From positions 434,001 to 498,000 of the forward strand of contig NZ_PYAU01000001.1 in NCBI RefSeq assembly GCF_003014675.1: DNA of 64,000 nucleotides, written 5' to 3'. The stretch is from Labedella gwakjiensis (GTDB taxonomy: Bacteria > Actinomycetota > Actinomycetes > Actinomycetales > Microbacteriaceae). The first letter of the stretch is position 1; each line of letters opens with the position of its first letter. The notes under the pieces were generated by a model. The model made no database searches and had not been told where the DNA came from. It saw only the letters and a program-made list of their open reading frames with translations. Positions 1 through 64,000 of the stretch are shown one piece after another. The position numbers and the translations under genes were made by a program.

Positions 1-12
1 CACCGACGGTGC

Positions 13-600
13 TCAGCGCAAGCAGCCCACCGAAGCGAGGGCCGAGCGGACGAGGCTGCCCCTGCCGCCCTCCATCTCAGCGGACACCGCGTCGGACGCG
101 GCCTCGTTCGGCGTCATCCAGGTGACCTCGAGGGCGTCCTGGCGCGGTTCGCACGTACCGGTGACCGGAACGACGTAGACGAGGGAGACGGCGTGCTGCC
201 GGTCGTCCGAGAAGAGGGAGACGCCGGGCATGGGGAAGTACTCCGCCACCTGGAAGGGGACGGGAGACGTGGGCAGTTGCGGGAAGGCCATCGGACCGAG
301 GTCCTTCTCGAGGTGCCGGAAGAGAGCCTCCCGGATGGTCTCGCCGTACATGACCCGGCCGGAGACGAGAGTGCGCGTCATCTGCCCGGTCGGGGTCGAG
401 CGCAGAAGCACGCCGACCTCGGTGACCACCCCGAGCCCGTCGACCCGCACGGGGACGGCTTCGACGTAGAGGAGCGGCAGCCGCTGGCGGATCTCGGCGA
501 GCTCGATGTCGCTCAACCAGCCCGGATTCACGGACGGTCGTGACGACGCGTTGGGCTCCTCGGGAACGTCGGGATCAGGATCGGGGGTGCGCACGGCCAT
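13..600 (-). CDS. NUDIX hydrolase family protein (DUF4916-like)
   Basis: A 195-residue protein resembling the actinobacterial DUF4916 family, which adopts the NUDIX fold. Residues about 30-175 show the typical run beginning with a LYVEAVPV strand and continuing through a GRVMYGETIREAL helix. The canonical NUDIX box (GX5EX7REUXEEXGU) is not clearly present, so catalytic activity is uncertain. The start is the ATG at 600, which has a CAGAAT hexamer six bases upstream, the leaderless pattern seen elsewhere in this window. An apparently open frame continues far upstream on this strand, but only as antisense of lhr. Family assignment is fairly secure; no substrate can be named. Confidence 0.75.
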   Translation of the reverse strand: MAVRTPDPDPDVPEEPNASSRPSVNPGWLSDIELAEIRQRLPLLYVEAVPVRVDGLGVVTEVGVLLRSTPTGQMTRTLVSGRVMYGETIREALFRHLEKDLGPMAFPQLPTSPVPFQVAEYFPMPGVSLFSDDRQHAVSLVYVVPVTGTCEPRQDALEVTWMTPNEAASDAVSAEMEGGRGSLVRSALASVGCLR

Positions 601-804
601 GCGGCCATTCTGCCGTGCGCACGAGCACGAGGGTGCACCGACGCCGAGAGTCGTGGAGGAGGGCGCTTCGTCGCGAGACGTCGTCGGTCGTCGGATGCGG
701 CGTCCTGCGACGGCGGACCGTCCCGGACCGACCCGCTGTCGGGGGCCGGACGTACGCTGGTCCTGGAGCTCCAGAGGGCTCACCGCACACCGGGAGGAGC
801 ACAC

Positions 805-1446
805 GTGAGCGACGTCGTGATCGATGACGAGGCCGTCCTGTGGTCCGCGGGTCCGCGGGACCGCGCGGACAGACCCCTCCTCGTCCTGCTCCACGGCTAT
901 GGATCGACGGAGGGCGACCTCTTCCAGCTCGGCACGTCCCTGCCGCTCGAACCCGTGATCGCCTCCCTCCGTGCCCCGTTGGCCGCCCAGTGGCCGCTCA
1001 TGGGGTGGGCGTGGTACCCGCTTCAGGGTGACTTCCTGCCCGTCGCCGCCGAGGTCGACGCCGCGGCGACGGCCGTCCTCGATTGGATCTCCCGACTCGA
1101 GGTGCAACCGACGTCGATCGGTCTCCTCGGCTTCTCGCAGGGAGCCTCCGTCGTGCTCCAGCTGCTCCGCTCGTCCCCCGATCGGTTCGCCTATGCCGTC
1201 TCCCTCGCCGGGTTCGTCGCCTCGCGCGACCATGACGGCGATGAGGCGCTCGCCCTCGCGGCGCCTCCGGTGTTCTGGGGCCGTGGCACCCTCGACACGG
1301 TGATTCCCGCTGAGGCCGTCCGCCAGACGGGCGAGTGGCTCCCGGCCCACACGACCCTCACCGGCCGCATCTACGAGGGCCTCGCGCACGCGGTGTCCCC
1401 CCAGGAGCTCGCCGACGTATCGGCGTTCATCCGGCGCACCGCGTGA
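805..1446 (+). CDS. Phospholipase/carboxylesterase family alpha/beta hydrolase
   Basis: A 213-residue cytoplasmic serine hydrolase of the YpfH/carboxylesterase group. An HGYGS oxyanion segment follows the second strand (residues 30-34). The nucleophile elbow is GFSQG with Ser111, and the triad is completed by Asp164 in GTLDTVIP and His195 in LAHAVS. No signal peptide or membrane segment is present. Translation starts at GTG 805 behind a GGAGGA ribosome-binding site. The family acts on short acyl or phospholipid esters; the physiological substrate is not deducible. The gene stands between the divergent NUDIX-like gene and lhr. Confidence 0.85.
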   Translation: MSDVVIDDEAVLWSAGPRDRADRPLLVLLHGYGSTEGDLFQLGTSLPLEPVIASLRAPLAAQWPLMGWAWYPLQGDFLPVAAEVDAAATAVLDWISRLEVQPTSIGLLGFSQGASVVLQLLRSSPDRFAYAVSLAGFVASRDHDGDEALALAAPPVFWGRGTLDTVIPAEAVRQTGEWLPAHTTLTGRIYEGLAHAVSPQELADVSAFIRRTA

Positions 1447-1557
1447 GGTTCCCTCGATGTGCGTCCTCCCGCGCGCACCACGCCGTCTGCCCTGCATCGT
1501 GAGCGCACTCGCGTCGACCCCGTCCCCGATGTCGGTGGTGTGTGTTTCGATGACACG

Positions 1558-4500
1558 ATGAGCGACATCCTCGACCGGTTCTCTCCCGCCACCCGGGAGT
1601 GGTTCGCCGGCGCGTTCGATGCTCCCACCCGGGCCCAGGCGGGCGCGTGGGACGCCATCTCGCGCGGGTCGAACGCCCTCGTCGTCGCTCCCACCGGTTC
1701 GGGCAAGACCCTCTCGGCGTTCCTCTGGTCGATCGACCGGTTGATCTCCGGCGGCCCGGCCCCCGCGGCGACCGATCGCCCCGTCGGCACACGCGTCCTC
1801 TACATCTCCCCGCTCAAGGCGCTCGGCGTCGACGTGGAACGCAACCTCCGCTCGCCCCTCGTCGGCGTCACGCAGACGGCGAAGCGGCTCGGTATCGATG
1901 TGCCGGACATCCGCGTGGGCGTACGCTCCGGCGACACACCGCAAGCGGAACGACGAGCGCTGCTGAAGACCCCGCCCGACATCCTCATCACCACGCCGGA
2001 GTCGCTCTTCCTCCTGCTCACTTCCGCCGCACGCGAGACGCTCCGCGATGTGTCGACGGTGATCGTCGACGAGGTCCATGCACTCGCGGGTTCGAAGCGC
2101 GGGGCGCATCTGGCCGTATCCCTCGAACGGCTCGACGATCTGCTCGAGAAGCCGGCGCAGCGCATCGGCCTGTCGGCCACCGTCAGACCGCACGAGGAGG
2201 TCGCACGATTCCTCTGCGGTCGGGCGCCCGTCGAGATCGTCGCGCCCACGGCCGACAAGAAGTTCGACCTCACCGTCGTGGTGCCCGTCGACGACATGAC
2301 GGACCCCGGGGCGGGCGACCCGACCCCCACCGGGCCACGGGAGGGGGCGACCTCCGGCACCTTCACGCAGGACGGTGAACGCACCACGTCCATCTGGCCT
2401 CACGTGGAGGAGGCGATCGTCGACCGGATCCTCGACCACCGGTCCACGATCGTCTTCGCGAACTCGCGGCGCCTCGCCGAACGCCTCACCGCCCGTTTCA
2501 ACGAGATCTGGGAGGAGCGCAACGCGCCTCCAGGTGAGCCGGACGACGACGGACCCGGTGCGGTCAGCCGCCCGCCGGCGGCGCTCATGGGAGGCAGCGG
2601 CCAGACGAAGGGATCGGCCAGGCCCCAGGGATCTGCGCTTCCGACGGCATCGGCTGACGCGACGAGGACGACGGCGGGCACGGCACTACTCGAACCGGGC
2701 GCGTCCACGGAGAGCACGGGCGGACCGCTCGCTCGCGCCCACCACGGCTCCGTCTCGAAGGAGCAGCGCGCCGAGATCGAGGACGCCCTCAAGACGGGTC
2801 GCCTTCGCTGCGTCGTGGCCACGTCGAGCCTCGAACTGGGCATCGACATGGGCGACGTCGACCTCGTGGTGCAGGTGGAGACGCCTCCGTCGGTCGCGAG
2901 CGGCCTGCAGCGCGTCGGCCGCGCCGGACACCAGGTGGGCGAGATCTCCCGCGGGGTGCTCTTCCCCAAGCACCGCTCCGATCTCGTGAGCACGGCCGTC
3001 GCCACCGAGCGCATGGTCACCGGGCAGATCGAACGGCTCTCGGTGCCGGCCAACCCTCTCGACGTCCTCGCACAGCAGACCGTCGCGGTGTGCGCCCTCG
3101 ACCCGGTCGAGGTCGAGGCGTGGTTCGAGACGGTGAGACGGAGCGCCCCCTTCCGCTCCCTGCCTCGTTCCGCGTTCGAGGCCACCCTCGATCTGCTCGC
3201 CGGACGCTACCCGAGCGACGACTTCGCCGAGCTCCGGCCGCGCCTGGTGTGGGACCGCGACGCCGGCACCCTGACGGGCCGCCCGGGTGCCCAGCGACTC
3301 GCGGTCACGAGCGGGGGCACCATTCCCGACCGCGGCATGTTCGCGGTGCACATGGTCGGCGGAGACGCGAAGGGTGGCACGCGCGTCGGAGAACTCGACG
3401 AGGAGATGGTCTACGAGTCACGCGTCGGCGACGTGTTCGCGCTCGGCGCCACGAGCTGGACCATCCAGGAGATCACGCACGACCGCGTGCTCGTCACACC
3501 GGCCTTCGGGCAGCCCGGTCGTCTCCCGTTCTGGAAGGGCGACGGCCTCGGTCGACCGGCCGAGCTCGGTGAGGCCATCGGTGCCTTCATGCGCGAGACC
3601 GACGCCGCACCCAAAGCCACGGCGGAACAGCGACTCGCGTCGGCGGGCCTCGACGAGCGCGCGATCGGCAACCTCCTCACCTATCTGGGTGAGCAGAAAC
3701 GAGCCACGGGACACCTGCCGAGCGATCGGACGCTCGTCGTGGAGCGCAGCAGGGACGAACTCGGCGACTGGCGCGTCATCCTGCATTCCCCGTACGGCAT
3801 GCACGTGCACGCTCCGTGGGCCCTCGCGGTCGCCGCGCGGGTGCGTGAACGCCTCGGAGTCGACGGAGGCGCCACGGCGAGCGACGACGGGATCATCGTG
3901 CGCATCCCCGATACGGACGCCGAGCCGCCCGGGGCGGATCTGTTCGTGATCGAGCCGGACGAGCTCGAGGCGATCGTGCGAGACGAGGTGGGCGGTTCTG
4001 CACTGTTCGCCTCGCGTTTCCGGGAGTGCGCGGCCCGTGCCCTGCTCCTGCCGAACCGCCGCCCCGGCTCCCGCGCACCCCTCTGGCAGCAGCGGCAGCG
4101 GTCGGCCCAGCTGCTCGACGTGGCGAAGCGGTACCCCGACTTCCCGATCCTTCTCGAGACGGTGCGCGAATGCTTGCAGGACGTCTACGACCTGCCGGCG
4201 CTCCTCGACCTCGCGAAGCGCATCGAATCCCGAGCGGTGCGTGTCGTGGAGACCACGACAGACACCCCGTCCCCGTTCGCCGCATCCCTCCTCTTCGGGT
4301 ACGTCGGCGCCTTCATGTACGAGGGCGACAGCCCCCTCGCCGAACGACGGGCAGCAGCCCTCGCACTCGATCAGGGCATGCTCTCGGAACTCCTCGGGCA
4401 CGTCGAGCTGCGCGAACTGCTCGACCCCGGGGTGATCGCCCGCACGGAGCTGGAGCTCCAGCGGCTCGCCCCCGAGCGCCGCATGCGCGGCATCGAGGGG

Positions 4501-6399
4501 GTGGCCGACCTCGTGCGGATGCTCGGCCCCCTCACCGTCGAAGAGGTGGCCGAACGTCTCGAAGGCGACCTGGACGCCGACGTCAGGGAGACGACGACCG
4601 ACGGCGCCCGGACCGGTGACGGGGCCTCAGACGCGGACGACGACGTCGCTCCTCCCCACGCGACCGTCGAGACGGCCCGTGCACACCTCGCAGAGCTCGA
4701 GAAGGCCAGGCGCGTCATCCGGGCATCGTTCGCGGGAGCGGAGTGGTGGTCCGCGATCGAGGACGCTTCCCGTCTGCGAGACGCCCTCGGCGTCCCGCTC
4801 CCCATCGGAGTCCCCGTCGCCTTCATCGAGCCCGTCGCCGATCCGCTCGGCGACCTCGTGGCCCGGTACGCGCGCACGCACTCCCCGTTCACCACGGGAG
4901 CGGTCGCCCGTCGATTCGGGCTCGGAGCGGCCGTGGCACGACACACCCTCGGCCGCCTCGCCGACGAGCGTCGCGTCCTCAGCGGCGAGTTCCTCACCGC
5001 TGCGAGGGACCGCGGCGCGGACGACGACGAATGGTGCGACGCCGAGGTGCTTCGCCGACTGCGCCTCCGCTCGCTCGCGGCACTGCGGCACGAGGTGGAG
5101 CCCGTCGATCAGCAGACCTTCGCGCGATTCCTCCCCGACTGGCAGCACGTCTCGGGCTCCCTTCGCGGGGTGGACGGCGTCCTCACGGTGATCGAGCAGC
5201 TCGCCGGCGTTCCCGTTCCCGCATCCGCGTGGGAATCCCTCGTCCTCCCCCAGCGCGTGCGCGACTACTCGCCGGGAATGCTCGACGAGCTCACCGCGAC
5301 GGGAGAGGTCTCCTGGTCGGGCGCCGGATCCTTGGCCGGCAACGACGGCTGGGTCGCTCTCCACCCCGCCGACGCCGCCCCCGTGACGCTCCCGATCGCA
5401 CGCGACGATCATGAGCCCGACGCGCTGCAGCGCGAGGTCCTCCTCGCGCTCGGCACGGGTGGCGCGTACTTCTTCTCCCAGCTCGCCGAGAGCACGGGAT
5501 CGGACGATGACAAGGCACTCGTCGCAGCCATCTGGGAGCTCGTGTGGGCAGGGCTCATCACGAACGACACGTTCAGCCCTCTCCGGACGCTCACGGGGGG
5601 TGGCGGCTCGCACCGCAGCGCCCGGGCAACACCGCGCTCCCGCACCTACCGCGGCCGTGGGTACGCGCGCCCCACGATGACCACCCGCGTCGCGGGCGCC
5701 GGGAGCGGAGGCCAGCGACTGGGCGGGCGGTGGTCGATCCTCCCCCTCGCCGAGAGCGATCCCACGATCCGCGCTGCCGCTACGGCCGAGATCCTCCTCG
5801 ACCGCTACGGCATCGTGACACGCGGCTCGGTGTCCACGGAAGGCGTGCCCGGCGGCTTCGCCCTGGCATACAAGGTGTTGAGCGGATTCGAGGAGAAGGG
5901 CAGGGCCCGCCGCGGGTACATCATCGACGGCCTCGGCGCCGCGCAGTTCTCCACCTCCGGCACCGTCGACCGGGTGCGGACGTTCGTGCGCTCGGAGCCA
6001 CGCGGCGAGCGCCCCGGTGAGAAGCTGACCGCCGTGACGCTCGCGGCCACCGATCCGGCGAACCCCTACGGTTCAGCCCTCCCGTGGCCGAGTGCCGACA
6101 CCACGGGCACCAAGCACCGCCCGGGGCGGAAGGCCGGAGGGCTCGTGACGATGGTGGACGGGGAGCTCGTGTTCTACCTCGAGCGAGGCGGCTCATCGCT
6201 CCTCGTGTTCACGGAGGACGAGAAACTCGTGGCCGACGCCGCGGTGTCTCTCGCCGGCGTCGTACGCGACGGCCGCATCGAGAAGCTCGCCGTCGAGAAC
6301 GTCAACGGCGACTTCGTCCTCGGGAGCAGGCTCGCCCTGCCGCTACGCGAAGCCGGTTTCTCCGAGACGCCGCGTGGACTCCGGATCCGTCGTGCCTGA
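1558..6399 (+). CDS. lhr: Lhr-type ATP-dependent 3'-5' DNA helicase
   Basis: A 1613-residue long-form Lhr helicase (family size about 1500-1600). The Walker A motif APTGSGKT is at residues 44-51 and the DEVH box at 171-174. The second RecA domain shows FANSRRLAERL, the HHGS segment near 395 and the QRVGRAGH motif VI. The long C-terminal region matches the Lhr-specific winged-helix and C-terminal domains. Between the RecA domains (about residues 325-390) lies a Gly/Ser/Ala/Thr-rich low-complexity insert. The start at ATG 1558 is chosen because the family N-terminus (SPATREWF) follows it; a TTCGAT hexamer six bases upstream suggests a leaderless message. The 3' end overlaps nei2 by eight bases. 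The lhr-nei2 pairing is known from mycobacteria and points to oxidative or crosslink DNA repair. Confidence 0.95.
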   Translation: MSDILDRFSPATREWFAGAFDAPTRAQAGAWDAISRGSNALVVAPTGSGKTLSAFLWSIDRLISGGPAPAATDRPVGTRVLYISPLKALGVDVERNLRSPLVGVTQTAKRLGIDVPDIRVGVRSGDTPQAERRALLKTPPDILITTPESLFLLLTSAARETLRDVSTVIVDEVHALAGSKRGAHLAVSLERLDDLLEKPAQRIGLSATVRPHEEVARFLCGRAPVEIVAPTADKKFDLTVVVPVDDMTDPGAGDPTPTGPREGATSGTFTQDGERTTSIWPHVEEAIVDRILDHRSTIVFANSRRLAERLTARFNEIWEERNAPPGEPDDDGPGAVSRPPAALMGGSGQTKGSARPQGSALPTASADATRTTAGTALLEPGASTESTGGPLARAHHGSVSKEQRAEIEDALKTGRLRCVVATSSLELGIDMGDVDLVVQVETPPSVASGLQRVGRAGHQVGEISRGVLFPKHRSDLVSTAVATERMVTGQIERLSVPANPLDVLAQQTVAVCALDPVEVEAWFETVRRSAPFRSLPRSAFEATLDLLAGRYPSDDFAELRPRLVWDRDAGTLTGRPGAQRLAVTSGGTIPDRGMFAVHMVGGDAKGGTRVGELDEEMVYESRVGDVFALGATSWTIQEITHDRVLVTPAFGQPGRLPFWKGDGLGRPAELGEAIGAFMRETDAAPKATAEQRLASAGLDERAIGNLLTYLGEQKRATGHLPSDRTLVVERSRDELGDWRVILHSPYGMHVHAPWALAVAARVRERLGVDGGATASDDGIIVRIPDTDAEPPGADLFVIEPDELEAIVRDEVGGSALFASRFRECAARALLLPNRRPGSRAPLWQQRQRSAQLLDVAKRYPDFPILLETVRECLQDVYDLPALLDLAKRIESRAVRVVETTTDTPSPFAASLLFGYVGAFMYEGDSPLAERRAAALALDQGMLSELLGHVELRELLDPGVIARTELELQRLAPERRMRGIEGVADLVRMLGPLTVEEVAERLEGDLDADVRETTTDGARTGDGASDADDDVAPPHATVETARAHLAELEKARRVIRASFAGAEWWSAIEDASRLRDALGVPLPIGVPVAFIEPVADPLGDLVARYARTHSPFTTGAVARRFGLGAAVARHTLGRLADERRVLSGEFLTAARDRGADDDEWCDAEVLRRLRLRSLAALRHEVEPVDQQTFARFLPDWQHVSGSLRGVDGVLTVIEQLAGVPVPASAWESLVLPQRVRDYSPGMLDELTATGEVSWSGAGSLAGNDGWVALHPADAAPVTLPIARDDHEPDALQREVLLALGTGGAYFFSQLAESTGSDDDKALVAAIWELVWAGLITNDTFSPLRTLTGGGGSHRSARATPRSRTYRGRGYARPTMTTRVAGAGSGGQRLGGRWSILPLAESDPTIRAAATAEILLDRYGIVTRGSVSTEGVPGGFALAYKVLSGFEEKGRARRGYIIDGLGAAQFSTSGTVDRVRTFVRSEPRGERPGEKLTAVTLAATDPANPYGSALPWPSADTTGTKHRPGRKAGGLVTMVDGELVFYLERGGSSLLVFTEDEKLVADAAVSLAGVVRDGRIEKLAVENVNGDFVLGSRLALPLREAGFSETPRGLRIRRA

Positions 6400-7168
6400 G
6401 GGCGACACCGTCTACCGCACGGCCGCCCAGCTGCACCGCGCGCTGGCCGAGGACACCGTCACCCGGTGGGACCTGAGGGTCCCGTCGTTCGCCACGTCCG
6501 ACCTGCGCGGCGAGGAGATCCACGAGGTCGTCAGCCGTGGCAAGCACATCCTGCACCGCGTGGGTGATTTCACGTTGCACACCCACCTCAAGATGGAGGG
6601 GTCTTGGCATCTCTACCGTCCGGGCTCGCGGTGGCGTCGCCCCGACCACACGGTCCGCGCCGTCGTGGGAACCGAGTCGTGGATCGGCGTGGGATTCGAT
6701 CTCGGCGTCACCGAGCTGATCCCCCGCGACCGGGAGGACGACGTAGTCGGACACCTCGGTCCCGACCTGCTCGGCCCGGATTGGAACGCCGTCGAGGCGG
6801 TCGACCGTCTCTCCTCCGATCCGGCGAAGCCTCTCGCTGTCGCTTTGCTCGACCAGCGCAACCTGGCCGGAGTGGGCAATGTGTTCGCCAACGAGATCTG
6901 CTTCCTCCGTGGCGCGCTCCCCACGCGTCCCGTCGGCGACGTCGATGTCGTGCGCACCGTGGACCTCGCACATCGGCTGCTGCAGGCCAACCGGGACCGC
7001 GCCGAACGCACCACCACGGGAGACACGAGGCCCGGCCGACAGGTGTGGGTGTACGGGCGCGACGGCACGCCATGCCGTCGCTGCGGCACCCGGATCGAAC
7101 GCGGCGAACTCGGAGCGGATGAGCTCTCCCTGCGCGTCACGTACTGGTGTCCGTACTGCCAGACGTGA
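6392..7168 (+). CDS. nei2: Fpg/Nei-family DNA glycosylase (endonuclease VIII, Nei2)
   Basis: A 258-residue bifunctional DNA glycosylase/AP lyase for oxidised pyrimidines. GTG 6392 gives the required N-terminus Pro2-Glu3-Gly-Asp; Pro2 is the Schiff-base nucleophile after Met removal. An upstream GTG at 6374 would bury this proline and is rejected. The catalytic-domain lysine lies in the HLKMEGSWH segment, the helix-two-turn-helix contains NLAGVGNVFANE, and the C-terminal zinc finger has four cysteines (CRRC...CPYC). The first eight bases overlap the end of lhr, so the two are probably translationally coupled. Nei2 of actinobacteria is the closest match in architecture. Confidence 0.93.
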   Translation: MPEGDTVYRTAAQLHRALAEDTVTRWDLRVPSFATSDLRGEEIHEVVSRGKHILHRVGDFTLHTHLKMEGSWHLYRPGSRWRRPDHTVRAVVGTESWIGVGFDLGVTELIPRDREDDVVGHLGPDLLGPDWNAVEAVDRLSSDPAKPLAVALLDQRNLAGVGNVFANEICFLRGALPTRPVGDVDVVRTVDLAHRLLQANRDRAERTTTGDTRPGRQVWVYGRDGTPCRRCGTRIERGELGADELSLRVTYWCPYCQT

Positions 7169-7245
7169 ACTCCGTACTGCAAGCAGCGAACTCCGGCTAC
7201 CGGACGTGAACCCAGGCGTCGGGGCCGAGCGGGCCGTCGCCGCCC

Positions 7246-8217
7246 TCAGGCGCTCGCGGCAGCCTGACCGTCAGGCACGCCGTCCGCACCCCACCCGTCC
7301 GCGTCGGTGATCCGCCGCCAGCGCTCGAGGAAGACGGCCGCCGCATCGTCGTGGACGAGATCGCCGTCCGCCACGAGCACGGGATACTGCGTCTCGGGGA
7401 CACCATCGGCCGGTCGGACGTCCACATGGGCGACGGAATACCCGTTCGCGTGCAGCCAATCCGCCATCGCGTAGTCGGTCCGGGAATCCCCCATCGTGCG
7501 CCACACGGCGGGGATCTCGAGGCCGTGCTCGCGGGCGAGGAGGATCGCCCGCTGCGCCCCGAGGTCCTTGCCGAGTGCGGGGTGCTCGATGTCGGTCGAG
7601 ATGATCGTGGGGTCGATCCGCACCGTGACCGTTCCGGCCCGTCCGACGTCGACGACCTCCCGCCGTTCCACACCGCCACCGCTCTCGAGGACACGTCGGA
7701 AGACGTCCTCGTCGAACAGCGCTTGAGCGGCGTGATAGTCGGCCCTGGCCGCGTCGACGATCTGCTCGACCGAGATCATCGCGAGCTTGTGGCGGTCGAA
7801 GAACATCGTGTCGGCGTAATGCTCGGCCACGCGGAGTTCGACCCATCGCTCGAGCGACGGGTCCATCGCGAGCGCCTCATCCACCTCCGCCTCGTCCTGG
7901 CTGTCCGCGTCGAAGCCGAACCACACGGCGCCCTTCTCGCAGACGGCCCAGAGGCGGTGTCCGCTCTCGAGTCCAGCGGCCCGCACGACGGGGACGACGA
8001 CCTCGCTGATGAACGCGGCAGCCCGCCCCGTGTTGAAGACGACGAGGGCTCCGCTGTTCGCGAGGGCCGCGAGATCGCGCGCGATGCTCTCGAGCCGGAT
8101 GGTCCGCGTGTCCGGGCTGGCGATCGGCCCGTCGACGTCGAGCAGGAGGGCGACGGGTGGACGTGTGCCCCCGCGGGTCTCGGCGGGAAGGGGAGGCATG
8201 TCGTCGCGGGTGCTCAC
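7246..8217 (-). CDS. HAD-superfamily hydrolase
   Basis: A 323-residue cytosolic hydrolase of the haloacid dehalogenase superfamily. Motif I is LLLDVDGPI with nucleophile Asp27 and acid/base Asp29; motif II is the FNTGR segment; motif IV is the GDSRTD pair near residue 243. The large central insertion (residues about 100-205) resembles the C2-type cap of Cof-like and sucrose/trehalose-phosphatase enzymes. The GTG start at 8217 has TAGCAT six bases upstream, indicating a leaderless transcript. Substrate unknown; sugar phosphates are common in this subgroup. Confidence 0.85.
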   Translation of the reverse strand: MSTRDDMPPLPAETRGGTRPPVALLLDVDGPIASPDTRTIRLESIARDLAALANSGALVVFNTGRAAAFISEVVVPVVRAAGLESGHRLWAVCEKGAVWFGFDADSQDEAEVDEALAMDPSLERWVELRVAEHYADTMFFDRHKLAMISVEQIVDAARADYHAAQALFDEDVFRRVLESGGGVERREVVDVGRAGTVTVRIDPTIISTDIEHPALGKDLGAQRAILLAREHGLEIPAVWRTMGDSRTDYAMADWLHANGYSVAHVDVRPADGVPETQYPVLVADGDLVHDDAAAVFLERWRRITDADGWGADGVPDGQAAASA

Positions 8218-8323
8218 CCGCCCATGCTACGGGCGGCGCCCGTCGTCCGCGGAAGGGGACCCCCTACCGCCGGACGAGTCCGGATGGCTACAGTGACGGA
8301 GAATCCGAACCGAAAGGCACCAC

Positions 8324-8707
8324 ATGAGCGAGCAGTACCCCCCGGCGTCCTCCCAGCCCGGCGGAGCACCGCAGTACTCCGGAGGCCCGCAGTACGGCGG
8401 CACCCCGAACGGCCCCGTCCCGGGCAGGACCCTCGGCATCGTCGGCCTGATCCTGGCCTTCCTCCTCTCTCCGGTCGGCCTCGTCCTGAGCATCGTCGCG
8501 ATGGTGCAGTCGCGGAAGGCCGGCGCGAAGAACGGCTTCGCGCTCGCCGGAATCATCATCGGCATCATCGGCACGATCATCATCATCGTGTCGATCATTG
8601 CGATCGCGGCCCTCGCCGGTGCGGCCGGTGAGGCCTTCAACGAGGTCTGCGGCCAGCTCGGCTCCGGCGTGCACGAGCAGGACGGCATCACGTTCACCTG
8701 CCCGTAG
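8324..8707 (+). CDS. DUF4190 domain small membrane protein
   Basis: A 127-residue protein with a Gly/Pro/Tyr/Gln-rich cytoplasmic head (residues 1-34) and two hydrophobic helices (about 36-60 and 72-98). A short cysteine-containing extracellular tail follows. The layout matches the DUF4190 family found next to many actinobacterial cell-envelope proteins, whose function is unknown. The Gly-Lys-Asn-Gly-Phe-Ala turn between the helices is typical. ATG 8324 is the only start consistent with the head. A strong hairpin follows the stop codon. Confidence 0.85.
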   Translation: MSEQYPPASSQPGGAPQYSGGPQYGGTPNGPVPGRTLGIVGLILAFLLSPVGLVLSIVAMVQSRKAGAKNGFALAGIIIGIIGTIIIIVSIIAIAALAGAAGEAFNEVCGQLGSGVHEQDGITFTCP

Positions 8708-8713
8708 CGCGGG

Positions 8714-9079
8714 CTACCACGCGCGTCCGCCCGCTCGGGCGGACGGACGCGCGTCGGCGGTTCTCACGACAGGCCGCGGTCCGTGCACCGAGTCCGTGTG
8801 CGTCGTCAGATCGAGGCCATGCACGGAGAACGACTCGGTCATCATCGACTCCAGCCACTCGTGGTCGAGCGCGGGGACGCGGTTCCCCGCGTAGGAGAAC
8901 ACGAGGTCGCTCATCGCGCTGATCCAGAGCGACTCGGAGCGGATCTCGCGGTTCGTCGACGGCAGCGTCAGAAGGAAGCTCTCCCGTCTCCGCAGCTTCT
9001 GCGTGATGACGACGCTCACGTGGACGAGCGTCCGATCGTCGACCGTGATGTCCCGCTGCCCGTATGTCAGTGTCCCCAT
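8714..9079 (-). CDS. DUF7882-family small protein, paralogue 1
   Basis: A 121-residue protein of a family largely confined to Microbacteriaceae and their relatives, often mis-named ATP-dependent DNA ligase. Shared features are an N-terminal MGxLxYG, a DDRTLVHV strand, the KLRRRESF core near residue 35, an SLWI strand, a single-residue-spaced hydrophobic strand and an HEWLESM helix. ATG 9079 is chosen over the in-frame ATG five codons upstream because it yields the family N-terminus and follows an AGAGGGG ribosome-binding site. The C-terminal 25 residues are Arg/Ala-rich and overlap the terminator hairpin. Function unknown. It is one of three diverged copies within 2.5 kb. Confidence 0.8.
   Translation of the reverse strand: MGTLTYGQRDITVDDRTLVHVSVVITQKLRRRESFLLTLPSTNREIRSESLWISAMSDLVFSYAGNRVPALDHEWLESMMTESFSVHGLDLTTHTDSVHGPRPVVRTADARPSARAGGRAW
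8719..8754. terminator. GC-rich bidirectional hairpin
   Basis: A 36-base dyad follows the DUF4190 stop codon. An inner 10-bp perfect stem (CGTCCGCCCG / CGGGCGGACG) can alternate with outer CGCGCGTC/GACGCGCG arms. It lies between convergent genes and overlaps the last codons of the minus-strand DUF7882 gene. There is no U-tract, as is common for actinobacterial hairpin terminators. Confidence 0.6.
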
Positions 9080-9303
9080 GGCGTCCCCTCTCATCCCTTA
9101 CAGCCGGTGTCCGCACGGCGGCGCCGTGTGCATCGACCACCCCAGCCTGACCGCATCGACGACGGCACGTCCCCGGGCTTGACGTATCGGCGTCCGCGCC
9201 GGAGCATGACGTCCCGCTGGATGCGGTCCCGCCGCCCATGCACGACCGATGAGCTCGCCGAACGGGGTTGACTCCCCCGCGAACGCCCGCGTTGACTGGC
9301 GGC

Positions 9304-9660
9304 ATGCAGCGCATCTTCTACAGCAACGACTCGGTCGTCACGGGGACGGAGATCGCGAAGACCCTTCTCGAATACGCCGCGGCGCTCGCGCGGAACGTGA
9401 GCTCAGCCACGGTCACCATCCCCGTGCGTCGCGAGGACGGGGCGATCACCCGCGCCACCCTCCTCATCGGTCCCGCGAGCCAACTCATCGCGGAGGACGA
9501 GGAAGACGCCGGGGAGGAGCTGCAGGACGACATCCTCGTCGCCAAGATGAAGGCGTCGACCGCCGCGTTGGGTGCGCCTCGCGCCGTCTCGGCCCGGGCC
9601 GCCGCCACGACGGCTGACGAGATCGCGGTGAACGTCAACGACGACCTCTCGACCCTCTGA
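9304..9660 (+). CDS. Hypothetical small protein
   Basis: A 118-residue soluble protein that I do not recognise as a named domain. The N-terminal half (MQRIFYSNDSVVTGTEIAKTL) alternates helix and strand; residues about 70-82 form an acidic Glu/Asp run, and the tail is Ala/Thr-rich. No signal peptide or membrane segment is seen. ATG 9304 is used because upstream in-frame codons lack family-like sequence. No Shine-Dalgarno is present, and two GTTGACT copies (9267 and 9291) precede it. It is embedded among DUF7882 genes and may share their regulation. Confidence 0.6.
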   Translation: MQRIFYSNDSVVTGTEIAKTLLEYAAALARNVSSATVTIPVRREDGAITRATLLIGPASQLIAEDEEDAGEELQDDILVAKMKASTAALGAPRAVSARAAATTADEIAVNVNDDLSTL

Positions 9661-9689
9661 GGACCGTTTGGTCCCGATCGATCTCGGTG

Positions 9690-10055
9690 TCAGGAACGGC
9701 GCCCCACCGAGTGCGCCCGCTCGCGCGGGTCGTCTCCCCTGCCCTCCTCATCGGCCGATGACGAGGGTTCGGGCACCTCGTCGAGGTTGAGGCCTCTGAC
9801 CGAGTGCGAGGCCTCGAGGAGCCGACTGAGCCACTCGGCGTTCAGACCAGCCGACGCCTTCGGCAGGCGGAAGTGGAGCATCGAGCCCTCGTGCACCCAG
9901 ACCGACCGCCGGCCGGAACCCTGTTCCGCCGGATAGCTCCACGTCAGCAGGAACGCCTCCCCCCGACGGAGCTTCTGACCCACCACGAAGCGGAGGTGCT
10001 CGACGAGACGGTCCTCGAGGAAGAAGTCGTCCTTCCCGACGATCAGATGGGCCAC
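9690..10055 (-). CDS. DUF7882-family small protein, paralogue 2
   Basis: A 121-residue member of the same family as the genes at 8714 and 10891. The conserved elements are an EDRLVEHLRFVV strand, the KLRRGEAF core (residues about 28-35), a SVWV strand and a NAEWLSRLL helix. The C-terminal 30 residues are charged and probably disordered. Translation begins at GTG 10055 with only a weak GAGCGG site upstream. Identity to the other two copies is concentrated in the core motifs, so the duplications are old rather than recent. Function unknown. Confidence 0.78.
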   Translation of the reverse strand: MAHLIVGKDDFFLEDRLVEHLRFVVGQKLRRGEAFLLTWSYPAEQGSGRRSVWVHEGSMLHFRLPKASAGLNAEWLSRLLEASHSVRGLNLDEVPEPSSSADEEGRGDDPRERAHSVGRRS

Positions 10056-10325
10056 GACACACCGCTCAGACGAGAGGGGCGGACCCGGGCGGGAGGGGAT
10101 GGACAGGACAAGCGGACAGCGTTCGGCACGCCCTCCACGCTAGACACGAACTCCGACGGACGATCCGAGGCTTGACACGCGGCATCGCGTCTGGTCCGAG
10201 GGGCCTGGCGGACCGAGATCTTCCACCTGAACGGGCGCTTAACAGCGTCGCAACGTCGTGTCAAGTCGGGGACAGGCTCCCGTCGGGTGTACCAGGCTGG
10301 ACACAGCAGAGAGAAGGGGGCCGGT

Positions 10326-10598
10326 ATGAGCAACGTTGCGATGCCGATTCGACGGATCGACAGGGAACTGGAGACGATCGCCCTCACGGACACGTCGTGG
10401 CGTGTCTGTGACGCGTCCCTCCCGGACGACGACGGGACACGGCTCCTCGCTTACGTCGAGCAGGTCGACGATCATATCGAGACCCTGTGGATGTGGCCGC
10501 TCGTCGGCGAGTGCACCAGGTTCGACTCCCTCGACACGGCGCTGGGCGCCATCCTCGACCGTCTGACCGCTCGCCGCGTGCTCCCGGAGGCGTCGTGA
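10326..10598 (+). CDS. Hypothetical small protein
   Basis: A 90-residue protein of unknown function with no recognisable domain. It contains two predicted strands around a TSWRVCD segment and a WMWPLVGECTRF segment, then a C-terminal helix (SLDTALGAILDRL). ATG 10326 follows a GAAGGGGG ribosome-binding site, which supports this start. Its TGA stop overlaps the GTG start of the DUF2795-like gene (GTGA), so the two are probably co-translated. Confidence 0.65.
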   Translation: MSNVAMPIRRIDRELETIALTDTSWRVCDASLPDDDGTRLLAYVEQVDDHIETLWMWPLVGECTRFDSLDTALGAILDRLTARRVLPEAS

Positions 10599-10807
10599 CC
10601 ACCGCGCCGCACATGGATTCGATGCGACGGCTCGGCGACCTCGCCGCCGTGCTCGACACCATCACCTTTCCCGCAGCCCGCGAGGATCTGCTGCTGCACG
10701 CCATCGCTTCGCACGCGACCCCGACCCTGATCGGCGATCTGCGCGCTCTCGCCGAGTCGTGGTTCGAGGACGCGGCCGACGTTCGGGAAGCCCTCTCGCG
10801 GCTCTGA
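10595..10807 (+). CDS. DUF2795-like small protein
   Basis: A 70-residue protein whose residues 12-66 resemble DUF2795: a leading helix, the FPAAREDLLLHA segment, and a closing helix after a W/Y-x-DAADV turn. DUF2795 proteins are small helical proteins of unknown function, common in actinobacteria and sometimes fused to stress proteins. The GTG start overlaps the previous stop by four bases and follows GGAGG. It is clustered with three DUF7882 genes. Confidence 0.6.
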   Translation: MTTAPHMDSMRRLGDLAAVLDTITFPAAREDLLLHAIASHATPTLIGDLRALAESWFEDAADVREALSRL

Positions 10808-10890
10808 TCCCGTGCCCGCCGCGGCCGGGGAGCGGTAGGGTGGCGGCACCCCGTCGCACCGTCGGTGCCCATTGCGTCAAGGAGCCACCC

Positions 10891-11229
10891 ATGGGAAAAC
10901 TCGTCTACGGCGATTCGGACATCGACATCGACATCGACGACCGCTCGCTCGCCCACCTGCAGATCGTGATCGGCAACAAGCTCCGTCGCGGGGAGAGCTT
11001 CTTCTTCTCGTGGAAGGATGATCCGGCCGTCGGCGATGGACGATCCGCCATCTGGCTCGATCGAGGCATCCCTTTGTACTTCAAGTTCTCCGGCGGACGG
11101 GCGCCGGCGATCAACCGGGAGTGGATCGAGGCGCTGACCGACTCGGCGAATAGCGGCACGGGTCTCGTGTTCACGGAGGAGCCCGGGCACGCCGTCGGGC
11201 AGACGTCGACCCTGCGCGGCCACGTCTGA
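10891..11229 (+). CDS. DUF7882-family small protein, paralogue 3
   Basis: A 112-residue member that fits the family consensus best. It has MGKLVYG, a DDRSLAHLQIVI strand, KLRRGESFFFSW at about residues 30-41, an AIWLDRGIPLYFKF strand pair and an NREWIEAL helix followed by an SANSGTGL loop. ATG 10891 follows AAGGAG at good spacing. The family has no experimentally assigned role known to me. The ligase name used in databases seems to derive from an old mis-annotation, and no ligase motif (KxDG) is present. Confidence 0.82.
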   Translation: MGKLVYGDSDIDIDIDDRSLAHLQIVIGNKLRRGESFFFSWKDDPAVGDGRSAIWLDRGIPLYFKFSGGRAPAINREWIEALTDSANSGTGLVFTEEPGHAVGQTSTLRGHV

Positions 11230-11359
11230 TCCTCCCGCCGGGCGAGAGCGTCGCCCGGCGATCGATCTCCTCCCGTTCGTCCGGCGCGCCACGGCGGCGA
11301 CGCAGCGGTGATCGGGAATGCTCGAAGCTGCGGACGACATCCGCCGGAAGGAGTCGACG

Positions 11360-12964
11360 ATGGCCGCATCGGCAGTGCTCATCCGTCGTCGCGACGTCTT
11401 CTGGCGTGGTCAGGCACCCTTCGTCTTCGGAACCGTCGTCCTCGTCGGCTTCGTGCTGATCGGCGTCCCCTCGGCGATCGGTGACGCGTTCTTCCTCCTC
11501 GGGCTCGGCGTCACCGCCCTGGCCACCGCCTCCATCGCGATCGTGCCGTGGAACCAGCTGCCCTCGAACGCGCTCATCGCGATCCCCCTGTCGGACATCG
11601 TCGCCGTCGCGTTCCTCAGAGAATCGCTCTATGCCGCGCTCCCGTCGACCGGTCTCCTCATCGTCTTCCCCGTGATGTGGCTCTCGTACCGTTTCCCCGT
11701 GAGCGCCATCCCCCTCTCCGCGATCGGTGCCCTCTACGTGACGGCATTGCCGATCCTCGCCGGCAGGCCGGCACCGGCGACGGGTCGCGACTGGGCCTCC
11801 CTCTTCCTCCTCCCGGCCCTCATCACGATCGTGGCCGTGACGGTGCATGCGGCAGCCCGGCTCCTCCGGGCTACCCGCGCCGAAGCCCGTCGTGTGCTGA
11901 ACGAGGCTGAACAGGCGAACGCGCTCGCGCTCACCGTGGCCAACTCGGTGGACGCCGCCATCGTGCACTTCCTGCCGGACGGCTCCGTCGGCATGCGGAA
12001 TCAGGCCACGTTCGCTCAGGCCGAGATCGCCGAGTACGACAAAGCGTCGAAGAGCGCGCTCGCTGCGTACGAGGCAGACCGACGCACTCCACTCCGCCGC
12101 GAGGACCAGCCGATCTACCGGGCACTCCGCGGAGAGGAGTTCCGTGGACTCCTCTACTGGATCGGACGACCCGGAAACCAGCATGCGATCGTCGCGAACT
12201 CCGTCGGAGTGCACACCGACGACGGCGCGTTCCTCGGAACGGTCCTCGTCGGCCACGACGTGACGGACCTCGCGAACGCCATCTCCGTGCGTGAGGAGTT
12301 CCTCGTCGCCGTGTCGCACGAACTGCGCACACCGCTCACCTCCATCATCGGCTACCTCGACATCCTCTCGGACGCCCACGACCTCGATGCCCTCGGGATC
12401 CGTCGCGAAGTCTCGACCATCCAACGCAACGCCGACCAGCTCCACGCGATCATCTCCGACCTGCTCACGTCCAACGCGAGCGAGATCCGTGTGAGACCCG
12501 GCCCGGTCGACCTCGCCCATGTCGTCCGCGAGTGCGCGGAGGCCGTGGCGCCCCGCGCCCACGTCCTCGGGATCGACGTCGAGGTCGACGCACCCGAGCG
12601 CTTCGACGCCGATGCCGACGCGAGCCGTATCGGCCAGGTCATCGACAACCTGCTGTCGAACGGCTTGAAGTACACCCCTCGCGGCGGCCGCGTCTCCCTC
12701 TCTCTCGTCCCGGGCGACACCGAGTTCTCCATCGTCGTCACGGACACGGGGATCGGGATCTCACAGAGCGATCAGCGGCAGCTCTTCGACCGCTTCTTCC
12801 GAGCGCAGGAGGTACGGGACCAGGCGACGCAGGGACTCGGACTCGGTCTGTCGATCGTCCGGACGATCGTCGACGCGCACCACGGACGCATCGACGTCGA
12901 GAGCCTGCCGGGGAAGGGGTCGCGCTTCACGGTGACGCTCCCTCTGCATCAGAGGCGTCGCTGA
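11360..12964 (+). CDS. Membrane sensor histidine kinase (orphan)
   Basis: A 534-residue sensor kinase. Residues 15-180 hold five to six membrane helices, followed by a PAS-like region (about 195-300) and HisKA. The H-box is SHELRTP with phospho-acceptor His320. The HATPase domain shows the N box (DNLLSNGLKYT), G1 (DTGIGI) and G2 (GLGLGLSIV). ATG 11360 with AAGGAG upstream is preferred over ATG 11318. No response-regulator gene is adjacent on either side, so its partner must be elsewhere. The signal is unknown; the helical bundle without an extracellular loop suggests a membrane-associated cue. Confidence 0.92.
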   Translation: MAASAVLIRRRDVFWRGQAPFVFGTVVLVGFVLIGVPSAIGDAFFLLGLGVTALATASIAIVPWNQLPSNALIAIPLSDIVAVAFLRESLYAALPSTGLLIVFPVMWLSYRFPVSAIPLSAIGALYVTALPILAGRPAPATGRDWASLFLLPALITIVAVTVHAAARLLRATRAEARRVLNEAEQANALALTVANSVDAAIVHFLPDGSVGMRNQATFAQAEIAEYDKASKSALAAYEADRRTPLRREDQPIYRALRGEEFRGLLYWIGRPGNQHAIVANSVGVHTDDGAFLGTVLVGHDVTDLANAISVREEFLVAVSHELRTPLTSIIGYLDILSDAHDLDALGIRREVSTIQRNADQLHAIISDLLTSNASEIRVRPGPVDLAHVVRECAEAVAPRAHVLGIDVEVDAPERFDADADASRIGQVIDNLLSNGLKYTPRGGRVSLSLVPGDTEFSIVVTDTGIGISQSDQRQLFDRFFRAQEVRDQATQGLGLGLSIVRTIVDAHHGRIDVESLPGKGSRFTVTLPLHQRRR

Positions 12965-13027
12965 TCCGCGCCCTGCGTGTTCGTCCACCCCCAGCCCGCG
13001 TCCATAGCCGCCGCCTACAGTGGCGCA

Positions 13028-13915
13028 ATGACCACGTGGAACATTCGGGATATCCCAGCTCAGGGCGGCAGGACCGTCATCGTGACCGGCGGCAACAGTG
13101 GACTCGGACGGGCGACGGCCGCGGGACTGGCTGCGGCCGACGCGCATGTCGTTCTCGCGGTGCGCGACACGGAGCGGGGACGGGAGGCCGCGGCCTCGAT
13201 CCGCGGAAAGGTCGACGTCCGCGAACTGGACCTGGCCGACCTCTCCTCCGTCCGGCGTTTCGCCGACGAGTGGGATGGACCCGTCGACGTGCTCGTCAAC
13301 AACGCCGGCGTGATGCTGCAGCCGCAGTCGACGACGGTCGACGGCTTCGAGCTGCACTTCGGCACCAACCACCTCGGACACTTCGCTCTGACGAACCTCC
13401 TCCTGCCGCACATCACGGACCGTGTCGTGACGGTGTCCTCGAGCGCACATCGCATGGGGACCATCGACCTCGCCGACCTCAACTGGCGCAATCGGCCGTA
13501 TAAGGGCTGGGCCGTCTACGGCCAGTCGAAGCTCGCGAACCTCCTCTTCACGCTCGAGCTCGAGCGCCGACTGGAGGCCGACGGCTCGCGGGTGCGCTCG
13601 CACGCCGCCCACCCCGGTTTCGCCTCCACGAACCTCGCCGGACGCTCGGGGCACGCGATCGCGGACCGCGCGATGGGGGTCGTGACGAAGGTCGTCGCCC
13701 AGTCCGACCGGATGGGGGCGCTCCCCACCCTGTTCGCCGCCGTCGAGGATCTCCCGGGCGCGAGCTTCGTCGGGCCGGACGGCTTCGGCGAGCAGCGCGG
13801 GTACCCGACTCTCGTCGGACGCACGGCCGCCGCGAGCGACGTCGACATGGCGAAGCGCCTGTGGGCCGCATCCGAGCAGCTCACGGGGGTCGTGTACCCG
13901 CGACCGAGCGCCTGA
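13028..13915 (+). CDS. Short-chain dehydrogenase/reductase
   Basis: A 295-residue SDR of the retinol dehydrogenase/protochlorophyllide reductase-like group. The cofactor motif is TGGNSGLG (residues 20-27), the structural motif NNAGVM, and the catalytic pair Tyr164/Lys168 lies in YGQSK after a VSSSAH serine segment. The extended C-terminus is typical of this SDR subgroup. ATG 13028 is preceded by TACAGT six bases upstream, a clear leaderless arrangement. NAD(P)H-dependent reduction of a lipophilic carbonyl is likely, but the substrate is unknown. Confidence 0.9.
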   Translation: MTTWNIRDIPAQGGRTVIVTGGNSGLGRATAAGLAAADAHVVLAVRDTERGREAAASIRGKVDVRELDLADLSSVRRFADEWDGPVDVLVNNAGVMLQPQSTTVDGFELHFGTNHLGHFALTNLLLPHITDRVVTVSSSAHRMGTIDLADLNWRNRPYKGWAVYGQSKLANLLFTLELERRLEADGSRVRSHAAHPGFASTNLAGRSGHAIADRAMGVVTKVVAQSDRMGALPTLFAAVEDLPGASFVGPDGFGEQRGYPTLVGRTAAASDVDMAKRLWAASEQLTGVVYPRPSA

Positions 13916-13957
13916 CACCTGTGCGGATCGGGGCGGCCGAGCGGCCGCCCCGATCGG

Positions 13958-15529
13958 TCAGCCCCTGAGGTCCTTCCGCAGGATCTTGCCGGACGCCGAC
14001 TTCGGCACGGTCTCGATGAACTCGACGGCCCGTACCTTCTTGTGGGGCGCGACGTGCTCGGCGACGAAGGCCTCGACGGTGGCGGCGTCGAGTGCTGCAC
14101 CCTCCCGCTGCACGACGAAGGCCTTTGGGATCTCCTGACCGTCCGCGTCGGGCGCCCCCACCACGGCGGCGTCCACGATGTCCGGGTGGGTGAGGAGCAG
14201 GGCCTCGAGTTCCGCCGGCGCCACCTGGTAGCCCTTGTACTTGATGAGCTCCTTGAGCCGGTCGACGATGTAGAACTCGCCCTGGGCACCCACCGTGCCG
14301 ATGTCGCCCGTGTGGAGCCAGCCCTCCTCGTCGACCGTCTCGCGTGTGGCGTCCTCACGACCCAGGTACCCGAGCATGACCTGCGGACCGCGCACCCACA
14401 CCTCACCGGGCTCACTGATGCCCTCCGTCGGCACGTCGATGTCTGCACCGGTCTCGATGTCGACGAGCCGCACCTCGGTGTTGGCGACGGGGACGCCGAT
14501 GGAGCCGAGGGAGAGATCGTCGCGATCGGGTCGGCCGGCGTGGGTGACGGGACTCGCCTCGCTCATGCCGTACCCCTGCCGGACGCGCGCGCCGACCCGT
14601 TCGGCGACGGCGCCCATGAGGCCGGCGTCGGCCGGGGCGGCCCCGGAGAAGATCGCCCGAACGGTGCCGAGGTCGTACTCCGCGACGAGGGGGTGCTTCG
14701 CGAGAGCGACGGCGATCGGCGGAGCGATGAAGAGGTACGTGCAGCCGTGGGTCTGGATGAGTTCGAGGAAGCGTGCGAGATCGAAGCGCGGCATGGTCAC
14801 GAGCGTCGCGCGCCGCTTGAGGGCGATGTCGAGGAGCACCGTCATGCCGTAGATGTGGAAGAACGGCAGGACGGCGAGGACGACGTCCGTCGACTCGACG
14901 TCGAGCAGCGGGTACGTCTGCACCACGTTCGCCACGAGGTTCCGGTGACTGAGGCGAACGCCCTTCGGGTATCCCGTGGTCCCCGACGAGTACGGCATGA
15001 CGGCCACGTGGGTCGCGGGATCGATGTCGACGACGGGAGCATCGTGTCCCTCGCCGAGGAGGTCCGCGAGACCAGCGTGTCCGTCCCGTCCGTCGAGCAC
15101 GACCACGCGCTCGGGAGAGAGACCGACGGCGGCCGCCGCGGCGAGCGCCGGCTCGGCGAGCGCGCCGACCGTGAAGAGGAACACGGCTCCGGAGTCGCGC
15201 AGTTGCGTCTCGATCTCCTCCGCCGTGTACAGCGCGTTCACGGTCGTCGCCGTCGCGCCCGAGCGCAGGATCCCGTGGAAGACCGTCGCGAAGGCCGGGA
15301 TGTTCGGACTGTGGAGCGCGACGACGTCCCCCGTGCCGATGGCGCGAGCCGCGAGCGCACCGGCGAGCGACTCGATCCCCCGCCGCAGATCGCCGAAAAT
15401 CGTCTCGGCACCGCTCGTGCCGTCGACGATCGCGGTGCGACCCGCGTCGTCCTCGCTCAGGTCGGCGAACAGGAAGTCGAAGACGCTCACATCCGGAATC
15501 GTCTCGTCGGGGTATGGACTGGTGATCAC
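13958..15529 (-). CDS. AMP-forming acyl-CoA ligase (4-coumarate-CoA ligase-like)
   Basis: A 523-residue adenylate-forming ligase. Motifs run in order: the P-loop SSGTTGYPKG (about residue 182), the GYGMSEASP A5 motif, the TGDIG A7 motif, the hinge VDRLKELIKYKGYQVAPAE, and the C-terminal catalytic lysine in PKSASGKILRKDL. Overall length and motif variants match the 4CL/fatty-acyl ligase clade. GTG 15529 follows AAGGAG with six-base spacing. The enzyme should activate a carboxylic acid to its CoA thioester through an acyl-adenylate. The acid itself (aromatic or medium-chain) cannot be inferred here. Confidence 0.9.
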   Translation of the reverse strand: MITSPYPDETIPDVSVFDFLFADLSEDDAGRTAIVDGTSGAETIFGDLRRGIESLAGALAARAIGTGDVVALHSPNIPAFATVFHGILRSGATATTVNALYTAEEIETQLRDSGAVFLFTVGALAEPALAAAAAVGLSPERVVVLDGRDGHAGLADLLGEGHDAPVVDIDPATHVAVMPYSSGTTGYPKGVRLSHRNLVANVVQTYPLLDVESTDVVLAVLPFFHIYGMTVLLDIALKRRATLVTMPRFDLARFLELIQTHGCTYLFIAPPIAVALAKHPLVAEYDLGTVRAIFSGAAPADAGLMGAVAERVGARVRQGYGMSEASPVTHAGRPDRDDLSLGSIGVPVANTEVRLVDIETGADIDVPTEGISEPGEVWVRGPQVMLGYLGREDATRETVDEEGWLHTGDIGTVGAQGEFYIVDRLKELIKYKGYQVAPAELEALLLTHPDIVDAAVVGAPDADGQEIPKAFVVQREGAALDAATVEAFVAEHVAPHKKVRAVEFIETVPKSASGKILRKDLRG

Positions 15530-15639
15530 GTCGATCTCCTTCGATCGGTGGCGGCATCGCTGCCCTCATCCTCGTCGTTCGCAGCGGAACGCGAAAGGGA
15601 GGGGCCGATCGACGGAGATCGTGCAGTGCGGCGCTCGCG

Positions 15640-16530
15640 TCAGTGCGAGGCGGCGGGCTCCCGCCGCTTCGTCAGGCGGCCGATTCCGGTCACGACGAGC
15701 ACGATGACGAGCCCCACCGCGAGGCCGAACACCGCGGAGAGCGCCGTGTCGACGATCCACTCCACGACCGGACCGGCGGCCTCGATCGTGTGTGTGACGG
15801 CGTGGACGACGTCCTCCGGTCCGTGCCAGAACGTGTCGGCGAGGTTCGAGATGAGGAGGTGTCCTCCGACCCACAGCATCGCTACGGTTCCCACGACGCT
15901 GATGACGCGGAACACCGCCGGCATCGATGCGACGACGCGCACGCCCGCGCGACGCACGCCGCGCGACGGGCTCTTCATGAGGCGCAGACCGATGTCGTCG
16001 ATCTTGACGAGCAGGGCGACGGCACCGTAGACGAGCGCCGTCATGCCGGCACCGATGATGAGGAGGGCGCCGAGCGTCATCCAGATGCTGAAGTCGGTGG
16101 GGAGGCCGGTGAGCGCGATGAGCATGATCTCGGTGCTGAGGATCAGGTCGGTGCGGATGGCGCCGAACACGAGCTTCTTCTCGTCCCGAGCCTCCTCCTC
16201 CTCATGGCCGTGGGAGACGCCGAACCATTCGAGGACCTTCTCGGCGCCCTCGAAGCAGAGGAACCCGCCGCCGACGATGAGGAGGTACGGCAGCACCCAC
16301 GGAGCGAACGCGGTGAGTAGGAGCGCGATCGGGATGATGATGACGAACTTGTTGACGATGCTGCCGAGGGCGATCCTCCACACGACGGGCAGCTCGCGCG
16401 CCGGCGTAATGCCCTGCACGTACTGCGGGGTGACGGCCGCGTCGTCGATGACGACGCCTGCGGTCTTCGCGCTCGCCTTGAGGGCGGCGGTCAGGATGTC
16501 GTCGACGACAGCGAGCAGACCGACCGACAT
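15640..16530 (-). CDS. DUF808 family membrane protein (YedI-like)
   Basis: A 296-residue integral membrane protein. The N-terminal LLAVVDDILTAALKASAKTA segment and the following ALKASAKTAGVVIDDAAVTP region are hallmarks of DUF808/YedI. Six to seven hydrophobic helices are visible, with a Glu-rich cytoplasmic loop near residues 108-118. Function in this family is unknown. ATG 16530 is preceded by GAGGAG. The gene lies downstream of the acyl-CoA ligase only by position: both are on the minus strand but separated by 110 bases with no obvious shared signal. Confidence 0.88.
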   Translation of the reverse strand: MSVGLLAVVDDILTAALKASAKTAGVVIDDAAVTPQYVQGITPARELPVVWRIALGSIVNKFVIIIPIALLLTAFAPWVLPYLLIVGGGFLCFEGAEKVLEWFGVSHGHEEEEARDEKKLVFGAIRTDLILSTEIMLIALTGLPTDFSIWMTLGALLIIGAGMTALVYGAVALLVKIDDIGLRLMKSPSRGVRRAGVRVVASMPAVFRVISVVGTVAMLWVGGHLLISNLADTFWHGPEDVVHAVTHTIEAAGPVVEWIVDTALSAVFGLAVGLVIVLVVTGIGRLTKRREPAASH

Positions 16531-16652
16531 GGGATTCTCCTCGAGGTGGGTGATGCGGATCGCGCCATCGATGTGACGGCACGGGCTCGTCCAAATCTAG
16601 CCGCAGTGGCGAGCGGTCCGCTGCCGTCGCTGGCGCCCGTTACATTGCAGGT

Positions 16653-18227
16653 ATGGGTTTGCGGACGAGGTGGCGACGGCTCGCTGCGCGTACCACCGGA
16701 TCGACGCAACGCCTACCGCTCGGCGGGCGCTCACGTCGTCCCCACATCGCCGAACAGTCGATCCGCGAGGTGATCGAGCTGGCCGCGCGGATCGGCGAGG
16801 CGATGCTCGCCCTCGGAGAGTCGGCCGACGACGTCACCGACGCGATCGCACGCGTCTGCCGGACGTTCGGCGTCGAGAGCCACATCGACCTCACGTTCAC
16901 CTCCATCCTCGTGACGCACGACGGCACCGACCGGCTCGCGGGAGTCAGCGTGCTCCGCGTCGTGGGGTCGCCGACGGCCGACTACGGCCGCCTCAGCCGT
17001 GTGCTCGCAATCGAGCGGGCCCTGAGTGCGACCCGGATCGGCACGAGTGTGTCCGACCCGGGGATCGGGTCGGAGGAGCGCGACGAGGTCCGAGAGGTCC
17101 TCGAAGCCACCCATGCCCAGCTCGACGAGGCGCTGTCGGCACCCCACCGTGTGCGTCGCTGGATGGTCACCCTTCTCCTCGCCGTGCTCGCCGGCGCCGT
17201 CGCCGTGCTTCTCGGAGGCGGCCCGGCGATCGTGGCGATCGCCGCGGCGACGACGGTCCTCATCGACTCCGCCAGCCGCATCCTGAGCGCATGGGGGCTG
17301 CCGGTCTTCTTCCGGCAGGCGGCGGGGGCCGCGATAGCGACGACCGTCGCCGTCGCTCTGAGCGCGGCGATCCCCGGTCTGCCCGTGGAGTTCACGACCC
17401 TTCCCCCTGCCCTCGTCGTGGCGTCGGGCGTCGTGGTGCTCCTCGCCGGCGGCACCGTCGTCGGCGCGGCGAACGACGCCATCAACGGCTACCCCATCAC
17501 GGCGAGCGGTCGGATCCTCGAGGTCCTCCTTCTCACCGTCGGCATCGTCGCCGGCATCGGAGGCGTGCTCGACCTGGCGCGTCGGCTGGACATCACGCTG
17601 ACCCTCGACGACATCCCCGCGAACCCCGCGCCCCTCTACGCGCAAGTGCTCGCCGCCGGCATCGCGTCGGCTGCGTGGGCGGCCGCGTCTCATGCCGGTC
17701 GCCTCACGGCCGTCGTGAGCGCCCTCGCAGGGGCCGGCGGATTGGCCGTCTTCGCGACCGCCGTCGCGGCGGGCGCGAGCAACCCGGCGGCGGCCGCGAT
17801 CGCCGCGACGGCCGTCGGATTCGCCGCGAGCCTCGTCTCGCGCCGCACGGACATCCCTCTCGTGGCGATCACGGTGTGCGGCATCGTGCCGCTGCTCCCC
17901 GGCCTCACCATCTACCGCGGGATGCTCGCGGTCGTGACCGGCAGCTCCGAGACCGACGGCGGACAGCTGCTCCTCCAGGCAGCGATGACGGGGCTGAGTC
18001 TCGCCGCGGGCGTCACCCTCGGAGAGATCATCGCCCGCCGCATCCGTCGGCCCGCGAAGCGCCGGGCCCCGGGACCCGACCCCTCGGCTCCGTCGGAGTC
18101 CGCTCAGAGGTCCTCGACCGACTCGGATGACGATGCGCCGACCGAGTCGGTCGAGATGCACGATGCCCCGAGCGCCGCCGACGATACCGATGCCGCTATC
18201 GAGCGGCGCTCGGAGGCGAGCGGGTAG
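16653..18227 (+). CDS. Threonine/serine exporter family protein (ThrE-like)
   Basis: A 524-residue secondary transporter combining the two halves of the ThrE family. The soluble-leading YjjP-like half (residues about 35-300, beginning IAEQSIREVIELAARIGEAML) is followed by a YjjB-like half (about 310-460). About ten hydrophobic helices are visible. The C-terminal 65 residues are acidic and Ser/Asp-rich, probably cytoplasmic and disordered. ATG 16653 has TACATT six bases upstream (leaderless). Corynebacterial ThrE exports L-threonine and L-serine using the proton gradient; substrate specificity here is inferred. Confidence 0.88.
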   Translation: MGLRTRWRRLAARTTGSTQRLPLGGRSRRPHIAEQSIREVIELAARIGEAMLALGESADDVTDAIARVCRTFGVESHIDLTFTSILVTHDGTDRLAGVSVLRVVGSPTADYGRLSRVLAIERALSATRIGTSVSDPGIGSEERDEVREVLEATHAQLDEALSAPHRVRRWMVTLLLAVLAGAVAVLLGGGPAIVAIAAATTVLIDSASRILSAWGLPVFFRQAAGAAIATTVAVALSAAIPGLPVEFTTLPPALVVASGVVVLLAGGTVVGAANDAINGYPITASGRILEVLLLTVGIVAGIGGVLDLARRLDITLTLDDIPANPAPLYAQVLAAGIASAAWAAASHAGRLTAVVSALAGAGGLAVFATAVAAGASNPAAAAIAATAVGFAASLVSRRTDIPLVAITVCGIVPLLPGLTIYRGMLAVVTGSSETDGGQLLLQAAMTGLSLAAGVTLGEIIARRIRRPAKRRAPGPDPSAPSESAQRSSTDSDDDAPTESVEMHDAPSAADDTDAAIERRSEASG

Positions 18228-18234
18228 TCGACCG

Positions 18235-18804
<570 letters not shown>

Positions 18805-18830
18805 GTGCTGCCTCCTGAGGCGGGGATGCG

Positions 18831-19622
18831 CTAGAGCGCGGGAACGGGTTCGTGGGAGTCGGCCGGGTCGAGAGCCGCGCGTCGCGCGGCCAGACGGTCG
18901 TGGACGACCACGACGGCGCCGGCGGCGACGAAGAGCGCCGACATGGGCACGGCGATGAGGAACATCGACATCACGTCCGCCGCCGGCGTGACGAGCGCGC
19001 TGAAGAGGACGATCGCGATGATCCACACCCGCCAACTCCGCACGATCGTGCGGGCCGGCAGCAGGCCGATGAGGTTGAGGAGCACGATGAAGACGGGCAG
19101 GACGAAAGCGGTTCCGGTCGCGACCACGAACTTGACGACGAAGCCGACGTAGGACGATGCGTCCAGCACGCTGCTGCTCTCGTCGGAGGCGAAGCTCGTG
19201 AGGAGCAGAACCATGTGCGGGAAGACGAGCAGCCCCATGGCGCATCCCGCGAGGAACAGAGGGACGGCGCTCACGAGGAAGCCGATCGTGTATCTCTTCT
19301 CCCGTCGCGTCAGCCCCGGCGCGATGAACGCGAAGAGCTCGGCGAGCCAGACGGGACTCGAGAGGACGACTCCGGCGCCGACGGCGATCGCGATCGTCAG
19401 ATCGAAGGCGCCGGTGACGCTGTCGAAGTTGAGGCTCGCGTTGCGGGAGGCCGCAAGCTCCTCGATCGGTGCGCGGACGAACTCCAGGATGGTGCCGGAG
19501 AGGAGGTAGCCGGCGACACAGCCGACGAGCAGAGCGGCGGCCGAGCGGATGAGGCGCGTTCGCGCCTCAGCGAGATGCCGGGAGAGGGGCATCCGCGCGG
19601 CCGGCGCTCCGATGGCGGTCAT
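18831..19622 (-). CDS. tatC: Twin-arginine translocase subunit TatC
   Basis: A 263-residue polytopic membrane protein, the substrate-receptor core of the Tat machinery. It begins with the TatC-typical PLSRHLAEARTRLIR amphipathic segment and shows six hydrophobic helices. The conserved FAFIAPGLTRREKR loop and the APxADV segment near residue 215 (TPAADVMSMF) are both present. ATG 19622 overlaps the tatA stop codon by four bases (ATGA), so translation is coupled. Together with TatA and the TatB-like protein it would export folded proteins bearing RR signal peptides, such as the dioxygenase-like lipoprotein encoded just upstream. Confidence 0.95.
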   Translation of the reverse strand: MTAIGAPAARMPLSRHLAEARTRLIRSAAALLVGCVAGYLLSGTILEFVRAPIEELAASRNASLNFDSVTGAFDLTIAIAVGAGVVLSSPVWLAELFAFIAPGLTRREKRYTIGFLVSAVPLFLAGCAMGLLVFPHMVLLLTSFASDESSSVLDASSYVGFVVKFVVATGTAFVLPVFIVLLNLIGLLPARTIVRSWRVWIIAIVLFSALVTPAADVMSMFLIAVPMSALFVAAGAVVVVHDRLAARRAALDPADSHEPVPAL

Positions 19623-19870
19623 GGGCGGGTGTGCTCTGGAGTGCGAGCGTCCACCGACGTGGATACGGACGCGTCGTCGGCGGTGGCCGTCCGCGCACTC
19701 GTCTCACGCGAGTCCGCGCGGTCGGGCGTCGTCTCCGACGTCTCCGCCTTGAGGATGCGCACGGATTGGCCCACGCTGCGGGCGAGAGACGGGAGCTTGG
19801 CCGCTCCGAAGACGAGGAGCACGATGGCGAGGATGATGAGGGCGTGCCATCCGGTGAGGTTCTGAAGCAT
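19619..19870 (-). CDS. tatA: Twin-arginine translocase subunit TatA
   Basis: An 83-residue TatA. A membrane helix (WHALIILAIVLLVFG) is followed by the AAKLPSLARSVGQSVRIL amphipathic helix and a Thr/Asp/Ala-rich tail. The FGAAKLP motif is diagnostic, and length is typical of TatA/E. Its stop overlaps the tatC start. The gene follows the Tat-signal lipoprotein gene by 51 bases on the same strand with no terminator between, so read-through is plausible. Confidence 0.93.
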   Translation of the reverse strand: MLQNLTGWHALIILAIVLLVFGAAKLPSLARSVGQSVRILKAETSETTPDRADSRETSARTATADDASVSTSVDARTPEHTRP

Positions 19871-19921
19871 GAGATGTCCTGACGGTCGTTGATGGGCGGG
19901 TGGAATGGAGTGGGTGGTCGA

Positions 19922-20914
19922 TCAGTTGCCGCCGCCACCACCACCGCCGGACGGCGCGGCTCCAGCGGTCGGGGTCGTCGAGGTGTCGACGCGGACGGTG
20001 AGCGACACGGCGTAGCCGGCTGTCGTGTCGCCGGTCACGGTGGCGATCTGGAGGGCGCCGCCGTCGTCGCCGAAGACGTTGTCGGAGTCGAGGCTCACCT
20101 GCGCGAGGTTGCTGCTCGAGCCGCTGTAGGCGGAGAGGGCGTAGACCGCGCTGCAGGGGTCCTCGGGCATCGCCACTTGGGAGGTCGCGATCGCGTTGGA
20201 GGCGTCGCTGATCGAGTCGACGTCCGGGTAGACCTCGAAGTGTATGTGCGGCCAGCGACCCGAGTAGCACGCGGGGTAGATCGACGTGAAGGAGACGACC
20301 CCGTCGGAGCCCGCCACCTGGACGCCGCGCAGGTAGGTCACGTCCTCGATGCCGGACGAGTACATCGAGTAGCGGCCCTGGGAGTCGCAGTGCCAGACGT
20401 AGACGGCGACGTTCTCGAACGGCACGTCACCGTTCGCCATGTCGAGGATCGTGAGGTCGAGCGTGATCGGAACGCCCTCGGCCGTGGCGGCGCCGTCGAT
20501 GCTCGACCGGATGTCGCTGCGGACGATGCCCGACTGCTCCAGCACGTCGGCGCCGTTGGAGCCGTCTCCGGGGTAGGGCCCGGCCGTCTCGTCGGGGATC
20601 TCGGCTGCGGGGACGTCCACGGCGGCGGTCGTCGCGGTGGCCGTGGCGCTCGGTCTCGCCGTCGCCGTCGGCGTCGCCGAGGAGGTCGCTGTCGCCGCGG
20701 CCGTCGTGCTGCCCGTCGCGGTCGAGGAGCAGGCGGCGAGCGTCACGGCTCCGACTCCGGCGCCGACGAGGGTCAGGACACCGCGACGGCTGATGAGCGT
20801 CCGGATGTCGAAGGGGGCTCCCTGGTCGACGACCTCCTCGTCGGCCCGGTCGAGGAGACGGCCCTCGTAGGCGGGGCCGTCAGGGGTCTGCTCGGGTTCG
20901 GGGATGCGTGTCAT
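19922..20914 (-). CDS. Tat-signal lipoprotein with intradiol ring-cleavage dioxygenase fold
   Basis: A 330-residue exported protein. A long cytoplasmic n-region precedes the twin-arginine motif SRRGVLTLV (Arg43-Arg44) and a lipobox LAAC with Cys62. A Ser/Thr/Ala-rich linker (63-100) leads to a core resembling protocatechuate/hydroxyquinol dioxygenases. The core has an ETAGPYPG segment, the GVVSF strand, and a Tyr-x6-HIHFEVY cluster that could supply the Tyr/His iron ligands. The C-terminus is poly-glycine. ATG 20914 follows GAAGGAGAAGG. Secreted intradiol-like proteins of actinobacteria mostly have unknown substrates. Its position immediately upstream of the tat operon fits its export route. 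Confidence 0.85.
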   Translation of the reverse strand: MTRIPEPEQTPDGPAYEGRLLDRADEEVVDQGAPFDIRTLISRRGVLTLVGAGVGAVTLAACSSTATGSTTAAATATSSATPTATARPSATATATTAAVDVPAAEIPDETAGPYPGDGSNGADVLEQSGIVRSDIRSSIDGAATAEGVPITLDLTILDMANGDVPFENVAVYVWHCDSQGRYSMYSSGIEDVTYLRGVQVAGSDGVVSFTSIYPACYSGRWPHIHFEVYPDVDSISDASNAIATSQVAMPEDPCSAVYALSAYSGSSSNLAQVSLDSDNVFGDDGGALQIATVTGDTTAGYAVSLTVRVDTSTTPTAGAAPSGGGGGGGN

Positions 20915-21124
20915 GGGTCCTTCTCCTTCGGTCGTGTACCGGTCGATTCCCCGAGTGTGGATCGACCACACAGCAGTCACCCATGAGAAACCTATGAACA
21001 TTCCATGCCTGGAGATCCGGGCCGGTCGCACGCGCCCGACGTGCACGCAAGGCCCTCCCCCGGCCCCGTCGATTCGCGTGAGATGGAACAGCAGCACACG
21101 TGACGCCGACGAGGAGGAGTACCG

Positions 21125-22525
21125 ATGAACGACCAGGCCGGAATACCCGAGGCGGAGTCCCTCTCCCCGGACGCCCGCACGATCGCGATCCTCGGGGCCG
21201 GCGGCGACCTCACCGAACGCCTCCTCCTGCCCGGACTCGGCCACGTCGTCGAGAACGCGCGGGGTCTGGACCTCACACTCATCGGCGCCGCGCGCACACC
21301 CCAGAGCGACGACGAGTGGCAGGCCCTCGTCCGCCGCAGCCTCGAGGCCGCGGGCATCTCCTCGCACACCGTCGACTCGCTGACCGCCGGCGCGCGGTTC
21401 GTCGCGACCGACGCCTCCGATCCGGAGCAGCTGAAGGCGCTCCTCGACGCGTGCCCGTCCTCGCCTGTCCTCTACGTGGCGCTCCCACCGTCCATGGGGC
21501 ACACCGTCGCCGAGTCGCTCGCCGCCATCGATCTGCCCGACGACCTCGTCGTCGCGATCGAGAAGCCCTTCGGTGAGGACCTCGACGACGCGCGTTCCCT
21601 CAACGAGGCGCTCGCCGACGTCATCCCCGAGGACCGCCTGTGGCGCATCGATCACTTCCTCGGCAACGCGACCGCGCTCGGAATGCTGGGGCTGCGGTTC
21701 GGGAACCGCTTCCTCGAGGCCACGTGGAACGCCGAGCACGTCGAGAAGATCGAGGTGCTCTACGACGAGGAGCTCGGCATCGAGGGCCGCGCCACGTTCT
21801 ACGACCAGACCGGCGCTCTCCGCGACATGCTGCAGAGCCACCTCCTCATGGTCCTCGCGCTCACCACGATGGAACGCCCGGACGCCATCACGGCGGACGA
21901 GGTGCACGACCGCATGGCCGAGGTGCTCGGGTCCGTCCGCCTGTGGCGCGACGACCCGCGAACGGCACGGCGCGCTCGCTACACGGAGGGGCGCGTCGAC
22001 GGGCGCCTCTTCCCCTCCTACGTCGACGAGCCCGACGTGGACGCCGATCGCGGCATCGAGACGCTCGCGCAGATCCTCCTGCAGATCGACAACCCCCGCT
22101 GGGAGGGCGTGCCCATCGTGCTGCGCTCCGGCAAGGCGATCGGATCCCCCCGCAGGGAGGTCGCCGTGCACTTCCGTCCATCGACCCCTCCGACGGGACT
22201 CGGCGGCGCGTCGGCCGACGGCGGGACGGTGCTCAGGATGTCGCTCAAGACCGGCGACGTCGACCTCGACCTGTTCGTCAACGGCGCGCAGGACGTCGCG
22301 GAACTCGAACGGGTGGTCCTCGAAGCGCGGCCCGGCACGGCCGACCTCGACGCCTACGGCCAGGTGCTCGCGGGAATCCTCGACGGGGACACCCTGCTCT
22401 CGGTCCGCGGCGACGTCGCCGAGCAGTGCTGGCGCATCGTCACGCCCGTCCTCACCGCCTGGAGCGAGGGCGACGCTCCGCTCGAGGAGTACGAGGCGGG
22501 CGGCGCCGGTCCTGCCGACTGGTGA
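21125..22525 (+). CDS. Atypical glucose-6-phosphate dehydrogenase paralogue
   Basis: A 466-residue Rossmann-fold protein homologous to Zwf. The nucleotide-binding segment reads GAGGDLTERLLLPGL (usually GASGDLTKRKLLPAL). The substrate signature, normally RIDHYLGKE, reads RIDHFLGN at residues 174-181, so the substrate-binding lysine is replaced by Asn181. The catalytic histidine in the DMLQSHLL helix (about residue 239) and the downstream RSGKAI lysine are retained. Classic Zwf activity is therefore doubtful; altered sugar-phosphate specificity or a regulatory role is possible. ATG 21125 follows GGAGGAG. No pentose-phosphate partner (opcA, gnd, tal) is adjacent. Confidence 0.82.
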   Translation: MNDQAGIPEAESLSPDARTIAILGAGGDLTERLLLPGLGHVVENARGLDLTLIGAARTPQSDDEWQALVRRSLEAAGISSHTVDSLTAGARFVATDASDPEQLKALLDACPSSPVLYVALPPSMGHTVAESLAAIDLPDDLVVAIEKPFGEDLDDARSLNEALADVIPEDRLWRIDHFLGNATALGMLGLRFGNRFLEATWNAEHVEKIEVLYDEELGIEGRATFYDQTGALRDMLQSHLLMVLALTTMERPDAITADEVHDRMAEVLGSVRLWRDDPRTARRARYTEGRVDGRLFPSYVDEPDVDADRGIETLAQILLQIDNPRWEGVPIVLRSGKAIGSPRREVAVHFRPSTPPTGLGGASADGGTVLRMSLKTGDVDLDLFVNGAQDVAELERVVLEARPGTADLDAYGQVLAGILDGDTLLSVRGDVAEQCWRIVTPVLTAWSEGDAPLEEYEAGGAGPADW

Positions 22526-22591
22526 GATTCGGATTCGGCGGGATAACGCAAGCCCGTCGTGCAGGTGCCACACGGGCGTAGCCTCGCCGCC

Positions 22592-23410
22592 ATGGGCCAT
22601 AAGAAGAAGTCGAAGAAGCAGCAGAACCACATCGACAAGAAGGCGTACGAGAAGGAACTGAAGCGTCTCCAGGTCGAACTCGTGAGCATGCAGCAGTGGA
22701 TCGGCGCATCCGGGGCGCGCGTCCTCGTGATCTTCGAGGGCCGCGACGCCGCCGGGAAGGGCGGCGCCATCAAGCGCGTCATGCAGTACTTGAACCCGCG
22801 CACGGCCCGCGTCGTCGCGCTGCCGCAGCCGTCCGAGCGCGAGAAGGGTCAGTGGTACTTCCAGCGCTACATCGAACGTCTCCCGACGAAGGGCGAGATC
22901 GTGCTCATGGACCGCTCCTGGTACAACCGGGCCGGCGTCGAGCGCGTCATGGGCTACTGCACCGACGAGGAGTACGAGCGCTTCCTCGCGCAGGTGCCCC
23001 AGGTGGAGAAGATGCTCGTCGACGACGGCATCATCCTCCTCAAGTACTGGTACTCGGTCTCCGACACCGAGCAGGAGAAGCGGTTCCGTTCGCGGCTGCA
23101 CGACCCGATGCGACGCTGGAAGCTCTCGGACACCGACCTGCTGTCCATCACGAAGTGGGAGGACTACTCGCGGGCGAAGGACGCCATGTTCGACGTGACC
23201 GACCACGAGTACGCACCCTGGTGGTCGATCGACAGCGACGACAAGAAAGCAGCTCGCATCAACACGATCAACCATCTGCTGAGCCAGATCCCGTACGACC
23301 GCCTCGACCCCGATGAGGTGCACTTCCCCGAGCGGCCGGCCGCGTCCGACACCGAACGCCCGCCGATCGAGGACCACCGGTTCGTGCCGGACCACGCGGC
23401 GACGCTCTAG
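22592..23410 (+). CDS. ppk2: Polyphosphate kinase 2 family protein
   Basis: A 272-residue PPK2-family kinase. A Lys-rich N-terminus (residues 3-27) precedes the Walker A motif GRDAAGKGG (50-58). The Walker B segment MDRSWYNRAGVE comes next, with the family lid sequence between them. Such enzymes move phosphate between polyphosphate and nucleoside di- or monophosphates. The exact direction and nucleotide class cannot be assigned, but the length matches single-domain PPK2 class I. ATG 22592 has TAGCCT seven bases upstream (leaderless). Confidence 0.93.
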   Translation: MGHKKKSKKQQNHIDKKAYEKELKRLQVELVSMQQWIGASGARVLVIFEGRDAAGKGGAIKRVMQYLNPRTARVVALPQPSEREKGQWYFQRYIERLPTKGEIVLMDRSWYNRAGVERVMGYCTDEEYERFLAQVPQVEKMLVDDGIILLKYWYSVSDTEQEKRFRSRLHDPMRRWKLSDTDLLSITKWEDYSRAKDAMFDVTDHEYAPWWSIDSDDKKAARINTINHLLSQIPYDRLDPDEVHFPERPAASDTERPPIEDHRFVPDHAATL

Positions 23411-23488
23411 CCGATCGACCGGCCCACGAGGCTGCCGCCGTCTCCGGTCAGACGGAGACGACGGCAACCTGTGGCGTGCACCGAAGGG

Positions 23489-25057
23489 CTAGACCGTGAC
23501 GGTATCCACTGCGCCGTCGGGGCGACGACGCACCGCGGCCCCGCCCTCCCCTTCAAACCGACGACCCCAGCCCGTCAGCACGGCCACGAGCATCACCGCG
23601 GTGAGCATGAGCGGGTAGAACGACGTGGTGAAGATGGAGAATGCCGAGAGCACCGGTACATCGTCGCCGTAGCCCTGCGTCAACTGGCTCGAGATGAGGA
23701 GGAAGACGCTCGCCACCGGGACGACGGCGCCGATGCCGAGCGTGAAGCCGTCCATGACGTTTGCCCGGCGGTACGGGTGGAGCTGAGCCTTGGCTCCGAG
23801 CTTGTCGGCGACGGGTCCGAACATGAGCATCGACGGACTGTTGACGCCGGCGAACAGCGCCGCGGCAGCGGCCGCACCGATGCCCATCGTCAGCTCGGCC
23901 CGCATGGGAGTGGCCGACCGCTCCGAGCGTCCGACCAGATCGACGACGAGGTCGAACACCCCGGCACCCTGGAGGATGCCGACGATCGCGAAGATCACGA
24001 TCGCGAGACCGACGAGCGGGAGCATGTCGCCGACACCGGTGACGAGAAGGCCTCCCGGGGCGCCGTCCTCTCCCACCGAGATCACGTCGGCCAGGCTCAT
24101 GAGCCCCGTCGCGAGTCCGATGACGATGCCCGAGAGGAGTCCGACGGTCGCGGCGAGGAAGATGTCGCGCTTCCAGAACGCGACGGCGAGGAGGACGACC
24201 ACGGGAACGACCATGACGAGGCTCATCGGGTCGCCGTCCGCGCCGGCGATCGCCCCCGAAGCGCCGCGGCCCGAGCCGACGAGTCCGAAGACGAGGAAGA
24301 GCACGGCGCTGATTCCGGCCGCCACGAGTGCGTAGGGCGCTCGCGAGCGGACGACGCCGCCGATCTCGGCGATGCCCTGGCGGCGGCGGTAGCGCTGTGT
24401 GGACGCCGAGACGATCGTGGAGTCGGAGATGGGAGCGAGATTGTCGCCGAAGATCGCTCCGGAGAGGATCGCACCGGCCAGGAGGACCGGGTCGGCGCCG
24501 AGCAGGACACCCGCAGGGTAGAAGATCGGGAAGGCCGTGAACATCGTGCCGAACGAGGTGCCCGTGGACATCGAGATGACGCACGTGAGGACGAAGGTCA
24601 CCGCGGCGAACGTCCCGCCGTCGATCCCGATCTGCCCCGCGAGCCACACGAAGCCACCGGCCACGTCAGACTGCGTGATCATGGCGGCGACCATGCTGAC
24701 GACGAGCAGGATGAGCAGGAGCGAGACCGAGTTCCGGGACGACACCCCGGCGATGATGTGCTCCCAGAACCGCGAATACGATCGCGCGAACAGACCGGCG
24801 ACGAGGACGCCGGCGAGTCCCGAGGCCGTGAGGGCGTTCATGTCGAAGACGCCGAACACCATGAAGAAGGCGACCACCCCGGCAAGGAAGATGCCAGGGG
24901 CGATAAACGCCCCGGCGATCCCGATCCGAAAGTCGAGCCGGGGCCCGGCTCCGGTGCCCTCGGGGCCACTCGCTGCACCCCCGGTCGGGTCGGTGGATCC
25001 CGGTGCTGGCGAGGCGTGCTCCGCGGGTGTCGCGCGTCGGGTGGGCTTGAGCGTCAT
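23489..25057 (-). CDS. NhaC-family Na+/H+ antiporter
   Basis: A 522-residue transporter with about twelve membrane helices after a 35-residue cytoplasmic N-terminus. Diagnostic segments are TGTSFGTMFTAFPIF and the FGDNLAPISDSTIVSAS motif, which corresponds to the GD-x-x-SP-x-SDTT signature of the NhaC/ArcD-like ion transporter family. ATG 25057 follows an AGGAG site; the apparent upstream extension is only translation of the tandem-repeat region. Likely role: sodium extrusion or pH homeostasis. Some homologues carry organic acids or amino acids, so the substrate is provisional. Confidence 0.87.
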   Translation of the reverse strand: MTLKPTRRATPAEHASPAPGSTDPTGGAASGPEGTGAGPRLDFRIGIAGAFIAPGIFLAGVVAFFMVFGVFDMNALTASGLAGVLVAGLFARSYSRFWEHIIAGVSSRNSVSLLLILLVVSMVAAMITQSDVAGGFVWLAGQIGIDGGTFAAVTFVLTCVISMSTGTSFGTMFTAFPIFYPAGVLLGADPVLLAGAILSGAIFGDNLAPISDSTIVSASTQRYRRRQGIAEIGGVVRSRAPYALVAAGISAVLFLVFGLVGSGRGASGAIAGADGDPMSLVMVVPVVVLLAVAFWKRDIFLAATVGLLSGIVIGLATGLMSLADVISVGEDGAPGGLLVTGVGDMLPLVGLAIVIFAIVGILQGAGVFDLVVDLVGRSERSATPMRAELTMGIGAAAAAALFAGVNSPSMLMFGPVADKLGAKAQLHPYRRANVMDGFTLGIGAVVPVASVFLLISSQLTQGYGDDVPVLSAFSIFTTSFYPLMLTAVMLVAVLTGWGRRFEGEGGAAVRRRPDGAVDTVTV

Positions 25058-25120
25058 GGCTGATCGACTCCTGGTTCGAAGGGGTATGGGGGGGGTCAGA
25101 GCATGGATGGAGCGGCTTTC

Positions 25121-25200
25121 GGTGGATCGATGGAACGGTGGATCGGTGGATCGGTGGATCGGTGGATCGGTGGATCGGTGGATCGTGGAACGTGGATCGT
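25121..25200. repeat. GGATCGGT tandem repeat upstream of the NhaC-family gene
   Basis: Five perfect 8-bp units GGATCGGT occupy 25140-25179, flanked by degenerate copies (GGATCGAT, GGAACGGT, GGATCGTG) from about 25121 to 25200. The array fills much of the 206-base gap between the esterase and the antiporter start. The unit is not a multiple of three and the region appears non-coding. It lies 60-140 bases upstream of the antiporter start codon. Confidence 0.9.
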
Positions 25201-25263
25201 GGTGCGGAGTGCGGTGGTGCGGATCGTGGGTCCGTGACGGGCGTCCGCGGACGGCCCGGCGCA

Positions 25264-26196
25264 TCACCCCGGCCGAGGGGCCAGACCGAGTGCCCGGGCG
25301 AGGCCGCCGAGCATCCCGTCGCGGATGCGCGCGCTGCTCGGAGCCGCTGGGGCGAATTCGAACGAGCCGTGGAAAGTCCCGGGATGGGAGTGCAGCTCGA
25401 CGCTGACGCCCGCATCCAGCAACCGGACGGCGAACTCGATGTCCTGGTTGCGCACCGGATCGATCTCCATGGCGGCGATGTACGTGGGAGGGAGCCCCGA
25501 GAGATCGGTCGCTCTCGCCGGTGCGGCATACGCCGAGACACCCGGATCCGTCCGCCCCGCATAGCTCGGTCCGAGGTAGTAGCGCCAGACGAGCTCAGCG
25601 GTACTGCCGGTGCCTGCGCGGTCGTCGACCGCCGGGCTCAGGAGCAGTTGGTACGCGATCGGCGGTCCGCCCTCATCGCGAGCCCGGAGGACGATACCCG
25701 CAGCGAGACCTCCGCCGGCGCTCGATCCCGCCACGGCGAGCAGCCCCGGATCGATGCCGAGCTCCCCGGCACTCGAGCTCACGTGGAGGAGTGCCGCGTA
25801 GCAATCGTCGAGAGGACCGGGGAACGGGGTCTCGGGCGCGAGGCGATAGTCGACGTTCGCGACAGCGATGCCGAGCTCGCGCACGACCTCGAGGCAGAAG
25901 TACTCGAACTCCTGCGCTCGACCGAGGACGAAGCCGCCGCCGTGGATCGCGAGGAGCACGGGGAGGGTGCCGCCGCGCCCCGTCGGCCGCAGGAAGCGAA
26001 TCGGCACGTCCGGGTCGTCTCCGAGTCCGGGCGCCACGATGTCGGTCACGTCGACCCCTTCGTAGGAGAGCGCTTCGATCGCCCGACGAGATGCGTCGTC
26101 CGTCACGCGACGAGCGCTGGCGAGGTCCGCGATGTCGATGTCCGCTGCGCCGGCGACGGCTGCCAACTCGGGGAGGAGGTTCGGATGCACCGTCAT
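25264..26196 (-). CDS. Alpha/beta hydrolase, hormone-sensitive-lipase type esterase
   Basis: A 310-residue esterase of the HSL family. The oxyanion motif HGGGF is at residues 85-89 and the nucleophile elbow GSSAG has Ser159. An Asp in the MEIDPVRNQ segment and a His in PGTFHGSFEF complete the triad. The YRLAPE motif after the HGGG strand is also typical. No signal peptide. ATG 26196 follows GAAGG. It is divergent from the Lrp/AsnC regulator, which may control it. The substrate is probably a short-chain ester. Confidence 0.9.
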   Translation of the reverse strand: MTVHPNLLPELAAVAGAADIDIADLASARRVTDDASRRAIEALSYEGVDVTDIVAPGLGDDPDVPIRFLRPTGRGGTLPVLLAIHGGGFVLGRAQEFEYFCLEVVRELGIAVANVDYRLAPETPFPGPLDDCYAALLHVSSSAGELGIDPGLLAVAGSSAGGGLAAGIVLRARDEGGPPIAYQLLLSPAVDDRAGTGSTAELVWRYYLGPSYAGRTDPGVSAYAAPARATDLSGLPPTYIAAMEIDPVRNQDIEFAVRLLDAGVSVELHSHPGTFHGSFEFAPAAPSSARIRDGMLGGLARALGLAPRPG

Positions 26197-26234
26197 GGAT
26201 GCACCTTCGTTTCGGTTCCGTTTCGAGTCGATGG

Positions 26235-26249
26235 CGTTTGGATGAAACG
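26235..26249. promoter_or_regulatory. Candidate Lrp/AsnC operator dyad
   Basis: The 89-base divergent region between the esterase and the Lrp-type regulator contains CGTTT-GGATG-AAACG, a 15-base dyad with perfect five-base arms. Related half-sites (GTTTC) lie just before it. Lrp/AsnC proteins commonly bind such spaced dyads, so autoregulation and control of the esterase are plausible. Confidence 0.4.
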
Positions 26250-26285
26250 CGTCGTGAGGCGTCGTAGCGACGGCAGAATCGACCT

Positions 26286-26747
26286 GTGGACGCCATCGAT
26301 CGCGCAATCATCGATCAACTGCGACGGGACTGCCGCCAGTCGAATCTCGAGCTGGCGGCCGCCGTCGGGCTGACGCCGTCGCCGTGCCTGCGGCGCGTCA
26401 GACGCCTCGAGGAGGAAGGCGTGATCACCGGCTACCACGCCGACTTCGCGCCATCGGCCGTGGATCGCGGGTTCGAGGTCCTCGTGAGCATCGAGCTCGC
26501 CGACCAGTCTCCCGACACGACCACACGCTTCGAATCGGAGCTGACGTCTCACCGGGAGGTCGTCGAGGCGCGTCGGATGTTCGGCTCCCCGGATTTCGAG
26601 GTGGTCGTGGCGACGAGGGATCTCGCCGCCTACGAGACCTTCATGCGGCGGAGTCTCCTGACCCTGCCGGGCCTCGGCCGGCTCGTCTCCCGATTCCCCA
26701 TGGTGGTCATCAAAGCGGATTCGCCGTCCCGAGCACGTGCGATCTGA
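26286..26747 (+). CDS. Lrp/AsnC family transcriptional regulator
   Basis: A 153-residue feast/famine regulator. The N-terminal winged helix (residues 3-50) includes SNLELAAAVGLTPSPCLRRVRRLEEEGVI, the classic AsnC-type HTH. The RAM ligand-binding domain (about 65-140) ends in a VSRFPMVVIK strand. GTG 26286 has CAGAAT six bases upstream. It sits between a divergent esterase and the convergent 2,2-dialkylglycine decarboxylase gene. Amino-acid binding, and control of one or both neighbours, is likely but inferred. Confidence 0.92.
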   Translation: MDAIDRAIIDQLRRDCRQSNLELAAAVGLTPSPCLRRVRRLEEEGVITGYHADFAPSAVDRGFEVLVSIELADQSPDTTTRFESELTSHREVVEARRMFGSPDFEVVVATRDLAAYETFMRRSLLTLPGLGRLVSRFPMVVIKADSPSRARAI

Positions 26748-26776
26748 CGGTACGACCCCGGTCGACGTCGCCACCG

Positions 26777-28126
26777 TCAGGAGTGCTTCCGCGCGTCGGT
26801 GAGCGCCTCGTCCAGGATCGTGAGACCGGTGTCGAGGTCCGCCTCGGCGATCGTCAGGGGCGGGGCGATCCGCAGGATGCTGTTGACCCCCGGCATCTGA
26901 GCGATGTTGAGGTGCAGCCCCCGCTCGAAGCATGCGGCCGTCACGGCGGTGCCGAAATCGTCGGCGGGTTCCTTCGTCTCACGATCCATCACGAGCTCGA
27001 CGCCCTGGAACAGCCCGCGGCCCCGCACATCCCCGATCCGGTCGTGCCGCGTCTGGAGCTCGAGGAGTCCTCGGCGCAGGCGGTCCCCCATCCTGCGAGC
27101 GACCGCGTCGTACTCCCCCTCGACGAGGGTGCGGACGACCGTGAGGCCCACGGCGGCGGCGAGTGGATCCGACACGTGTGTGGTCGTGAACATGAACCGG
27201 CGCTCGCTGCACACGGCCTCGATCTCCGCGGACGTCACCACCGCCGACACCGGCAGCCCGGCTCCGAGGGTCTTCGAGAGCGTGAGGATGTCCGGCACGA
27301 CGCCCTGGTGCTGGAACGCGTACCAGTCGCCCGTCCGGCACATCCCGGTCTGCGCCTCGTCGATGATGAGGAGCATGCCGCGCTCGTCGCACTTCGCGCG
27401 GAGGGCGGCGAAGTACCCGTCGGGCGGCGGGATCAGACCGCCCGTGCCGAGGATCGGCTCGGCGATGAAGGCGGCGAGACTGCCGACGGACTGACGGTCC
27501 ACCATCGCGAACCCGAAGTCCAGCTCCGCCCGCCAGTCGTGGGTCCCGTCGGTGTTGCGGAACACCGAACGGTACGAGTTGGGTGTCGGGATGATGAGGT
27601 TGCCGGGTGCGAGGGGTCCGTAGCCTGCCCTCGACAGACTGTAGGTGGCGGCGCCGGCCGCATGCGTCGACCCGTGATACGACTGGTCGAACGAGACGAT
27701 CTCGTGCTTCTGCGTGAAGAGCTTGGCCATCTTGATGGCCGCCTCGTTGGATTCACCGCCGGTGCTGAGGATCATGGTCTTGCTGAGCTGCGCCGGAAGC
27801 GTGTCGGAGAGAGCTTCCGCCAGATCGACGACGGGCCGGCTGAGCATCCCGCTGAAGAGGTGGTCGAGCGTCGCGATGGAGCGCGACACCGTCTCGACGA
27901 CCGCCGGGTGGGCGTGCCCGAGGAGTGAGCTCATCTGGCCCGACGTGAAGTCGAGGATCGCGCGACCGCTCTCGTCATAGAGGTAGGAGCCCTCGGCGCG
28001 ATCGATGATCGACGGGATGAACCCGGCAGGGCCATAGCGGATGAGGTGGCGACGCGCGGTGTCCCAGAACGCGTCCGTCGACCGTGCGGTGTGTACGGTC
28101 GGTCGCTCGTCGGCGATTGTCGTCAT
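26777..28126 (-). CDS. dgdA: 2,2-dialkylglycine decarboxylase-like class III aminotransferase
   Basis: A 449-residue PLP enzyme closely resembling DgdA of Burkholderia, from its RYGP N-terminal motif through LDFTSGQMSSLLGH and HLFSGMLSRPVVDLA. Key residues are PLP-lysine Lys285 in LTLSKTLGAG, Asp256/Gln259 in DEAQTG, and Gln64, which in DgdA helps position the substrate carboxylate for decarboxylation. DgdA converts 2,2-dialkylglycines such as 2-aminoisobutyrate plus pyruvate into ketone, CO2 and alanine. ATG 28126 follows GAAAGG. The LysR-type DgdR of Burkholderia is absent; an Lrp/AsnC gene is adjacent instead. Confidence 0.85.
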   Translation of the reverse strand: MTTIADERPTVHTARSTDAFWDTARRHLIRYGPAGFIPSIIDRAEGSYLYDESGRAILDFTSGQMSSLLGHAHPAVVETVSRSIATLDHLFSGMLSRPVVDLAEALSDTLPAQLSKTMILSTGGESNEAAIKMAKLFTQKHEIVSFDQSYHGSTHAAGAATYSLSRAGYGPLAPGNLIIPTPNSYRSVFRNTDGTHDWRAELDFGFAMVDRQSVGSLAAFIAEPILGTGGLIPPPDGYFAALRAKCDERGMLLIIDEAQTGMCRTGDWYAFQHQGVVPDILTLSKTLGAGLPVSAVVTSAEIEAVCSERRFMFTTTHVSDPLAAAVGLTVVRTLVEGEYDAVARRMGDRLRRGLLELQTRHDRIGDVRGRGLFQGVELVMDRETKEPADDFGTAVTAACFERGLHLNIAQMPGVNSILRIAPPLTIAEADLDTGLTILDEALTDARKHS

Positions 28127-28286
28127 GTCGTACCTTTCGTCGTCCAGCTGTTGTGGAGCAACGCTAGGGAAGACGCCTCGGCACGCGATTGCGAAGATGG
28201 CGGTGCACGGACACCGGGGGCAATATTCACGCCGATTCGCGGGAGATCGCGCACGATCTCACCAATCGACGTCGATCCGAGGCCCA

Positions 28287-29366
28287 TCAGTGGGAGTGGT
28301 CAGCACCCCACGCAGGGAACGGGTCGGCGTAGGTCTTCCACGCCGACGGTCCCGCGATGAGTTCGTCGGCCGTGAGGAGGCAGTCCCCGAGTGCCTCGGT
28401 GAGACGATCCGCGTCGAGCCGGTGACCGAAGAACACGATCTCCTGACCCACGGGAGAGTCGGCGTCCCAGCTCGGCATGCCCGTGGGATCGATGCTCAGG
28501 AGGTCACCGGCACTCGACCACGATCCCACGCTGTCTGGGCGGCTCGCGAGCCGTATCAGCCCCTTGGACCGGAGGATCGTGCCGATGCGGTCGGGGCTCA
28601 GGTCGGAGGCGACGGCCTTCGCCAACCGTTCTGGATGGAAGGGACGCGGGTCCCGGAAGATGGTCGCACCGATGAGCCCGGTCGGCGGTGCCGCGTCAGG
28701 AGCGAGGGCGAGTTGCCAGCCCATGTTCGCTCCGATCCGATGGGCACGTGTCTCGGTCCGCCTGAGCGGGACACGACGCAGCGACCGCACACGGTCGACA
28801 CCGATCAGGAGGGCCTGCGGATTCAGGCGCCGGACGAGTTCGACCGCGAGGGCGGCGCGAGCGTGCCCCGGGCTGTCGTCGAGATCCGTCAGCACGACGG
28901 TCGACGCGAACTCGAGTCGCTCGGCGAGCCGTCCCGCCGAGTCGTCGACGGCTGTCTCGTTCGGTCCCCCCACACGGTCGAGGAATCGGTCGAGGATCTC
29001 CCGGATGGAGGAGACGGCGATCACCTCGCGGATCACGACCGGCGTCTGGTGCGGGTCGCGTCGTGTGAGCACGAACTCGCACACGAGCGCGATCTCCATG
29101 ACGTCGGCGGCCGGTTCGAGCACGATCACCGACTCCCCGCGCAGACCGGCGTCCGCTCGTTCGCACAGCCCCTCCGCGAGATGGAGAGCGAAATCGCCGC
29201 TGTCCTCGTGGTCCGTCTCGATGCGACGGCCGGGCGCGGCCGGGTGGACTCCGGCGAAGCTCGCGGCGACGAGGTTCGCCGTGTCCATGTCGGACGAGCT
29301 CACGAGGGTGACCGCGACGCCCCCTCGCGAACCGATGCGCTGCATGTCGCTCTCCGAAGCTCCCAT
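28287..29366 (-). CDS. CobW-like (G3E-related) protein lacking a P-loop
   Basis: A 359-residue protein with the C-terminal domain of CobW/COG0523 GTPases (about residues 245-345, including RIGTILRSKGLIRLASRPD and a GQEIVFFGHRLD strand). The N-terminal half keeps the fold but replaces the GxxxxGK(S/T) loop by VSSSDMDTANL, and no CxCC zinc motif is seen, so GTP hydrolysis is doubtful. ATG 29366 has TAGAGT seven bases upstream. It is divergent from the zinc-free L36 gene across a Zur-like operator, the arrangement expected for zinc-starvation genes. Likely role: zinc allocation under limitation. Confidence 0.8.
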   Translation of the reverse strand: MGASESDMQRIGSRGGVAVTLVSSSDMDTANLVAASFAGVHPAAPGRRIETDHEDSGDFALHLAEGLCERADAGLRGESVIVLEPAADVMEIALVCEFVLTRRDPHQTPVVIREVIAVSSIREILDRFLDRVGGPNETAVDDSAGRLAERLEFASTVVLTDLDDSPGHARAALAVELVRRLNPQALLIGVDRVRSLRRVPLRRTETRAHRIGANMGWQLALAPDAAPPTGLIGATIFRDPRPFHPERLAKAVASDLSPDRIGTILRSKGLIRLASRPDSVGSWSSAGDLLSIDPTGMPSWDADSPVGQEIVFFGHRLDADRLTEALGDCLLTADELIAGPSAWKTYADPFPAWGADHSH

Positions 29367-29381
29367 GGGGAGTACTCTAAA

Positions 29382-29396
29382 CGATAACTGTTCTCA
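29382..29396. promoter_or_regulatory. Candidate Zur operator
   Basis: The segment GATAACTGTTCTCA forms a dyad GAnAAC-t-GTTnTC matching the TGAnAAnnnTTnTCA layout of actinobacterial Zur boxes. On the minus strand it immediately precedes the leaderless promoter (TAGAGT, 29379-29374) of the CobW-like gene. On the plus strand it lies 20-30 bases before the L36 start. Both flanking genes are of types known to be Zur-repressed in actinobacteria. Confidence 0.65.
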
Positions 29397-29414
29397 ATAA
29401 GAAAGGGAGGCCTC

Positions 29415-29537
29415 GTGAAGGTCCGCAACTCGATCTCGTCGCTCAAGAAGATGCCGGGAGCGCAGGTGGTCCGCCGTCGCGGTCGCATCTTCGTCATCAA
29501 CAAGCTCAACCCTCGTTTCAAGGCGCGCCAGGGCTAG
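29415..29537 (+). CDS. rpmJ: 50S ribosomal protein L36, zinc-independent type
   Basis: A 40-residue ribosomal protein beginning MKVRNS and ending NPRFKARQG. It has no cysteine, so it is the zinc-free form that replaces the Cys4 zinc-ribbon L36 when zinc is scarce. GTG 29415 follows AAGGGAGG with good spacing. A Zur-like operator lies just upstream, consistent with derepression during zinc limitation. A housekeeping zinc-binding L36 is expected elsewhere, in the ribosomal operon. Confidence 0.95.
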
Positions 29538-29544
29538 GGAAGCA

Positions 29545-29579
29545 CCCTGGCGGCGGAGCGCGACACGGCGCCGCCGGGG
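29545..29579 (+). terminator. Hairpin after rpmJ
   Basis: Arms CCCTGGCGGCG and CGCCGCCGGGG with a 13-base loop begin eight bases after the L36 stop codon. There is no U-tract. It is likely the terminator or processing stem-loop of the short rpmJ transcript. The remaining 150 bases before the next small gene contain no recognisable signal. Confidence 0.5.
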
Positions 29580-29727
29580 TATCCCTCACTCACGACCGGA
29601 CCTTCACGGACGAGCATGGCCGGGACGGTGCCGCAACGTCACCACCGACTCGACGACAGCGAGCTAATCTCGAAGAGCGCCCGTCCCCGTCAGCCCGCGA
29701 AGTCCGCCGTCACAGAGACCCGAACTC

Positions 29728-29958
29728 ATGCCCAAACGCGTCGACCGCCTCATCTCCACCCTGCTCACCGAGCAGCCCGACACCCACGTCGTCTTCAACA
29801 ACGCGATCACACCCGACAGCTACGTGCTCAACGCCCTCGGCGACACGAACGTGCTCTACGTGCACTCGTCGCACAAGCCGGCGGTCGTCGAGCACTCGAC
29901 GTGGCGGCAGAGCCAATCCGACTCCGACGAGCTGCACTTCCTCGCACGGCGGGGGTGA
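29728..29958 (+). CDS. Hypothetical small protein
   Basis: A 76-residue reading frame without a recognised domain. A central strand-loop-strand stretch (VVFNNAITPDSYVLNALG) and a His-rich segment (VHSSHKPAVVEHSTWRQ) are visible. No Shine-Dalgarno or clear -10 precedes ATG 29728. It is convergent with the DUF4041 protein gene and 11 bases from its 3' end. It could be a genuine accessory gene or the remnant of a larger one. Confidence 0.4.
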   Translation: MPKRVDRLISTLLTEQPDTHVVFNNAITPDSYVLNALGDTNVLYVHSSHKPAVVEHSTWRQSQSDSDELHFLARRG

Positions 29959-29969
29959 CGTCTCGGTGA

Positions 29970-31514
29970 CTAGCCGGCAGAGGGAACGGGTGCTGCCGTC
30001 CCAGTCGTGACGCTCGCGAGATACTCCTCGCCCGCAACGTCGACCGTGAACTCGACGATCTCGATCTGCTCGTCCCGGATCGCCTCGAGGACCTCATCCG
30101 GTGTCACTCGGAAGAACTCGCGACGGAGGTTGACCTTATTGACCCGACGGTCGGCGAACCGTCGATGGAGGGCGGCTTCCACGCTGACCGCATCCTGCGC
30201 GAAGAAGAGCGCATGGACGTCGAATCGGAACGGCACCGACGCATCGCCCAACTCGGTCACACGATCCATGGGCTCGAGACGGCGGGTCATTCCGATCTTG
30301 ACCATGTCTCGACCGAATGCACCCACGTTCGAGATCACGTAAACGTGCCCGGCGCGGATGTTCGCCGCTCGGTAGTCGACGTCGGCGAGCGCTCGTTCGA
30401 CGTCGGCGAGTTGCGCGTTCAGGCGAGCGACCCCGGCTTCGTCTCCGTTGGCTTGTAGAACCGCGATCGTGGAAAGGTAGTGCGACTTCTCCTTGTTGAG
30501 CTTCTCCTGCTCGCGGGCGAGCTCCAGCTCGGCTTTCTTCTGTTCCCTCAGCTCCTCGCGTCGTTCGCGTTCGAGCTCCTTCTCCCGCTGCACCGTCTGC
30601 AGGTGGCGCGCAGCCAGCTCGAGTTCGTGGAGACGGAGCCCGTGGTAGTGGGGCGTGATGTGCAGATCGATCATCGTCCCCTGACGCGCGATCTGGTCGA
30701 CGACCGTCGAGAGCCGCTTCTGCGCCGTGGCGAGATTGCCTGCTCGCACCGACTTGATGCAGTTCTCCGCCTCAGCGTTGTACGCGCGGAGCAGGAGCTT
30801 CGACATGTCGCTGACGAACTTCTTGCCTTTCGCGACCGAGTTGTTGAATGTGAACTGGGTCGTCGCGCTCGTGGCGCCTCCATCGCGGACCGTCTGCTTG
30901 ATCTGTGCTCGTAGCGCTTCGAGTTGCGTCGCGAGCACCGTGGACGACTCGGCGGGGTGCTCGTAGTCGAAGATGCCGAGCTCTTGAAGATCGATGGTGT
31001 TGCGAGCGCCGACGATCTGCTCGGCCAGTCGCGCGAGCTCTGCGCGGGCATTGGCGATCTGGCCGGACGCGGCGGCGACCTCTCTCTGGGTGTTGTCGAG
31101 GTGCCCTCGAAGTTCGGCCTTGCGCCGCTCCGCCTCGACGGTGTCGTCGAGACCATAGCGATCGACGATCGAGCGCAGGTAGGCGTTCTCTTCCTGCAGC
31201 TGCTCCGCGAATTTCTTCGCGCCGAACGTCGGAACGCGTTGCTCCTGGCGCTGTGGTTGGGCGCGTACGGGCTGAGCGGGTTCCGGTTGCGCGGCCTGCG
31301 GAGCCACCGCCCGCGGCTGGTGTTGTTGATGCTGTGCGGGCGCGGGATGAGCGGCAAGCGTGCCGGCCGGCTGCGGCTGCGACTGCGGCTGCGGCTGCGG
31401 CTGCGGCTGCGCACCCTGTCGCGGCGCGACGTGTTGGGTCCACTGATGTCCATCCCAGTACCGGACGAATGCTGCGTTGTGCGGATCGGGATACCAATTT
31501 GCGACGGGTGACAC
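29970..31514 (-). CDS. DUF2510-DUF4041-T5orf172 (GIY-YIG) protein
   Basis: A 514-residue multidomain protein. An N-terminal DUF2510 tryptophan motif (WYPDPHN...YWDGHQWTQHV, residues 7-29) is followed by a Gln/Pro-rich linker (about 33-95) and a coiled coil (95-180). DUF4041 (about 180-330) and a second charged coiled coil (325-400) come next. A T5orf172/MUG113-type GIY-YIG nuclease-like domain (about 405-490; HVYVISN...MVKIGMTRR) ends the protein. The DUF4041-T5orf172 combination recurs in phages and mobile islands. GTG 31514 follows GGAAGG. Base composition looks lower in G+C than its neighbours and it lies directly beside tRNA-Ser, both hints of acquisition. A phage-defence or DNA-processing role is possible but unproven. 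Confidence 0.82.
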   Translation of the reverse strand: MSPVANWYPDPHNAAFVRYWDGHQWTQHVAPRQGAQPQPQPQPQSQPQPAGTLAAHPAPAQHQQHQPRAVAPQAAQPEPAQPVRAQPQRQEQRVPTFGAKKFAEQLQEENAYLRSIVDRYGLDDTVEAERRKAELRGHLDNTQREVAAASGQIANARAELARLAEQIVGARNTIDLQELGIFDYEHPAESSTVLATQLEALRAQIKQTVRDGGATSATTQFTFNNSVAKGKKFVSDMSKLLLRAYNAEAENCIKSVRAGNLATAQKRLSTVVDQIARQGTMIDLHITPHYHGLRLHELELAARHLQTVQREKELERERREELREQKKAELELAREQEKLNKEKSHYLSTIAVLQANGDEAGVARLNAQLADVERALADVDYRAANIRAGHVYVISNVGAFGRDMVKIGMTRRLEPMDRVTELGDASVPFRFDVHALFFAQDAVSVEAALHRRFADRRVNKVNLRREFFRVTPDEVLEAIRDEQIEIVEFTVDVAGEEYLASVTTGTAAPVPSAG

Positions 31515-31601
31515 GGGTTACCTTCCGGTGGAGCGAACCACTTACGTTAGGCACCTCCATGACGTACGCGCACTCCCCCGATGGAGGGCAGAACAACCAA
31601 A

Positions 31602-31640
31602 GTCCCCGGCCGCTCCGCGCGACGCGGGACTGCCGGGGAC
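31602..31640 (-). terminator. Terminator of tRNA-Ser
   Basis: On the minus strand, arms GTCCCCGGC and GCCGGGGAC (nine bases, perfect) enclose a 21-base GC-rich loop. They are followed by a T-rich run (TTTGGTTGTTCT) reaching about 31591. It sits eight bases after the tRNA CCA end. Confidence 0.75.
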
Positions 31641-31647
31641 CTCCTGG

Positions 31648-31738
31648 TGGCGGTGACGGTGGGATTTGAACCCACGGTAGGGGTTTGCCCTACACAACTT
31701 TTCGAGAGTTGCACCTTCGGCCGCTCGGACACGTCACC
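31648..31738 (-). tRNA. tRNA-Ser(CGA)
   Basis: A serine tRNA of 88 nt plus an encoded CCA. The acceptor stem GGTGACG pairs with CGTCACC, the discriminator is G, and the CCA is encoded at 31648-31650. The anticodon loop is CTCGAAA with anticodon CGA, reading UCG codons. A long variable arm, typical of class II tRNAs, and the GGTTCAAATCC T-arm are present. Confidence 0.96.
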
Positions 31739-31837
31739 GCCGTCGAGTGTAGCCGAGCACCGGCGTCGGCGCGAATCGAGGCACCGTTCGCGAGCCGCGC
31801 GTCCGCCGGTGTCGGAGGGGGTCGTTACGCTCGAACC

Positions 31838-33190
31838 ATGCCCAAGAACTCGAGTGCCTTCCAGTGCAGCGAATGCGGTTGGCAGGCGGCCAAATGGGCT
31901 GGCCGGTGCCCCGAATGCCAGCAGTGGGGCACCGTCGTCGAGGCAGGAACGGCGTCGGGTATCGTCACGCGCATCCGCCCCTCCGTCGTCGCGGACGACC
32001 GCGTTGCGCGGCGCATCACCGACATCGGAACGGTCGACGTGGAGCGCTGGTCGTGCGGCATCAGCGAGTTCGACCGCGTGCTCGGCGGCGGCGTCGTGCC
32101 AGGCGCGGCCGTGCTGCTCTCGGGCGAGCCTGGCGTGGGCAAGTCCACTCTCCTTCTGGAGGTCGCAGCCCGAGCGGCCCGCGAGGGTCGACGCGTCCTC
32201 TATGTGAGCGCAGAGGAATCCGTCGGGCAGGTGCGTCTGCGCGCCCAGCGCACCAACGCCCTGAGCGACAACCTCTACCTCGCGGCGGAGACCGACCTCG
32301 CCACGGTCCTCGGCCAGGTGGAGGCGGTCTCTCCCGACCTCCTCATCGTCGACTCCGTCCAGACCGTCGCGAGCGCCACGATCGACGGGCTCGCCGGACA
32401 GCCCAGCCAGGTCCGCGAGGTGGCGTCTGCGCTCATGCGTCTCGCGAAGGAACGCAACCTCCCCCTCGTGCTCGTCGGCCACGTCACGAAGGACGGCTCC
32501 ATCGCAGGCCCCCGAGTGCTCGAGCACCTCGTCGACGTGGTGTGCCACTTCGAGGGCGACCGCCACACGGCGCTCCGCTTCATCCGCGCCCTCAAGAACC
32601 GCTTCGGCCCCACCGACGAGGTCGGCTGCTTCGAGATGACGGGCGACGGCATCGCGCAGGTCGCCGATCCGAGCAAGCTCTTCCTCAGCCGTACGGGACC
32701 AGTGTCCGGCACATGCATCACCGTCTCGATGGAGGGCAAACGCGCCATCCCCGTCGAGATCCAGGCCCTCGTCATCAAGACGTCAGCACCCAACCCTCGT
32801 CGCGTGGTGAACGGCGTCGACGCCTCACGCGTCGCCATGCTCCTCGCGGTGCTCGAACGCCGCTGCTCCGTGAAGCTCTCCGAGCACGACGTCTACGTCT
32901 CCACCGTGGGAGGGGTGCGGCTCACGGAGCCCGCGGCCGACCTCGCCATCGCCATCGCGATCGCCTCCGCTGCCTCCACGGCCGAGTGGCCCATTCCGGA
33001 GACGCTCGCCGCCTACGGGGAGATCTCCCTCGCCGGCGAGGTGAGGCCCGTCACCGCCGCACCGCACCGCGCCTCGGAGGCACGACGCCTCGGCTATCGG
33101 ACGCTCGTCGACTCCTCGGTCGGATCGCTGCGCACCGCGCTCAACCTGGCCCGGTCCTCCGCCGGCCCCGTCGTCGCGCCCGAGTTCTGA
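31838..33190 (+). CDS. radA: DNA repair protein RadA (Sms)
   Basis: A 450-residue RadA. An N-terminal zinc ribbon (Cys10, Cys13, Cys24, Cys27) is followed by a RecA-like ATPase core with Walker A GEPGVGKST (96-104). The RadA-specific KNRFG motif begins near Lys253, and the C-terminal domain is of the Lon-protease-like fold (about 275-450). RadA is a branch-migration helicase acting in recombinational repair. ATG 31838 has TACGCT six bases upstream (leaderless). Confidence 0.97.
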   Translation: MPKNSSAFQCSECGWQAAKWAGRCPECQQWGTVVEAGTASGIVTRIRPSVVADDRVARRITDIGTVDVERWSCGISEFDRVLGGGVVPGAAVLLSGEPGVGKSTLLLEVAARAAREGRRVLYVSAEESVGQVRLRAQRTNALSDNLYLAAETDLATVLGQVEAVSPDLLIVDSVQTVASATIDGLAGQPSQVREVASALMRLAKERNLPLVLVGHVTKDGSIAGPRVLEHLVDVVCHFEGDRHTALRFIRALKNRFGPTDEVGCFEMTGDGIAQVADPSKLFLSRTGPVSGTCITVSMEGKRAIPVEIQALVIKTSAPNPRRVVNGVDASRVAMLLAVLERRCSVKLSEHDVYVSTVGGVRLTEPAADLAIAIAIASAASTAEWPIPETLAAYGEISLAGEVRPVTAAPHRASEARRLGYRTLVDSSVGSLRTALNLARSSAGPVVAPEF

Positions 33191-33309
33191 TCCCCCCGAT
33201 GGACAACCCCGTCGCACGGGCGCTCGCCCTCGCGCCTCCGCTCTCCCGCTTCACATCCCCGGCGGCTCGATTCACCGAACCAATAGGTAGCGGTCGTAGG
33301 CTCGAGGAC

Positions 33310-34179
33310 GTGACCGACTCGTCCTCAACGCCGACCACGGGCCAGAACCCGACCGTGAACCCCGACCCGCGCTCCGCGGACGAGCAGGCGACGCGCGCAC
33401 CGGGGTCGCTCGCCCCCCTCAGCACGAGCATCGATCCCGCCTCCATCGCGGAGGCGAAGCGGCTCCGCACCGAGTTCACGCGCTTCATGATGCAGTACCA
33501 GTTCGCGATCGACGAGGTGCTCACGAAGATCTCGATCCTGCAGGACGAGTTCACCCACCTGCATTCCTACAACCCGATCGAGCACGTGAACTCGCGCGTG
33601 AAGAGCCCCGAGAGCATCATCGACAAGGTGGCGCGCAAGGGCTGCGACCCGTCGTTCGAGGCGATCCGGTCGACCATCACCGACATCGCCGGCGTGCGCA
33701 TCACGTGCAGCTTCATCGCCGACACCTACCGGGTGCTCGAGATGCTCACGGCGCAGAGCGACATCACCGTCCGTGAGATCAAGGACTACATCGCCGAGCC
33801 GAAGGCCAACGGCTACAAGAGCCTGCACGCCATCATCGAGATCCCCGTCTTCATGTCGAACGGTGTGGTGCCGGTGCTCGTCGAGCTACAGATCCGCACG
33901 ATCGCGATGGACTTCTGGGCGAGCCTCGAGCACAAGATCTACTACAAGTACAGCGGAGAGGTGCCCGGCCACCTCGTCTCCACCCTCACGGGGACCGCGC
34001 AGATCGCCTCGGAGCTCGACCGTCGGATGGAGCACCTGCACGCCGAGGTGCGTGCGCTCGACTCGGAGACCGACCCGTGGGGAGACGACTCCCCCACCGC
34101 TCCGGAGCCGCCCCTGCCTGAGGCCATCGTGACGCAGCTGCAGGAACTGCGCCGCCGCGGCGGCACCCAGCAGGTCTAG
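33310..34179 (+). CDS. Small alarmone synthetase (RelA/SpoT synthetase domain)
   Basis: A 289-residue single-domain (p)ppGpp synthetase of the RelP/RelQ type. It lacks the HD hydrolase, TGS and ACT domains. The synthetase core shows GVRITCSFI, the YIAEPKANGYKSLH substrate-binding stretch and the ELQIRTIAMDFWASLEHKI motif. The first 50 residues are Ser/Thr/Pro-rich and probably disordered. GTG 33310 has TAGGCT seven bases upstream; an in-frame ATG at 33199 is possible but lacks this signal. The enzyme would transfer pyrophosphate from ATP to GDP/GTP under stress. Confidence 0.92.
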   Translation: MTDSSSTPTTGQNPTVNPDPRSADEQATRAPGSLAPLSTSIDPASIAEAKRLRTEFTRFMMQYQFAIDEVLTKISILQDEFTHLHSYNPIEHVNSRVKSPESIIDKVARKGCDPSFEAIRSTITDIAGVRITCSFIADTYRVLEMLTAQSDITVREIKDYIAEPKANGYKSLHAIIEIPVFMSNGVVPVLVELQIRTIAMDFWASLEHKIYYKYSGEVPGHLVSTLTGTAQIASELDRRMEHLHAEVRALDSETDPWGDDSPTAPEPPLPEAIVTQLQELRRRGGTQQV

Positions 34180-34201
34180 CCGTTCAGGACGTCGGAGCGG
34201 T

Positions 34202-34624
34202 CTATTCCGCGCTCGTCGCCGGTTCCGCGCCGCCCTCGAGGGCGAGCACACGGAGCAGCTCGTCCGGCGTCGCCTGCATCGCATGCGGGCCGGCGATGTC
34301 GAAGAACACCGTCTCGATGTCGTCGCCGTAGGTGCGCAGGAACGCGGCGAGCCACTCGCCGTCGTACAGCCCGACGAACGGGGGCAGCGCCGCCGGCTTG
34401 TTCGTCGCGTTCGAGAACAGCAGGAGCGCGAGACGGGCCGTCTCGGGCTGCCGGTACATCCACACGTCAGGGGTCGCCGTGGGCTTGTCGCGGTCGATGG
34501 CGGACGCAAGAGGCACGACCACGGGGTGATGCCGCAGCGCGAACGCGACGGCCGCCATGTCCTGCTTCTCGAGCGCCTCGGCGAGGACCGGGGACGAGAA
34601 ATCGGGCTTCTTCTTCTTCGCCAT
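34202..34624 (-). CDS. Conserved hypothetical protein, SseB-like
   Basis: A 140-residue soluble protein starting with a MAKKKKPDFSSP basic segment. A helix-strand pattern resembles the SseB N-terminal domain: a leading EALEKQDMAAVAFAL helix, a WMYRQPETARLALLLFSN strand pair and a C-terminal DIAGPHAMQATP segment. ATG 34624 is preceded by CAGACT six bases upstream (leaderless pattern). SseB-like proteins of actinobacteria have no clear enzymatic role. The family call is tentative. Confidence 0.55.
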   Translation of the reverse strand: MAKKKKPDFSSPVLAEALEKQDMAAVAFALRHHPVVVPLASAIDRDKPTATPDVWMYRQPETARLALLLFSNATNKPAALPPFVGLYDGEWLAAFLRTYGDDIETVFFDIAGPHAMQATPDELLRVLALEGGAEPATSAE

Positions 34625-34679
34625 GCGTCCAGTCTGTCAGTCCGCGCGGCGAGCCCGCCGCCTGCACGGGCCCGAGGCG

Positions 34680-35315
34680 TCAGTACAGCAGGAACTGCGC
34701 CGAGTCCTCGGACTCGATCCCCGCGACCGTCGTGTTCAGGTGGTACGACGCGCCCCCGGCCGGGACGGCGGGACGTTCACCCTCGCACGTATCCGTCGCC
34801 GAGCGGGTACGATCCCAGGCGATCGCGGGGTTCGACGTGATCGTGGTCTGCGGCTCGAGCAGCGTCACGGCGTTCGTCGGCTCGGTCTGACAATCGGTCG
34901 AGGTCCAGTACGTCTCCTGGCCGCTCGTGATCGTGAAGACCTGCTGACTCGTGCCCACGTCGATCGTGCACGGCACGGACCCCGTGTTCGTGAGGGAGAG
35001 CGAGAGCTGCGGGAGCTCACCGGCCTGGTAGGTGCTCTTGTCCGTCTTCGCCTCGACGGTCACCGTGTCGGCCGTGCAGGCGGGGTCCCCGTCGGAAGCC
35101 GTGGCCGATGGAGAGGGCGTGACGGCCGCGTCGCTCGTGCCCGCCGAGGCGGATGGAGACGCGCTCGGTTCCTGTGATCGTCCCGACGACGATCCGGGCT
35201 GGATGATCAGGAGAGCGATGACGGCGATGATCGCGAGCAATCCCAGGAGGACGACGAGACGGCGACGGCGGTAGACAGCCTTCGACGGTCGTTCCGGCCT
35301 CTCGTTCGTCGACAT
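34680..35315 (-). CDS. Membrane-anchored hypothetical protein with extracellular beta domain
   Basis: A 211-residue protein. A basic N-terminus (RRRR near residue 17) precedes one membrane helix (about 20-40), a Ser/Ala/Pro-rich linker (43-75), and an extracellular domain with three cysteines and a strand-rich pattern. The TYQAGELPQLSLSLTNTG segment recalls DUF4232/BsuPI-like immunoglobulin-type domains. Orientation is probably N-in/C-out. ATG 35315 has TATCCT six bases upstream (leaderless). Function unknown. Confidence 0.7.
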   Translation of the reverse strand: MSTNERPERPSKAVYRRRRLVVLLGLLAIIAVIALLIIQPGSSSGRSQEPSASPSASAGTSDAAVTPSPSATASDGDPACTADTVTVEAKTDKSTYQAGELPQLSLSLTNTGSVPCTIDVGTSQQVFTITSGQETYWTSTDCQTEPTNAVTLLEPQTTITSNPAIAWDRTRSATDTCEGERPAVPAGGASYHLNTTVAGIESEDSAQFLLY

Positions 35316-35513
35316 GGGGCCAGGATAAATCGCCGACCCGCCCGCGGCCGGGCGGCACGCGGGCGGAACCGGGCAATCGTCGCACTTCCGCTCCTTCACA
35401 GCCGTGTCCCAGCTTCGGAGGAACAGCTCGGAGCCACCATCCGTTGCACCGAGTGACGCCGAACTTCCGGTGTCGCCGAGCACCGCAGCCAGCGGTGCCG
35501 AGAAGGAGGACTC

Positions 35514-35999
35514 GTGGCACAGGAGTACCGCAAGACGCCAGAGGCGCTCGCCCGCCTCACACCCACCCAGTACCGGGTGACGCAGGAGGAGGGCACGGAG
35601 CCCGCCTTCCGCAACCAGTACTGGGACGCGCACGATGAGGGACTGTACGTCGACGTCGTGTCCGGCCAGCCGCTCTTCAGCTCGCGCGACAAGTACGACA
35701 GCCGCTCGGGATGGCCGAGCTTCACACGCCCCATCGCGCAGGACGCCGTCACCGAGAAGGTCGACCGGCAGCTGTTCATGAAGCGGGTCGAGATCCGCTC
35801 GTCGGGAGCCGACAGCCACCTGGGCCACGTCTTCGACGACGGCCCCCGCGAGGCTGGAGGCCTGCGCTACTGCATGAACTCCGCCGCGCTGCGTTTCGTC
35901 CCCGTCGACGAGCTCGACGCACAGGGATACGGTGAGTATCGCTCGCTGTTCGAGACCACGGGGACGCCTGAGTCGTCCCAGAAGGAGGACGCATCATGA
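35514..35999 (+). CDS. msrB: Peptide-methionine (R)-S-oxide reductase MsrB
   Basis: A 161-residue methionine sulfoxide reductase specific for the R form. The catalytic cysteine Cys120 lies in [11 protein letters not shown], and the GWPSF and [10 protein letters not shown] motifs are intact. The two CxxC pairs that bind structural zinc in many MsrB are absent, so this is the zinc-free type. GTG 35514 follows AAGGAGG. The stop codon overlaps the msrA start by four bases (ATGA), so both reductases are made together for oxidative-damage repair. Confidence 0.95.
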
Positions 36000-36514
36000 C
36001 CACCGAGACCGCAATCCTCGCGGGAGGCTGCTTCTGGGGAATGCAGGAGCTCATCCGCAGCCGTCCGGGCGTCGTGTCGACGCGCGTCGGTTACGCGGGC
36101 GACGACAGCACCCCGAACGCGACCTACCGCGCACACGGCGACCACGCCGAGGCCATCGAGATCGTCTTCGACCCGTCGGTCACGTCGTTCCGTGAGCAGT
36201 TGGAGTTCTTCTTCCAGGTGCACGACCCCACCACGAAGGACCGTCAGGGCAACGACCGCGGCCGCGGTTATCGCTCGGCAATCTTCCCGCAGAGCGACGA
36301 GCAGGAGAAGACCGCGCTCGACACGATCGCCGACGTCAACGCTTCGGGGATATGGCCGGGACCGGTCGTCACCGAGGTGTACCGGATCCGCGACTTCTGG
36401 GAGGCCGAGCCGGAGCACCAGGACTACCTCCAGGTGTATCCGAACGGCTACACGTGCCACTTCGTGCGCCCCGGATGGAAGCTTCCGAAGCGCGACAGCC
36501 AGCCGGTCGGCTGA
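35996..36514 (+). CDS. msrA: Peptide-methionine (S)-S-oxide reductase MsrA
   Basis: A 172-residue MsrA with catalytic Cys12 in the invariant GCFWG motif, the GYAG strand, and the [12 protein letters not shown] segment used in methionine sulfoxide binding. The YRSAIF motif follows. Translation is coupled to msrB through an ATGA overlap. The pair covers both stereoisomers of protein and free methionine sulfoxide. A hairpin terminator follows 23 bases after the stop. Confidence 0.96.
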
Positions 36515-36537
36515 TCCGACACCAGCACCACCACAGA

Positions 36538-36574
36538 GCGCCCCGCTCGATCCCCTTCGGATCGGGCGGGGCGC
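36538..36574. terminator. Bidirectional terminator between msrA and the acetyltransferase gene
   Basis: Sixteen-base arms (GCGCCCCGCTCGATCC / GGATCGGGCGGGGCGC) pair with a single G-T wobble around a five-base loop. The two flanking genes are convergent, so the hairpin can serve both. Confidence 0.7.
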
Positions 36575-36586
36575 TTCGTCGTGCGG

Positions 36587-37159
36587 TCAGTCGGCGGACG
36601 AAGCCTCGGCGGACGGAGCCTCAGCACCCGATGCGGCGGTCGCCGGTGCCGGGTCGAGGAGCTTGAGCATGCGGGTGTTCCCGAGAGTGTTGGGCTTCAC
36701 GCGCGCGAGCTCGAGGAACTCGGCGACGCCCTCGTCGCTGGAGCGGACGAGTTCCGCGTACACCTCGGGCGGCACAACGGTCTCGCCGATGGGGCGGAAA
36801 CCGTGTCCCTCGAAGAAATCGACCTCGAAGGTGAGGCAGAAGAGGCGTTTGAGACCGAGCGACGTCGCGGCGTTCTGCAGCTCCTCGAGGATCGCGTGGC
36901 CGACGCCGTGGTGCAGCCAGTCGGCCGAGACCGCGAGGGTGCGCACCTCGCCGAGGTCCTCCCACAGCGTGTGGAGCGCGCCGCAACCCACGAGGATCCC
37001 GTCGGGGCCTTCGGCCACCTGGAACTCCTGGATCGACTCGTAGTACGCCACCCGCTCCTTGCCGATGAGGATGCGTCGCTGCACGTACGGCGCGACGAGC
37101 TGCTCGATCGCGGGGACGTCGGAGGCGCGGGCACGGCGGACGGTGAACGGTGAACCCAT
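36587..37159 (-). CDS. argA: Amino-acid N-acetyltransferase (short ArgA-type GNAT)
   Basis: A 190-residue GNAT acetyltransferase resembling the stand-alone ArgA of mycobacteria, which acetylates glutamate for arginine synthesis. The core shows VRRARASDVPAIEQLV, a CGALHTLWEDLGEVRTLAV strand region, the HHGVGHAILEEL pyrophosphate-binding loop, and the FFEGHGFRPIG C-terminal strand. The C-terminal 25 residues are Ala/Ser/Glu-rich. ATG 37159 is preceded by TATGGT six bases upstream. The arginine role is inferred from similarity; no other arg genes are adjacent. Confidence 0.8.
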   Translation of the reverse strand: MGSPFTVRRARASDVPAIEQLVAPYVQRRILIGKERVAYYESIQEFQVAEGPDGILVGCGALHTLWEDLGEVRTLAVSADWLHHGVGHAILEELQNAATSLGLKRLFCLTFEVDFFEGHGFRPIGETVVPPEVYAELVRSSDEGVAEFLELARVKPNTLGNTRMLKLLDPAPATAASGAEAPSAEASSAD

Positions 37160-37206
37160 CCCCCCACCATAGATCGCCCTCCCCCATCCCCCTCCCGCCG
37201 CCCCAC

Positions 37207-37272
37207 CTCACCCCAAAAAGATTTCGATACAGCGCGAAAACTCGTGCTGTATCGCGATCTTTTTGGGGTGAG
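37207..37272. terminator. 66-bp near-perfect palindrome between argA-like gene and clpC
   Basis: Arms of 31 bases (37207-37237 and 37242-37272) pair around an AAAC loop. Only two adjacent mismatches (TT versus CG) and one G-T pair interrupt the stem. Each arm contains a CCCCAAAAAGAT block, so A- and T-tracts lie inside the stem. It sits 75 bases after the clpC stop codon and about 50 bases upstream of the acetyltransferase start. A terminator for clpC is the simplest reading; a small palindromic repeat element is an alternative. Confidence 0.65.
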
Positions 37273-37347
37273 AGGAGGGGTGGGAATGGCGGAACGCCCC
37301 TCGACCGTGTGGTCGAGGGGCGTTCCGGGTGGTGCGAGTGGGACGGG

Positions 37348-39867
<2,520 letters not shown>

Positions 39868-39945
39868 CAGGGCTCCTTCCGGCGCGTGGGCAAGGTTCGC
39901 GCCGATATAGAGAGAGTAACGGCGGTGCGCTGCGGATAATCCGTT

Positions 39946-39960
39946 GTTCGCCGTGGGCGC
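39946..39960. promoter_or_regulatory. Candidate ClgR-binding site upstream of clpC
   Basis: GTTCGCCGTGGGCGC matches the GTTCGCY...GCG pattern reported for ClgR, the activator of clp genes in actinobacteria, with core CGCC-N4-GCG. It lies about 80 bases upstream of the clpC start, a suitable activator position. A consensus this short will also arise by chance in high-GC DNA. Confidence 0.4.
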
Positions 39961-39989
39961 ATCATGCGGATGGTCGGTGACCGTCGGAC

Positions 39990-40044
39990 TTGCATTTCAT
40001 ATCGACCATCGATAACTTATCGATATTCGTTGTTATCGATCATC
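39990..40044 (+). promoter_or_regulatory. Promoter with four ATCGATA-type operator copies
   Basis: A -35 TTGCAT (39990-39995) and -10 TAACTT (40013-40018) are spaced by 17 bases. Overlapping and flanking them are TATCGA-type elements at about 40000, 40007, 40018 and 40035, including the dyad ATCGATAAC...GTTATCGAT (40008-40040). This is an A+T-rich island in otherwise GC-rich DNA. The operon's own HTH protein is the obvious candidate repressor. Confidence 0.6.
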
Positions 40045-40059
40045 GTGAAGGATGTCGTC

Positions 40060-40689
40060 ATGAAGCTCCGCACCACCGTCCGCACCACGATCCTCGATCG
40101 GTCCGACGTCTTCGTCCTGTGGCTCTTCGCCGTCCTGGCAGCCCTCGTCGGCGTCCTGTCTCTCATCAGCGTCGTACCCGCGATCGTCGACCTCTTCGGC
40201 GACGACATCCCGGTGACGTTGTCGGCGGCGATGACCGTGCCGACCGATGCAGCGACCGGTTCGGCGACGATCCTCTCCGGCACCTTCGACCGTGCCGACC
40301 TCGTCGTCTCGGGTATCGACGTCGGACCGCGGGTGGCCCTCGCCGGATCCATGGCCGCGACAGCCGTCATGACGGCCGTGGTCGCCGCGAGCATCGTCGC
40401 GATGTGCCGCGCGGTCCTGCTCGGGCGCCCGTTCGTGCGCAGCGCGACGTGGCTCGTCGCGACGGCGAGCATCACCCTCATCGCCGGCAGCCTCATCGGC
40501 GCGGGGCTCGACACGGTCGCGATGTTCTCGATCGTCACCGCTCTCAACCCCGACCCCATGGACGCGGTCTTCCCGTTCATGAGCGAATACGACTTCGCTC
40601 CCCTCCTCATCGGTCTCGTCCTCGCCGTCGTGGCCACCGCGTTCCAGCTCGGCCAGAAGATGCAGCGCGACACCGAGGGGCTCGTCTGA
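40060..40689 (+). CDS. DUF2975 membrane protein
   Basis: A 209-residue protein with four predicted membrane helices (about 18-40, 88-112, 125-150, 175-200). The FxxGRPFVRSATWL cytoplasmic segment between helices two and three (LLGRPFVRSATWLV here) is characteristic of DUF2975. Function unknown; the family is often encoded with a small Cro/C1-type regulator, as here. ATG 40060 follows GAAGGA. The stop overlaps the next start (TGATG). Confidence 0.85.
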   Translation: MKLRTTVRTTILDRSDVFVLWLFAVLAALVGVLSLISVVPAIVDLFGDDIPVTLSAAMTVPTDAATGSATILSGTFDRADLVVSGIDVGPRVALAGSMAATAVMTAVVAASIVAMCRAVLLGRPFVRSATWLVATASITLIAGSLIGAGLDTVAMFSIVTALNPDPMDAVFPFMSEYDFAPLLIGLVLAVVATAFQLGQKMQRDTEGLV

Positions 40690-40913
40690 TGCCGCCGGTC
40701 GACGACGGCCCCACCGGGGTCCACTGCCGGCTCGACGAGCTCCTCACCGAGCGCGGACTCTCCCTCACCGAACTCAGCAAGCGGGTGGGCGTGAGCATCG
40801 TGAACCTCTCGGTCCTGAAGAACGACAGGGCCCGCGCGATCCGCTTCTCGACCCTCGTCGCGATCTGCGAGGCCCTCGAGTGCGAGATCGGCGACCTGCT
40901 CGTCCGCTCCTGA
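40689..40913 (+). CDS. Cro/C1-type (YozG-like) HTH regulator
   Basis: A 74-residue single-domain XRE-family DNA-binding protein. The HTH covers residues 15-65: RLDELLTERGLSLTELSKRVGV (helices 1-2), then SIVNLSVLKNDRARAIRF and the LVAICEALECEIGDLL closing helix. Its gene overlaps the DUF2975 stop codon. DUF2975/YozG-like pairs recur in Gram-positive bacteria. It probably represses its own operon by binding the ATCGATA repeats at 39998-40044. Confidence 0.9.
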   Translation: MPPVDDGPTGVHCRLDELLTERGLSLTELSKRVGVSIVNLSVLKNDRARAIRFSTLVAICEALECEIGDLLVRS

Positions 40914-40975
40914 CTCGCGCTCGCCTCAAGGTGTAGCGCTCGGTGACGAGACCGGAGAAGAAAGGCGGCGGGGCG

Positions 40976-41710
40976 TCAGGAGACGGCGTGGATCGCGAAG
41001 CTCGCGAAGAAGCCCAGCACCGCGAGGAGACCCGTGAAGGCCTTCGTATCGCGGAACGCCTCGGGGATCATCGTGTCGCAGATCATCGCGAGGATGGCGC
41101 CGGCCGCGACCGCCGTCACGAACGACGTCGCCTCGACCGGCGCACCGTCGAGGAGGAGGTAGCCGGCGAGCGACGACAGCGCGCACGCCACGGCGATCCC
41201 GATCCACAGGCTGAAGACGAAACGAGCTGGCCGGCCGCTCTTCTTGAGCTCGGCGGTGGACGCGAGTCCCTCCGGCAGGTTCGAGATGATGACGGCCGCG
41301 AGCACCGGGATGCTGAGGCCCGAACCGGCCGCCATGCTGAGACCGAGCACCGCCGTCTCGGGCACACCGTCGAGAAGCGCCCCGACGGCGATGCCTGTAC
41401 CGGTACCGGGGCTCTCCCCCGAACCTCTGCGGTTGCGGGCATCCCGCCAGTCGAGTAGGAGGTTGAGGCCGACGTACACGATCGCGCCGGAGAGGAAACC
41501 GGCCATGGTCGGCAGGAACCCGCCGGACTCCTCCGCTTCCTGGACGAGGTCGAACGCGAGTGCCGAGATGAGGACACCCGAGCCGAACGCCATCACACCG
41601 GCCACCACATGTCCGGGCACCCGCACGAACCACGCGATGACCGCGCCGACGACGAGCGCACCGCCTGCCAGCAGTCCGGCACCGGCCGCCCCGAAGATCT
41701 GTCCGTCCAC
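40976..41710 (-). CDS. ZIP-family metal transporter
   Basis: A 244-residue membrane protein with about eight helices. It carries the ZIP signature in modified form (IISNLPEGLAST, usually HNxPEG) and a second conserved segment (DGVPETAVLGLSM). The metal-site histidine before NLPEG is replaced by serine, so metal selectivity or activity may differ from typical zinc importers. GTG 41710 is preceded by CAAGAT six bases upstream (leaderless). Direction of transport and metal are inferred from the family only. Confidence 0.75.
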   Translation of the reverse strand: MDGQIFGAAGAGLLAGGALVVGAVIAWFVRVPGHVVAGVMAFGSGVLISALAFDLVQEAEESGGFLPTMAGFLSGAIVYVGLNLLLDWRDARNRRGSGESPGTGTGIAVGALLDGVPETAVLGLSMAAGSGLSIPVLAAVIISNLPEGLASTAELKKSGRPARFVFSLWIGIAVACALSSLAGYLLLDGAPVEATSFVTAVAAGAILAMICDTMIPEAFRDTKAFTGLLAVLGFFASFAIHAVS

Positions 41711-41771
41711 GGGCCCATCTTGCCTCGTCGCCGCCACCGCCCTCCCGCCTTGCGGGACAACGCAGAGAGGG

Positions 41772-43232
41772 CTACTGCAGAGCGGAGGTGAGGCGCGCCA
41801 GATTGTCGAGAACGGTGGAGCGGAGCGGCTGCTGGAGCCATTCGTCGAGGGTGAGCTCTCGGCTGACCTCGCGATACTCGTCCTCGATGTTGCGCATGTC
41901 GTCGACGAACGACGTGCCGCGGACGAGCATCGACACCTCGAGGTTGAGACCGAAGGAGCGCATGTCCATGTTGCTCGAGCCGATGACGGCCACGTCGTCG
42001 TCGATCGTGAAGAACTTGGAGTGAAGGATGTACGGCGCCGGGTAGAGGAAGATCCGCACGCCCGCACGGAGGAGCTGCTCGTAGTAGCTGCGCTGGGCGT
42101 GATAGACGAGCGCCTGGTCGCCGATCTCCGAGACGAACAGATCCACGGGCACGCCCCGGAGCACGGCTGTGGTGACCGCATACAGGAGCGATTCGTCCGG
42201 CACGAAGTACGGGCTCGTGATGACGATGCGCTTCTGCGCCCCGTAGAGCAGCCCGAGGAAGAGACGCAGGTTGTTCTCACCCTCGAAGCCCGGCCCGCTC
42301 GGCACGATCTGGCAGGCGAGGTCGCCGAGGTCGGGCGTCGGATCCACCACGTCGATCTCGGTCAGGAGGTTCTCGCCGGTCTCGCTGTACCAGTCGGTGA
42401 GGAAGATGGCCTCCATCTCGCCCACGACGGGGCCCTCCACGCGCGCGACGAGCTCCTTCCATTTGAGCCCGCGGCGGGTGTTGGCCCTCGTGTTGTAGCT
42501 GCGGTCGATGATGTTCTGCGAGCCCAGGAAGCCCACACGACCGTCGACGATGAGGATCTTGCGGTGATTGCGCAGGTCGGGCCGCTGGAACTTGCCCTTG
42601 AGCGGCTGCAGCGGCAGCATGAGCTCCCAGCGCACGCCGATCGAATCGAGCTTGGCGATCGTGCGCCGGTACCCGGTGCGACGCAGGCTCGCCCAGTGGT
42701 CGAGCAGCAGATGCACGGTGAGCCCGCGGTCGACCGCTCGCTCCATCGCGTCGAAGATCGGCGCGGTCGCCGAGTCGTAAGAGATGATGTACGACTCGAC
42801 GTAGACGTACGACGTGGCGGCGTCGATCTCGTCGGCCATCGCGATGAGCGTGTCGTTGTAGTCGCTCATGAGCCGGGCCTCGTTGCCGCTCAGGATGGGC
42901 ATCGCACCGAGCCGCTCGTTGAGGTGAACGAGGGATTCCAGCCACGCGGGCCCGGAGAACTCGAGGTCCTGCTTCGGCAGGTTGTCCACGGCCCGTTCGA
43001 TGGCGGTGTTGACGCTGTCCTGGATCTTGCGCCGCTTGCGCGGCAGCTTCGGGTTCCCGATCAGGAGGAAGAGCAGGATCCCGAGATAAGGGATGAAGAA
43101 GACGGCGAGCAACCACGCCATCCCCGCCGTCGGCTTGCGATTGCGCGGAATGATGACGATCGCTATCGCGCGGACCACGAGGTCGATCGCGATACCGATC
43201 CAGACCAGCCAGAGGGTGAGGGTCTCGTTCAT
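41772..43232 (-). CDS. cls: Cardiolipin synthase (phospholipase D family)
   Basis: A 486-residue enzyme. Two N-terminal membrane helices (about 7-28 and 37-58) are followed by two HKD catalytic motifs: His223/Lys225/Asp230 in RNHRKILIVDG and His404/Lys406/Asp411 in LHSKFFTIDDD. The arrangement is that of bacterial ClsA, which joins two phosphatidylglycerols into cardiolipin plus glycerol at the membrane. ATG 43232 follows GGGGAG. The ZIP-family gene lies downstream after 61 bases. Confidence 0.95.
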   Translation of the reverse strand: MNETLTLWLVWIGIAIDLVVRAIAIVIIPRNRKPTAGMAWLLAVFFIPYLGILLFLLIGNPKLPRKRRKIQDSVNTAIERAVDNLPKQDLEFSGPAWLESLVHLNERLGAMPILSGNEARLMSDYNDTLIAMADEIDAATSYVYVESYIISYDSATAPIFDAMERAVDRGLTVHLLLDHWASLRRTGYRRTIAKLDSIGVRWELMLPLQPLKGKFQRPDLRNHRKILIVDGRVGFLGSQNIIDRSYNTRANTRRGLKWKELVARVEGPVVGEMEAIFLTDWYSETGENLLTEIDVVDPTPDLGDLACQIVPSGPGFEGENNLRLFLGLLYGAQKRIVITSPYFVPDESLLYAVTTAVLRGVPVDLFVSEIGDQALVYHAQRSYYEQLLRAGVRIFLYPAPYILHSKFFTIDDDVAVIGSSNMDMRSFGLNLEVSMLVRGTSFVDDMRNIEDEYREVSRELTLDEWLQQPLRSTVLDNLARLTSALQ

Positions 43233-43300
43233 GCTCTCCCCGGCCCTGAGGCGGCGGAGCCGTCAGACGGCGTCCGTTTCGTGTGCGGCGGGCGGGTGCC

Positions 43301-43492
43301 TCAGGCGGTGGTGGTGGGCTTGGGCGGCAGACCGCGGCGAGCGCGTTCCTCCGCTTCGAGCTCGGAGTACGCGCGGCGCTCGTTGCGGTCGACGCGGATC
43401 ACGGAGCGCATCACGACGTAGAAGATGATGCCGAGCACGATGGTCGGGAAGAGCGACCACGCGGCGTTGAGCCAGAAATTCTCGATCATCAT
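43301..43492 (-). CDS. Small membrane protein
   Basis: A 63-residue protein with one hydrophobic helix (about 8-30) and a charged tail containing the RVDRNERRAYSELEAEERARRG helix. No known domain. A TAGACT hexamer lies nine bases upstream of the first ATG, six from neither start exactly, so the start (first or second Met) is uncertain. Small proteins of this type frequently lie between lysS and downstream genes in Microbacteriaceae; function unknown. Confidence 0.65.
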   Translation of the reverse strand: MMIENFWLNAAWSLFPTIVLGIIFYVVMRSVIRVDRNERRAYSELEAEERARRGLPPKPTTTA

Positions 43493-43523
43493 GATGCGAA
43501 CAGTCTACGTCAGCGCACCCGGT

Positions 43524-45080
<1,557 letters not shown>

Positions 45081-45165
45081 TGTGCGGAGAACTCCTCTGA
45101 CGGCTCCGTCCAGCTTATGGGACGTGCGCGAGTCGACTTGCGCGAGTCGTCCGACGCCGGTCGAC

Positions 45166-45483
45166 TCAGGCGACGTAGAAGGTGCGCGATCGACTCGCGT
45201 CGATTCCGTCGACCGTCGCGGCGATGGTGACTTTGACGGACCCGCTGTGGCCGCTATCGAGCGCGCCGCCCGTCTCCCCGTCGACGGTGCTCACGCGGAC
45301 GAGCTCCACGTGCGGCTCGCCCATGAGGGACGCCTGGCCGGCGGCGATGACGGCGTCGAGCCCGCCGTCAGCTGCAGAGGCCGCGGCCTCGAGAGCGTGG
45401 GTGAGGATGACGCGGTGACGCTCCGTCCGGGTGCGGGAGGCGGCTGTCGCCGCGAGGGCTGGGGTCGGGTCGGTGGTGCTCAT
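45166..45483 (-). CDS. Hypothetical protein
   Basis: A 105-residue protein with a Thr/Ala-rich N-terminus, a helix (RHRVILTHALEAAASAADGGLDAVIAAGQASL) and a C-terminal strand pair ending in a RTFYVA tail. No known domain. ATG 45483 is preceded by TACCAT six bases upstream (leaderless), supporting a real gene. It is divergent from the phosphopantetheinyl transferase gene; the two start codons are about 60 bases apart. Confidence 0.65.
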   Translation of the reverse strand: MSTTDPTPALAATAASRTRTERHRVILTHALEAAASAADGGLDAVIAAGQASLMGEPHVELVRVSTVDGETGGALDSGHSGSVKVTIAATVDGIDASRSRTFYVA

Positions 45484-45541
45484 TCCCTGATGGTAGTCGT
45501 CGCGCACCTCCCCCTCGTGCGGTGCATGGCACGATGTGGAG

Positions 45542-46180
45542 GTGGATCGGGACTGCACAGCGAGCAGCGCGCGGGACATCACCGCTCGTTTCGACGCAGA
45601 CGCCCCCTTCGTCGTGCTGCTCCGTCACTCCGGAGATGCGCTCCGCTCAGCCGAGGAACGGCGCGCCGACGGACGGCGGCTCGTCATCGAGGCGGCGGCG
45701 GCCCTTCTCGGCATCGATCCGTCCGAGGTCACGGTCACCGCTCGCTGCGCTCACTGCGGCGGCGATCATGGGCGCCCGCTCGTCTCGATCGACGGGCGGC
45801 CGGGTGCGCTCGACGCGAGCGTCTCGCACGCCGACGGGGCGACCGTCGCCGCCGTCGCCGATCGTGTCGTGGGAATCGACCTCGAACCGATCGCCGGCGG
45901 TTCCGACCGGTTCGTGGCGATCCGCGCCGTGTCCGGACCGTGGGCGGCCGAGGTCGCAGACGGCGCTGACGCGCTCAGGGCGTGGACGACGGTCGAGGCC
46001 GTCGTCAAGGCCGACGGCCGTGGCCTCGAGATCGACCCGCGTCGCGTCCGTCTCGCGGGACGGCCGGGCGAGCTCGGAACGACGGCGTCGATCGATGGCG
46101 CCGGTCCGCTCTACGCGGTGTCCTCCGCCGTCGTCGACGGATGTGTCGTCACGCTCGCACTCGGCGATGCCGTGGGGTAG
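45542..46180 (+). CDS. 4'-phosphopantetheinyl transferase (Sfp type)
   Basis: A 212-residue transferase that would attach the CoA-derived phosphopantetheine arm to carrier-protein serines. The magnesium-binding motif GIDLEPI (about residue 115) and the second signature WTTVEAVVKADGRGL (about 150) match the G-I/V-D-x-E and W-x-x-x-EA-x-x-K patterns of Sfp-type enzymes. Two cysteine pairs (CAHCGG) lie near residue 75. GTG 45542 has CACGAT six bases upstream; GTG 45536 is an alternative. Its tail overlaps the convergent M1 peptidase gene by 70 bases. The obvious substrate is the carrier domain of the synthetase encoded 1.3 kb away. Confidence 0.88.
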   Translation: MDRDCTASSARDITARFDADAPFVVLLRHSGDALRSAEERRADGRRLVIEAAAALLGIDPSEVTVTARCAHCGGDHGRPLVSIDGRPGALDASVSHADGATVAAVADRVVGIDLEPIAGGSDRFVAIRAVSGPWAAEVADGADALRAWTTVEAVVKADGRGLEIDPRRVRLAGRPGELGTTASIDGAGPLYAVSSAVVDGCVVTLALGDAVG

Positions 46181-47508
46181 GGCGGCAGCGCCGTCGCGTC
46201 GAGCCAGGCATCGAGGAGGCGGTCGAGCGCCACGACCGCGACGCCGGGAACGGCGGAGCACGCACGGGATACGAGGTCGCGGAAGTCCGCCGTCGTCACG
46301 ACGTCGTGACGGTGTTCGCCCACCCACCGGCGCACGATGTCGAAGAACAGCTCGTCCCCCACAGCGAGTCGTAGGGCGTGGAGCGTCAACGCGCCCCTCT
46401 TGTAGACACGGTCGTCGAACATGTCGCGGGCGCCCGGGTCGCTCAAGACGATGTCGGACGCCGAACCCGCCAGCCGGGCGTAGTGCTCGCGCGCGAGCAC
46501 GTCGGCCGACGCGCCTCCCGAGGCCTCCGACCACACCCATTCGGCGTAGCAGGCGAAGCCCTCATTGAGCCAGATGTGCCGCCACTCGGCCACACCCACG
46601 GCGTTGCCGAACCACTGGTGGGCGAGTTCGTGGGCGACGAGTCGCTCCCACTCCCCCGTCCCCGTGAGGTGGTTCGAGCCGAAGATGGCGAGGGACTGCG
46701 CCTCGAGCGGGATCTCCAGAACGTCCTCCGTCACGACGACGGCGTATCCCGTGAAGGGGTACGGACCGAAGGCCCGCTGGAAGACCGCCATCATCCGCGG
46801 CACGTCGACGAGATCGGCCAGCACGCTGCGGCGGATCGACGCGGGGAACACGATGCGTCCGGGAACACCGTCCCAGTCGGCCTCCACCACCGAGTATCGG
46901 CCGATCTGAACGGTGGCCAGGTAGGTCGCCGTCGGTTCGTCCTGCTCGAAGAGCCACGTCGCACGGCCGGAGCGCACGGTGCGGCTCACGAGGCGACCGT
47001 TGCAGACCACCGTGTACGGCGCCTCCGTGGTCAGCTGGATGGAGTACGTCGCCTTGTCGGACGGCACGTCGTTGCAGGGGAACCACGTCGACGCGCCGCT
47101 CGGCTGCGACGCGACGATGACACCGTCGGCGAGCTCCTCCCACCCGACGGGACCCCATGTGCTCGATCGCGGGCGCGGTGCGCCGGCGTATTCGATCGTG
47201 ACGCGGAAACGCGTCCCCGCCTCGATGAGGCGCTGCGGTGTCACCGTGAGCTTGTGCGCCGACTGGCTGTGGTTCGCCGCACGCGCGCCGTCGATGCGCA
47301 CGGCGGACGCGGACAGCCGCGACAGGTCGAGGGTGAAGCGCGCGAGGTCCGACGTGGCGAGCACGTCGAGTCGCGCGATACCGCTCAGTCGGTTGGTGGC
47401 GAGCCTGTAGTCGAGCTCGAGCTCGTAGCGCTCGACGGTGAGCCCTGCGTTCCCGTTCTTCGGGACGTACGGGTCGGATCCTGCGGGCGTCGTCTTCCCC
47501 GTGATCAT
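46111..47508 (-). CDS. M1-family zinc metallopeptidase
   Basis: A 465-residue aminopeptidase-type enzyme. The zinc site is HELAH (His293, Glu294, His297) with Glu316 as third ligand, in the HExxH-x18-E spacing of family M1. The exopeptidase GxMEN motif is replaced by EIPLEAQS. It is shorter than PepN (about 860) and lacks the C-terminal ERAP-like domain. No signal peptide is seen. ATG 47508 overlaps the stop of the Pls-like synthetase gene by four bases (ATGA), implying coupled translation. In epsilon-poly-lysine producers the polymer-degrading enzymes are M1-type zinc peptidases, so a role in trimming the synthetase product is attractive. Confidence 0.9.
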   Translation of the reverse strand: MITGKTTPAGSDPYVPKNGNAGLTVERYELELDYRLATNRLSGIARLDVLATSDLARFTLDLSRLSASAVRIDGARAANHSQSAHKLTVTPQRLIEAGTRFRVTIEYAGAPRPRSSTWGPVGWEELADGVIVASQPSGASTWFPCNDVPSDKATYSIQLTTEAPYTVVCNGRLVSRTVRSGRATWLFEQDEPTATYLATVQIGRYSVVEADWDGVPGRIVFPASIRRSVLADLVDVPRMMAVFQRAFGPYPFTGYAVVVTEDVLEIPLEAQSLAIFGSNHLTGTGEWERLVAHELAHQWFGNAVGVAEWRHIWLNEGFACYAEWVWSEASGGASADVLAREHYARLAGSASDIVLSDPGARDMFDDRVYKRGALTLHALRLAVGDELFFDIVRRWVGEHRHDVVTTADFRDLVSRACSAVPGVAVVALDRLLDAWLDATALPPYPTASPSASVTTHPSTTAEDTA

Positions 47509-50500
47509 CGGGTCGCCGGCGCCGCGTGGTAGTCGCCGACCACGACGTCGCGCCACGGTCCGATCGGGTTCCCGCTCCAGCGTCCGCCGTCCGGAACCGT
47601 CTCTCCCCGCATGACGAGCGACGACGGCCCGATCGTCGAGTGATCTCCCACGATCGCGGCGGGGAGCGCCACGCTGTGGGGTCCGAGCGTGGCTCCGGCA
47701 CCGAGGGTCACATGGTCCATGCTCATGATTCGATCATGGAACAGGTGCGTTTGCACGACGCATCCCCTGTTGACGGTCGATCCGTCGCCGAGTGTGACGA
47801 GGTCGGCCTCCGGCAACCAGTAGCTCTCGCACCACACTCCGCGGCCGATCCGCGCACCGAGGGAACGGAGCCAGGTGACGAGCGCCGGCGTTCCAGCCGC
47901 TCCGTTCGCGAACCAGGGGGCCGCTGCCATCTCCGTGAAGGTGTCGGCGAGCTCGCTCCGCCAGATGAACGACGACCACAGGGGGTGCTCACCCGCGCGG
48001 ATCCGGCCGACGAGGGTCCACTTCGCGGCACTCGTCAGGGCGGCGGCCACGGCTCCGGCCGCGATCATGACGGCGCCGCCGAGCACGAGGGCCGGGACGA
48101 GGCCGATCATCTCGATCAGGAGAGCCAGCGTCCAGAGCACGAGCAGCCCGATGGCCACCGTCGCGATCACCGGCACGATACGCGCCAGCTCCCAGAAGGC
48201 TCGAGCCGCCCGGAGCCGCGCCGGCGGCGAGAAGGTCAGCGCGTCGTCGACGTCTGCCGGTGTGCGTCGGAGACGCACCGTCGGCGATCCGAGCCAGGAC
48301 GAGCCTGCCTTCGACTTGCGGGGAGCGACGGACAGCACGGCGACGAGGCTGTCGCGGTGGATCCGCCGGCCGCCGGCCACCATGCCCGAGTTGCCGAGGA
48401 AGGATCGGCGACCGATCTCGACCCGACCGATGCTCACGTACCCGCCGCCCAGCTCGTACGAGGCCACGAGGGTGTCGTCCGCGAGGAACGCGCCGTCTCT
48501 GATCGTCGTCATGCGAGGGATGAGCAGGACGGTCGACGCTTCGACATCGCGGCCGACCTCCGCTCCGAGCAGACGCAGCCACACGGGGGTGAAGAGGCTC
48601 GAGTACAGCGGGAAGAGGATCGTGCGGGAGAGGTCGAGAAGCCGCTCCGTCGCCCAGACCTGCCAGCCCTGACGGCTCCGCACCGGATACACGCCCTCCG
48701 AGAGCCCGAGACCGAGCGCTCGGGTGACCAGGACGATGAGGGTCGCGAGGACGAGTCCGGCCACGATGGTCGCGGGAACCACGAGGAGCAGGGCGCGGAG
48801 CCCCGCCTCGGCGATCGACGATGCTCCGTCGATCGCGGGGAGGAGGACGGCTCCCCCGGCCACGAGCGCGACGGACGGGAGGAGGGCGAGGAGCGAGCTC
48901 GACGTCGCATACACCCACCACCAGCCACGGCCGCGCGGAGGGGGCGACTCGGGCCACCATCGCCGTGCGCGTCCCACGCGGACGGCGGGCGATCCCGCCC
49001 ACCGCTGGCCGGCCCGAACGCGGCCGAACACGGCGGACGCCGGCTCGATCTGGGCGTCGCGACCGATCCGGGTGCCGGGGAGCAGCGCGCTCCGCGCTCC
49101 GATGACACTCCCGGCGCCGATGCGCACGGCCCCGACGCGGAGGATGTCGCCGTCGATCCAGTAGCCCGAGAGATCGACCTCGGGCTCCACCGAAGCTCCC
49201 TCCCCGATCGTCAGCATGCCCGTGAGGGGAGGCAGGGAGTGAAGGGTCACGTCTCGCGCGATGCGGGCTCCGAGGAGCCGTCCATACGCGACGACGAACG
49301 GAGCGCCCGACAGTCCGACGCCTCCGAGGGCGTGCGCGATCGCCTCGGTCGTCCAGATCCGGCGATGCACCGACCCTCCGCGCGGATAGTCTCCCGGCCG
49401 GACGCCGGCGAGGAGCGTCCGCGCGGCCAGCACCGTGAGCAGCATCCGTCCGATCGGTGTGACGAAGAGGATCACGAGGACCGCCACGACCCAGGTGTCG
49501 GCGCGCGGGAGAGGGCCGGCCAGCCCGAGGCGTCCCAGCACCCAGCCGATCGCGAGGAGGGCGGAGAGCCAGCGCGCCGCGGCGAGCGACGCGACGGGCA
49601 GGCTCACAACGGTCTGGAAGACGCCCATCGCCCGCGGCGTCGGTTCCACGCGGTGGAAGTCGGTGGGACGCCCGCGTCCGCGGTCCTCGTCGTCGCGTTC
49701 GTCGAGAGCCTCGGCCATGGCGCCGAGCCGAGGCAGGGCGTAGACGTCGGCGACGGTGAACTCCGGGTCGCGCGAGCGCACGCGCGTCACGAGCTGTGCC
49801 GCGGCGAGCGACCCGCCTCCGAGGTCGAAGAAATTGGCCTCGGCCGAGGGGACGGGCACGCCGAGCACGGCCGTCCAGTCCTGGGCGAGCAGGCGCATCC
49901 CCTCGGGAAGCGCGTCCGATGCGGCCTCCTCGACGGGGAGCGGCCAGGGCAGCGCGGCCTTGTCGACCTTGCCGGAGGTGCGGGTCGGCAGCTCATCGAC
50001 GAGCGCGAGCACGGGGACGAGGGCGGCGGGGAGTTCGGCCCGAAGCGAGGCGATCGCCGCCGCGCGGTCGAAGGCAGAGCGGTCCGGAACGGCCAGATAA
50101 CCGACGAGCACGGGAGAGCCTGAGGAGGAGGAACGGACGGCCGCAGCGGCCCCTGCGACTCCGGGCAGCGACTGGAGCGACGCCTCGATCTCTCCGAGCT
50201 CGATGCGTCGACCGCCGACCTTCACCTGGTCGTCGACGCGCCCCTGGAACACGAGTCCCTCGACCTCGAAGCGCACGAGGTCTCCGCTCCGGTAGGCGCG
50301 ATCCCAACCGAGGGTCGGAGCCGGTGCGTACTTCTCGGCGTCCTTCGCCGCGTCGAGGTAGCGCCCGAGGCCGACTCCGCCGATCACGAGTTCGCCCACC
50401 TCGCCCTCGACGACGCGGTTGCCGTCGGCGTCCACGACGGCGAGGTCCCAGCCGTCGAGGGGCAGACCGATGCGCACCGGACCCGGGCCTCCGAGGGGCG

Positions 50501-51521
50501 CGGCGCACGCGACGACCGTCGCCTCCGTCGGGCCGTAGGTGTTCCAGACCTCGCGCCCGTCGACGGCGAGCCTCTCCGCGAGTTCGGGCGGGCACGCTTC
50601 GCCGCCGAAGATGAGCAGCCGCACGTTCTCGAGTGACTCTGCCGGCCACAGCGCGGCGAGCGTCGGAACGGTCGAGACGATCGTCACGCCGCGCGCGACG
50701 AGCCAGGGTCCGAGGTCCACGCCGCTGCGCACGAGCGAGCGGGGCGCGGGCACGAGGCAGGCGCCGTGCGCCCACGCGAGCCACATCTCCTCGCACGAGG
50801 CGTCGAACGCGACCGAGAGTCCCGCGAGCACGCGGTCGTCCGGTCCGATCGGCTCCTCGGAGAGGAAGATGCGGGCCTCCGCGTCGACGAAGGCCGCGGC
50901 CGAGCGGTGGCTCACCGCGACGCCCTTCGGCACTCCCGTCGATCCTGAGGTGAAGATGATCCACGCGTCGTCGGACGGACGCGGAGGCGCCACGACGGCG
51001 AGCGCCGCCGTGTCGGTGACGGGGTGGTCGTCGACCGGCAGGACCTCCGGCGTCTCCATGCCGTCGGCGCGCCCTGCTGCCCGCGGGACGAAGACTCCCT
51101 CTCCCTCGAGGATGCCGACGACGTCGGCCTCGCCGAACACGAGGGTCGCGCGCTCCTCCGGGTCGTCCGCGTCGACGGGAACGTACGCTGCCCCGGCCAC
51201 GAGGACGCCGAGGATCGCGATGTACAGCTGTCGCCGGCCCGACTGCATGCGGATCCCGACTCGGTCTCCGCGGCGGACGCCGGCATCCGAGAGCACCGCG
51301 GCGACGCGGATCGCGTGCGCGAGCAGCTCGCGGTAGCTCAGGGAGACGGCGCCGTCGTCGAGTGCCGACGCGTCGGGGAACCGGGCGGCCGAGTCGCGCA
51401 GGATGTCGACGAGCGTCCGCGGGTCGGGGGCGAGGGCGGCACGTGACAGAGCGGCGAGCTGTGCGGAGGATGGATCCGTACCCGGTACCGACGGGCCGGG
51501 CGATGACGGTTCAGACGTCAC
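47505..51521 (-). CDS. Pls/PosA-type single-module non-ribosomal peptide synthetase
   Basis: A 1338-residue membrane-embedded NRPS-like enzyme. The adenylation domain (about 30-510) has the P-loop TSGSTGVPKG, NTYGPTEAT, YRSGDLV, GRVDDQVKVGGRRIE and the A10 lysine in TSGKVDKAAL. The carrier domain has its phosphopantetheine Ser571 in DLGGGSLAAAQ. The remaining 700 residues carry membrane helices interleaved with hexapeptide/left-handed-helix acyltransferase-like repeats (TIGEGASVE, GDGSTVNRGC, IGDHSTIGP), the NRPS terminal-domain type seen in Pls. Streptomyces Pls has the same order and about 1319 residues. Expected product: an isopeptide-linked homopolymer, probably of a basic amino acid. GTG 51521 overlaps the upstream gene by 11 bases; the M1 peptidase gene follows with an ATGA overlap. 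Confidence 0.87.
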   Translation of the reverse strand: MTSEPSSPGPSVPGTDPSSAQLAALSRAALAPDPRTLVDILRDSAARFPDASALDDGAVSLSYRELLAHAIRVAAVLSDAGVRRGDRVGIRMQSGRRQLYIAILGVLVAGAAYVPVDADDPEERATLVFGEADVVGILEGEGVFVPRAAGRADGMETPEVLPVDDHPVTDTAALAVVAPPRPSDDAWIIFTSGSTGVPKGVAVSHRSAAAFVDAEARIFLSEEPIGPDDRVLAGLSVAFDASCEEMWLAWAHGACLVPAPRSLVRSGVDLGPWLVARGVTIVSTVPTLAALWPAESLENVRLLIFGGEACPPELAERLAVDGREVWNTYGPTEATVVACAAPLGGPGPVRIGLPLDGWDLAVVDADGNRVVEGEVGELVIGGVGLGRYLDAAKDAEKYAPAPTLGWDRAYRSGDLVRFEVEGLVFQGRVDDQVKVGGRRIELGEIEASLQSLPGVAGAAAAVRSSSSGSPVLVGYLAVPDRSAFDRAAAIASLRAELPAALVPVLALVDELPTRTSGKVDKAALPWPLPVEEAASDALPEGMRLLAQDWTAVLGVPVPSAEANFFDLGGGSLAAAQLVTRVRSRDPEFTVADVYALPRLGAMAEALDERDDEDRGRGRPTDFHRVEPTPRAMGVFQTVVSLPVASLAAARWLSALLAIGWVLGRLGLAGPLPRADTWVVAVLVILFVTPIGRMLLTVLAARTLLAGVRPGDYPRGGSVHRRIWTTEAIAHALGGVGLSGAPFVVAYGRLLGARIARDVTLHSLPPLTGMLTIGEGASVEPEVDLSGYWIDGDILRVGAVRIGAGSVIGARSALLPGTRIGRDAQIEPASAVFGRVRAGQRWAGSPAVRVGRARRWWPESPPPRGRGWWWVYATSSSLLALLPSVALVAGGAVLLPAIDGASSIAEAGLRALLLVVPATIVAGLVLATLIVLVTRALGLGLSEGVYPVRSRQGWQVWATERLLDLSRTILFPLYSSLFTPVWLRLLGAEVGRDVEASTVLLIPRMTTIRDGAFLADDTLVASYELGGGYVSIGRVEIGRRSFLGNSGMVAGGRRIHRDSLVAVLSVAPRKSKAGSSWLGSPTVRLRRTPADVDDALTFSPPARLRAARAFWELARIVPVIATVAIGLLVLWTLALLIEMIGLVPALVLGGAVMIAAGAVAAALTSAAKWTLVGRIRAGEHPLWSSFIWRSELADTFTEMAAAPWFANGAAGTPALVTWLRSLGARIGRGVWCESYWLPEADLVTLGDGSTVNRGCVVQTHLFHDRIMSMDHVTLGAGATLGPHSVALPAAIVGDHSTIGPSSLVMRGETVPDGGRWSGNPIGPWRDVVVGDYHAAPATR

Positions 51522-52176
51522 GCGGGGCCTCGGGGAAGAGGTCCAGGAGTTCTTGCTTCCGCTTGCGCGACAGGGAGGTGAATCCGCGCGACCGGGCGAA
51601 GGATCGCAGGCGGGCGACCGTCCACGTCGCGTTGGGCACCGGACCGGTCGGGGCGGTCGCCTCCGCGAGGGACTCGACGGCAGCCTCCGTCACGGCGAGG
51701 CGGCGCGCCCTCTCGGCCGCTGCACGCGCGACGGCGGCGGCCTCCTCGCGTGCCGCCTTCTCGGCGCGAGCCCGCTCGGCCTTCTCGCGTGCCTTCCGCT
51801 CCGCTTTCTCGGCCTTCGCCCTCTGCTTGGCCTTCTTCTCGGCCTTCTCGGCCTTCGCGCGCTCCTTGGCCTTCTTCTCGGCCTTCTCAGCCTTCGCGCG
51901 CTCCTCGGCCTTCTTCTCGGCCTTCGCAGCCTTCGCCTTCTCCTTGGCCTTCCGCTCGGCCTTCTCAGCCTTCGCGCGCTCCTCGGCCTTCGTGGCGGCC
52001 TTCGCAGCCTTCGCCTTCTCCTTGGCCTTGCGCGCTGCCTTCTCCAAGCGGTCGTCCTCGGCGGCGGCCCGCTCGGCCTCGGCGATCACCGCTCGTGTGA
52101 CGGCTTTGCGCTCCGCCTTGTCCTCGGCGGTCTTCTTCTTCGTCGATGTCTTCGCGGACGCGTCGTTCTTCGCCAT
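51511..52176 (-). CDS. Lysine/alanine-rich protein with C-terminal SAP/Rho-N-like domain
   Basis: A 221-residue protein. Residues about 40-140 are a highly repetitive Lys/Ala/Glu helix built from KAEKAE-RKAKEKA units, reminiscent of histone H1-like proteins. The last 40 residues (WTVARLRSFARSRGF...SRKRKQELLDLF) match the SAP or Rho-N helix-extended-helix that binds nucleic acid. ATG 52176 follows GAGGGAG. The 3' end overlaps the Pls-like synthetase start by 11 bases, so the proteins are co-translated. A DNA- or RNA-binding role is inferred from composition; why it is tied to the synthetase is unknown. Confidence 0.75.
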   Translation of the reverse strand: MAKNDASAKTSTKKKTAEDKAERKAVTRAVIAEAERAAAEDDRLEKAARKAKEKAKAAKAATKAEERAKAEKAERKAKEKAKAAKAEKKAEERAKAEKAEKKAKERAKAEKAEKKAKQRAKAEKAERKAREKAERARAEKAAREEAAAVARAAAERARRLAVTEAAVESLAEATAPTGPVPNATWTVARLRSFARSRGFTSLSRKRKQELLDLFPEAPRDV

Positions 52177-52288
52177 CCGTCTCCCTCTCGGTCAGGGCAT
52201 CGATCGGCGTCGGGATGAGGCGCGACCGTCCTGCCGGTCGGGGGCAGGTGGCCACACGATATCGAGGGAAGGTAAACGGGAGGTTCCG

Positions 52289-53017
52289 TCAGTCGAACGG
52301 ACCGGCCCCGTCGATCTCCGGGGCGATCGATGCGGAACCGGGCGAGGCGAGCGCGTTGTCGACCGCACTCCGCACGAGGGACGACAGGTACGCGCCGGGG
52401 TTGTCCACGCCGATGGTCGCGAGGATCGCGCTCGACTGCGCGACGATCGACCGGGAGAACTCCGTCGCCGTGGCGATCGCCTCGGCGTAGGCAGGACGGT
52501 CGTCCTCGGCCACAACCACGGGCTCCGCCCCCATCTCCATGACGAGCGCCTGTGCGATCGGGAGGACGGGTGACGGAGCGGTCACGGCGAAGTAGCTCTC
52601 GCGCAGCCTCGCGAGATCGAGGGACGTGCCCGTGAATGCGATGGCGGGGTGCAGGGCGAGGGGGATTGCCCCGGCGAGCTGGGCCGGTCGCAGCACATCG
52701 GTGCCGAACCGAGCGGAGGTGTGAGCCACGAGCTGGCCGGGCTGCCAGACACCGGCCGCTGCGAGCCCGGCCACGAGCGGCGCGATCTCCTCGTCGGGGA
52801 TCGCGATGATCACGAGTTCCGAGCGCTCCACGAGCTCCGGGATCGTCAGGATCGGGGCGCCGGGGAGGATCGTCTCCGCGCGTTCCCTGCTGTCCTCCGA
52901 GACCGCCGAGACTCCGACCACCGCGTGTCCGGCGCCGGCGAGCGCGGCGCCGAGAACCGGCCCGACGCGCCCGGCACCGAGCACGCCGACGCCGAGTCGT
53001 CCCGCACGCGCGTTCAT
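52289..53017 (-). CDS. Rossmann-like and DUF2520 protein
   Basis: A 242-residue oxidoreductase-like protein. An N-terminal dinucleotide-binding fold (GVLGAGRVGPVLGAAL, residues 11-26) with an AIPDEEIAPLVA segment is followed by the DUF2520 domain (about 130-240), which includes the LHPAIAFTG motif. The layout resembles short-chain NADP-dependent beta-hydroxyacid dehydrogenases. In many actinobacteria this gene precedes panC, but no panC is seen here. ATG 53017 overlaps the stop of the PH-domain gene (ATGA). Confidence 0.87.
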   Translation of the reverse strand: MNARAGRLGVGVLGAGRVGPVLGAALAGAGHAVVGVSAVSEDSRERAETILPGAPILTIPELVERSELVIIAIPDEEIAPLVAGLAAAGVWQPGQLVAHTSARFGTDVLRPAQLAGAIPLALHPAIAFTGTSLDLARLRESYFAVTAPSPVLPIAQALVMEMGAEPVVVAEDDRPAYAEAIATATEFSRSIVAQSSAILATIGVDNPGAYLSSLVRSAVDNALASPGSASIAPEIDGAGPFD

Positions 53018-54648
53018 CGTGTCTCCGATGCCCAGCGGTGGCTGTGGTCGTGCGCCGCCGCATCCACGGCCGCCGCCGAGGCGCGCTCGAAGAGCAACGC
53101 GGCCTCGTCCTTCGCGATGGTCGGGAGCACCGCCGACACGGGACCGATCACGGTGTGCACGCGAGCGGACGACAGGCGGAGCAGGCGCTCCACCGGTCCC
53201 TGCGAGATCTGCACGCTCTGGATGCGGGCGAGAGGAAGGATCACGAGTTTCCTCCAGAAGACACCGGTTCGGAAGACGAGGAGACTGGGGCGCAGCGCGT
53301 ATCCCGTCCGGCGCCACGCGATCGGATCGAGGATGCGCGCGCGCTTCGGCGCGAGAACGAATCCGCTCTCGCCCGGTCGCATCATCGCGGACTCGACCTG
53401 CTCATACGTCGAGTCCACGTCAGCGCCGTCGAGCATGAGCTGGACCACGGCTGTGGCGTCGCGCAGGGTCCCGACGGGGAGGATCGTGGTGTTGCCCTTC
53501 CCTCCCGCCGCGGCTTCGGCGGACAGACCGGCCTTGTTGATCTTCACCTGCCACCATCCGAAGGGTCGCCACAGCAGCGGCTGCGAGATCTGCACGGCGT
53601 GGACGCGTCCGGGTGGCAGCGTGTCGTTGCTGGTGGACAGCAGCCCGAAGCCGATCCGCACACCGCTCGGCGTGCCGGCGATCGAGTAGCGCAGCGACTT
53701 CGTGATGGCGGACCAGTAGTAGCTCACGATGCCGAGCAGAGCAGGGATGAGCGTGAAGATGACCCAGGTGTTCCCGTTCGAGATCATCACGATGCCGAAC
53801 ACGATCAGGGCGATCACGAACACCGTGCCCTCGTTCACCACGGTCGAGGCCACCAACCGGCCCACGGGGATGCGCACGATGGATTCGGGCGGAGCCTGGT
53901 CGTCCGGCAGCTCAGGCGACAGGAAGTCGTTGGCCGTCTCGACGACGTGTCGGGTGATCATTCCGTCGCCCGCCGCCACCGTTCCGGCGGGACCGGCGCC
54001 GGCGAGCGGCGCCTCCCCCTCGGCCAGTCGCGCGCCCGAGGCGAGCGTGAGAACGTCGCGGCGAAGCTTCTCGGCCGGCGTCGTCGACAGGTACTCGAGC
54101 TTCACGTCGGCGGACTGACCGGCCACGTTCACGTCGAGGCGGGCCGCGCCGAACAGGCGAGGGAGAAACGGCTTCGAGAGCCCGACGCCCTGGACCCGGT
54201 CGAGTTTCGCCTTGCGATGCGTGCGGAAGAGGATGCCGCTGCGCACCTCGACGGCCTCGTCCGTCACGCGGAAGCTGTGCATGCGCCACGAGAGGAAGAA
54301 CGCCCCGATGACGAGAAGGAGGAAGACGAGCAGCCCGAGGAGCACCCACCCGACGTAGCCGTGGTTGAGCGTGTAGGTGATCGGGTCGTAGTCCTCACCG
54401 TCGTAGCGGTAGTCCCCGGCGAACTGCGGCAGGAACATCTCCACGAGACGCTCGCGCAGGTTCGCGATGACGATGCCGAGGATCGCGATGAAGGCGATCC
54501 CGCCGCGCAGCAGCGGGGTCGCGGGATGGAGCCGGTGCCACTCGCCGTCGGCGAGGGTGCCGCCCGCGAGAACCCTCTCGCGCGCGATCCGCCCAGCCTC
54601 GGGGATCGGCTGATCGGGTGCTGGCTGCGGCGCTCCGGCGTCGCTCAT
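53014..54648 (-). CDS. PH domain (bPH2) membrane protein, YdbT-like
   Basis: A 544-residue membrane protein with repeated bacterial PH-like domains. Paired helices near 48-65 and 93-118, and again near 270-310, separate three bPH2 segments. Each has the SFRVTDEAVEVRSGILFRTHRKAKLDRVQGV-like pattern of a strand, a basic turn and a Q-x-V helix. YdbS/YdbT pairs occur widely in Firmicutes and Actinobacteria; function is unknown, although links to membrane-active toxins exist in Bacillus. ATG 54648 overlaps the stop of the upstream PH gene by four bases. Confidence 0.87.
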   Translation of the reverse strand: MSDAGAPQPAPDQPIPEAGRIARERVLAGGTLADGEWHRLHPATPLLRGGIAFIAILGIVIANLRERLVEMFLPQFAGDYRYDGEDYDPITYTLNHGYVGWVLLGLLVFLLLVIGAFFLSWRMHSFRVTDEAVEVRSGILFRTHRKAKLDRVQGVGLSKPFLPRLFGAARLDVNVAGQSADVKLEYLSTTPAEKLRRDVLTLASGARLAEGEAPLAGAGPAGTVAAGDGMITRHVVETANDFLSPELPDDQAPPESIVRIPVGRLVASTVVNEGTVFVIALIVFGIVMISNGNTWVIFTLIPALLGIVSYYWSAITKSLRYSIAGTPSGVRIGFGLLSTSNDTLPPGRVHAVQISQPLLWRPFGWWQVKINKAGLSAEAAAGGKGNTTILPVGTLRDATAVVQLMLDGADVDSTYEQVESAMMRPGESGFVLAPKRARILDPIAWRRTGYALRPSLLVFRTGVFWRKLVILPLARIQSVQISQGPVERLLRLSSARVHTVIGPVSAVLPTIAKDEAALLFERASAAAVDAAAHDHSHRWASETR

Positions 54649-55490
54649 AGGCCCGTCCGCCGACTCTCGGCGACCGAGACGAGGTGGTCGCGCAGACCCT
54701 CGGCCTCCTCGAGGGGAAGTCCGGGGATCGTGACGCCGGCCGCGGGTGACGCGGTGACGAACTTGAGCTCGGCGAGTCCGAAGGCGCGGGCGAGCGGTCC
54801 CCTGTTGATGTCCACGAGCTGCATCCGGCCGTACGGCACGGCGACGAAGCGCTGCCACATGATGCCGCGTCGGAACAGCAGGTCGTCCTCCCTCAGCAGG
54901 TACCCGATCGATCGGATGCGGCGAGGGACGAACGCCGCCGTGATGAGTGTGACGAGGACGATGGCGCCGCCGACGATGAGCGGCCACGGCTGCTCGATGA
55001 ACGACCAGAGCACGACGGCGAGCACGGCCACGATCACCACCGCGACGCCCTCACCGATGAGGTCGATGGTGATCGCGCGGGGGGACACTCGCCGCCACTC
55101 ACCCGTGATCTCGAGGCGGCCAGGCTTCTCCTCAGCGGGCTCCGGGGCCGCGACGGGAGTGGCGAGCGCCCCGGCGAGCGTATCGGGGTGATCCGGGTTC
55201 GTGACGTCAGGATCCGCAGACATATACGCCCGCGCGTCCAACGCCGCGGGGTTCGAGTGGTCAGCTGGCTGGGGCTCCCCCGCATCCAACGCCGCGGGGT
55301 TCGAGTGGGCCGCGGGGTTCGAGAGGTCAGCTGGCTTGGGCTCCCCCGCATCCAACGCCGCGGGGTTCGGGTGGTCAGCTGGCTTGGGCTCCCCCGCATC
55401 CAACGCCGCGGGGTTCGAGTGGGCCGCAGGGTCCGCGGGGTTCGAGTGGTCAGCTGGCTGGGGCTCCGGCGGGGGGTTCGTCATCGTCAT
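54645..55490 (-). CDS. PH domain (bPH2) membrane protein, YdbS-like, with repetitive N-terminus
   Basis: A 281-residue partner of the preceding PH protein. Residues 1-95 consist of four NPAALDAGEP-type repeats of about 16 residues, separated by Ser/Asp/His-rich turns. Residues about 130-180 form two membrane helices, and the single bPH2 domain (185-270; YLLREDDLLFRRGIMWQRFVAVPY) follows. The repeat array is unusual for the family and probably a disordered cytoplasmic tail. ATG 55490 overlaps the end of the DUF3180 gene by 41 bases; a second ATG is six bases further on. Confidence 0.85.
   Translation of the reverse strand: MTMTNPPPEPQPADHSNPADPAAHSNPAALDAGEPKPADHPNPAALDAGEPKPADLSNPAAHSNPAALDAGEPQPADHSNPAALDARAYMSADPDVTNPDHPDTLAGALATPVAAPEPAEEKPGRLEITGEWRRVSPRAITIDLIGEGVAVVIVAVLAVVLWSFIEQPWPLIVGGAIVLVTLITAAFVPRRIRSIGYLLREDDLLFRRGIMWQRFVAVPYGRMQLVDINRGPLARAFGLAELKFVTASPAAGVTIPGLPLEEAEGLRDHLVSVAESRRTGL
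55238..55470. repeat. Tandem repeats (about 48 bp) in the 5' end of the PH-domain gene
   Basis: Four imperfect copies of a 48-base unit, one with an internal extension, occupy roughly 55238-55470. On the minus strand they encode NPAALDAGEPKPAD-like blocks. Copies are nearly identical at the nucleotide level (shared TCCAACGCCGCGGGGTTCG), indicating recent expansion or homogenisation. Confidence 0.9.
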
Positions 55491-55923
55491 CTTTCGGCAG
55501 CGTGCACAGGCGTTCGGCGACGAGCCCCGCGACAGTGAGGACCACGGCCCCCACTGTGGCCGCGACGGCCAGCCATAACGATGCTATCCCGGGCAGTGTC
55601 GAGCGGGAGAGGAGGAAGGCGAGGATGCCGAGACCGAAGCCCGAGAGGAGCGCACCGGCGAGGCTCGACGCCTTCGCGAGGGAGACGACACGCGTCGCCT
55701 GGAACGGGTCGATGGACCGATCCGACCGACCACGCACCCGTCGGTGGATGGGCACGGCGAACCCCACGACGATCGCGCCGACCACCACGAGGGTCAGCGA
55801 GAACGAGAGCGGCGGCACGATCGTGGCGGCGCCGCGCGACGCCGTCCACAGGTCGAGGAGGAAGCCGACGATGAAGCCGCCGAGGGCGAGGAAGAAAAGC
55901 GGGCCGGGAGTGGTCCGGGTCAT
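55450..55923 (-). CDS. DUF3180 membrane protein
   Basis: A 157-residue protein with four hydrophobic helices (about 10-30, 38-58, 88-108, 118-140) and a cytoplasmic acidic tail (KDDDDEPP). The RGRSDRSIDPFQATRVVSLAKASSLAG segment between helices two and three is typical of DUF3180. In actinobacteria the gene commonly follows folK, as here. ATG 55923 overlaps the folK stop (ATGA). Function unknown. Confidence 0.9.
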   Translation of the reverse strand: MTRTTPGPLFFLALGGFIVGFLLDLWTASRGAATIVPPLSFSLTLVVVGAIVVGFAVPIHRRVRGRSDRSIDPFQATRVVSLAKASSLAGALLSGFGLGILAFLLSRSTLPGIASLWLAVAATVGAVVLTVAGLVAERLCTLPKDDDDEPPAGAPAS

Positions 55924-56450
55924 TCGGACGCTCCCCGCAGAGTCGCGAGCAGCTCGTCGACGCGACCGCGGCCGGTGAGGACGGCCGACGGCTCCACCTC
56001 GAGCCACGGCGCGAGCACGAAGTCGCGTTCGCCCGCTCGAGGGTGCGGGAGCGTGAGCCGCTCGTCGTTCACGCGGCGACCCCCCACCTCGATGAGGTCG
56101 ATGTCGATGGTCCGGTCGCCCCATCGTTCCGCCCGGGTGCGTCCCAGCTCGTCCTCGATCGCCGCCGTGGCGGCGAGGAGACGGTGCGGTTCGAGGTACG
56201 TGTGCCCCACGAGCACGCCGTTGAGGTACGGGGGCGCCGACTCGTCCGGCCCGCTCGTGCGCACGGCGACCGATTCGATGAACGTCGACACGGCGCGCAC
56301 GAAGACGCCGGGGATGGCGGCGATCCGCTCGGCCGCCTCGGTCAGAATCGCACGCCTGTCGCCCAGGTTGCTGCCGAGGGCGATCACGAGGCGCTCCGGT
56401 CCGCCGCGGCGGATCGGATCGTGCACGATCGGTCCGGCGATCGGCGTCAC
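55920..56450 (-). CDS. folK: 6-hydroxymethyl-7,8-dihydropterin pyrophosphokinase
   Basis: A 176-residue HPPK of folate synthesis, transferring pyrophosphate from ATP to 6-hydroxymethyl-dihydropterin. Motifs include ALGSNLGDR, the PPYLNGVLVG substrate segment, and ERWGDRTIDIDLIEVGG followed by LPHPRAGERDFVLAPW. GTG 56450 overlaps the folB stop (GTGA). A longer upstream reading would run through folB in another frame and is rejected. Confidence 0.95.
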   Translation of the reverse strand: MTPIAGPIVHDPIRRGGPERLVIALGSNLGDRRAILTEAAERIAAIPGVFVRAVSTFIESVAVRTSGPDESAPPYLNGVLVGHTYLEPHRLLAATAAIEDELGRTRAERWGDRTIDIDLIEVGGRRVNDERLTLPHPRAGERDFVLAPWLEVEPSAVLTGRGRVDELLATLRGASE

Positions 56451-56827
56451 GATCCGCTCTCCCGTGCGCGCGTGATCCGCACCACCACATCGGCGAATTC
56501 CGCGTCGATGGGCGCGTCGGGCTTGTGCACGGCCACGTCCACTCGGAGGACCGCCGCCCACTCCAGAGCGACGGACGCGACGCGCTCGGCGACCGTCTCG
56601 ATGAGGTCGACGGGGTCCGTGGTCACGGCGGCGACGACGCGTTCCGCGAGCTCGCCGTAGTGCACAGTGCTCGCGAGGTCGTCTCCCGCTGCTGCGGGAT
56701 GGGCGTCGAGATGCACGGTCACGTCGATGATGAACGTCTGGCCGTTCTCGCGCTCGAAGTCGAACACGCCGTGGTGGGCGTGGACGCGCAGTCCGACGAG
56801 GCTGATCGTGTCGAGGGGTGTGGTCAC
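56447..56827 (-). CDS. folB: Dihydroneopterin aldolase
   Basis: A 126-residue aldolase converting 7,8-dihydroneopterin to 6-hydroxymethyl-dihydropterin and glycolaldehyde. Conserved segments are GLRVHAHHGVFDFERENGQTF, VHYGELAERV and the LIETVAERVA helix, plus the HKPDAPIDAEFADV C-terminal strand. GTG 56827 begins one base after the folP stop codon. It forms a tunnelling-fold oligomer in the cytosol. Confidence 0.95.
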   Translation of the reverse strand: MTTPLDTISLVGLRVHAHHGVFDFERENGQTFIIDVTVHLDAHPAAAGDDLASTVHYGELAERVVAAVTTDPVDLIETVAERVASVALEWAAVLRVDVAVHKPDAPIDAEFADVVVRITRARESGS

Positions 56828-56828
56828 G

Positions 56829-57671
56829 TCACAACTCTGTCATGAGGGTCGGTTCGGAGCGGTGTGCGGACAGGGCTGCAGCGGTGTCGAGCGCGAGACG
56901 GCTCGCCGCCACGTCGTGGACGCGGACGGCCCAGACGTCGTCGGCGAGCAGCGCGCTCAGCACGGCCGTCGGGAGGTCGCGATCCTCCACGGAACCCGCC
57001 GCGCCCACGAGCTCGCCCAGGAACCGCTTCCGGGACGCGCCGACCATCACGGGGAAGCCGAGCCCGGCCAGGGCGTCGAGATGCGCGAGCAGCGCCCAGT
57101 TGTGCGCGCCGCGCTTGGCGAAGCCGAGCCCAGGGTCGATGACGATCCGTTCCGGAGCCACCCCGGCGGCGACCGCCGCTCTCGCCTGACCACCCAGCTC
57201 GCGGACCACCTCGAGCACGACGTCGTCATAGTGCGCACGGTCCTCCATCACCGTGCTGTGGCCCCGCCAGTGGCTGATGACGTAGGAGGCCGTGAGCTCG
57301 GCGACCGTCGCGTTCATGTCGGGGTCGGCGAGCCCACCGGACACGTCGTTGACGATCGTCGCACCGGCACCGACGGCGGCCCGAGCGGTCGCCGCATTCA
57401 TGGTGTCGACGGACACGGTGACACCGTCGGCCGCGAGGGACTCGACCACGGGGAGGATGCGGCGGAGCTCCTCGTCGAGCGCGACCCGCGACGCCCCCGG
57501 TCGTGTCGACTCGCCCCCCACGTCCACGATATCGGCGCCGTCCGCCACGAGCGCCCGCCCGTGGGCGATCGCGTCGCCCGTCTCGGCGTAGAGTCCGCCG
57601 TCGCTGAACGAGTCGGGCGTCACGTTGAGCACGCCCATGATCCGGGTGCCCCGCGCCGCACCATCGCTCAT
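56829..57671 (-). CDS. folP: Dihydropteroate synthase
   Basis: A 280-residue TIM-barrel enzyme joining hydroxymethyl-dihydropterin pyrophosphate with p-aminobenzoate; the target of sulfonamides. Motifs are MGVLNVTPDSFSDGG, VDVGGESTRPGA, NDVSGG, DPGLGFAKR and the GASRKRFLGE loop. ATG 57671 overlaps the folE stop by four bases. The order folE-folP-folB-folK on one strand is the standard actinobacterial folate operon. Confidence 0.97.
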   Translation of the reverse strand: MSDGAARGTRIMGVLNVTPDSFSDGGLYAETGDAIAHGRALVADGADIVDVGGESTRPGASRVALDEELRRILPVVESLAADGVTVSVDTMNAATARAAVGAGATIVNDVSGGLADPDMNATVAELTASYVISHWRGHSTVMEDRAHYDDVVLEVVRELGGQARAAVAAGVAPERIVIDPGLGFAKRGAHNWALLAHLDALAGLGFPVMVGASRKRFLGELVGAAGSVEDRDLPTAVLSALLADDVWAVRVHDVAASRLALDTAAALSAHRSEPTLMTEL

Positions 57672-58270
57672 GATCGGCCCTGGACACCCGCGCCGATGAG
57701 CGCGATGACGTCGGAACGGGCCGAGCCGGACCGGAGGTCGCCGCGGCTCGCGACCGTGACCGTCGACGAGGCGGTCTGGCGCGCGCCCCTGGTGGTGACG
57801 CACTGGTGACTCGCGTCGAGCACCACGAGGACCCCGCGCGGTGCGAGACCCTCGTCGATCGCTCCGGCGATCTGCTCGGTGAGCCGTTCCTGCACCTGCG
57901 GCCTCGATGCGAGCGTGTCGACGACGCGCGGAAGCCGCCCGAGGCCCACGACCGCGTCGCCGGGGATGTAGGCGATGTGGGCGACGCCGACGAACGGCAG
58001 GAGGTGGTGCTCGCACACCGAGCGGAAGGCGATGTCGCGCACGATCACCGTCTCCCCCGTGAGCTGGCCGACGGCGTCGGGCGAGCCGGTCGGGATCGTC
58101 TCTCGGAGGTGTTCGAGGGGATCGGCCCCGACGCCGCCGAAGAACTCCGCGTAGGCCTCCGCCACACGTTGGGGCGTCGACTCCAGCCCGTCGCGGCCGG
58201 GATCCTCCCCGATCGCGAGCAGCAGCTCCGTCACCGCGGACTCGATCCTGCGGCGGTCGACATCCGCCAT
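57668..58270 (-). CDS. folE: GTP cyclohydrolase I
   Basis: A 200-residue enzyme catalysing the first step of folate biosynthesis, GTP to 7,8-dihydroneopterin triphosphate. The zinc site is formed by CEHHLLPF and the later Cys in SHQCVTTRG; the substrate pocket includes GLGRLPR. ATG 58270 gives the family N-terminus; it starts four bases after the ftsH stop codon. No sign of the zinc-independent FolE2 form. Confidence 0.97.
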   Translation of the reverse strand: MADVDRRRIESAVTELLLAIGEDPGRDGLESTPQRVAEAYAEFFGGVGADPLEHLRETIPTGSPDAVGQLTGETVIVRDIAFRSVCEHHLLPFVGVAHIAYIPGDAVVGLGRLPRVVDTLASRPQVQERLTEQIAGAIDEGLAPRGVLVVLDASHQCVTTRGARQTASSTVTVASRGDLRSGSARSDVIALIGAGVQGRS

Positions 58271-58274
58271 GGGG

Positions 58275-60281
58275 CTACGCCGTCGCCGGTCGCGGGTTGA
58301 TCTGCGGGCTGCGCGCGGGCGTCGACTCCGGCTCCGAGCTGACACCGCCGTCCGTCGCGTCCGGCGAGATGGGGGCCTTCGGACGCGGAACGGCGATCGG
58401 CGGTCGATCGCTCACGGGCCGGTCGGCACTCGACAGCCACTGCGGCCTCTCGGGGAGCTTCCGGACGTCCTTGAAGATCTCCGCGAGCTGGTTGTGATCG
58501 AGCGTCTCGTGCTCGAGGAGGTCGCCCGCGAGACGATCCAGGATGTCGCGGTTGTCGCTGATCACCTGGAACGCTTCGTTGTGCGCCTGCTCGAGGAGCT
58601 CACGGACCTGGCCGTCCACCCGCTGGGCGATCTCCTCCGAGTAGTCGCGCTGGTGACCCATGTCGCGGCCGAGGAAGACCTCGCCGGACGACTGGCCGAG
58701 CTTGACGGGCCCGACGTCGGTCGTCATGCCGTACTCGGTCACCATCTTGCGCGCGATGCCCGTCGCCTTCTCGATGTCGTTCGACGCACCCGTGGTGGGG
58801 TCGTGGAAGACGAGTTCCTCCGCCACACGGCCGCCCATCGCGTAGGTGAGCTGGTCGAGCAGCTCGTTGCGCGTCACGGAGTAGCGGTCCTCGATCGGGA
58901 TGACCATCGTGTAGCCGAGGGCGCGCCCACGCGGGAGGATCGTCACCTTCGTGACCGGGTCCGTGTTGCGCATGGCCGCCGCGGCGAGCGCGTGCCCGCC
59001 CTCGTGGTAGGCCGTGATGAGCTTCTCGTGGTCGCGCATGATGCGGGTGCGTCGCTGCGGGCCGGCGATCACACGGTCGATGGCCTCGTCGAGCGCACGG
59101 TTGTCGATGAGCTGCGCGTTGGAGCGGGCGGTCAGCAGGGCGGCCTCGTTGAGCACGTTCGCAAGATCGGCACCGGTGAAGCCAGGGGTCTTGCGGGCGA
59201 CCACGTCGAGGTCGACGCTCGGGGCGAGGGGCTTGCCCTTGCCGTGCACCTCGAGCACCTTCTTGCGGCCGACGAGGTCGGGGGCATCGACGCCGATCTG
59301 GCGGTCGAAACGACCGGGACGCAGGAGAGCGGGGTCGAGGATGTCCGGACGGTTGGTGGCCGCGATGAGGATGACGTTCGTCTTGGGGTCGAAGCCGTCC
59401 ATCTCCACGAGGAGCTGGTTGAGCGTCTGCTCGCGCTCGTCGTGGCCGCCTCCCATTCCGGCGCCGCGGTGGCGACCGACGGCATCGATCTCGTCGACGA
59501 AGATGATGGCCGGTGAGTTCTCCTTGGCCTGCTGGAAGAGGTCGCGCACACGGCTGGCGCCGACACCCACGAACATCTCGACGAAGTCGGAGCCGGAGAT
59601 GGAGTAGAAGGGAACGCCGGCCTCACCGGCGACAGCGCGGGCGAGGAGCGTCTTGCCCGTTCCGGGAGGGCCGTACAGGAGCACGCCCTTCGGGATGCGT
59701 GCACCGACGGCCTGGAACTTCGCGGGCTCCTTGAGGAAGTCCTTGATCTCCTCGAGTTCCTCGATCGCCTCGTCGCTGCCGGCCACGTCGTCGAACGTCA
59801 CCTTGGGCGATTCCTTCGACACGAGCTTCGCCTTGGACTTGCCGAACTGCATGACCTTGCCGCCGCCACCCTGCATGCTCGAGAGCATGATCCAGAAGAA
59901 GACGCCGATGAGGAGCAGCGGGAGCAGGATCGTGAGCAGCGAGCCCCAGAAGCTCTGCTGCGGGACCTCGTCGTTGAAGCCATCGGACGGATTGGCCGCA
60001 TCGACAGCATCGACGACGGCCTCGGATCGCGCGTCGAGGAAGTAGAACTGCACCATCGTGCCGTTCTCGCCGTCGGCCTTGTTGAGGGTGAGGTCGACCC
60101 GGTTGTCGCCCTGCGTGAGCACGGCCTCCGAGACGGTGTCGCCCTTGAGGAGCTGGAGGCCCTCCTGCGTCGAGATCTCCTTGAAGCCGCCGATGTTGAG
60201 CAGGCTCGACCCGATCCAGAACACCAATACGGCGAGCAGGATGTAAGGCAGTGGGCCTTTGAAGATGCGCTTGAAGTCCAT
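58275..60281 (-). CDS. ftsH: ATP-dependent zinc metalloprotease FtsH
   Basis: A 668-residue membrane protease. Two membrane helices (about 12-28 and 115-135) flank an extracytoplasmic loop. The AAA module carries GPPGTGKT (about residue 205) and the second region of homology, and the protease domain holds HEGGH near residue 423. The C-terminus is Pro/Ser-rich. It degrades misfolded membrane proteins. A 146-base leader upstream contains TAATCT (60362-60357) as a plausible -10 and a GC-rich stem. ftsH precedes the fol operon with only four bases between genes. Confidence 0.97.
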
Positions 60282-60427
60282 AGTGTTGACGGGCAGCTCG
60301 GCCCGACACCTTTCTGACAGCCGGTGACACAGGCGCGCTGGCGCCCTCAGGCCTCAAGATTAGCGGCACGGCGCTGGGCGCCGCCTCCATGTTCCCCGTA
60401 GGCGGACAGAGAGCCGGCCGTGGCGTG

Positions 60428-60979
60428 TCAGGAGTAGACGTGCGGGGCGAGGACCGCCACATCGCGCAGGTTGCGGTACCGCTCAGCGAAGTCGAGTCCG
60501 TAGCCCACGACGAACTCGTTCGGGATGTCGAAGCCCACGTACTTGCAGTCGATCTCGACCTTGGCGGCGTCGGGCTTGCGGAGGAGCGCACAGACCTCGA
60601 TGGACGCGGCCCCGCGCGAGGCGAAGTTCTCGAGCAGCCACGAGAGCGTGAGCCCTGAATCGATGATGTCCTCGACGATCAGGACATGACGACCCGTGAG
60701 GTCGGAGTCGAGGTCCTTGCGGATCTGGACGACGCCGCTCGACTTCGTGCCGGCCCCGTACGAGCTCACGGCCATCCAGTCCATCTCGACGTGGTTGCGC
60801 AGCGAACGCGCCAGGTCGGCCATCACCATGACCGCGCCCTTGAGGACGCCGACGAGAAGGACGTCCTTACCCTCGTAGTCCTCGTCGATCCGAGCGGCGA
60901 GCTCACGCAGCTTGTCCTGGATCCGCGTCTCGGTCACGAGGATGTCGGTCAGTTCGTCGCGAATGTCGCTCGATTCCAT
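60428..60979 (-). CDS. hpt: Hypoxanthine phosphoribosyltransferase
   Basis: A 183-residue purine salvage enzyme. The PRPP-binding motif is VLIVEDIIDSGLTL, the flexible loop contains SSYG, and the LVGVLKGAVM segment matches the pyrophosphate loop. It makes IMP (and GMP) from hypoxanthine (and guanine) with PRPP. ATG 60979 has TAGACT six bases upstream (leaderless). The tilS-hpt-ftsH order is common in bacteria; here another gene and a large hairpin lie between tilS and hpt. Confidence 0.96.
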   Translation of the reverse strand: MESSDIRDELTDILVTETRIQDKLRELAARIDEDYEGKDVLLVGVLKGAVMVMADLARSLRNHVEMDWMAVSSYGAGTKSSGVVQIRKDLDSDLTGRHVLIVEDIIDSGLTLSWLLENFASRGAASIEVCALLRKPDAAKVEIDCKYVGFDIPNEFVVGYGLDFAERYRNLRDVAVLAPHVYS

Positions 60980-61015
60980 GCTCTGAGTCTAGGCCGACAC
61001 CGACACCGGAAAATG

Positions 61016-61081
61016 CCCGCGAGGTGTCGTATCCGGTTGCGATTCCGACCGGAACAGCAACACATCACGACACCTCGCGGG
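61016..61081. terminator. Long stem-loop upstream of hpt
   Basis: Fifteen-base perfect arms CCCGCGAGGTGTCGT (61016-61030) and ACGACACCTCGCGGG (61067-61081) enclose 36 bases that contain a secondary stem (CCGGTTGC...GCAAC). It lies 24 bases after the end of the PEP-mutase-family gene and about 37 bases before the hpt start, on the promoter side. It is most simply a terminator of the upstream unit. Confidence 0.55.
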
Positions 61082-61104
61082 TGGTGGTCGACGGAGGAGC
61101 CGGG

Positions 61105-61899
61105 TCAGAGACCGAACTCGAAGCCGAGGTCGTCGGGGTAGTCGCCGTGGGCCGTGACCGTCGCGGCGGTGCGCTGCAGGTTCGCGAGAGCCGCACCGAG
61201 GGCGAACGGGCCGAAGCTGACACGGCTGACGCCGAGTTCGGCGAGCCGCTTCAGGGGAACGGCTCCGGGGTGGCCGATCACCGAGATCTTGCCGTGGACC
61301 TCGGCGAGAGCGCGCTCCACCTTCGCCTCGTCGGAGAGTCCGAGGAAGAAGATGACGTCGGCTCCGGCGTCCAGGTACGCGTTGGCGCGGGCGACGGCGT
61401 CGTCCCACTCCCCTCCGCCGGCGAGGGTGTCGACGCGGGCGTTGATGACGATCGGGATGCCGGTCTCCTCGGCTGCCGCTCGGGCCGCGGCCACGCGCGC
61501 TGCGGCGGCCTCGATCGGGAACGTGGGGGCCTTCTCCGCTCCGACGCTGTCCTCGATGTTGATGCCGACCGCGCCGGTCTCGATGAGGCGGATCACGTTG
61601 GCGCGAACGCCCTCGGGGTCGTCGGCGTACCCCTTCTCGAAGTCGGCGGTGACCGGCAGGTCGACGGCCGCGACGATGCGTCGGATGGAGTCGAGGGCCT
61701 CGTCGACCGGCATGCCTTCGCCGTCCTCGTAGCCGCGGGCGTTGGAGATGGAGTGGCTCGCGCTCGCGAGGGCGCGGACGCCCGGCGCTCGCGCCACAGT
61801 GGTGGCGCTGATGGCGTCCCACACGTTCGTGAGGATGAGGGGGTCGCCGGGGACGTGGAGGGAACGAAGGAGCTCCGCCTTCTCGATCTGAGTGCTCAT
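61105..61899 (-). CDS. Isocitrate lyase/phosphoenolpyruvate mutase family protein
   Basis: A 264-residue TIM-barrel protein of the PEP mutase/ICL superfamily. Recognisable segments are LTNVWDAISA near the N-terminus, ADFEKGYAD and NIEDSVG (metal and substrate ligands), and INARVDTLAGGG. The gating-loop motifs of isocitrate lyase (KKCGH) and of PEP mutase are absent, so the reaction (a C-C or C-P lyase) cannot be assigned. ATG 61899 overlaps the tilS stop by four bases. It is an unusual insertion between tilS and hpt. Confidence 0.85.
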   Translation of the reverse strand: MSTQIEKAELLRSLHVPGDPLILTNVWDAISATTVARAPGVRALASASHSISNARGYEDGEGMPVDEALDSIRRIVAAVDLPVTADFEKGYADDPEGVRANVIRLIETGAVGINIEDSVGAEKAPTFPIEAAAARVAAARAAAEETGIPIVINARVDTLAGGGEWDDAVARANAYLDAGADVIFFLGLSDEAKVERALAEVHGKISVIGHPGAVPLKRLAELGVSRVSFGPFALGAALANLQRTAATVTAHGDYPDDLGFEFGL

Positions 61900-62948
61900 T
61901 CCAGCAGTGTCGCACCGCTCTCCGCGGCGGCGAAATGGAGCCTCCGCCCGTTGCGGGAGACGCGGATCCCGGGTACGTCGACGGGCCCCTGTCCGTGCCA
62001 ATCCGTCACCAGAGCCGCGATCGCGAGGGTGTGGGTCCGCGAGAGGGACACGCCGAACTCCCCACGCGCGACCAGGCGGATGATGCGATGGCGGAGCGCC
62101 GCGGGGTTGGCGGAGAGCGGGCCGACATCCACAGAGAGCCCGGCCTCCGCCGGCTCGCAGATCTCCTCGATGAACTCCTCGATCATCTCGTCGAACGCCT
62201 CGGCGTCCTCTCTCGCCTGCTCCGCCGTGCGGGCGAGGGCCTCGGCGATACCCGGCCCGAGCTCGGCCTCGAGAACGGGCAGCACGCGTGTGCGCACCCG
62301 CACGCGGGCGAAGGAGTCGTCGGTGTTGTGGGGGTCCTCCCACGGTTCGACGCCCAGTTCCGCGACCGCGGCCCGCGTCTCGGATCTCCGGACGGAGAGG
62401 AAGGGGCGGATGAGTCGCCCCGTCACCTCGGCCATGCCCTTGAGGCTTCCCGAACCCGAACCGCGCGCGAGGCCGAGGAGCACGGTCTCCGCTTGGTCGT
62501 CGAGCGTGTGGCCGAGGAGGACGGCCGAGGCGTCCCACCGCTCGGCCGCGTCGTCGAGCGCCTCGTAGCGCGCGGACCGCGCGGCGGCCTCCGGTCCTCC
62601 GCCGCCGTCGACGACGACCGACACGACCTCGGCATCGAGACCGAGCGAGCGGACCGCATCCGCCGCCCGCTGCGCGACCTCCGTCGATGCGGGCTGTAGC
62701 CCATGATCGACGATCGTGGCGATCGGCCGGATCCCGATCTCGGACGCTGCGTGGGCCGTGGCTGCGGCGAGAGCGAGCGAGTCGGCTCCCCCGCTCACCG
62801 CGACGACGACCCTCGGCCTGTCCTCGCCCTCCGCCGGGTCGAGGCGCAGCGACGACAGCGCACGCACGACCTCGCGAGAGAGTCGATGGACGGTCGGAGG
62901 GGCGACCGGACGCGGGCCGCGGGACGTCGAAGACGAGGAGTCGGACAC
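61896..62948 (-). CDS. tilS: tRNA(Ile)-lysidine synthase
   Basis: A 350-residue enzyme that converts C34 of the CAU-anticodon tRNA-Ile to lysidine. The PP-loop SGGADS is at residues 52-57, and the GHTLDDQAETVLLGLARGSGSGSL substrate region follows. A compact C-terminal domain is present. GTG 62948 has TAGCGT six bases upstream (leaderless). A 25-base dyad (62976-63000) overlaps the expected -35 region. It shares its stop with the downstream PEP-mutase-family start. Confidence 0.94.
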   Translation of the reverse strand: MSDSSSSTSRGPRPVAPPTVHRLSREVVRALSSLRLDPAEGEDRPRVVVAVSGGADSLALAAATAHAASEIGIRPIATIVDHGLQPASTEVAQRAADAVRSLGLDAEVVSVVVDGGGGPEAAARSARYEALDDAAERWDASAVLLGHTLDDQAETVLLGLARGSGSGSLKGMAEVTGRLIRPFLSVRRSETRAAVAELGVEPWEDPHNTDDSFARVRVRTRVLPVLEAELGPGIAEALARTAEQAREDAEAFDEMIEEFIEEICEPAEAGLSVDVGPLSANPAALRHRIIRLVARGEFGVSLSRTHTLAIAALVTDWHGQGPVDVPGIRVSRNGRRLHFAAAESGATLLE

Positions 62949-62975
62949 GAGGCAACGCTAGTAGACCGCGACGGA

Positions 62976-63000
62976 TGATTTCTACACTGCGTAGAAATCA
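62976..63000. promoter_or_regulatory. 25-bp operator-like dyad between tilS and ppa
   Basis: Perfect ten-base arms TGATTTCTAC and GTAGAAATCA flank an ACTGC spacer. It lies in the divergent promoter region, about where the -35 element of tilS should be. The A+T-rich palindrome stands out from the surrounding high-GC DNA and looks like a dimeric-repressor site. Confidence 0.55.
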
Positions 63001-63111
63001 GTGCACGAGAGGCCCACAACCCCCGAAAGGCCGCTGAAGCGATCCGTTAGTGTGGAGGACGCCGGCGCACGACCGGTTCGAACAGCATCCGAACACAAGG
63101 AGAAGCGCCGC

Positions 63112-63606
63112 ATGGCCGCATACGACGTCGTCGTGGAGATCCCCAAGGGCAGCCGCAACAAGTACGAAGTCGATCACGAGACGGGCCGGGTGTACCTCGA
63201 CCGCGTCCTCTTCACCGCCTTCGTCTACCCCGTCGACTACGGCTACTTCGAGAACACACTCGGTCTCGACGGCGACCCCGTGGACGCCCTCGTGCTCCTC
63301 GAGTACCCCGTCTTCCCCGGCGTGGGCGTGAAGGTGCGCCCCGTCGGCGTCCTCAACATGAGCGACGAGGCCGGATCCGACGCGAAGGTCGTCGTGGTCC
63401 CCCACAAGGATCCGCGCTGGAACCACATCCAGGACATCACCGACGTCCCCGAGCAGACGCGCAACGAGCTCGAGCACTTCTTCGCCCGCTACAAGGACCT
63501 CGAGCCGAACAAGTGGGTCAAGATCGAGGGGTGGGGCAACGCCGCCGAGGCCGAGGAGATCGTCAAGGCCGGCTTCGCGAAGCTGGAGGCCGACGGCTCG
63601 CACTGA
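63112..63606 (+). CDS. ppa: Inorganic pyrophosphatase
   Basis: A 164-residue family I soluble pyrophosphatase. The catalytic signature DGDPVDALV and the VEIPKGSRNKYEVD and YPVDYGYF segments are intact, with the metal-binding aspartates present. It drives biosynthetic reactions by hydrolysing pyrophosphate. ATG 63112 follows AAGGAG. It is divergent from tilS; a possible -10 (TTAGTG) lies about 63 bases upstream, so ppa carries a real 5' leader, unlike most neighbours. Confidence 0.97.
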   Translation: MAAYDVVVEIPKGSRNKYEVDHETGRVYLDRVLFTAFVYPVDYGYFENTLGLDGDPVDALVLLEYPVFPGVGVKVRPVGVLNMSDEAGSDAKVVVVPHKDPRWNHIQDITDVPEQTRNELEHFFARYKDLEPNKWVKIEGWGNAAEAEEIVKAGFAKLEADGSH

Positions 63607-63621
63607 GTCCCTGCCACCCGT

Positions 63622-63669
63622 ATCGACGAAGGGCGTCGCACTCGTTCGAGTGCGGCGCCCTTCGTCGAT
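63622..63669. terminator. Bidirectional hairpin terminator after ppa
   Basis: Twenty-three-base arms (63622-63644 and 63647-63669) pair with one wobble around a two-base turn. They lie 15 bases after the ppa stop and ten before the end of the convergent M23 peptidase gene. Confidence 0.8.
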
Positions 63670-63678
63670 GTCAAGGTT

Positions 63679-64000
63679 CTAGAGCGAGACCCCTCGGTCG
63701 CGCATGAAGCTCACCGGGTTGTAGGCGACGCCGTTCACGCGCGTCTCGAAGTGCACGTGCGGCCCCGTCGAGTTGCCCGTACTGCCCATGGCGGCGATGT
63801 TCTGACCGGCGGAGACGGTCTGGCCGTAGCGGACGTAGATCCCGCCGGGGTTGATGTGCCCGTATGCCGTGCTGATTCCGCCGCTGTGCGAGATGCGGAT
63901 GAAGTTGCCGTAGCCGCCGTTCACCCCCGCATAGGTCACCGTTCCAGCGGACGCCGCGTAGATCGGCGTGCCGTAGCCGTTCGCGATGTCGACACCGGGG
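63679..64000 (-). CDS. M23-family metallopeptidase, 3' part
   Basis: The C-terminal 106 residues of an LytM/M23 zinc endopeptidase; the 5' end lies beyond position 64000. Visible motifs are the PGVDIA metal-binding start, the central GNFIRISHSGG and HINPGG segments, and the catalytic HVHFE close to the C-terminus. These enzymes cleave peptidoglycan cross-links outside the membrane, so a signal peptide is expected upstream of the window. Confidence 0.9.
   Translation of the reverse strand, partial: PGVDIANGYGTPIYAASAGTVTYAGVNGGYGNFIRISHSGGISTAYGHINPGGIYVRYGQTVSAGQNIAAMGSTGNSTGPHVHFETRVNGVAYNPVSFMRDRGVSL

Follow-up and report, generated by a model that had tools for sequence, protein, structure and literature searches.

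Within the window, the 64,000-nucleotide stretch of Labedella gwakjiensis DNA analysed here, four genes lie in close order (Table 1): a synthetase gene of the pls type, an M1 zinc peptidase gene downstream of it, a Lys/Ala/Glu-rich ORF upstream of it and, facing the peptidase gene, a gene for an Sfp-like phosphopantetheinyl transferase (PPTase). The M1 start codon (ATG, 47506–47508) overlaps the pls stop codon as ATGA, with 4 bases common to both; the lysine-rich ORF and pls overlap by 11 bases; and the PPTase gene shares 70 bases with the 3′ end of the M1 gene. A first-pass annotation, made from the letters alone, had given these gene positions and the 4-base and 11-base overlaps, all of which were recovered. 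The convergent PPTase gene beside the M1 gene also stood, although its start, placed there at 45542 (an alternative in-frame GTG), is placed here at 45536, both being in frame. That the arrangement is not a chance one is indicated by matches to curated models (A, T, C-terminal and M1), by PPTase family motifs and by purifying selection on the lysine-rich ORF.

Table 1. Genes and domains of the locus, in window coordinates.
Feature	Position	Strand	Details
PPTase gene (Sfp-like size and motifs)	45536–46180	+	convergent with M1 gene
M1 zinc peptidase (PldII-like) gene	46111–47508	-	465 aa
pls	47505–51521	-	1338 aa; GTG start; A-T-(predicted TM pair + LbH acyltransferase-like module) x3
Membrane/polymerisation region	47562–49622	-	residues 634–1320; TIGR02353
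Thiolation (carrier) domain	49704–49889	-	residues 545–606; LGGGS motif; PF00550 40.8 bits
Adenylation domain	49941–51422	-	residues about 34–527
Lys/Ala/Glu-rich ORF	51511–52176	-	221 aa; Rho_N/SAP-like C-terminal tail

No structured RNA was found at gathering score between positions 44000 and 54000, and promoter and terminator signal between 44900 and 52800 was no higher than in shuffled sequence. A role in anti-phage defence was rejected (0 PADLOC matches among 5 proteins). Clustering of flanking ORFs gave no further conserved neighbour, no family occurring in more than 15 loci and many being plainly antisense or lineage-specific; lysS, in the fetched flank of 3/140 loci, all from the genus of the window, was likewise set aside as a meaningful neighbour. 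The first neighbour table was made by tblastn without composition correction, so that its DUF2520, PH and Krich columns are untrustworthy outside the genus; its DUF2520 query was also incomplete.

The synthetase and its coupled peptidase

Judged by its sequence, the 1338-residue product of pls belongs to the Pls/PosA synthetase family, with a single adenylation (A) and a single thiolation (T) domain, bearing out the Pls-like A-T-membrane architecture proposed at first pass. TIGR02353 (C-terminal NRPS_term_dom) scored 688.4 bits against a cut-off of 423.1, TIGR01733 scored 339 bits, and the nearest solved relative was 7wew, the A domain of an epsilon-poly-L-lysine (ε-PL) synthase (601 bits). 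Pfam matches were PF00501, PF00550 and Hexapep; at E up to 0.1 the search returned AMP-binding, PP-binding and Hexapep, with Hexapep_2 and AMP-binding_C below cut-off and no others, and neither condensation nor thioesterase domains were found.

The M1 protein matched PF01433 (96.2 bits, over cut-off) and PF17900 (57.5 bits), as scored on the longer ORF 46111–47556. Its HExxH-18-E zinc site is present in 137/138 M1 matches, three duplicates counted. It has the motif EIPLEAQ at the site where M1 enzymes usually have GAMEN, and EIPLEAQ or EIPLESQ was found in 93/138 matches. An M1 gene lay downstream of pls on the same strand in 134/137 distinct loci, adjacency being defined by a zinc motif 0.5–3.5 kb past the pls end, so that the co-location on which the first-pass annotation had staked its reading is conserved in relatives; the full four-gene set it had envisaged is kept only in part of the family. 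In Streptomyces albulus, pls and pldII are described as forming an operon with a 4-bp overlap (PMC4361855), with pldII translationally coupled (PMC9223678), and a pls–peptidase operon is reported from Corynebacterium too (PMC8117764). By gene order and overlap, the tandem seen here is the published pls–pldII arrangement, and the M1-type degrading enzyme suggested earlier corresponds to the coupled gene published as pldII. By its position the M1 protein is PldII-like, and ε-PL is its predicted substrate.

Over the family as a whole, pls was present in 120/299 genomes (TIGR02353 over cut-off, four of the matches, in G077, G213, G244 and G279, being partial), and coryneforms, Microbacterium among them, had earlier been reported to carry the gene (PMC8117764). 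This patchiness, together with a relative (G077) whose gene is split over two frames, would fit a locus that is cryptic or being lost. Corynebacterium variabile, which has a functional pls, is reported to make no detectable ε-PL itself; the polymer appeared only when S. coelicolor was the host and the promoter was that of S. albulus pls (PMC8117764). The Labedella locus too may therefore be silent. Against decay, however, the window pls is a full-length frame, all 4/4 genomes of the genus carry the gene, and within the genus dN of about 0.07–0.12 against dS of 0.70–0.82 points to purifying selection, so that a cryptic or dying locus is an unlikely reading.

The linked PPTase

The PPTase of the window scored 18.5 bits on PF01648 (cut-off 25), while 31/37 of the aligned relatives matched that model at E up to 0.01 (best E 1.4e-16). 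Its motifs GIDLE and WTTVEAVVK follow the Sfp motifs GxDxE and WxxxEAxxK, and G98, D100, W135, E139 and K143 are invariant in the 37 rows of the alignment (A2, the window plus 36 of 83 PPTase loci). Across 80 genomes, one per genus, those with pls had such a PPTase in 28/28 cases, compared with 6/52 of those without (Fisher p 4.6e-16, a statistic that ignores phylogeny); this is a stronger link than the adjacency from which the first-pass annotation had argued. Five counts (28, 34 and 6, of 80; 19/28; and 25/120, given below) were made by hand from the listed rows. Genome-wide, PF00550 and PF01648 gave just two matches and two matches respectively, the Pls carrier being one of the former. Given this co-occurrence and the scarcity of carriers, the neighbouring PPTase appears dedicated to Pls.

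Were the PPTase instead a general enzyme, its place beside pls would be incidental. In G010, pls lies at C1:894 kb and the PPTase far off at C1:1782 kb, and six of the 52 genomes without pls do carry one. Yet none was found in the other 46/52. Of the six exceptions, G017, G019, G020, G022 and G058 each encode a different PF00550 carrier no more than about 10 kb from the PPTase, and G080 has only a single carrier overall. Moreover, PF00550 gives just two carriers in 19/28 genomes with pls, and the Labedella genome has a separate AcpS-like gene, all of which makes a general role distinctly unlikely.

A PPTase of this kind was not found beside Pls everywhere. One search for relatives kept the best 80 of 558; among the loci compared, L110, L120 and L124 are duplicates of L080, L051 and L077. 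No PPTase of the window's type was detected in the flank of 47/77 named distinct loci, mostly Mycobacteriales genera, by a profile that could miss distant PPTases; the link is therefore a trait of Micrococcales rather than of Pls at large.

The lysine-rich neighbour gene

The upstream ORF encodes 40 Lys in 221 aa and contains internal repeats of 39 nt. Compared with three relatives of the same genus it gave a dN/dS of about 0.23–0.26, with the repeats making the middle of the alignment uncertain; on this sequence evidence it encodes a real protein under purifying selection. Its C-terminal tail scored 18.5 bits on Rho_N (PF07498), and 17.2 bits in another scan, below the cut-off of 24.9. The tail of L089 exceeded that cut-off (27.6 bits), and at E up to 0.01 the aligned tails matched Rho_N in 21/25 cases and SAP (PF02037) in 12. 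The protein shares the C-terminal helix-loop-helix tail of Rho_N- or SAP-tailed lysine-rich proteins and, its own tail lying below cut-off, is termed Rho_N/SAP-like only. L140 and L142 were excluded as false Rho_N matches (E 0.004–0.009, 1% Lys); L075 (E 0.0096) was omitted from the tail alignment (A1) and retained in the comparison of Lys content given below.

A gene of this family adjoins pls, as judged by coordinates, in at least 25/120 genomes with pls. The family is not specific to Pls: matches occurred in 215/299 genomes, whether pls was present or not, and no pls, M1 or PPTase matches were found in the flanks of 20 non-adjacent members. The lysine-rich gene is therefore a frequent neighbour of pls and part of a wider family that is not confined to it.

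The run of 40 Lys codons in 222 (stop counted) and the direct 11-base overlap with pls could suggest a sensor of lysine supply, in which ribosomes stalling on Lys codons would uncouple pls translation. Against this, the tail is a conserved protein domain, and 4 of the 25 neighbours in the family scan stand on the opposite strand. Lys content, furthermore, is alike in Rho_N-tailed proteins away from pls (median 0.160, n=20) and beside it (median 0.158, n=25; Mann-Whitney p 0.53), a result on which a lysine-sensing leader was rejected, leaving the reading very unlikely. In this genus, joint translation of the lysine-rich protein and pls is probable; that the protein binds nucleic acid or acts in regulation would be a guess.

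From lysine pocket to a probable ε-PL module

The ten pocket positions of the A domain (240, 241, 244, 283, 304, 306, 328, 336, 337 and 518) read DAESIGTVVK, a code common to 137/141 rows and agreeing, as read from the alignment, with all ten letters of 7wew. The first-pass annotation had called the monomer unknown and looked to the pocket for an acidic lysine-recognition residue; this is present as E244, within FDASCEE. Pls proper is marked by Ala and Glu as the second and third letters of the code, as found here, and Ala at the position of PosA Met218 is tied to lysine (PMC10522769). With a lysine code in the pocket, the monomer can be predicted, and is very probably L-lysine. A polymer of ornithine, diaminobutyrate, diaminopropionate or beta-lysine is highly improbable, for although the Pls/PosA family contains such enzymes (PMC10522769) and the second-copy relatives L081 and L107 have a different pocket (DFECLSVVTK), position 2 is Ala here rather than the Met of PosA, the Phe of PDAP/PDAB synthetases or the Gly of the beta-lysine enzyme (PMC10522769), the full code is that of the ε-PL A domain, and precursor genes were not found in the ORFs analysed between 43 and 58 kb of the window, DAB polymer loci being described as having dat and ask (PMC8117764).

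For the C-terminal region, an AF2 model (pLDDT 90.5, pTM 0.90) shows six long helices arranged in pairs and three left-handed beta-helix (LbH) modules, C1–C3, so that the predicted topology has six TM helices set pairwise between the modules; a simple hydropathy scan separated just five peaks. What had been described at first pass as acyltransferase repeats was upheld on modelling in a corrected form: the repeats are LbH (hexapeptide) acyltransferase-like modules. A fold search with the whole 727-residue model returned LbH acetyltransferases with weak scores (Z up to 7.7, poor TM-scores), and the assignment therefore rests mainly on Hexapep, sequence matches, the strands of the model and published modelling (PMC10522769). 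In the alignment of this region (A3, the window plus 61 of 136 usable rows), E1238, H1259 and D1263 of C3 are invariant (62/62), while a His stands at the position matching H1259 in the first module in 15/62 rows; the residues of the window protein that match the C3 site in C1 and C2 are Y787 and Y1022. A single polymerisation site is tentatively proposed because an invariant histidine is kept in C3 only. The catalytic-site idea for Pls may, reportedly, already have been tested by Kito et al. 2013.

Family, pocket, gene order, overlaps, co-occurrence and conservation are established at the level of sequence; product, linkage, catalysis, trimming, PPTase clientship and the role of the lysine-rich protein we infer. 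The carrier domain of Pls would be brought into the holo state by the PPTase, and the A domain would activate L-lysine as the adenylate for loading onto that carrier. A membrane-bound pseudo-trimer of LbH acyltransferase-like modules on six helices would then join the lysines through the epsilon-amino group, the linkage being proposed by comparison with characterised Pls enzymes; this may happen at a single site including H1259 of C3. Trimming or degradation of the polymer, as by S. albulus PldII, would fall to the coupled M1 peptidase, which may also protect the cell. We consider it highly likely that the locus is a chromosomal ε-PL module of this kind, with PPTase priming and M1 trimming as parts of the full explanation.

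Domain architecture, lysine pocket, downstream peptidase gene, 4-bp overlap and single operon are all shared with S. albulus Pls/PldII as described (PMC4361855, PMC9223678, PMC8117764), whereas the convergent PPTase and the upstream gene with a Rho_N/SAP-like tail set the Labedella locus apart. The Pls of C. variabile is likewise actinobacterial, in an operon with a peptidase and with heterologous ε-PL production, but belongs to another order, and no description of PPTase or lysine-rich neighbours was found for it (PMC8117764). PosA, the delta-poly-L-ornithine synthetase of Acinetobacter baumannii, belongs to the same family and has been modelled as an LbH pseudo-trimer on six helices, but has an ornithine pocket (DMEHNGTVSK) and a single-gene operon (PMC10522769). 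Because the pls–pldII arrangement is published and Pls is reported from Microbacterium and other coryneforms, the core system of pls and M1 peptidase is already known; the dedicated PPTase partner and the lysine-rich neighbour appear new, no report of either gene beside pls having come up in the paper searches made.

ε-PL is an antimicrobial polymer. It serves as a food preservative, with S. albulus as commercial producer (PMC8117764).

It is conceivable, though doubtful, that Micrococcales keep this PPTase mainly for Pls and gain or lose the two together, that the lysine-rich protein, co-translated with pls in a number of genera, has a regulating or buffering effect on the pathway, and that Pls polymerises at a single site, with H1259 of C3. 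The co-occurrence table offers a possible reason for a second PPTase, most of the examined genomes with pls having no other non-ACP carrier, and predicts the outcome of deleting either pls or the PPTase gene. Expression in other hosts could be easier for a compact module that includes a PPTase than for pls alone, and the lysine-rich neighbour provides a concrete gene for the question of how ε-PL production is controlled.

Synthetase, monomer and polymerising region

The A and T domains of the 1338-residue synthetase, Pls, matched Pfam models, residues 634–1320 matched TIGR02353 (Pls/PosA family, 688 bits), and the best solved chain was 7wew, the A domain of an epsilon-poly-L-lysine synthase. 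With positions set via motif anchors on PheA numbering, its ten-residue pocket code is DAESIGTVVK. When the window was aligned with 140 loci, of which three are duplicates, 137/141 rows carried this code, the remainder being DAESVGTVVK (two rows) and DFECLSVVTK (two rows). According to excerpts of PMC10522769, the second pocket position is Ala in lysine enzymes, Met in PosA and Phe in PDAP/PDAB enzymes, and the third is a conserved Glu. Because the code has Ala second and Glu third, the monomer, left as unknown by the first-pass annotation, is very probably L-lysine.

The DFECLSVVTK rows came from second Pls-family synthetases (L081, G072:C2:398000-411000; L107, G132:C2), about 29–30% identical, with Phe at position 2 like diaminopropionate/diaminobutyrate enzymes and no M1 match in the flank. 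Genome G072 has a PPTase gene a few kb upstream of its second synthetase (C2:397413-397976), and its first pls is identical to that on a named Planctomonas psychrotolerans contig; G183, from the same genus, likewise has two over-cut-off synthetase matches.

Modelling of the C-terminal region, proposed in that annotation as a check, gave for residues 612–1338 (AF2, 62 sequences; pLDDT 90.5, pTM 0.90) three long-helix pairs and three short-strand stretches typical of left-handed beta-helices (LbH), resembling PosA, which was modelled in the same way (PMC10522769, excerpts). Fold-search matches were LbH acetyltransferases, all below Z 8 (third module against E. coli maltose acetyltransferase: Z 7.4, rmsd 3.1, 146 aligned). 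All 62 rows, two enzymes of only 24% identity among them, share H1259, D1263 and E1238 of the third module. With register set by eye in the same 62 rows, the position matching H1259 was Tyr (39), His (15), Trp (7) or Ser (1) in the first module, and Tyr (60) or Ala (2) in the second. LbH acyltransferases use a histidine base, and since an invariant histidine stands in the third module only, the alignment suggests one active site per Pls polypeptide, an idea that may already have been tested in a 2013 study.

Locus layout and distribution

The window spans bases 434001-498000 of a genome assembled as one 3.84 Mb contig, and re-reading its sequence bore out the placing of four genes and both overlaps. 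Loci in common with named contigs of Frondihabitans, Compostimonas and Planctomonas place it in the family Microbacteriaceae.

Features of the pls locus (window coordinates)
Feature	Position	Strand	Remark
lysS	43524-45080		flank on one side of module
ORF, 138 aa	45166-45582	-	between lysS and PPTase gene
PPTase gene	45536-46180	+	
M1 peptidase gene	46111-47508	-	
pls	47505-51521	-	
Lysine-rich gene	51511-52176	-	
Rossmann-like/DUF2520 gene and PH-domain genes			flank on other side of module

lysS and the PH gene are kept at the locus in three relatives of the window's genus (L048–L050); among the 140 loci compared, lysS was absent from the flanks of all others beyond that genus. The 138-aa ORF shares 61–80% identity in these three relatives and had no match in NCBIfam or Pfam.

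The synthetase was found in 120/299 genomes of Microbacteriaceae, 4/4 in the window's genus, and is not the first of its kind in this group. Only matches over the curated TIGR02353 cut-off were counted, because at E up to 0.001 the model matched 13/14 control genomes (over cut-off in one). The pls match of G077 was split over two frames (C1:2188642-2190701; 460 and 262 bits), as if from a decaying gene or misassembly, with a PPTase gene still nearby (C1:2186761-2187267).

Lysine-rich neighbour

The lysine-rich ORF is, judged by its substitutions, a true protein, because dN/dS is about 0.23–0.26 within the genus although repeat number varies. The tail can be aligned with the tails of comparable pls-adjacent proteins from 24 other loci; 21 of these 25 tails matched Rho_N and 12 SAP (E up to 0.01), the window tail scoring 18.5 bits for Rho_N, below cut-off. 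This tail type points to a possible role with nucleic acids; in the literature searched, no paper was found in which Pls and Rho termination factor occur together.

Its inclusion in the cassette held in part: the gene overlaps pls, and such a gene adjoins pls in at least 25/120 pls-positive family genomes from 11 genera (hand count; 21 in the same direction, 4 divergent). As related tails occur somewhere in 215/299 family genomes, and lysine content is not higher in members beside pls than elsewhere, the gene is best seen as a partner that recurs with pls but does not define the module.

In L059, L085 and L109 another small protein type (starting like MSKKIDAALKALVKALEKHAD) lies directly upstream of pls, replacing the Rho_N-tailed one. 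Rho_N matches in the window genome were the pls neighbour, an 836-residue frame and the L189 protein (G000:C1:3088869), with no others; the last, which we take to be ChaB-like, has a C-terminal Rho_N domain and lies beside a presumably primase-like gene.

M1 peptidase and PPTase as probable partners

The M1 start codon overlaps the pls stop codon, with the same 4-bp overlap as S. albulus pldII, which in excerpts of the sources shares an operon with pls (PMC4361855), is termed translationally coupled and on repression gives longer polymer (PMC9223678). By analogy, we infer that the window peptidase has the role of PldII. Co-location in relatives was upheld, a same-strand M1 gene with HExxH-18-E following pls in 134/137 distinct loci; M1 was not found beside either second-copy enzyme, both of which carry the other pocket, nor at L134, whose 6975-base contig ends soon past pls.

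The PPTase partnership exceeded what the first-pass annotation had led us to expect. Among 60 family loci, the gene was convergent behind M1 in 48, upstream in the same direction in five and not found in the flank in seven; in the named set (77 distinct loci) it was convergent in 30, the 47 in which none was found in the flank being mostly from Mycobacteriales genera and three from Micrococcales (L112, L113, L129). When 80 genomes, one per genus, were searched with an alignment of PPTases and set against pls matches, it was present in 28/28 pls-positive versus 6/52 pls-negative genomes (Fisher p 4.6e-16, which ignores kinship).

In five of the six exceptions (G017, G019, G020, G022, G058) the PPTase has another PF00550 carrier no more than about 10 kb away (in G020 a 104-residue frame), as expected of a PPTase following its client; the sixth, G080, had no other PF00550 carrier near it.

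PF00550 gave just two carriers in 19/28 pls-positive genomes. In the window genome the two are Pls and a free-standing protein of 103 residues that is presumably the ACP of fatty-acid synthesis; PF01648 there matches an AcpS-like 128-residue frame and, below cut-off, the pls-side PPTase. No report of this link was found in the literature searched, which covers few subscription papers; excerpts of PMC4361855, PMC8949500 and PMC4668381 mention PPTases or the phosphopantetheine arm in general terms only. The likeliest reading of the pls-side PPTase is an activator dedicated to Pls. The original reading as a polyamino-acid (Pls-like) module was judged correct, and the locus is, by its genes, an epsilon-polylysine module of known kind, with product and linkage predicted.
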